A program made the position numbers and the translations under genes. A stretch of DNA of 20,732 nucleotides, taken from positions 1 through 20,732 of the IMG/VR virus record IMGVR_UViG_3300022845_000027; one strand, written 5' to 3'. This DNA comes from a virus. Within the stretch, counting starts at the first letter, position 1; every line of letters begins with the position of its first letter. The notes below the pieces were generated by a model that saw nothing but the letters and a program-made list of their open reading frames with translations, did no database searches and had not been told where the DNA came from. Positions 1-20,732 of this stretch are shown in pieces.

Positions 1-11
1 AAATCAACAGG

Positions 12-266
12 TTAGTGGACCGTGATCTCTTCTTCAGTGTAATCGTTAAGCTTTTCCCTGTCGACGTCGTAGTGCATTTCCATCATTACAAGGAAAGCTT
101 CTTTCTTGACCCCTGATCCTTGGGCCGTGGCGCACAGCATATTAGTCAAGACGCACATCAGCTCGCTAGGGCCAATGTCGAGAGTATTTTCCATCTCTTC
201 GACGACGGCCCACATTTCGTCGTACATCGCAACCACCAATTGGCTGAAATCTTCAATAGTCTTCAA
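12..266 (-). CDS. Small acidic hypothetical protein (84 aa)
   Basis: I do not recognise this protein. It is rich in Glu, Asp and Met, predicted mostly helical, and has a charged C-terminus (DYTEEEITVH). There is no signal peptide or membrane segment. The start is a TTG codon at 266, chosen because GGGAG lies seven bases upstream; the first in-frame ATG is 13 codons further in. Its first 14 bases overlap the end of the zinc-ribbon gene upstream, as in the rest of this gene string, so translation is probably coupled. It is the last gene of the small-gene operon visible here; the operon may continue beyond base 1. Function unknown. Confidence 0.7.
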   Translation of the reverse strand: MKTIEDFSQLVVAMYDEMWAVVEEMENTLDIGPSELMCVLTNMLCATAQGSGVKKEAFLVMMEMHYDVDREKLNDYTEEEITVH

Positions 267-432
267 CGACCGTCTCCCGTAAAATTGCGTCTTCCCAATG
301 CCTGCAGCTAAAACAATACCAACCTCGTCGCACGGGTACCAATTCTTTTTTGGCGTTCTCGTCGTGCCCGATTATCTGCCCCATTGTCTCGCCGCAGGGG
401 CAGGGCTTGGTGCTTAGGTCTTCACTATCCAT
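253..432 (-). CDS. Zinc-ribbon microprotein (59 aa)
   Basis: This short frame starts at ATG 432 and ends at TGA 253-255. Two cysteine knuckles are visible, KPCPCG (Cys11, Cys13) and WYCFSC (Cys40, Cys43), separated by about 26 residues with several basic residues between. That layout is typical of small phage zinc ribbons, which bind nucleic acid or protein. The first knuckle is CxC rather than the usual CxxC. GGAG lies ten bases before the ATG. The gene overlaps its upstream neighbour by 8 bases and its downstream neighbour by 14, which fits the tight packing and fills what would otherwise be a gap. The first knuckle resembles Lar-type restriction-alleviation proteins (KPCPFCGG), but this is too weak to assign a function. 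Confidence 0.75.
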   Translation of the reverse strand: MDSEDLSTKPCPCGETMGQIIGHDENAKKELVPVRRGWYCFSCRHWEDAILRETVVEDY

Positions 433-616
433 AGTTCACCGGCTCCACTCTATACTTGCCGACAATGCCATGCTTAGCCTCGACGAGGCGCACGAAGTCC
501 TTGGCGAACAGTGGCGCGGGCTTGATGTGTTTGGCTGCGTCCATGTAGATCTGCAGTATCTGGTCCTCATCGAGAGGCTTTTGACTTAGTAGGTAAGCCT
601 TTATTCGTTTGATCAT
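425..616 (-). CDS. Small hypothetical protein (63 aa)
   Basis: Unrecognised basic protein, with Lys/Arg-rich N-terminus (MIKRIKAYLLSQKP) and no cysteine or membrane segment. ATG 616 overlaps the stop of the upstream gene as TAATG, and GAGAGG sits eight bases upstream. Its end overlaps the zinc-ribbon start by 8 bases. These couplings and the operon position support a real gene. The body alternates helix-forming stretches and could be a small DNA- or protein-binding unit, but nothing in the sequence identifies a partner. Confidence 0.75.
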   Translation of the reverse strand: MIKRIKAYLLSQKPLDEDQILQIYMDAAKHIKPAPLFAKDFVRLVEAKHGIVGKYRVEPVNYG

Positions 617-867
617 TAGCGTAACCTCTCGTGGATTTCCCCAATGATATCTCCGTCGTCAACCACCTTCTTTTGCAGCCACTCAGCAGGCCTTCCACGG
701 CGGTCTAGGACGACGTAATCGACTTCCGAATACCCGTAGTACTCAAGATCACTGTGGCACTGGTGCGGGTCTAAAGAGACCGGAGGCGTGTAGTCGTAAG
801 CAAGCACTCCGATCTGGCAGGGAATGCCTGCTACCCTGTAGTCAAATTGCAATACGAAATCAGACAT
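616..867 (-). CDS. Hypothetical protein, possibly beta-rich (83 aa)
   Basis: Unrecognised protein. The N-terminal half is rich in Tyr, Val and Asp, with alternating hydrophobic positions suggesting beta strands (FVLQFDYRVAGIPCQIGVLA, about residues 4-23; EVDYVVLDRRGRPAEW in the middle). The C-terminal 20 residues are charged and probably helical. ATG 867 lies inside the last codons of the 48-residue gene upstream, with a G-rich ribosome binding site (AGGGGGTGG) just before it. Its stop forms TAATG with the next gene. Overlaps on both sides and a strong binding site make it real; no function can be assigned. Confidence 0.78.
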   Translation of the reverse strand: MSDFVLQFDYRVAGIPCQIGVLAYDYTPPVSLDPHQCHSDLEYYGYSEVDYVVLDRRGRPAEWLQKKVVDDGDIIGEIHERLR

Positions 868-1006
868 CGACCACCCCCTTGTTCTTTAGCTCTTGCTTGG
901 CTTTGCCTGCAACCTCTTCGCGGCTGTACCCGAAGAACGTGTGCTTGCTCTTGCCTATGGTGACCATAGATTTATACCAATTAGGCCCTATTCGATAAAC
1001 TGTCAC
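860..1006 (-). CDS. Very small basic protein with GTG start (48 aa)
   Basis: This frame begins at GTG 1006 with AGGAG six bases upstream and ends at TGA 860-862, overlapping the next gene's ATG by 8 bases. The protein is Lys-rich; a short beta-like stretch (WYKSMVTIGKSKHTFFGYS) is followed by a helix (REEVAGKAKQELKNKG). That order of strands then helix is reminiscent of the arm-type DNA-binding segment at the N-terminus of phage integrases, or of an AP2-like fold, but it stands alone here. Without it there would be a 140-base gap in a region with no other gap. Function unknown; nucleic-acid binding is a guess. Confidence 0.68.
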   Translation of the reverse strand: MTVYRIGPNWYKSMVTIGKSKHTFFGYSREEVAGKAKQELKNKGVVDV

Positions 1007-1007
1007 G

Positions 1008-1226
1008 TCATTCTCCTGTTTGATCGGTTTCGTCTTCAAGTCTAAATACCTCCGCCTCGTCGAGCATGGATAGCACGTCGACCTTTCGTTTGCGCCCGGT
1101 TGGCCCTCTCACTTTGATATTCACTGCCACGATGTCCACCTGTTCAGGCAGGCCGAACTCTGCAGGCAGAATCTCGTAGACGACTTCAACGGGCAAGCTT
1201 AATGAGCTGGTTAACGTATTTTTCAT
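1008..1226 (-). CDS. Hypothetical protein (72 aa)
   Basis: Unrecognised. The centre has two hydrophobic strand-like stretches (PVEVVYEILPAEF, VDIVAVNIKV) followed by a basic turn (GPTGRKRK) and an acidic C-terminus. ATG 1226 is supported by a very strong binding site, AGGAGG nine bases upstream. That site lies inside the coding region of the RHH gene, so the 41-base overlap between the two genes appears genuine. The end is two bases from the GTG of the 48-residue gene. Function cannot be read from the sequence. Confidence 0.78.
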   Translation of the reverse strand: MKNTLTSSLSLPVEVVYEILPAEFGLPEQVDIVAVNIKVRGPTGRKRKVDVLSMLDEAEVFRLEDETDQTGE

Positions 1227-1497
1227 TTTTGTATTCCTCCTCTAGCGCGTAGGCTTTTTCAGGGTCACTCTGCCGCAAAAGCTCGATGAAATGATCCGTG
1301 ATCAGCGTCGCTGTAATCTTGCTCAATGGCGCCTCGTAATACTCCCCCAGCTCACGCAGCATCGCGTAATTCTCAGCCCGCATGCTAATGTTGACCCACG
1401 GAGTTTCGCGCTGTGATGGGGAGGGAGGGGCCACGTAGCCCTTTGGTCTTTTCTTGGGGCGCTTGATCTTGCGCCGCACGTACACGCCTGTTGGCAT
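1186..1497 (-). CDS. Ribbon-helix-helix DNA-binding protein, putative autoregulator
   Basis: Residues 33-75 fit a ribbon-helix-helix (Arc/CopG-type) fold. A strand (WVNISM, 34-39) would insert into the major groove, helix A spans about 41-54, a turn with Pro57 follows, and helix B spans about 58-75. The N-terminal 20 residues are extremely basic (RRKIKRPKKRPK) and probably add DNA contacts. The C-terminus is charged and helical. ATG 1497 has AAGGAG seven to eight bases upstream. It is the first gene of the small-gene operon. A perfect 9-bp inverted repeat overlaps the presumed promoter 23 bases upstream, the arrangement expected of a dimeric RHH repressor controlling its own operon. Family assignment is good; the regulatory role is inferred. 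Confidence 0.75.
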   Translation of the reverse strand: MPTGVYVRRKIKRPKKRPKGYVAPPSPSQRETPWVNISMRAENYAMLRELGEYYEAPLSKITATLITDHFIELLRQSDPEKAYALEEEYKNEKYVNQLIKLAR

Positions 1498-1519
1498 AAT
1501 TTTCTCCTTTCTGGTTAAA

Positions 1520-1528
1520 AGTATATCA
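1520..1528 (-). promoter_or_regulatory. Putative extended -10 promoter of the small-gene operon
   Basis: Reading the minus strand, TGATATACT gives a TG-N-TATACT extended -10 element (five of six matches in the hexamer). A start site would fall near 1513, a few bases before the AGAAAGGAG ribosome binding site at 1504-1512. No good -35 is seen 17 bases upstream, as is common for extended -10 promoters. A second weaker option pairs TTGGGG with TATATC (bases 1547-1542) at 18-base spacing. Prediction by eye only. Confidence 0.4.
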
Positions 1529-1549
1529 GTCTACACTAATCTGATATAC
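1521..1549. promoter_or_regulatory. 9-bp perfect inverted repeat, candidate RHH operator
   Basis: GTATATCAG at 1521-1529 and its exact reverse complement CTGATATAC at 1541-1549 are separated by 11 bases. The repeat fills most of the 56-base gap between the end of polA and the RHH gene start, and it overlaps the candidate extended -10. Spacing of about one helical turn per half-site is usual for dimeric repressors. On the minus strand the repeat is followed by CTTTTAACC, so it might instead be a weak AU-rich terminator for the polymerase transcript; the low GC of the stem and the 11-base loop argue against that. Confidence 0.55.
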
Positions 1550-1553
1550 GTAG

Positions 1554-3422
1554 CTACTTGGCTTGACCCCAACTTGGCCCAACCTCAACGTCTACCTTGC
1601 TTGGCACGGAAAGCTCCACCGCTTCACGCATGATCTTAGCGGCCTCCTCGGCCTCTTCACGGCTCTTTACCGACAAAGCTATCTCATCATGCACCTGCAG
1701 CATAATGTTGAACCCTGCCTTGTGTAGGGCAAGCATGGCGCTCTTGCACTGATCCGCAGCCGATCCTTGGATTAATTTATTGGTGCCCTTGTACGTCATC
1801 GCCCGGCGGATGTGCGTTCCGTATTTAGCGGCAGCCTCTTCGTACGGCAGGGCCTTGTTGATACCCCACGCCATTGGCTCCCATAAAGGAAAGCGACACT
1901 TGCGTCCGAGCAGTGTTCTGATCGAACCGCCAGAGGCAGGGTACTCGATGCGCTTCTGCACCGCGCCGATTGTGGACTTCAAAAAAGGAACCTTCGCGTG
2001 GAATGTCTGAATAAGCTCTTTGGCTTCGTCATCGTGCATGTCAAGCTCTAGCGCGAGCTTCTTAACGCCCATGCCGTAGATCAACCCAAGACCAATTGTT
2101 TTTGCCTGCTTGCGACTAATACCTGCGATGTCTGCGACCATCTGGTGGAAATCTGTATCAGGATTCTCCTGATACGCGTCCGCCATTTTCTCGGCGCCAT
2201 CCAACTTAAGCAGGCGGGCATAGTGGACCAGTAACCTCGGCTCCTGACTCGAGAAATCGTTTGCCGCCCAGAGTTCGCCCTCCTCTGGCAAGAACAGACT
2301 GCGGACCATCGGACCGATAACGGGGTGACGTGCAGGCACCTGCTGCAAATTCGGTTGGTTCATTGACAGTCGTCCGGTAACCGTGCCGCCGCCCTCACCG
2401 CGCAGTTGATTTATGTGCGAATGAATTCGCCCGGTCGCCTCACTGGCGTCTAGATACGGCTGCAAAAAAGTGTTGTGGGTCTTATTTATCTCGCGCACCT
2501 CGACAATGGCCTTGGCAATCGGGTGCTCGCAACCTTCGAGGAAAGACTTAGTAAAACTTGGCGCGCCTTTATCTGTCTTCGGATATGCAACATTTAACCT
2601 ATCAAACGCCTTAGCAATACTTGCCGCCGCCCACATGTCGACAGGTACGCCTGCCTCCTTGCGGATGTAGGCCATCATCTTCTTCTCTTTCTTCTTAAGC
2701 TCTTCGGTAAGCTCTATTGCTTTTTCCCTATCAAAGCGAATGCCCTTGAGTGTCATGCCTACAAGCACCGGCAGCATCTCAGTTTCCAATTTAAAAATAG
2801 ACTCGACTTCCTCCTGCCTGAGCAGCGTCTCGAGATGATGCCAAAGTTTAAGTGTAAGCGCTGCATCCTGCTCTCCGTAGCTGCCTACAAAATTTGCGGG
2901 AAGCTTCCATAATTCTTTCTTCGGATGAACACCAAAGTCTGCAGCCGCCTGCTTCAACGCCACCTCGCTCTTCACTTCCTTTAGCATGTCGAAGCCGAGA
3001 GAGTTGAGCGCGTAGCTGTAACGGTTTTCGTCAACTAGGCCTGCAGCAATCATCGTGTCGATAATCTTACCACTGACCTCGAACCCTGACGCAAGCAACC
3101 AACCCAAGTCGTAGGCAGCATTGTGCATAACCTTAGGGCAGGGCAGCTTTAAAATGTCCGTGATCCACGCCTCGACCACTCTTTTATCTAGGTTGCCGCC
3201 GCCGCCGTGCGCGATGGGATAATAACCGCACCACCCGTCAACTGCTACTGCGTAACCGACAATGAACCCGTCGTTGCGCGGCCATCCCGGCCCAAACTTT
3301 TCTAGGTTTGGATCGCAGGTCTCAAGGTCGATGGCAATCTCTTTTGCCTCCGACAGGTCAGGGAAATTCTGCGGCGGTAGCCACTCACTGCTCTGGGGAA
3401 ATAATGATCCAGTCTTATTCAA
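1554..3422 (-). CDS. polA: DNA polymerase I family A with 3'-5' exonuclease
   Basis: Replicative family A polymerase, 622 residues, without the 5' nuclease domain of bacterial Pol I, as usual for phage enzymes. The proofreading domain carries all three motifs: Asp32-x-Glu34 (IDLE), Asn101/Asp105 (HNAAYD) and Tyr182/Asp186 (YGEQD). The polymerase domain has motif A with Asp389 (NDFSSQEPR), motif B at 437-452 (RKQAKTIGLGLIYGMG; Arg437, Lys441, Tyr449) and motif C with His578-Asp579-Glu580 (QVHDE). Leu445 occupies the position of E. coli Phe762. There is no CxxCxGxG, so no DnaJ-type insertion like that of the SAR116 phage HMO-2011 enzyme. The start overlaps the helicase stop by 4 bases, and the primase lies just upstream of that. 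Confidence 0.97.
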   Translation of the reverse strand: MNKTGSLFPQSSEWLPPQNFPDLSEAKEIAIDLETCDPNLEKFGPGWPRNDGFIVGYAVAVDGWCGYYPIAHGGGGNLDKRVVEAWITDILKLPCPKVMHNAAYDLGWLLASGFEVSGKIIDTMIAAGLVDENRYSYALNSLGFDMLKEVKSEVALKQAAADFGVHPKKELWKLPANFVGSYGEQDAALTLKLWHHLETLLRQEEVESIFKLETEMLPVLVGMTLKGIRFDREKAIELTEELKKKEKKMMAYIRKEAGVPVDMWAAASIAKAFDRLNVAYPKTDKGAPSFTKSFLEGCEHPIAKAIVEVREINKTHNTFLQPYLDASEATGRIHSHINQLRGEGGGTVTGRLSMNQPNLQQVPARHPVIGPMVRSLFLPEEGELWAANDFSSQEPRLLVHYARLLKLDGAEKMADAYQENPDTDFHQMVADIAGISRKQAKTIGLGLIYGMGVKKLALELDMHDDEAKELIQTFHAKVPFLKSTIGAVQKRIEYPASGGSIRTLLGRKCRFPLWEPMAWGINKALPYEEAAAKYGTHIRRAMTYKGTNKLIQGSAADQCKSAMLALHKAGFNIMLQVHDEIALSVKSREEAEEAAKIMREAVELSVPSKVDVEVGPSWGQAK

Positions 3423-4915
3423 AATCTAAACCCTCGCTCTTCATTCTTAGGTAGCACAATATGCAATGACTGCCTCGTGCGCGTGACGCCCACATAGAGC
3501 AATCGATTTATGTCATCGGCGTTCTTTGCATAATCTTTTGCAAACTTTTGCGAAAGATCCGTGAGCAGCAAAACATTGTCCGCCTCTCCGCCCTTAGCTC
3601 CGTGGATCGTGGACAGTTCTATCGCAGGCTTCACGCCTAACTTCGCACCGCGCCGCAACACAGCGATTAGGTAGTCACGCTTGTCTTCGCCGATCTTGGT
3701 CAGCGCTTCGTGCCAAATTGCGTCGGTGAGAAGGCCTTGGTTCGCCTTGAGTTCGGCCATGTCGTACAGGCCCTCGGGGTCGGCATGCCTTAGTGACTTA
3801 AACCCGCGCTTGATAGAGGAAGCAGGCAGGTGCTTATAGACTTGTCGCAGCACGTCGTAGCCAATCGACTGGCCCCTGCGTAACCTTTCCCAACCAACGA
3901 CCGAGGTCACCACCGAATCGGCGATGCTCCGTTGGCCTTGTCGCTCGAAGAGCAGGCCTTGGTTCTTAATCCAAGTATGTACCTCGTTGAGTATGTAATT
4001 AGTAGAAGCCATAATCAGCCACTCGCCCTTGCTGATATCCACATGCTCGAACTGAGTGTAATAATTTATCTCGCCCTGCTCTTGTCGCGGCGCCCAGATT
4101 TTTCCCTGCCTGTTCTGTATTCGCTTAACGATAGAGTTTGCAAGGAAGTGGACCTTAGCCGGTACGCGATAAGACTGCTCGAGAATCTTTACCTCACCCT
4201 CACAGGTCAGAAAGCTTTCAACATCAGCGCCGGACCACGTGTATATCGCTTGGTCATCATCGCCTGCAATAAAGGTGCGGTCAGCCTTCTCTGATAAAGC
4301 CATAACCAATTTCCACTGCAGGCGGGATAGGTCTTGCGCCTCGTCGACAATCAGCACCTCGAGTGCGGGCAGGCGTTCGTCCTGCTCTATCAGCCTCTCG
4401 AGCAGATCCGTAAAATCCATCAGCATGTGCGCCGCTTTGAACTTGCGGTAGGCACGCTCGACAAACTCAAAGTAGAACCACTCGATGTCCATGTTGCTGC
4501 GGTTATAATGCGTCCGCAGGTCGATGCCGCGAATGCGTGCGATGTTTATCTCGTTAAGAATAGCGTTGTCCGCGCGCACGATGTACTCGTCGCCTTCCAG
4601 CGAGGTTGATACCTCTAGTCCGGCTTCCTTAGCGAACGTCGCGTAATCCTCGGCAGACATCAGGTCCTTGGCCCCTGCCCCGAGGCAGTGGTAGGCAAGG
4701 CTATGTAGCGTGCGGAACCACGGGAAGTCCGTCTCGGCGTTAAGGGCACGGAACTTCTGGATCGCTCGGTCACGAGCCTCGCCCGCCGCCTTGCGAGTAA
4801 ACGAGAAATACCCAATCTGGCTCGACAGGGTATCCTCGGAAAGTTCTTTCTCCACTACATTGAGCAGAAACGTGGTCTTGCCAGAGCCGGGTGGGCCAAA
4901 CACTTTAGTAATCAT
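3419..4915 (-). CDS. UvrD/PcrA-like superfamily 1 DNA helicase
   Basis: ATP-dependent DNA helicase, probably the replicative or primosomal unwinding enzyme of the phage. Visible SF1 motifs: Walker A GPPGSGKT (7-14), TLHSLA (69-74), Walker B DEAQD (191-195), motif III GDDDQAIY (218-225), motif IV LEQSYR (245-250), motif V STIHGAKGGEAD (435-446) and motif VI LLYVGVTRTR (472-481). At 498 residues it is well short of UvrD (about 720), and the 1B and 2B insertions are reduced, as in compact phage helicases. It is co-translated with its neighbours: its ATG shares one base with the primase stop (TGATG) and its own stop overlaps the polA start (ATGA). The primase-helicase-polymerase order suggests a stoichiometric replisome. 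Confidence 0.95.
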   Translation of the reverse strand: MITKVFGPPGSGKTTFLLNVVEKELSEDTLSSQIGYFSFTRKAAGEARDRAIQKFRALNAETDFPWFRTLHSLAYHCLGAGAKDLMSAEDYATFAKEAGLEVSTSLEGDEYIVRADNAILNEINIARIRGIDLRTHYNRSNMDIEWFYFEFVERAYRKFKAAHMLMDFTDLLERLIEQDERLPALEVLIVDEAQDLSRLQWKLVMALSEKADRTFIAGDDDQAIYTWSGADVESFLTCEGEVKILEQSYRVPAKVHFLANSIVKRIQNRQGKIWAPRQEQGEINYYTQFEHVDISKGEWLIMASTNYILNEVHTWIKNQGLLFERQGQRSIADSVVTSVVGWERLRRGQSIGYDVLRQVYKHLPASSIKRGFKSLRHADPEGLYDMAELKANQGLLTDAIWHEALTKIGEDKRDYLIAVLRRGAKLGVKPAIELSTIHGAKGGEADNVLLLTDLSQKFAKDYAKNADDINRLLYVGVTRTRQSLHIVLPKNEERGFRF

Positions 4916-6444
4916 CAGAAGGGCACCGAATTGTTGTGGACAGGAGTTTCAAATGGCGAGTCCTGACTTTCAAAAACAGGAAGCTTCCAGACCCTAGCCG
5001 TGCGGCCCTTAAGGTATATGCTGCTAGGCTCTCCACCTAACTCGCGTAACCGCTGAGCCATCTTAGGCGCTGACAGCGCGCCGAAGTTGTTGCGCTTTAA
5101 ATGTGCTTCTAGGTCCTTGATCCTCAAATAACAAACCCCGTTCGCTTCGTCGGTCCAGACGCGGCCCATTAAAATCTCGTCGCGGTCCATCGCCTGCTGC
5201 AGGTGAGTCGTAAACTCTTCAACAAGATCGGCGAACCGGCCGGTGATTGTGGTGTCCTCACTTGCCTCGGTGATGGCCTGCATCTCTACCATCTCGCTCA
5301 GCAGCTCGTTGATAAGAGCTTCCCAGTCAGGCTTTTTGACTGTCGGCGGCAGTACGTTTAGCCGTTCCATGCAGGCCTTCTGGAAAAACATCTGGTTAAA
5401 AAGACTTTCGGTCTCAAGCTCGATACGCTTACCGTTGACATCTAGGAACCACAACGGCGGCTCGCTCGCGTACTTACTCAGTGACGTGAGCTGCGGGCTG
5501 TCCGGTCCATCGCCACCAATGCCATGCTTGCGCTGCCTACACAAAGTAGGATTGCAGAATGATTTTATCGGGTCATCCTTGCATTTGTAGCGGTATTCTT
5601 TTTTCTCGAGCTGCTTCTGAATCAGCAAGATTTCCTGCAAAGCAAGGGGCGGATTAAAATACTTTTGGTTGTACTCCATCAGCTTGTCTTCCCATCCAAC
5701 AGGGAAAGCCTTCTTCAGATAGATTCCCAGAGAGAACATGCCGTTGTTCCGTGAGCCCTCGGGAAAGCCCTGCGAGCAGAGGGCCTGTAGGCATGGCGGT
5801 CCATCCTTGACAGGTGTATCGGGTTTCTCAGGCGCCTTAGGCATGACCAAAGCGTCTTGGACGTTGGCTGCGTAGATGGCAAAGAACTCCTCTAGCGTTG
5901 CACTGTTCCCGTCTTCCTTAAGTGCATAGCGCAGGCTTTTCTCACCGCCGAAGTAAGGCAGGTTAAGGTAGTTGCCGGTGTCGCCACGCTCGACTAGGAT
6001 TTCAGATTGCTTAGGAAATATCTCCCGCCCTGCCTCACCAAGTAAACTACCGCATGCAGTCAGATACTTTTGCATATCACCGGCAGGCACAGGTGTCTTC
6101 GTGAAACAGTAGACGTGCGCGCCACCTGACTTACTGCGAAACGTGACTAGCGGCAGCCCAAGCTTTTTAATTTTCTCGATCAGCGCCTGCAGGTCTAGCG
6201 GGTACTGGTCGATGTCTATCGCGCCCCACGTACAGCTATTGTCGGCGCGTATTGGAATGATTCCGAGTGACGGATCTATGCCGTCGAAGTGGCGCTGCCA
6301 CAGGTCCTTGGTCGGCGGTTTGCGTACCACGAGCGCCTGACCAGTGCTCTTGCCCTTTGCATTAGGCTCGCCAGAGATTCGATAGGTCCCGTACGCACAG
6401 TCGAGTCCTTCGAAGATGGCCATGAATTTTTCTAGCTTTTCCAT
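4915..6444 (-). CDS. Archaeo-eukaryotic-type DNA primase with PriL-like cysteine domain
   Basis: Primase of the AEP (PrimPol/TOTE-like) superfamily, 509 residues. The catalytic core shows Asp77-x-Asp79 (WGAIDID), the basic nucleotide-binding motif SKSGGAH (104-110) and the family signature EIFPKQ (141-146) with NYLNLPYF (158-165). Residues 216-310 hold Cys218, Cys288, Cys297 and Cys302 (PPC...YKC...SFC...TLC) around SRNNGMF and an RKHGIG end. The spacing resembles the 4Fe-4S C-terminal domain of PriL; a zinc site is the alternative. Residues 320-509 are helical and end in a basic winged-helix-like region (SAPKMAQRLRELGG). ATG 6444 has a purine-rich AAGAAG just upstream; Met8 is a possible alternative start. 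The AEP call is firm, the PriL-like call tentative. Confidence 0.88.
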   Translation of the reverse strand: MEKLEKFMAIFEGLDCAYGTYRISGEPNAKGKSTGQALVVRKPPTKDLWQRHFDGIDPSLGIIPIRADNSCTWGAIDIDQYPLDLQALIEKIKKLGLPLVTFRSKSGGAHVYCFTKTPVPAGDMQKYLTACGSLLGEAGREIFPKQSEILVERGDTGNYLNLPYFGGEKSLRYALKEDGNSATLEEFFAIYAANVQDALVMPKAPEKPDTPVKDGPPCLQALCSQGFPEGSRNNGMFSLGIYLKKAFPVGWEDKLMEYNQKYFNPPLALQEILLIQKQLEKKEYRYKCKDDPIKSFCNPTLCRQRKHGIGGDGPDSPQLTSLSKYASEPPLWFLDVNGKRIELETESLFNQMFFQKACMERLNVLPPTVKKPDWEALINELLSEMVEMQAITEASEDTTITGRFADLVEEFTTHLQQAMDRDEILMGRVWTDEANGVCYLRIKDLEAHLKRNNFGALSAPKMAQRLRELGGEPSSIYLKGRTARVWKLPVFESQDSPFETPVHNNSVPF

Positions 6445-6463
6445 TCTTCTTTCTCGGGTAAAG

Positions 6464-6485
6464 GCCGGAGGGTTGCCCCTCCGGC
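6464..6485 (-). terminator. GC-rich hairpin between the SSB-like gene and the primase
   Basis: GCCGGAGGG at 6464-6472 and CCCTCCGGC at 6477-6485 form a perfect 9-bp stem with a four-base loop. On the minus strand it lies 8 bases past the end of the SSB-like gene and is followed by CTTTACC, a short U run. It is therefore a leaky intrinsic terminator or a stabilising 3' stem that would lower primase, helicase and polymerase transcripts relative to the SSB-like gene. Confidence 0.7.
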
Positions 6486-6492
6486 GTTAGAC

Positions 6493-7269
6493 TTAAAAGT
6501 GGCTGTGTGACTGCTCGCCTCCGGCATCAGGCTTACTTTCATCCTGATGCTTCGCTTTTACGTCCCCCGCGCTAATGCTTTCCGCGAACTGCTTCGCCTG
6601 TGCATAAGTGTCGGCGTCTTTAACGTCACCGACCCGCTCGCAATTCCAACCATGCCACTTACCCTTAGCATTCTCTTGGCTAACGACAGTGAGTCGATAA
6701 ACTTGAGAGTACATGGGAGGAGTGAATAGGCCGTTTTTGCCCTGCATCTTCACCGACATCATCATTGAATTCCACTTGCGGCTAAGCTTTAGCTGCGTAG
6801 ATTTCATTACGATAAGGGCTGGACTAGCGACACCCTTCTCGTCGAGCACTTGCACGTAATGATTTGCAGTATTCTCGATGTAGCTTCCCGTGTCGGTATA
6901 GTCACGGTTATCGCCCTGCTCCCTGTGCGTGCGGCTCAAGATGTCGCTCGTCGCAGGGTAAATATTCAGCGGTGCGCCACTTCCTGATCCACGCGGTGCC
7001 CACTCTATGTACTGCCGGACATAGCTGCAAGGAATTACTTCGATGCCTTTCTTGCCGTCAAACAATTCGCCGGTGACCGAGTTGTAAAGCATGCCGGGGC
7101 TTGCTCCATCAACCTCACCAATCTCTGGCGACATGTTTGTTAGGATTCGCAGGAACGGTAAGGCAAAGTCGTCCTGATTCATTTCCTCAAAACCGCTTTG
7201 TGCGTCGCCTTCAAAGTTCATTGCGACCGCCACTGCGGTGTTACCTACTACTGCTTCTGATTTAGCCAT
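6493..7269 (-). CDS. Putative phage single-stranded DNA-binding protein
   Basis: A 258-residue soluble protein related, from memory, to conserved phage proteins that start with 'DDFALPFLRILTNMSPE' (here about residues 33-49), followed by PGMLYNSVTGELFDGKKG, VIPCSYVRQYIEWAPRG and, mid-protein, KSTQLKLSRKWNS. The C-terminal 30 residues are hydrophilic and flexible (DESKPDAGGEQ) and end in Phe, as the partner-binding tails of SSB and T7 gp2.5 do. Start ATG 7269 has AAAGGAAAA about six bases upstream. It sits within the replication module and upstream of a hairpin, as expected of an abundant DNA-coating protein. The conserved family is fairly certain, but the ssDNA-binding role rests on context and the tail, not on a recognised OB-fold motif. 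Confidence 0.6.
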   Translation of the reverse strand: MAKSEAVVGNTAVAVAMNFEGDAQSGFEEMNQDDFALPFLRILTNMSPEIGEVDGASPGMLYNSVTGELFDGKKGIEVIPCSYVRQYIEWAPRGSGSGAPLNIYPATSDILSRTHREQGDNRDYTDTGSYIENTANHYVQVLDEKGVASPALIVMKSTQLKLSRKWNSMMMSVKMQGKNGLFTPPMYSQVYRLTVVSQENAKGKWHGWNCERVGDVKDADTYAQAKQFAESISAGDVKAKHQDESKPDAGGEQSHSHF

Positions 7270-7289
7270 TTTTCGTTTTCCTTTTGTCT

Positions 7290-7832
7290 TTAAGATTTAA
7301 TGATTGCTTTTTGGCCTGCGTAAGCACCAAACAGATCGCTCGGGAAATCGTTACCGCGCTCGGTCTGCTCTCGAACAAATGCCTTAAGAGTCATCGGTTC
7401 TATCTTCTCAGCTTGCTCGGCCGGATAGCCTTGCTCACCAAGTAGATTCAGTAGACGGCTGCAAAGCTCGTCTTCGCCTCGTCCAAATCGGATCGAGACA
7501 GTATTCTTAATGATGTCGTCCATGCCGTGATCACGCAGCCATTGGAATGCCTCGGCCTTGCGAGCAGCAGAAATACTTGCTGAGTAAAATGCCTTCAGCT
7601 CGATTCTACTACCGTCTTCCATAATGAAACCCTGCATGCCGACTTGGGCTAAAGCTTCTGGGATGGACTGCTCGGTCAATTTTCTAAGTTGGTCCTTTCT
7701 CTCTTTCATGACCACTTCTAGGTCGTCGACTTCTTTCTCCAGCTCTTTAGCTCTTTTTGCTAATCCTGCAATCCCTTCGATATCATCATCCTGCAGCTTC
7801 AGAGCGTCTGCATCTTTTTCAAAATCAATCAT
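7290..7832 (-). CDS. Conserved hypothetical protein with N-terminal coiled coil (180 aa)
   Basis: Residues about 18-60 are a strongly charged coiled coil (LAKRAKELEKEVDDLEVVMK). A globular part follows with GFIMEDGSRIELKAFYSAS, a helical segment (FQWLRDHGMDDIIKNTVSI) and a C-terminal MTLKAFVREQTERG. Similar proteins are frequent next to SSB or recombination genes in phages, but no biochemical role is known to me. The start is ATG 7832, chosen over an upstream in-frame ATG at 7940. The later start has AGGAG eight bases before it, and the extra 36 residues would overlap the preceding gene by more than 100 bases. Its first 8 bases overlap the upstream gene's end. A scaffold or accessory factor for the replisome is possible. 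Confidence 0.75.
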   Translation of the reverse strand: MIDFEKDADALKLQDDDIEGIAGLAKRAKELEKEVDDLEVVMKERKDQLRKLTEQSIPEALAQVGMQGFIMEDGSRIELKAFYSASISAARKAEAFQWLRDHGMDDIIKNTVSIRFGRGEDELCSRLLNLLGEQGYPAEQAEKIEPMTLKAFVREQTERGNDFPSDLFGAYAGQKAIIKS

Positions 7833-8166
7833 CGCTGTCTCTCCTGTGTGGAAATAAATCGATTTGGATAGGTAAGTACCGGCGCTCCTGCTTGTCCCAC
7901 TTAAGCGCTTTGTACCGACCAGAGTTCTTAGCGGCAGCAACTGCAGCTAAAATACTAATGGCGGTGGGGTCACCAATAAACAAGAGGTAGTCGTCGTCGC
8001 AGAAATCTTCTAGCGCCCGTTTGACTCTTTGTACAGTCGGACCGGACGAGAAAATAACCTGCGCTTGGTTCGGTGGCAGAACAATTTCGATGTCACCGAA
8101 ATCTGCTGCCGGAATAATATTATGTTTCTGGGTCTCAGAAACAACAAAAACTTTTGCCACTTTCAT
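7825..8166 (-). CDS. Conserved hypothetical protein, first gene of replication operon
   Basis: A compact alpha/beta-looking protein of 113 residues: a strand (KVFVVSETQKHN), then AADFGDIEIVLPP, a helix around VQRVKRALEDFCDDDYLLFIGDP, and a small-residue helix (AISILAAVAAAKNSGRYK) ending in LKWDKQERRY. I recall similar proteins in other marine phages but no assigned function. The ATG at 8166 is only one base from AAGGAG. GTG at 8160 (protein starting AKVFVVSET) has ideal seven-base spacing and may be the true start. The frame can be read further upstream to 8211, but those residues would cover the promoter and ribosome binding site. As the first minus-strand gene after the divergent promoter it should be expressed early and strongly. 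Confidence 0.75.
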   Translation of the reverse strand: MKVAKVFVVSETQKHNIIPAADFGDIEIVLPPNQAQVIFSSGPTVQRVKRALEDFCDDDYLLFIGDPTAISILAAVAAAKNSGRYKALKWDKQERRYLPIQIDLFPHRRDSDD

Positions 8167-8179
8167 TCTCCTTTCTGGG

Positions 8180-8207
8180 TTGTTTTGCAATTGCGAGCCG
8201 CTATGAT
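8180..8207 (+). promoter_or_regulatory. Putative promoter for the SNF2 helicase-exonuclease pair
   Basis: TTGTTT (8180-8185), a 16-base spacer and TATGAT (8202-8207; five of six matches to TATAAT) give a sigma-70-like promoter reading right. The start would be near 8214, leaving a leader of about 50 bases. The start falls in an 8-bp palindrome GCGTACGC (8213-8220), and another, GCAATTGC (8187-8194), lies in the spacer; either could be an operator. Confidence 0.5.
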
Positions 8208-8233
8208 ACACTGCGTACGCCTATCGGTGTCAA
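8203..8233 (-). promoter_or_regulatory. Putative promoter for the replication operon
   Basis: On the minus strand a perfect -35 TTGACA (8233-8228) faces either TATCAT (8208-8203, five of six matches, 19-base spacer) or TGTATC (8210-8205, 17-base spacer). Transcription would start near 8196 and enter the 113-residue gene after about 30 bases. The TATCAT element is the reverse reading of almost the same bases as the plus-strand TATGAT, so the two promoters share a -10 region and presumably compete or are co-regulated. Confidence 0.5.
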
Positions 8234-8264
8234 CCGAAAAGCAAACCTAGAAAGGAGAATACCT

Positions 8265-9719
8265 GTGGAAAACTTGTGGATTGATCGCTATCGGTTTAAA
8301 AATCAACCGTTTGCACATCAAAAAATATATTTAGAACAGTTCTGGAAAAGACCTGTAGCTGCCTTGTTTGCGGATATGGGTACTGGTAAATCATTCATGG
8401 TCATTAACAATCTGGCTATGCTTTACGACGTGGGCAAAATAAATTCAGCGCTGATAATAGCGCCCAAAGGGGTCTATCGGAACTGGGTAGACGAAGAATT
8501 GCCCAAGCATTTGCCTGACCACGTGGTTCATCGCACGGCGCTTTGGACCCCTAACCCGCGCAAGGCTGAGAAGGCTGAACTCGAGGATTTATGGGAGGTT
8601 ACCGAAGACCTGAAGATACTGGTAATGAACGTCGAGGCGCTGTCGACCGCTAAAGGGTTCGAGTACGCCAAACGATTTGCGATGTACACCAAGTGCTTCA
8701 TGGCAATCGACGAGAGCACAACGATCAAGACGCCGACGGCAAAGCGTGCCAAGAACGTCCTGAAGGTGGGCGAGCAGGCCATCTATAGACGGATCATGAC
8801 AGGCTCGCCTGTGACGCGCAGCCCGATGGACCTGTATCAGCAGTGTGCCTTTCTGTCAGAGGAATGCCTCGATGCCCCTAGCTTTTACTCGTTTCGAGCA
8901 CGCTACGCGATTCTCGTTGAGAAGCACATGGGCTCTCACAGCTTCAAGAAGATCGTCGGCTACCGAAAGCTTGATGAGCTGAAAGAGAAGTTGGACCGGT
9001 TCAGCTACCGCGTAACCAAGGAGGAGTGTCTGGACCTACCGCCCAAGGTGTTTATCAAGCGAGAGGTAGAGTTGACCAAAGAGCAGCGCAAGGCCTACAA
9101 CGAGATGTCCACGCTTGCTTTGGCCCTCTTTGATCAAGGCATGACGACCACGGTAAATGCCCTAACTCAGCTCATGCGCCTGCACCAGATAACCTGCGGC
9201 CACAGCAAGCTCGACGATGGGACTGAGATCAATATCCCAACGAACCGCGTTGCCGAGATGATGTCCGTGGTCGAAGAAACGTCGGACAAGGTAATTATTT
9301 GGGCCAACTATCGCCACGACATCGAGGCCATCAAGATTGCTCTATCAAAAGAGTACGGCATGAATGCGGTGGGCACGTACTACGGCGACACCGACGACGA
9401 GGAGCGCAGGCGCGTGGTCCGTGAATTTCAAGACCCCGACAGCGAGCTGAGGTTCTTTGTTGGCAACCCAAGGACCGGCGGGTACGGACTTACGCTCACA
9501 GCAGCGAGCACAGTTGTGTACTTTAGTAACAGTTTCGACCTTGAGGTCCGGCTGCAGTCCGAGGACCGCGCTCACCGCATTGGGCAAACTAAGTCGGTGA
9601 CCTACGTGGATTTAATGGTGCCCGACACCGTCGACGAGAAAATAGTCAAAGCCCTGCGTTCCAAAATTGACATAGCCAACGAGGTGCTTGGCGAGGAGAT
9701 GAAGAATTGGTTGATTTAA
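8265..9719 (+). CDS. SNF2-type superfamily 2 DNA helicase/translocase
   Basis: ATP-driven DNA translocase of 484 residues. Motifs in order: Q motif PFAHQ (15-19), Walker A DMGTGKS (37-43), Ia-like IIAPKGVYRNW (64-74), Walker B DEST (149-152, in place of DEAH), motif III MTGSPV (178-183) and motif VI QSEDRAHRIGQ (431-441), the last being the SNF2 hallmark. The GTG at 8265 was chosen over upstream frames because AAAGGAG lies seven bases before it and homology-like sequence begins there. Such phage proteins resemble SMARCAL1/HARP-type remodellers that anneal DNA or reverse forks. It is the first gene of the only plus-strand pair and overlaps the nuclease by 13 bases, so the two products likely work together in recombination or repair. 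Confidence 0.93.
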   Translation: MENLWIDRYRFKNQPFAHQKIYLEQFWKRPVAALFADMGTGKSFMVINNLAMLYDVGKINSALIIAPKGVYRNWVDEELPKHLPDHVVHRTALWTPNPRKAEKAELEDLWEVTEDLKILVMNVEALSTAKGFEYAKRFAMYTKCFMAIDESTTIKTPTAKRAKNVLKVGEQAIYRRIMTGSPVTRSPMDLYQQCAFLSEECLDAPSFYSFRARYAILVEKHMGSHSFKKIVGYRKLDELKEKLDRFSYRVTKEECLDLPPKVFIKREVELTKEQRKAYNEMSTLALALFDQGMTTTVNALTQLMRLHQITCGHSKLDDGTEINIPTNRVAEMMSVVEETSDKVIIWANYRHDIEAIKIALSKEYGMNAVGTYYGDTDDEERRRVVREFQDPDSELRFFVGNPRTGGYGLTLTAASTVVYFSNSFDLEVRLQSEDRAHRIGQTKSVTYVDLMVPDTVDEKIVKALRSKIDIANEVLGEEMKNWLI

Positions 9720-10405
9720 TACCCCTGCGAAAAAAGTTTAAATACATCTCACTGCAACGTCAGGACTTGCCCGAGGGCCGACGGTACATCTACGGCGAGC
9801 AGAAACTGCCAAGCGTGACGACGATCTTGTCGGCCACTAAGGCAGATAAAGGGGGCCTTGATGCGTGGGTCGCGCGCGTCGGAGAAGTGGAGGCGGATCG
9901 CATAAAGAACGAGGCGGCACTGGTCGGCACCTATCTGCACGAGGTCATTGAACGAATGGTCGCCTATCGAGACCTGCCCCGTCCGACAAACTGGGAGATG
10001 TGCAAGGGCTACGAGCTCGGCTACAAAATCATCAACACCTACTTTCACAACGTCAATGAAATCTGGGGCTCTGAGGTTTCTCTGTTTTATCCGGAGAAGT
10101 ATGCGGGGACGACTGATCTTGTCGGCGTCTATCGAGACAAGCCTGCCATCATCGACTTCAAGCAAAGCAACAAACCAAAGAAGCGCCAGTGGATCGAGGA
10201 TTACTTTTGTCAGTTGGCGGCCTACGCTTTAGCGCACGATGAAATGCACGGCACTAAGATAGACAACGCGGTGGTGCTGATGGCGGTTCGATCAGACGGC
10301 AGCACTGCGGAGTTCTCCACCGCAGGCCGCGAGTTTCAAGGCTATAAGGACATGTGGATGCGTCGAGTTGACGAGTTCCACATGTCCTTAGCCAAAGGGG
10401 AATAG
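9707..10405 (+). CDS. PD-(D/E)XK exonuclease, RecB/MGME1-like
   Basis: Metal-dependent nuclease of 232 residues. The N-terminus has the PSVTTIL signature (35-41) seen in MGME1-like exonucleases, then GTYLHEVIE with His78, Glu123 (GSEVSL), Asp137 (GTTDLV), the catalytic Asp150-x-Lys152 (IIDFKQ) and Gln169/Tyr173 (QLAAY). All expected catalytic residues are present. The family trims single-stranded or duplex ends; Cas4 is a relative, but the four cysteines of its iron-sulfur cluster are absent. The start is TTG 9707, with GAGGAG eight bases upstream inside the helicase gene. Its last 18 bases overlap the end of the opposing virion gene, and a 14-bp inverted repeat covers that junction. Likely role: DNA end processing with the SNF2 helicase. 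Confidence 0.9.
   Translation: MVDLIPLRKKFKYISLQRQDLPEGRRYIYGEQKLPSVTTILSATKADKGGLDAWVARVGEVEADRIKNEAALVGTYLHEVIERMVAYRDLPRPTNWEMCKGYELGYKIINTYFHNVNEIWGSEVSLFYPEKYAGTTDLVGVYRDKPAIIDFKQSNKPKKRQWIEDYFCQLAAYALAHDEMHGTKIDNAVVLMAVRSDGSTAEFSTAGREFQGYKDMWMRRVDEFHMSLAKGE
10345..10390. repeat. Perfect 14-bp inverted repeat at the convergent gene junction
   Basis: TAAGGACATGTGGA (10345-10358) is matched exactly by TCCACATGTCCTTA (10377-10390) across an 18-base loop, which itself contains CGTC...GACG. The repeat lies in the last codons of the exonuclease gene, and its right arm includes the stop codon (10388-10390) of the opposing virion gene. RNA from either strand would fold into a stable stem near the 3' end. 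Neither side has a U tract, so it may be a factor-dependent or bidirectional terminator, an RNase III site, or a protein-binding or recombination site. Confidence 0.75.
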
Positions 10406-12871
10406 CTGCTCAAGCATGTCCCTGCTGCTTTGACCCGTAGGTCCTTGGGCCACGGCAGGTGCGGCGGGAGCCGGTTGCTCTGAACCAAGGCCGGGCACGC
10501 CACGGGTCTGCGGTGCGCTAGGCATGACTCGAGCCTGAGGTGGCGCGGCAGGCTCTTCGATTGGGGCTTCAACTGGGAACTCTTGTTCCCCTGCGGCCGC
10601 ACGTGCTGATTGAAATGCGCTTAAGATGAACTGCTCAGCAGAACTTGGAGGCAGGCCTACCGATTCCATAAATTGAACAAATGGTTTTGTTGCCGCCAAA
10701 GCCTTAACCGTCTGCTGTTCTTGGGCCGTTCCTGCTTGTTTGACTGCATTAACAAATTGAGGTGAGGCAATTAATCTATCTAATGCCGCACTGGTTGTCT
10801 CCTTCATTCCTCTGCCGCCAACTATCGCTGACGTAATGCCTGCAGCTATGCCCCAACCCCCCAATCCTACCGTTGCTCCTGCAGCTTCTATTGGAATACC
10901 CACTGCAGTGCGCTTCCCTACCTCGTAAAGGCGGGCTAATAACCTGTCCCCCTCTTCTAAACCCTTTTGAATAGGTCGTCCTGTTCGCACTCTTTGGTCA
11001 GTGGATAACTTCACTGCCTTTGAGACACGGTAAAGGTCGAATAACTGGCGCCTACTGCCCTCTGGCAGGTATTTAAACATGGTGTTCATGGCTACGCGAT
11101 TACGGAGCAGCCCTTCAAACCATAATTTATAGCTATTGAAATTTAACGCCCCGTCTGCCGTAGCTTTGCCAAATGCTCCCACTAATCCAGAAGTTACTAC
11201 GCGCTCACGCATTTCTTCCGGCACATTATTTATTAACCGTACTATTGTGTCCGAGTCGCCCTTGGCTAACTGTTTTATGCTGTTGTTTATGTTGTCAACC
11301 ATCGACATCGAAAGCTGTTTCCCAAACAACGAGATCATGTCGCTTTCAAGCCCAACTATAAGTCTAGTGGTTGCTTTAGCAGCATCGTATAACTCTTGTT
11401 TCCCTGCTTGAGCGGCAATGGCTGCAACATCAGAATCTAGGATTCCGTACAACAACTTGGCCATCCCAGTGTCTGCGTTAGCCCCTAACTCACCCTGTGA
11501 CCTTGCAGCTTTGCCCACGGTGCGCCTAACATCGTCTATTAGGGTATACGTGGGGTCGTCAATTGAAACTAAGATTTTTTGCCCGCCCGCTCTCCCGTAA
11601 ACTTCTCTAGGCATTAATTTATTGTAGACATACTGCTCTAAGTTAGATAAATCACTAACCTCGCCACCAACTTTTTGAATCCTTTCCTCTAAGTGGGCAA
11701 TAATTTTAGATGGGTTAAAACGGATAGATTCGCCAACCCCTTTTCTGAGGTTAGTCCATTGGCTTGTCTCAGCGGGGCCTAATTCATCTAACGTAGTACG
11801 CATTGTTTGGCGTACTTGTTGGTTTACCCTGCTTAAATCTGTTGTTCCTCCAAGCTCTTCGACTAAATCCAACGCTCTTTGGCCAACTTTCTGCAGGCCC
11901 TGTGTTTCAGCAGCTCCTACGGAAGAAGGTTTTACAGATTTTGCAATTTGAGCAATCTCCCTAAAGCCTTGGTCTGTGGTGTAATGGTCAGGCTGCAGGA
12001 AATCTTCAATACCTAAGCGCTGTGCAGCAGCAAGTACTTTTTCATCAGGCGCGGCCATTTCTGCCATTAAACGAATGGCTTCTTTGTCGTTTTGTGCCGC
12101 TCTTCTAGCTACATCAACAAGCTCTTGGTCTGACAGTGTTGGCAGGGTTGTCACGTTAGCGGGAGGGCTGTTTCTGTTAAGCAGCCTACCTATGGTATTT
12201 GAGTAACCAAACTTTAAGGCGAAACCCAACGCTTTTAACGCAGGCGGAGCAGCACCGGCTAAGCCTACGTCGGCTTTCCCAAAGTCTCCTCCTAATAAAG
12301 TTTGAAGACTTTCGTAACCTGCTTGCATCCCCGCACTTTCTACACCCGAACGAATAAGTCCTCGGCCTTTAAGCAGGGCGAATAGGGCGCCTGAAGACAG
12401 TCCGCGTGGGATGTCACTTGCCTCAAAACCCGGCTTGATTACATATTCCTGCCCGTTTACCGAGGACGTTAAAATTTGATTTCCCATCTCATCCATTCGA
12501 GAAGTGATGTCAGGAAACTGCTCCTTAATGACATTACTCATTTCTTCAGGGCGGGCCATCATAGTGCCAACAGCTACTTTTGCCTGCTCCGGGAAAACCG
12601 TAGACCATGACTGGAACTCGGGCATGCTTTGCCAAGTAGGCAGCCTTTCAATCTCGTCGGTTGTTCTTCGTTCGCCGGTAAAGGTTTCTTTTATACCGCC
12701 CAAAAAGCCAACGTCCTCGGTCGGTGCAGGGACAGCCGTAGAGGCAACAGCAGCTCCCTCAGCGTCAAGGGCCTGCTGATACGCCGTCGCAACGGTGTCG
12801 AATTCAGGCGTGCCCTTCTTGTCTTCGTTGGCTACGATCCAACCTGCGTAATCTTCAGCAGTATCCGGCAT
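10388..12871 (-). CDS. Large putative internal virion/DNA ejection protein (827 aa)
   Basis: Last gene of the virion operon. It is mostly helical and Ala/Glu/Arg-rich, without a signal peptide. Residues about 656-686 form a Gly/Ala-rich hydrophobic segment (GAATVGLGGWG-like, then GIAAGITSAIVGG) able to insert in a membrane, and another amphipathic Gly/Ala region lies near residues 150-220. The C-terminal 70 residues are Pro/Ala-rich and disordered. Size, helix content, a late hydrophobic segment and position among virion genes match internal proteins ejected into the host by short-tailed phages. ATG 12871 has CGAGGAG ten bases upstream and is two bases after the preceding gene. Its 3' end overlaps the plus-strand exonuclease by 18 bases. 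No catalytic motif is seen; the ejection role is inferred from context. Confidence 0.6.
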   Translation of the reverse strand: MPDTAEDYAGWIVANEDKKGTPEFDTVATAYQQALDAEGAAVASTAVPAPTEDVGFLGGIKETFTGERRTTDEIERLPTWQSMPEFQSWSTVFPEQAKVAVGTMMARPEEMSNVIKEQFPDITSRMDEMGNQILTSSVNGQEYVIKPGFEASDIPRGLSSGALFALLKGRGLIRSGVESAGMQAGYESLQTLLGGDFGKADVGLAGAAPPALKALGFALKFGYSNTIGRLLNRNSPPANVTTLPTLSDQELVDVARRAAQNDKEAIRLMAEMAAPDEKVLAAAQRLGIEDFLQPDHYTTDQGFREIAQIAKSVKPSSVGAAETQGLQKVGQRALDLVEELGGTTDLSRVNQQVRQTMRTTLDELGPAETSQWTNLRKGVGESIRFNPSKIIAHLEERIQKVGGEVSDLSNLEQYVYNKLMPREVYGRAGGQKILVSIDDPTYTLIDDVRRTVGKAARSQGELGANADTGMAKLLYGILDSDVAAIAAQAGKQELYDAAKATTRLIVGLESDMISLFGKQLSMSMVDNINNSIKQLAKGDSDTIVRLINNVPEEMRERVVTSGLVGAFGKATADGALNFNSYKLWFEGLLRNRVAMNTMFKYLPEGSRRQLFDLYRVSKAVKLSTDQRVRTGRPIQKGLEEGDRLLARLYEVGKRTAVGIPIEAAGATVGLGGWGIAAGITSAIVGGRGMKETTSAALDRLIASPQFVNAVKQAGTAQEQQTVKALAATKPFVQFMESVGLPPSSAEQFILSAFQSARAAAGEQEFPVEAPIEEPAAPPQARVMPSAPQTRGVPGLGSEQPAPAAPAVAQGPTGQSSRDMLEQLFPFG

Positions 12872-12873
12872 TT

Positions 12874-14604
12874 TTAATCAACTCCTCGGATAATTGCACT
12901 TGCCGCTTCCCTAACGTCGGTAGTAGGACTGAACAACGGCACGTCAGTTAATTCAAACAGCCTCAGGTTTTTCATCGTATCCTCGTCATCTGAATAAACT
13001 GACTTAAAGTGGTCTAAGCGTGAGGTATGTTGATTAATTTTGTAATCCGCCGTTTTTTCGAGGGCACCTAAGAGCGTGACAACCTCCTCTTGCGTCATAG
13101 TGGCCAAGTCACCTGCGGCAGTTCGTCTAATCAACTTACGCTCGTTTTCTGTGATCTGACCCTGTCCACGCATTGCTTCTGCTGCCTGCAATTCAAATTG
13201 AGCAAGGGTACGCATTGCGGTTACTGTATTATTCAGCCGCTCTTGGTCCGTTGCGCCTTCTACGCCAAGAACACTGCCTAATCTATTGACATATAAACGG
13301 GCACCGCTTAACGGTCCTGCAAACACAGCGTCTTCCGCTTCTAGTGTAGGCCTGATTAAAGCAATGCTGTTCTTAGTTGACAATGCTCCATTAGCCGCGT
13401 TGTAGGAAGCATTAAGCTGATCGCCGGCCAGTTGTCCAACTTTCCCCCCAAGCTTATTTGTACCCATGCTTATGTTAGTGCCTGCAGGCGTCCGACCTCC
13501 CGCCAAGAAAGGCTTACCTTTCCCGTCCACGCCCCATGCGCCCGCCTCAGAGTCCAAGCCCATTACGCTAACTTCTTCCGGCGTCAACATTCTTGCTGCA
13601 GGTTCTTGTGTGACCACATCCTTATAAATTTCACCCTGACGCTCACCAAGGGCCAAGTTGCGTTCCTGAGCAGCGGTCCTTTCTCCTTGGGCCGCCTGCA
13701 GTGCTGCCATCTTAAGCGCTTGCGCTTCTTTGGACATGCCTGCTGCACGCTGACCTATACGGCCGGGCAGTTCACGTGTAGCCCCTGCCAGTCTTGCCGC
13801 AGCAGAGCCGCGAAGTGGTTGCCCATCAGGGCCAACATTACCGGCATAGCCGAGCGCAGCTTGACCAATGTCAAACAGCATTTGAGCCTGCGTATCCTTC
13901 GGATCGCTACCAAGAAGCTCTTGGTACATAGGCAAGCTTGCATCCATACCTGCCTGTAGGGTAGGCACGGCTTCAGGCTGCTGATTCATTATCGCTTGAT
14001 AGCGTGCTATGGCCGAGGCCACAACTTCGGGCGGATACGCTCCACTATTAGGGGTAACGCCGCCCAGATCAGAGCCTTTTGGCTCCTCGCTACCGTCTTG
14101 AAAATACTGGACCATGCCTCCGTTAGCCATCGCCATAGGCGCAGGTCCTTGGTCCATGGGCAATCCACCAATACCGCCCATCGCAGGTGCAGGACCCGCA
14201 GGCATAGGCGGTGGCGCCATTCCGGCCATTTCAGGAGGCATGCCCTGTGGCATTCCCTGAGGCGCAGGCATAGGCGGAGCAGCCGCTTGCTGAGCAAGGA
14301 CCGACTGCAACAATGTGAGAACACCCTCGGGCGTCTCTTCTGCTTCACGGAATCCAACCAGATCGGCAAGCTCCTCACGGCGCGCGTCAATCGAACGCAT
14401 GTCTCCGCGAAGGTTATTCATCAGGATTTCAGGCGAGTCAGGCGTGCGCGACATCATCCGAGCCATGTCGGCGTCTTCGCCCTCTTCCCTGTCGTCGTCA
14501 GAGATTTCACTCATCAGCTCGTCGATCTCGTCCATAAAGCCGGACATAATGCCGACATTCTCAACTTGATCTTCGTCGACCATCTGTAGCTTATCTTTTT
14601 GCAT
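12874..14604 (-). CDS. Virion-associated protein with Pro/Met/Gly-rich linker (576 aa)
   Basis: The N-terminal 60 residues are strongly acidic (DEIDELMSEISDDDREE). A low-complexity Pro/Met/Gly-rich stretch follows at about 110-160, then a short ANGGMVQYFQDGS motif of a kind common in marine phage virion proteins. The C-terminal half is helical, with RGQGQITENERKLI and ALEKTADYKINQHTSRL, also seen in that group. No enzyme motif is present. ATG 14604 was chosen because AAGGTGG lies five bases upstream; an in-frame GTG at 14613 sits inside that binding site and two bases after the preceding stop. It is probably an internal or tail-associated structural protein. The exact place in the particle is not readable from sequence. 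Confidence 0.65.
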   Translation of the reverse strand: MQKDKLQMVDEDQVENVGIMSGFMDEIDELMSEISDDDREEGEDADMARMMSRTPDSPEILMNNLRGDMRSIDARREELADLVGFREAEETPEGVLTLLQSVLAQQAAAPPMPAPQGMPQGMPPEMAGMAPPPMPAGPAPAMGGIGGLPMDQGPAPMAMANGGMVQYFQDGSEEPKGSDLGGVTPNSGAYPPEVVASAIARYQAIMNQQPEAVPTLQAGMDASLPMYQELLGSDPKDTQAQMLFDIGQAALGYAGNVGPDGQPLRGSAAARLAGATRELPGRIGQRAAGMSKEAQALKMAALQAAQGERTAAQERNLALGERQGEIYKDVVTQEPAARMLTPEEVSVMGLDSEAGAWGVDGKGKPFLAGGRTPAGTNISMGTNKLGGKVGQLAGDQLNASYNAANGALSTKNSIALIRPTLEAEDAVFAGPLSGARLYVNRLGSVLGVEGATDQERLNNTVTAMRTLAQFELQAAEAMRGQGQITENERKLIRRTAAGDLATMTQEEVVTLLGALEKTADYKINQHTSRLDHFKSVYSDDEDTMKNLRLFELTDVPLFSPTTDVREAASAIIRGVD

Positions 14605-14614
14605 TTTTCCCACC

Positions 14615-15904
14615 TTAGAATACTTTAGCCGCGCCTGCGGCCGTGGTCAACGCGCCTACTCCCAAGCCTACCGCTGTCTGTAGCGGGCTTGCACTAGGTG
14701 CTGTCTGCGAGGTAAGTGCCATTGAAGTGGTTGGTGCGCCACGATAAATGTCTGAAACAAATCCAAGCTGCTGATAAGGCGCCATTGACTCCTGCATCTG
14801 GGTAGAGCGGATGGCATCAATTTGAGCCTGCTCATTTTGACGTTCTAGGCCGCCAAGCCCCATCAACACGCCTGTGTCGGCTGCACCGAGTTGCTGTGTA
14901 GCCTGACCTAGTGCGCCGTATTGCGTGCCAAGCGAACCCATCTGGCCGCCAAGGCTACCTAATGTGCCTGCCTTGTTGATGTCAACGCCCGCCTGCTGTG
15001 CAGTGAGACCGCCGATGCCTTGTCCGAGATTACCGAATTGCATACCCGCCTGACCTAGTGCCTGACCACCGGCTAACTGGCGCTGTTGTTGCTGCTCAAA
15101 GTTGCCCATAGCAGCGGCTTGAGCCTGTTGGTAGTTGTTCGCGTAGTCCTGCATGATTCTCTGCTGCATCAGGTCCTGAACACCGCGCTCAGTTTCAGCA
15201 CGCTGAACACCTTCTCGAGTACCCCCAAAAGCACCGGAACCAACTGCTTGAGCGGCTTGGCCCGTTTGAGCAATATCAGCCTGACGGCGCATCTCACCAA
15301 GAGCGTTTTGTGTCACCTGCTCTTGGTACGGGTTCATGTATTGAGTTACAGGGCTAGTATATAGCGACTGCTCCTCTGTTTTATATTGGCCCCGTAACGC
15401 CTGGGCTTCGGGGGAATAAGGGTCCATCCCGCTCAATTGTTGAGTAATACTATTTAACCGTTGAACCGTAGGATCAGCCTGCTGTTCTTGTAAACTACTG
15501 AATTGTTTTCTTTGGCGAGTAGGATCATACGCCTGAGCAGAACCTAAGATACCGCCGATACCTTGACCGATAACAGGGACTGCGCGACCCATCATATCTT
15601 GAGCGGCTTGGTACTGGCTTGCGGTGTCTATTGCACCCGCCGCTAACGCTCCGCGCTGCGTGAGGTCCATGCCTTGAGTGACGCCTTGGGAGGCTGCTTG
15701 GATGTAAGGCTCAAACGACCCTACACCTTGCTTGGCAAAGTCAATTCCCTGTAGCTCAGTACCAGAAAGACCTGCGGCCTCAACGGCGGGCAGGGACATT
15801 GGCTGATTGTAGAGGTTCTGGGCCTCTTGAAGCAGGCCGAGTTTATAGGCCTCAACTTCTGGGGCCTCACGCACATATTGAGTGCTGTAAGTCATATCAA
15901 CCAT
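14615..15904 (-). CDS. Gln/Ala/Gly-rich virion protein (429 aa)
   Basis: Residues about 185-255 contain the conserved marine phage block YMNPYQEQVTQNALGEMRR...AVGSGAFGGTREGVQRAE...AYANNY-like, a helical segment of unknown function that recurs in structural gene clusters. A Gln-rich stretch (NFEQQQQRQLAGG) follows, and from about 312 to 345 there are seven-residue Leu-Gly repeats (SLGGQMG, SLGTQYG, ALGQATQ). The C-terminus is a small-residue hydrophobic helix (GLGVGALTTAAGAAKVF). The composition suggests an elongated, self-associating protein of the ejectosome or tail. ATG 15904 overlaps the upstream gene by 8 bases and has AGAGGG eight bases before it; Met4 is a possible alternative start. 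There is no enzymatic signature. Confidence 0.65.
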   Translation of the reverse strand: MVDMTYSTQYVREAPEVEAYKLGLLQEAQNLYNQPMSLPAVEAAGLSGTELQGIDFAKQGVGSFEPYIQAASQGVTQGMDLTQRGALAAGAIDTASQYQAAQDMMGRAVPVIGQGIGGILGSAQAYDPTRQRKQFSSLQEQQADPTVQRLNSITQQLSGMDPYSPEAQALRGQYKTEEQSLYTSPVTQYMNPYQEQVTQNALGEMRRQADIAQTGQAAQAVGSGAFGGTREGVQRAETERGVQDLMQQRIMQDYANNYQQAQAAAMGNFEQQQQRQLAGGQALGQAGMQFGNLGQGIGGLTAQQAGVDINKAGTLGSLGGQMGSLGTQYGALGQATQQLGAADTGVLMGLGGLERQNEQAQIDAIRSTQMQESMAPYQQLGFVSDIYRGAPTTSMALTSQTAPSASPLQTAVGLGVGALTTAAGAAKVF

Positions 15905-17846
15905 TGGCGCGGCCCTCTAGGTTCTTCATAAGTGCATACATTTTCTTGGCTCCCTTGCGCCGTGATCCGTTGCCCATGTTGCGTACTGCCTTGGCGGTGA
16001 ATACAAACTCGCCGTCGCTGAGCATTGCGGGGATGTCGTCGGATGTACCAGTGCCCGGCCCGTTTATGGGACCATTCTTGCGCGGGAAGTCAGTCGTGCT
16101 GCCTCCCGTTGCGGCACCGTAGGGGCGGTACGTTTGATACGGCGCAGTTTGCGACATGGTATTCACACCGCCAAAGCTCAGGCCGTAACGCTCAGGGTAC
16201 TGCTCGAGCAGTCGTTGGCCGTGCGCATTCATAAAGTCTTCATAGCCGGGCGGCAGTTGTGGCTGCTCAGGGCTAAACGCTCCGGATAATCCGGCGATGC
16301 CCATGCCTGCAGCGGCTAGAGGCATTAGGTTAGAGATTGTATTAGTTGCGTTTGCTTGTATAGCTAAATCGTTAATGGTCTTAGATGCAGTGTTATTTGC
16401 TAATTTTGTTTTAAGTAACTCTACATCCCCGCCATAAAATGTATCGGCTATACTCTGCATTTTATTTGCTTTGCTTGCCGCCTGACGGGCGGTCGGGGAA
16501 AAGGCGTCTTTTATACTTCCTACCCTTTCGCCCAAGGTCGCATCGGGTCCGAAAGCGTCGCCTATGTTTTCAAAGAAGCCCGGCGCTGCAGTTTGGCTGA
16601 CTGTAGCTGCTTGACTGCCTGTGCCTCCGGCTGAAATTTCTCTGAGCCTTGCGGCCTGTGAAGCTTGATCAATTGCCGCCCTGTCTAAAGAGGCCACACC
16701 GCTTTGAACTGAAGAAGGGGCTGCTGCAATAGGAGTCGCAGGGGGAATAGCTGAACGGGTAAGTGCGGGTCCCTGAGGACCTGCAGCAAAAGATTGCGCC
16801 GCGCTAGGCTCGGTCAGCCGAGCTAGTTGTGACGCTTGATCAATTGCCGCTGTGTCTATGCCCGGCATAGGAGTCCCTGCCGCCACTGTTTCTGCCGCTG
16901 CCGTGCTTACATCAGGAAGCGCCGAACCTGCTGTCCTGTCTACAGTGGCTATGGAGTCGCTCACCGGAGCACCCGTAGGCGCCGCAGTAGACTTAAATGC
17001 GCTTGCTCCTTGGGTCACGCCTTTCACGGCACCGGCAGTTACCGCGCCAATAGCGCCTGCCTTTAGGGAGTCCTTAAGGTTTCCACCTGCAATAAGAGAC
17101 GAGCCTGCACCGGCAACAAAGCCTTGAGTAGCTGCGATCAGGGCAGGGGCGGCTGTAGTACCAAAAATCCCGGCGGCAGCAGGCCCGGCGACCATGAAGA
17201 GCGCCGTACCGATAACGATCTTACCAATCGTCGTGTTGGCAAACTTCTTGATCGTCTTACCGATCTTCTTAAATAGCTTTTTCAAGAAGAACTCAGGCAT
17301 GCCGGTGGTGGGGTTAGTAGTGCCGCTACCGCCAATACGCCTTAGGATCTGTGCCTCAATGGGGCTAATGTGGGCGACCATCGTGTCGCCGTTACGGCCT
17401 GCGTCGGCCATAGCCTGAGCCATTGGGCGGAGGCTTGCGATACCGCCCTTGGCGAAATTCTGTGGGGGAGCCATTGTCTCAGAGGGGCGCATTTGATCAA
17501 GCGCAACCTGCAGAGCGCCAAATAGCTGCGCGTCAAACGCCTCTGGCAGAAGCTCTTCGTCTACACCTTGGGCCATGTAACGCTGACGAATAGCCGCGTA
17601 GTTGGCGGGGTCAGAAAGCACCTCATCAACCATAGCGTCAAGAAGAGAGATTACCTCTGGCGGTATCTCCATCTCCTCTAATTCACGCCTAAACTCGGAA
17701 ACGGCAATAGGGTCGGCCTGTTCAGCCGCCATTAGCATTTCGGAGTTAACTTCAGTCGGGGAAACCTGTCCGCGCATCTCGTTGACGGCGGCCATTTCGG
17801 CGCTCATATCGCCCATTTGAGCGGGTAGGGGCATCGCTTCTGCCAT
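15897..17846 (-). CDS. Large virion protein with conserved marine-phage C-terminal domain (649 aa)
   Basis: Modular structural protein. Residues 60-120 are acidic and helical. A FAKGGIASL motif (131-139) leads to GDTMVAHISPIEAQILRRIG...TNPTTGMPEF (153-186), a conserved block in such proteins. A Lys-rich helix (189-202) is followed by a hydrophobic segment (208-228) that could cross a membrane. The Ala/Ser/Thr-rich middle contains two copies of AAIDQASQ-x-ARL (about 331-343 and 388-400). The last 58 residues carry GPGTGTSDDIPAMLSDGEF and a basic end, a domain very common in marine phages. ATG 17846 has AAGGAAAA seven bases upstream. The hydrophobic and basic segments suggest contact with the host membrane during DNA entry; this is inference. 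Confidence 0.7.
   Translation of the reverse strand: MAEAMPLPAQMGDMSAEMAAVNEMRGQVSPTEVNSEMLMAAEQADPIAVSEFRRELEEMEIPPEVISLLDAMVDEVLSDPANYAAIRQRYMAQGVDEELLPEAFDAQLFGALQVALDQMRPSETMAPPQNFAKGGIASLRPMAQAMADAGRNGDTMVAHISPIEAQILRRIGGSGTTNPTTGMPEFFLKKLFKKIGKTIKKFANTTIGKIVIGTALFMVAGPAAAGIFGTTAAPALIAATQGFVAGAGSSLIAGGNLKDSLKAGAIGAVTAGAVKGVTQGASAFKSTAAPTGAPVSDSIATVDRTAGSALPDVSTAAAETVAAGTPMPGIDTAAIDQASQLARLTEPSAAQSFAAGPQGPALTRSAIPPATPIAAAPSSVQSGVASLDRAAIDQASQAARLREISAGGTGSQAATVSQTAAPGFFENIGDAFGPDATLGERVGSIKDAFSPTARQAASKANKMQSIADTFYGGDVELLKTKLANNTASKTINDLAIQANATNTISNLMPLAAAGMGIAGLSGAFSPEQPQLPPGYEDFMNAHGQRLLEQYPERYGLSFGGVNTMSQTAPYQTYRPYGAATGGSTTDFPRKNGPINGPGTGTSDDIPAMLSDGEFVFTAKAVRNMGNGSRRKGAKKMYALMKNLEGRANG
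16663..16850 (-). repeat. Two 17-bp direct repeats inside the 649-residue virion gene
   Basis: GCTTGATCAATTGCCGC occurs at 16663-16679 and again at 16834-16850, 171 bases (57 codons) apart and in frame. The two copies encode the repeated AAIDQASQ peptide, and the similarity continues in the following residues (LARL/AARL). This looks like a partial internal duplication or recombination between low-complexity segments. Confidence 0.75.
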
Positions 17847-17887
17847 GATCTTTTCCTTAATTTTTTAAGTAGGACCACACAGGGTCG

Positions 17888-17903
17888 CGCGCCAAAAGAC
17901 GCG
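17888..17903 (-). promoter_or_regulatory. Short GC hairpin in the largest virion-region gap
   Basis: On the minus strand CGCGTC-TTTT-GGCGCG folds into a six-pair stem (one G-U) with a UUUU loop. It lies in the 84-base gap between the 110-residue protein and the 649-residue protein. No U tract follows, so termination would be weak; it may be an mRNA processing or stabilising element. No convincing promoter is seen in the gap. Confidence 0.35.
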
Positions 17904-17930
17904 AAATTACTGCTGATTATCAAGCAATTA

Positions 17931-18263
17931 TCAGTCCCTGTCCACTTCAAGATAGGACAGGTAAAAAGTCACGTCGGCTTCGACTGAAGTAACCTTTAAG
18001 ACGTTACCTTCTTCTAAAATGCATGGAACACCTGCGAACACGTCAACGCTTGCACTTTGAGCTAATGCTTGCTCATGATACAAATAGCCTACTGCACCGC
18101 CCGATGTTTCGTACTGACTTACCGTAATATCCGACGGACTGCTAGAGGCATTGGTCACCCTTAGCGACTTAATAATCGCTGTATTTGCAGCAGGAACGGT
18201 GTAAATCGTTGTCTCGGTCGCCGCTGCAGGGATAAGTCGCTGATGGAAATATTTATCTGCCAC
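17931..18263 (-). CDS. Small beta-rich virion protein (110 aa)
   Basis: The sequence alternates hydrophobic and polar positions throughout (TTIYTVPAANTAIIKSLRVTN at about 18-38; VLKVTSVEADVTFYLSYLEV near the end), which predicts a beta sandwich. A single short loop (TSGGAVGYLYHEQAL) breaks the pattern. Similar small proteins that start with 'YTVPA' are common next to neck or tail genes in marine phages, where they are thought to be minor decoration or head-tail components. The start is GTG 18263, two bases after the stop of the 58-residue gene, giving tight coupling. Specific role unknown. Confidence 0.7.
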   Translation of the reverse strand: MADKYFHQRLIPAAATETTIYTVPAANTAIIKSLRVTNASSSPSDITVSQYETSGGAVGYLYHEQALAQSASVDVFAGVPCILEEGNVLKVTSVEADVTFYLSYLEVDRD

Positions 18264-18265
18264 GG

Positions 18266-18442
18266 CTAAGTACCCTCAAACCACGCGCGGGCATTACTCT
18301 TCTGCTGAGTAGTAATCGGCGTGTAGCTGCTGTTTAACTGCAAAATGATCTGCTCGAGCGATCTAACCAGTTGGTCAAACTGCTGCGGGTTGTAGTCGCC
18401 CAACGCTGCGTTAGGGAGTCGGACGTTCTGTATCTTGCTCAT
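18266..18442 (-). CDS. Short conserved helical protein (58 aa)
   Basis: ATG 18442 overlaps the stop of the gp10-like gene as ATGA, and TAG ends at 18266. The protein reads MSKIQNVRLPNAALGDYNP, then a helix QQFDQLVRSLEQIILQLNSS, then a short polar tail ending WFEGT. The helix has the heptad pattern of a coiled coil and could oligomerise. Proteins with NPEQFNQLVRTLE-like helices occur at this place in many marine phages, just after the stabilisation protein, so this is a genuine member of the virion cassette although it is short. Function unknown. Confidence 0.8.
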   Translation of the reverse strand: MSKIQNVRLPNAALGDYNPQQFDQLVRSLEQIILQLNSSYTPITTQQKSNARAWFEGT

Positions 18443-20307
18443 CGCAGGCCATCCGGTTGTATGTCAACGCGCAGGGTTCCGTAGCGCCAGTTGGTGTCTA
18501 CGCCGGAGCTGTCTATCTTAATCGCTATCTGCCTGCCACGTGCTCGCGTGTCCACTTTTTGCGTTCCCGGTGCTATGACATACGGGTCCAAAGAGCTTGG
18601 GCTTGCAGAAGCCTGCGGGTAGGGGCGGAGCAAGAGGTTAACCGTGAGGTTGCCCTGCTGATCTTTAAAGTCAGGGATAAACTTCCGCATAAGCAGCATG
18701 TTATCCCCTTCGCCCATGTCAAAATAACCTGACTCAAGAGAGGCTGTTATGCCCGTGCCGTCGGCCTGATTGACGCCTGATTCTTGGTTATAGACCACGG
18801 TGCGACCTGCAGTAAGGCCGTATATAGTGCTTGGCGATGTCGCAGTGCTGTCGACTAGCTGCTCTGTACCAACAGGGAGGTTAAATGTGCCTACATCCTG
18901 CCACGCGGTGCGAGCTAAACTGCCTATTGACCAGACGTTTTCAAGGTAATTATAGGTCACACTACGGTCTATAGAGTCAGACGTGAAACTACAGTAGAAC
19001 CACGTAATCTCGTTGTAATCCGTGTTTAATCCGGCAAAGACCTTACGGCCTTGGACGAGGTTTAAGTCTTTAAAGACGTAGTCTTGCACGGTGCAGGGTA
19101 TCTTCTTGACCGTACCGTCAAACACATAGAAAGCCTCAGGTCCCATCCACATGGCTAGGCCATTCACGTCCAGAGCACAGTGTGGCCCCAAAGCCCCGCA
19201 GTTGCTCGCAAGCTGTTGAAAGCCAAAGGTGTAAGGAGGACCGATATATTGCATGCCGTGCAAGGAGGTGTCGGTTAAAATAAGTATCTGGCCGCGTGAG
19301 CGCACGGCGGTCATAATCCTGTTCCCGTCCGAGAGGCGTTGCCCGCCTGCCGTGTTAGTGACCGATTCCGCAAATTCGTTAATGTTTTCTTGGTCAGAGA
19401 ACCGAACGAACAAGGGGTCTTGTGTGGTTGGATCGCCTACCGTGGTCTCCGTGCCTAAGCACACCAAATGCCTGTCTGGGCTAGAGATTAGGGCAAAAGT
19501 ACTGGCGCTAGGCGCCCCGCTAATTGCAGTGGCTCGCGTGTCTATGCCGGAGGCAGGGTTCCAATTGAATATCTGACCGTCCACAAGCTGCAGGATAAGG
19601 ACCTGCCCAAAGTTGTCAAACTTCCAACTTCTAGAGAAAAGAGAGACCTCTGTGCTAGACGTTCTTTCTGTGCCCCAAGTTTCCGCGCCCCACGTTCCAC
19701 TGCCAAATCCAAAGTCGAACAGGCTGACATCAGAACCTGCGGTTATTTGATATTCGCCTACTACCGAAGCTCCGCCGTTGCCTGTATCAGAACCGTTTGC
19801 GTTAACAGGGGCTGTGATAGTGTAGGTAGAGGAGTTAGTGACTTCGGTTATTTGATACTCAGAATTCAGAATGTCAGCAGTGATTGCGCCACCTAAACTG
19901 ACTGCCCCGCTAAACGTGACAAAATCACCCTCGACCGCGCCATGAGCGGCGTCGGTTACGGTAAGTGTCGGGGAGCCTGAAGAGGCTGCAAACGTAACGT
20001 CGCCTGCTGTAGTCGTGGCCCTCAAAGGTGTTATATCAGACCAGACTCCGCCATTTGAAACGTAGACTTTACGGTCCGTACCAATAGCTAGATAAGGGCT
20101 TCCGGCTAGATTATTCCACGAAAAAACATCGGTTGCATTGCCGACAAGGTAAGCAGCAGTTCCATTGAAATAGGTCCACCCACCTATCTTTTCTGGCAAG
20201 CCAAAACGAAAGCGCACGTTATCACAATTCGTCCACCCCCCTTCCGCACCGTATTCGGTGTTCTGCTTGTCGATGCCGGGCTTTAATGCCAATCGGAAAT
20301 AAGCCAT
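18439..20307 (-). CDS. P22 gp10-like packaged-DNA stabilisation / tail protein
   Basis: A 622-residue beta-rich protein. The N-terminus (LKPGIDKQNTEYGAEGGW, then VRFRFGLPEKIGGW at about 31-44) is the signature of phage stabilisation proteins related to P22 gp10, which close the portal channel after packaging and connect to the tail. Aromatic beta repeats follow (FSWNNLAGSPYLAIGTDRKV; WKFDNFGQVLILQLVDGQIF; PEAFYVFDGTVKKIP), consistent with a propeller. Residues about 103-165 look like an inserted Ig-like or carbohydrate-binding-like module (SPTLTVTDAAHGAVEGDFV). It is longer than P22 gp10 (about 470 residues), partly because of this insert. The binding site before ATG 20307 is weak. It follows the lysozyme gene and overlaps the 58-residue gene by 4 bases. 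Confidence 0.78.
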   Translation of the reverse strand: MAYFRLALKPGIDKQNTEYGAEGGWTNCDNVRFRFGLPEKIGGWTYFNGTAAYLVGNATDVFSWNNLAGSPYLAIGTDRKVYVSNGGVWSDITPLRATTTAGDVTFAASSGSPTLTVTDAAHGAVEGDFVTFSGAVSLGGAITADILNSEYQITEVTNSSTYTITAPVNANGSDTGNGGASVVGEYQITAGSDVSLFDFGFGSGTWGAETWGTERTSSTEVSLFSRSWKFDNFGQVLILQLVDGQIFNWNPASGIDTRATAISGAPSASTFALISSPDRHLVCLGTETTVGDPTTQDPLFVRFSDQENINEFAESVTNTAGGQRLSDGNRIMTAVRSRGQILILTDTSLHGMQYIGPPYTFGFQQLASNCGALGPHCALDVNGLAMWMGPEAFYVFDGTVKKIPCTVQDYVFKDLNLVQGRKVFAGLNTDYNEITWFYCSFTSDSIDRSVTYNYLENVWSIGSLARTAWQDVGTFNLPVGTEQLVDSTATSPSTIYGLTAGRTVVYNQESGVNQADGTGITASLESGYFDMGEGDNMLLMRKFIPDFKDQQGNLTVNLLLRPYPQASASPSSLDPYVIAPGTQKVDTRARGRQIAIKIDSSGVDTNWRYGTLRVDIQPDGLR

Positions 20308-20325
20308 ACGCGGTTACCAATCTCG

Positions 20326-20732
20326 TTACAAGTATTTGCCCGTCTCGATCATAGATGCGAGTTCATGGCTGCGACCCTTCACGTCTCGACTCCATTTTGA
20401 ATCAAGGAATTCTTTTGCTGCGAGGGTATAGTCGGCTGATTCCATAGCCGATAGCGCGTTTTTAAAGCCGCGAAGGCGCGTGGCACCAAGGTTAAAACTG
20501 ATGTCTATAATAGCATCTTTTCGTACGTCATCAAGGTCGGTAAACCACGGATATTCCGAGGAAAGTTCCTTAATAACGCGCGCGATGTCGTTCTCTAGCA
20601 GGTAATCGACTTCATCATCGAACAGGCCCATACCGGTGTTAGATATATTTCGCCCCACACCAATGGTTTCGTACCCAGCAGAACACAAATAAACGTGGGA
20701 CCTTACGCCCTCATGGCGCTTGAGCATTTCAA
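20326..20732 (-). CDS. T4-type endolysin (GH24 lysozyme), 5' end beyond window
   Basis: Muramidase that cleaves the MurNAc-GlcNAc bond of peptidoglycan at lysis. Counting from the first ATG in the window (20727), the catalytic triad reads Glu6-x8-Cys15-x5-Thr21 (MLKRHEGVRSHVYLC then YETIGVGRN), matching the E-x8-(D/C)-x5-T pattern, with Cys in place of the T4 Asp20. The C-terminal lobe has DISFNLGATRLRGFKN and WSRDVKGRSHELASM, typical of the family. T4 lysozyme has five residues before the equivalent Met, and the codon before this ATG is Glu as in T4 (EML). The frame stays open to the edge, so the true start is probably outside the window. No holin or spanin is visible. No signal-anchor can be judged. 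Confidence 0.92.
   Translation of the reverse strand, partial: EMLKRHEGVRSHVYLCSAGYETIGVGRNISNTGMGLFDDEVDYLLENDIARVIKELSSEYPWFTDLDDVRKDAIIDISFNLGATRLRGFKNALSAMESADYTLAAKEFLDSKWSRDVKGRSHELASMIETGKYL

Follow-up and report, generated by a model that had tools for sequence, protein, structure and literature searches.

A lineage-confined coding hairpin at a convergent phage gene junction where the closest relatives carry a cassette with a terminator

The window, meaning here the whole stretch of 20,732 nucleotides analysed (IMG/VR record IMGVR_UViG_3300022845_000027), is a phage contig with minus-strand genes at 1-8211, a plus-strand helicase and PD-(D/E)XK exonuclease at 8154-10405, and minus-strand virion genes beyond. 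The exonuclease gene (phrog_298; 9707..10405, plus strand) converges with a late virion gene of unknown function (phrog_6704; 10388..12871, minus strand), whose product has the C-terminus LFPFG. The two ORFs overlap by 18 bases (TTAGCCAAAGGGGAATAG, 10388..10405), as an earlier preliminary description had stated, so the late operon enters the exonuclease in antisense and vice versa. The overlapping sequence matches the one found after the cassette of two relatives described below (L002 and L004). The closest named phage, DSL-LC04, has an exonuclease 70% identical, the same gene order and an overlap of 46 bases, and its gene at the position of phrog_6704 is annotated as a DNA transfer protein. 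No tRNAs were found in about 3 kb of L001 surrounding the repeat, nor in L002, L004, L008, L018 or L020. Elsewhere in the window, a GC-rich hairpin devoid of a U-tract (GCCGGAGGG-(G)CAA-CCCTCCGGC, 6461-6488) lies between two genes on the minus strand, a short distance upstream of where a primase-like gene starts, and the divergent region contains an imperfect 29-nt inverted repeat (8153-8181 / 8244-8272) with mirror-image AGAAAGGAGAAT-like ribosome-binding sites in both directions.

A perfect 14-bp inverted repeat with an 18-base loop spans 10345-10390, with arms, loop and coordinates exactly as first described. The left arm (TAAGGACATGTGGA, 10345..10358, plus strand) encodes part of Y-K-D-M-W-M, a protein motif also present in relatives. 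The right arm (TCCACATGTCCTTA, 10377..10390, plus strand) is within the variable C-terminal tail of the exonuclease and its last 3 bases are the stop codon of the virion gene (TTA on the plus strand, 10388-10390); the stem sits within the exonuclease coding sequence, also as reported. The complete hairpin (10340..10393, both strands) is larger than previously recognized, since it gains GGCTA/TAGCC outer pairs (GGC/GCC and the TA pairs) past a 2-nt bulge, leaving 12 uninterrupted pairs as folded, and a 4-bp inner stem. The latter belongs to a stem-loop inside the 18-base loop, CGTC-GAGTT-GACG (10361..10373), which is also found in relatives without the long stem. The minimum free energy is -32.9 kcal/mol on the plus and -32.3 kcal/mol on the minus strand (z about -7, equalled by 0 of 200 shuffles), the lowest-energy block of its contig. 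At about -33 kcal/mol it is as stable as an intrinsic terminator hairpin has to be, on both strands, and the perfect duplex, viewed as an RNase III substrate, falls below two helical turns with its 14 bp. The Rfam scan of the window returned no match.

Such a repeat is rare. Dinucleotide shuffles, counting perfect repeats of at least 14 bp with a loop of 3-50, gave 0.0067 per window, in keeping with the earlier estimate of about 0.004. When codons were redrawn synonymously with the protein fixed, 14 bp were reached in 5 of 600 trials (about 0.8%) and the hairpin energy was matched in 4 of 2000, so the amino-acid sequence already implies part of the complementarity. These redraws are what a coincidence of two coding sequences has in its favor; it is nevertheless extremely unlikely, considering the shuffle expectation, the position of the repeat on the convergent junction, and the 636 kb of family DNA (one contig per distinct junction), where the only perfect repeat of at least 14 bp is the one of the window.

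The preliminary description had taken the stem for a likely bidirectional terminator, RNase III site or insulator, atypical in lacking a U tract. This lack is real, with GCCAAAGGGG after the stem on the plus strand and TAGCCTTGAA on the minus strand, and the hairpin is therefore not a canonical intrinsic terminator. The terminator scan of the window did not pick up the stem on either strand. Within 500 bases of the junction there is no U-tract terminator in the window except for one weak internal candidate, and the GGCCCCTA..TAGGGGCC terminator of the sister contigs is absent from the window. A genuine bidirectional intrinsic terminator is thus quite unlikely, since the U-tract is missing on both sides, the scan passes over the stem and the stem closes a large, partly paired inner loop, although its position, its strength on both strands and the canonical terminators in the same slot of the sisters would all suit one.

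The junction was compared across the named phages, 28 pattern hits and 56 exonuclease loci taken from viral contigs, together 63 distinct junctions at first count; the automatic distances for L023, L044, L032, L037, L039 and L042 were left out because they were set by spurious short ORFs. A DNA-pattern search of viral contigs for further cassette-less relatives returned already known contigs only, and the bacterial genomes searched contained only distant Pelagibacteraceae-associated loci. Among relatives with at least about 52% identity, the exonuclease almost always opposes a minus-strand gene, while the junction itself is variable and can be sorted into three classes.

In class A, which comprises the closest relatives (L002, L004-L008) plus L017 and L018, a cassette of 320-460 nt is located 3' of the exonuclease. 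It contains a sigma-70-like promoter, a ribosome-binding site, an ORF of 68 or 113 codons and a canonical bidirectional intrinsic terminator (e.g. AAAGAAAAGGCCCCTAACTAGGGGCCTTTTTT), the terminators of all these slots having the form AAAGAAAAGGCCCC...GGGGCCTTTTTT. In the slot downstream of the exonuclease stop of L002 (6693-7028), L004, L008, L017 and L018, the small ORFs are unrelated, yet they share a near-identical promoter leader and the same bidirectional terminator type; the two examples compared with PHROG (68 aa, MDYPKP...; 113 aa, MKTFMQ...) had no match. L017 has a further plus-strand gene beyond its cassette, with a weak terminase-small-subunit match, and in L010, of similar layout but without cassette, a plus-strand gene of that kind follows directly. 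The L017 cassette is flanked by two copies of a 39-bp stretch from the exonuclease 3' end (direct repeat, 95%; 2840-2878 / 3218-3256), an arrangement suggestive of an insertion by which the end of the gene was rebuilt. A 41-nt direct repeat (78%) was also observed in the post-exonuclease spacer of L020 (6712-6752 / 6809-6849), near a TATAAT-like promoter, and related-looking spacers occur in L011 and L021.

The duplication in L017, together with the promoter leader and terminator type common to unrelated cassette ORFs, would fit a site acting at the DNA level: a recombinase or another protein could bind it as a dyad, or cassettes could enter and leave the exonuclease 3' end by recombination there. 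The codons for MWMRRVDE would fit it too, since synonymous divergence within the close set is lower there than anywhere else in the gene (0.13 vs a mean of 0.40). We consider such a site very unlikely as the explanation of the hairpin, since it would account for the inner 26 bp at most and not for the perfect outer arms, and L002, L004 and L018 have no flanking duplication. The low divergence was also considered as proof of the stem and rejected, as the same codons are also conserved in stem-less relatives.

Class B includes many relatives at 57-61% identity, where a hairpin in the last exonuclease codons is preceded by an A-tract on the plus strand and reads as a virion-strand intrinsic terminator with a U-tract (L031, L032, L034, L036, L037, L042, L067 and others). 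Virion-strand U-tract terminators within the last 60 bases of the opposing exonuclease were recorded in L031, L032, L034, L036, L037, L042, L067-L081 and L094.

Class C junctions overlap with no spacer, and include the window lineage, L003, L012/L013, L055/L084, L019, L033, L009, L022, L023, L025, L027, L058, L028, L029 and L044. The hairpin of the window is extreme among them and its perfect stem is restricted to two near-identical contigs. L003, the next relative, has a weaker stem (-24 kcal/mol, rank 0.07 on the plus strand) with 3 mismatched bases, the hairpins of L028 and L029 are unrelated, and L033 and L023 show weaker local structure. Eight overlapping junctions (L012/L013, L084, L019, L009, L022, L025/L027, L044 and L058) have no structure above background, with tail-shuffle p of 0.23-0.66 in those tested of L012, L084, L019, L009, L022, L025/L027 and L058, and no convincing U-tract terminator was found near the junction in class C.

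The stem is absent from most class C junctions and so is not a conserved part of the junction, nor is a hairpin required there. The overlaps of L012/L013, L055/L084, L019, L009, L022, L025/L027 and L058 are alike and have no outstanding stem, which is largely the outcome that the preliminary description had named as speaking against its proposal, and the compensatory changes it had looked to are not seen among the relatives compared. A conserved bidirectional terminator, with the stem kept by such changes, is not what is observed. The original terminator claim is supported in part only. In its favor, relatives do place terminators at this point, canonical bidirectional ones in class A and virion-strand ones with a U-tract in most relatives at 57-61% identity, and near the junction the window offers no second strong candidate; the U-tracts are missing and the perfect stem is confined to near-identical contigs. 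That L003 has the same left arm was rejected as a sign of selection, since all 33 codons preceding the variable tail are identical, pointing to a recent exchange.

Evidence on how the hairpin arose comes from the comparison with L002 and L004. Read on the minus strand, the virion gene ends alike in the window and in both relatives (CCC TTT GGC TAA; LFPFG). Past GGCTAA, the sequence of L002 and L004 runs into the terminator of the cassette and that of the window into GGACATGTGGAACTCGTC, while the exonuclease plus strand at the copied stretch is GGCTATAAGGACATGTGGATGCGTC. In other words, the place of the cassette in these relatives is taken in the window by GGACATGTGGA, which copies exonuclease DNA exactly but in inverted orientation. 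The copy is bounded by short matches at both ends, GGCTA...AGGACATG...TGGA (minus strand vs exonuclease plus strand), so that the joint reads as an inverted exonuclease copy with entry at GGCTA and exit at TGGA. Such a joint is what a replication template switch would be expected to leave behind, and switches of this type have been shown to generate and perfect hairpins (PMC8794818). On the other hand, the cassette-bearing sisters have no copy, yet only 2 positions separate the L004 flank (TGCCATTAGCC) from the arm (TGTCCTTAGCC), and the tail of L012 also has CATGTCC. Given this likeness, a simple deletion or recombination followed by substitutions could have produced the arm. The quasi-palindromic core TGGA..CGTC..GACG..TCCA also occurs in relatives.

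Exonuclease codons 192-224 (10280-10378 of the window) are 33 codons identical to L003, compared with 50 of 225 codons (about 22%) differing along the gene, which suggests that the exonuclease 3' end was recently exchanged. Their tails are the same except for three adjacent bases (TCA in L003 for CAT), each deciding pairing, a difference that quasi-palindrome correction would leave, in either direction.

These observations also suit a neutral scar, the inverted copy being a mutational by-product of cassette loss or exchange that came about by quasi-palindrome correction or a template switch and does nothing at the RNA or DNA level. The perfect stem exists only in near-identical contigs, is imperfect in L003 and absent elsewhere, the exonuclease has a variable tail that accommodates new sequence, and the quasi-palindromic core was already available in relatives. 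Against it, the stem lies at the one site where relatives repeatedly place terminator hairpins, and the tail common to L003 and the window retains 11 of 14 pairs, though the recent exchange may account for the latter. Since several sisters do without any stem, a scar without function comes close in probability to a functional element.

From what is established, namely the stem, its restriction to the window lineage and the cassette with terminator in the sisters, we tentatively favor a young, lineage-specific hairpin that would have originated by template switching at a cassette-less slot and would serve as a U-less 3'-end element on either strand. The hairpin probably goes back to a recent accident of copying in an accessory-gene slot that stands empty, and it may have taken over part of the role of the stop signal. 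The slot between the converging operons, filled with a cassette and its bidirectional terminator in the nearest relatives, is empty in the window, where replication template switching across the short matches GGCTA and TGGA would have produced the right arm by copying exonuclease sequence in inverted orientation. In transcripts from either strand, the stem would occupy the former terminator position and could slow the polymerase, or block 3'-exonucleases after termination further on. The late virion transcript would then end near the stem, and the exonuclease transcript likewise, to a lesser degree. Because the stem is within the exonuclease coding sequence, ribosomes would open it in the plus transcript, where it is fully translated, and a weaker effect would be expected there; ribosomes on the late transcript would exit at the stem base. 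Since the window offers no other strong terminator nearby, a 3'-end element would be the most likely function, mainly for the late transcript, and a U-tract-free hairpin at a gene end is indeed what is found. As for a Rho contribution, the composition downstream gives no clear rut-like excess of C over G on the plus strand (C/G 0.8-0.98, near the background range of the window), and the minus strand has at most a slight excess of C over G (1.0-1.2, also near that range). A stronger version, where loss of the cassette removed the bidirectional terminator and the same or a following template switch made, in a single step, the perfect and wholly coding U-less hairpin that took over both strands, seems rather unlikely to us.

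Close phages thus present the same convergent junction in four states: a cassette with a bidirectional terminator, a virion-strand terminator in exonuclease codons, a U-less coding hairpin, and nothing obvious. This series lets one ask how far phages need stop signals between converging operons and how hairpins arise. The hairpin of the window is a modest, lineage-specific example of a known feature type, its evolutionary setting being more interesting. Phage morons are cassettes of promoter, gene and terminator inserted between phage genes, and exactly this layout is present in the sister slot (L002, L004-L008, L018); the window has the slot only, with no cassette.

Hairpins between convergent genes often act for both strands (PMC7566282), and overlapping terminators of convergent genes are more conserved than others (PMC5381666). 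Like these bidirectional intrinsic terminators of bacteria, the window hairpin is strong in both RNA strands at gene ends, but it has no A-tract or U-tract, is inside coding sequence and is not conserved among relatives. Where Rho-dependent termination is followed by exonuclease trimming, 3' ends are marked by U-less hairpins (PMC9927376; PMC13289151), and the window stem resembles them in being GC-containing, U-tract-free and near a gene end, although no clear C-rich, G-poor stretch follows it on the plus strand. Unlike the hairpins of template switching and quasi-palindrome correction (PMC8794818; PMC7202029), that of the window may instead have a deletion or recombination origin. The likeness to them is a perfect inverted copy bounded by short matches and, as in quasi-palindrome correction, three adjacent pairing-deciding bases that distinguish the window from L003 in otherwise identical DNA.
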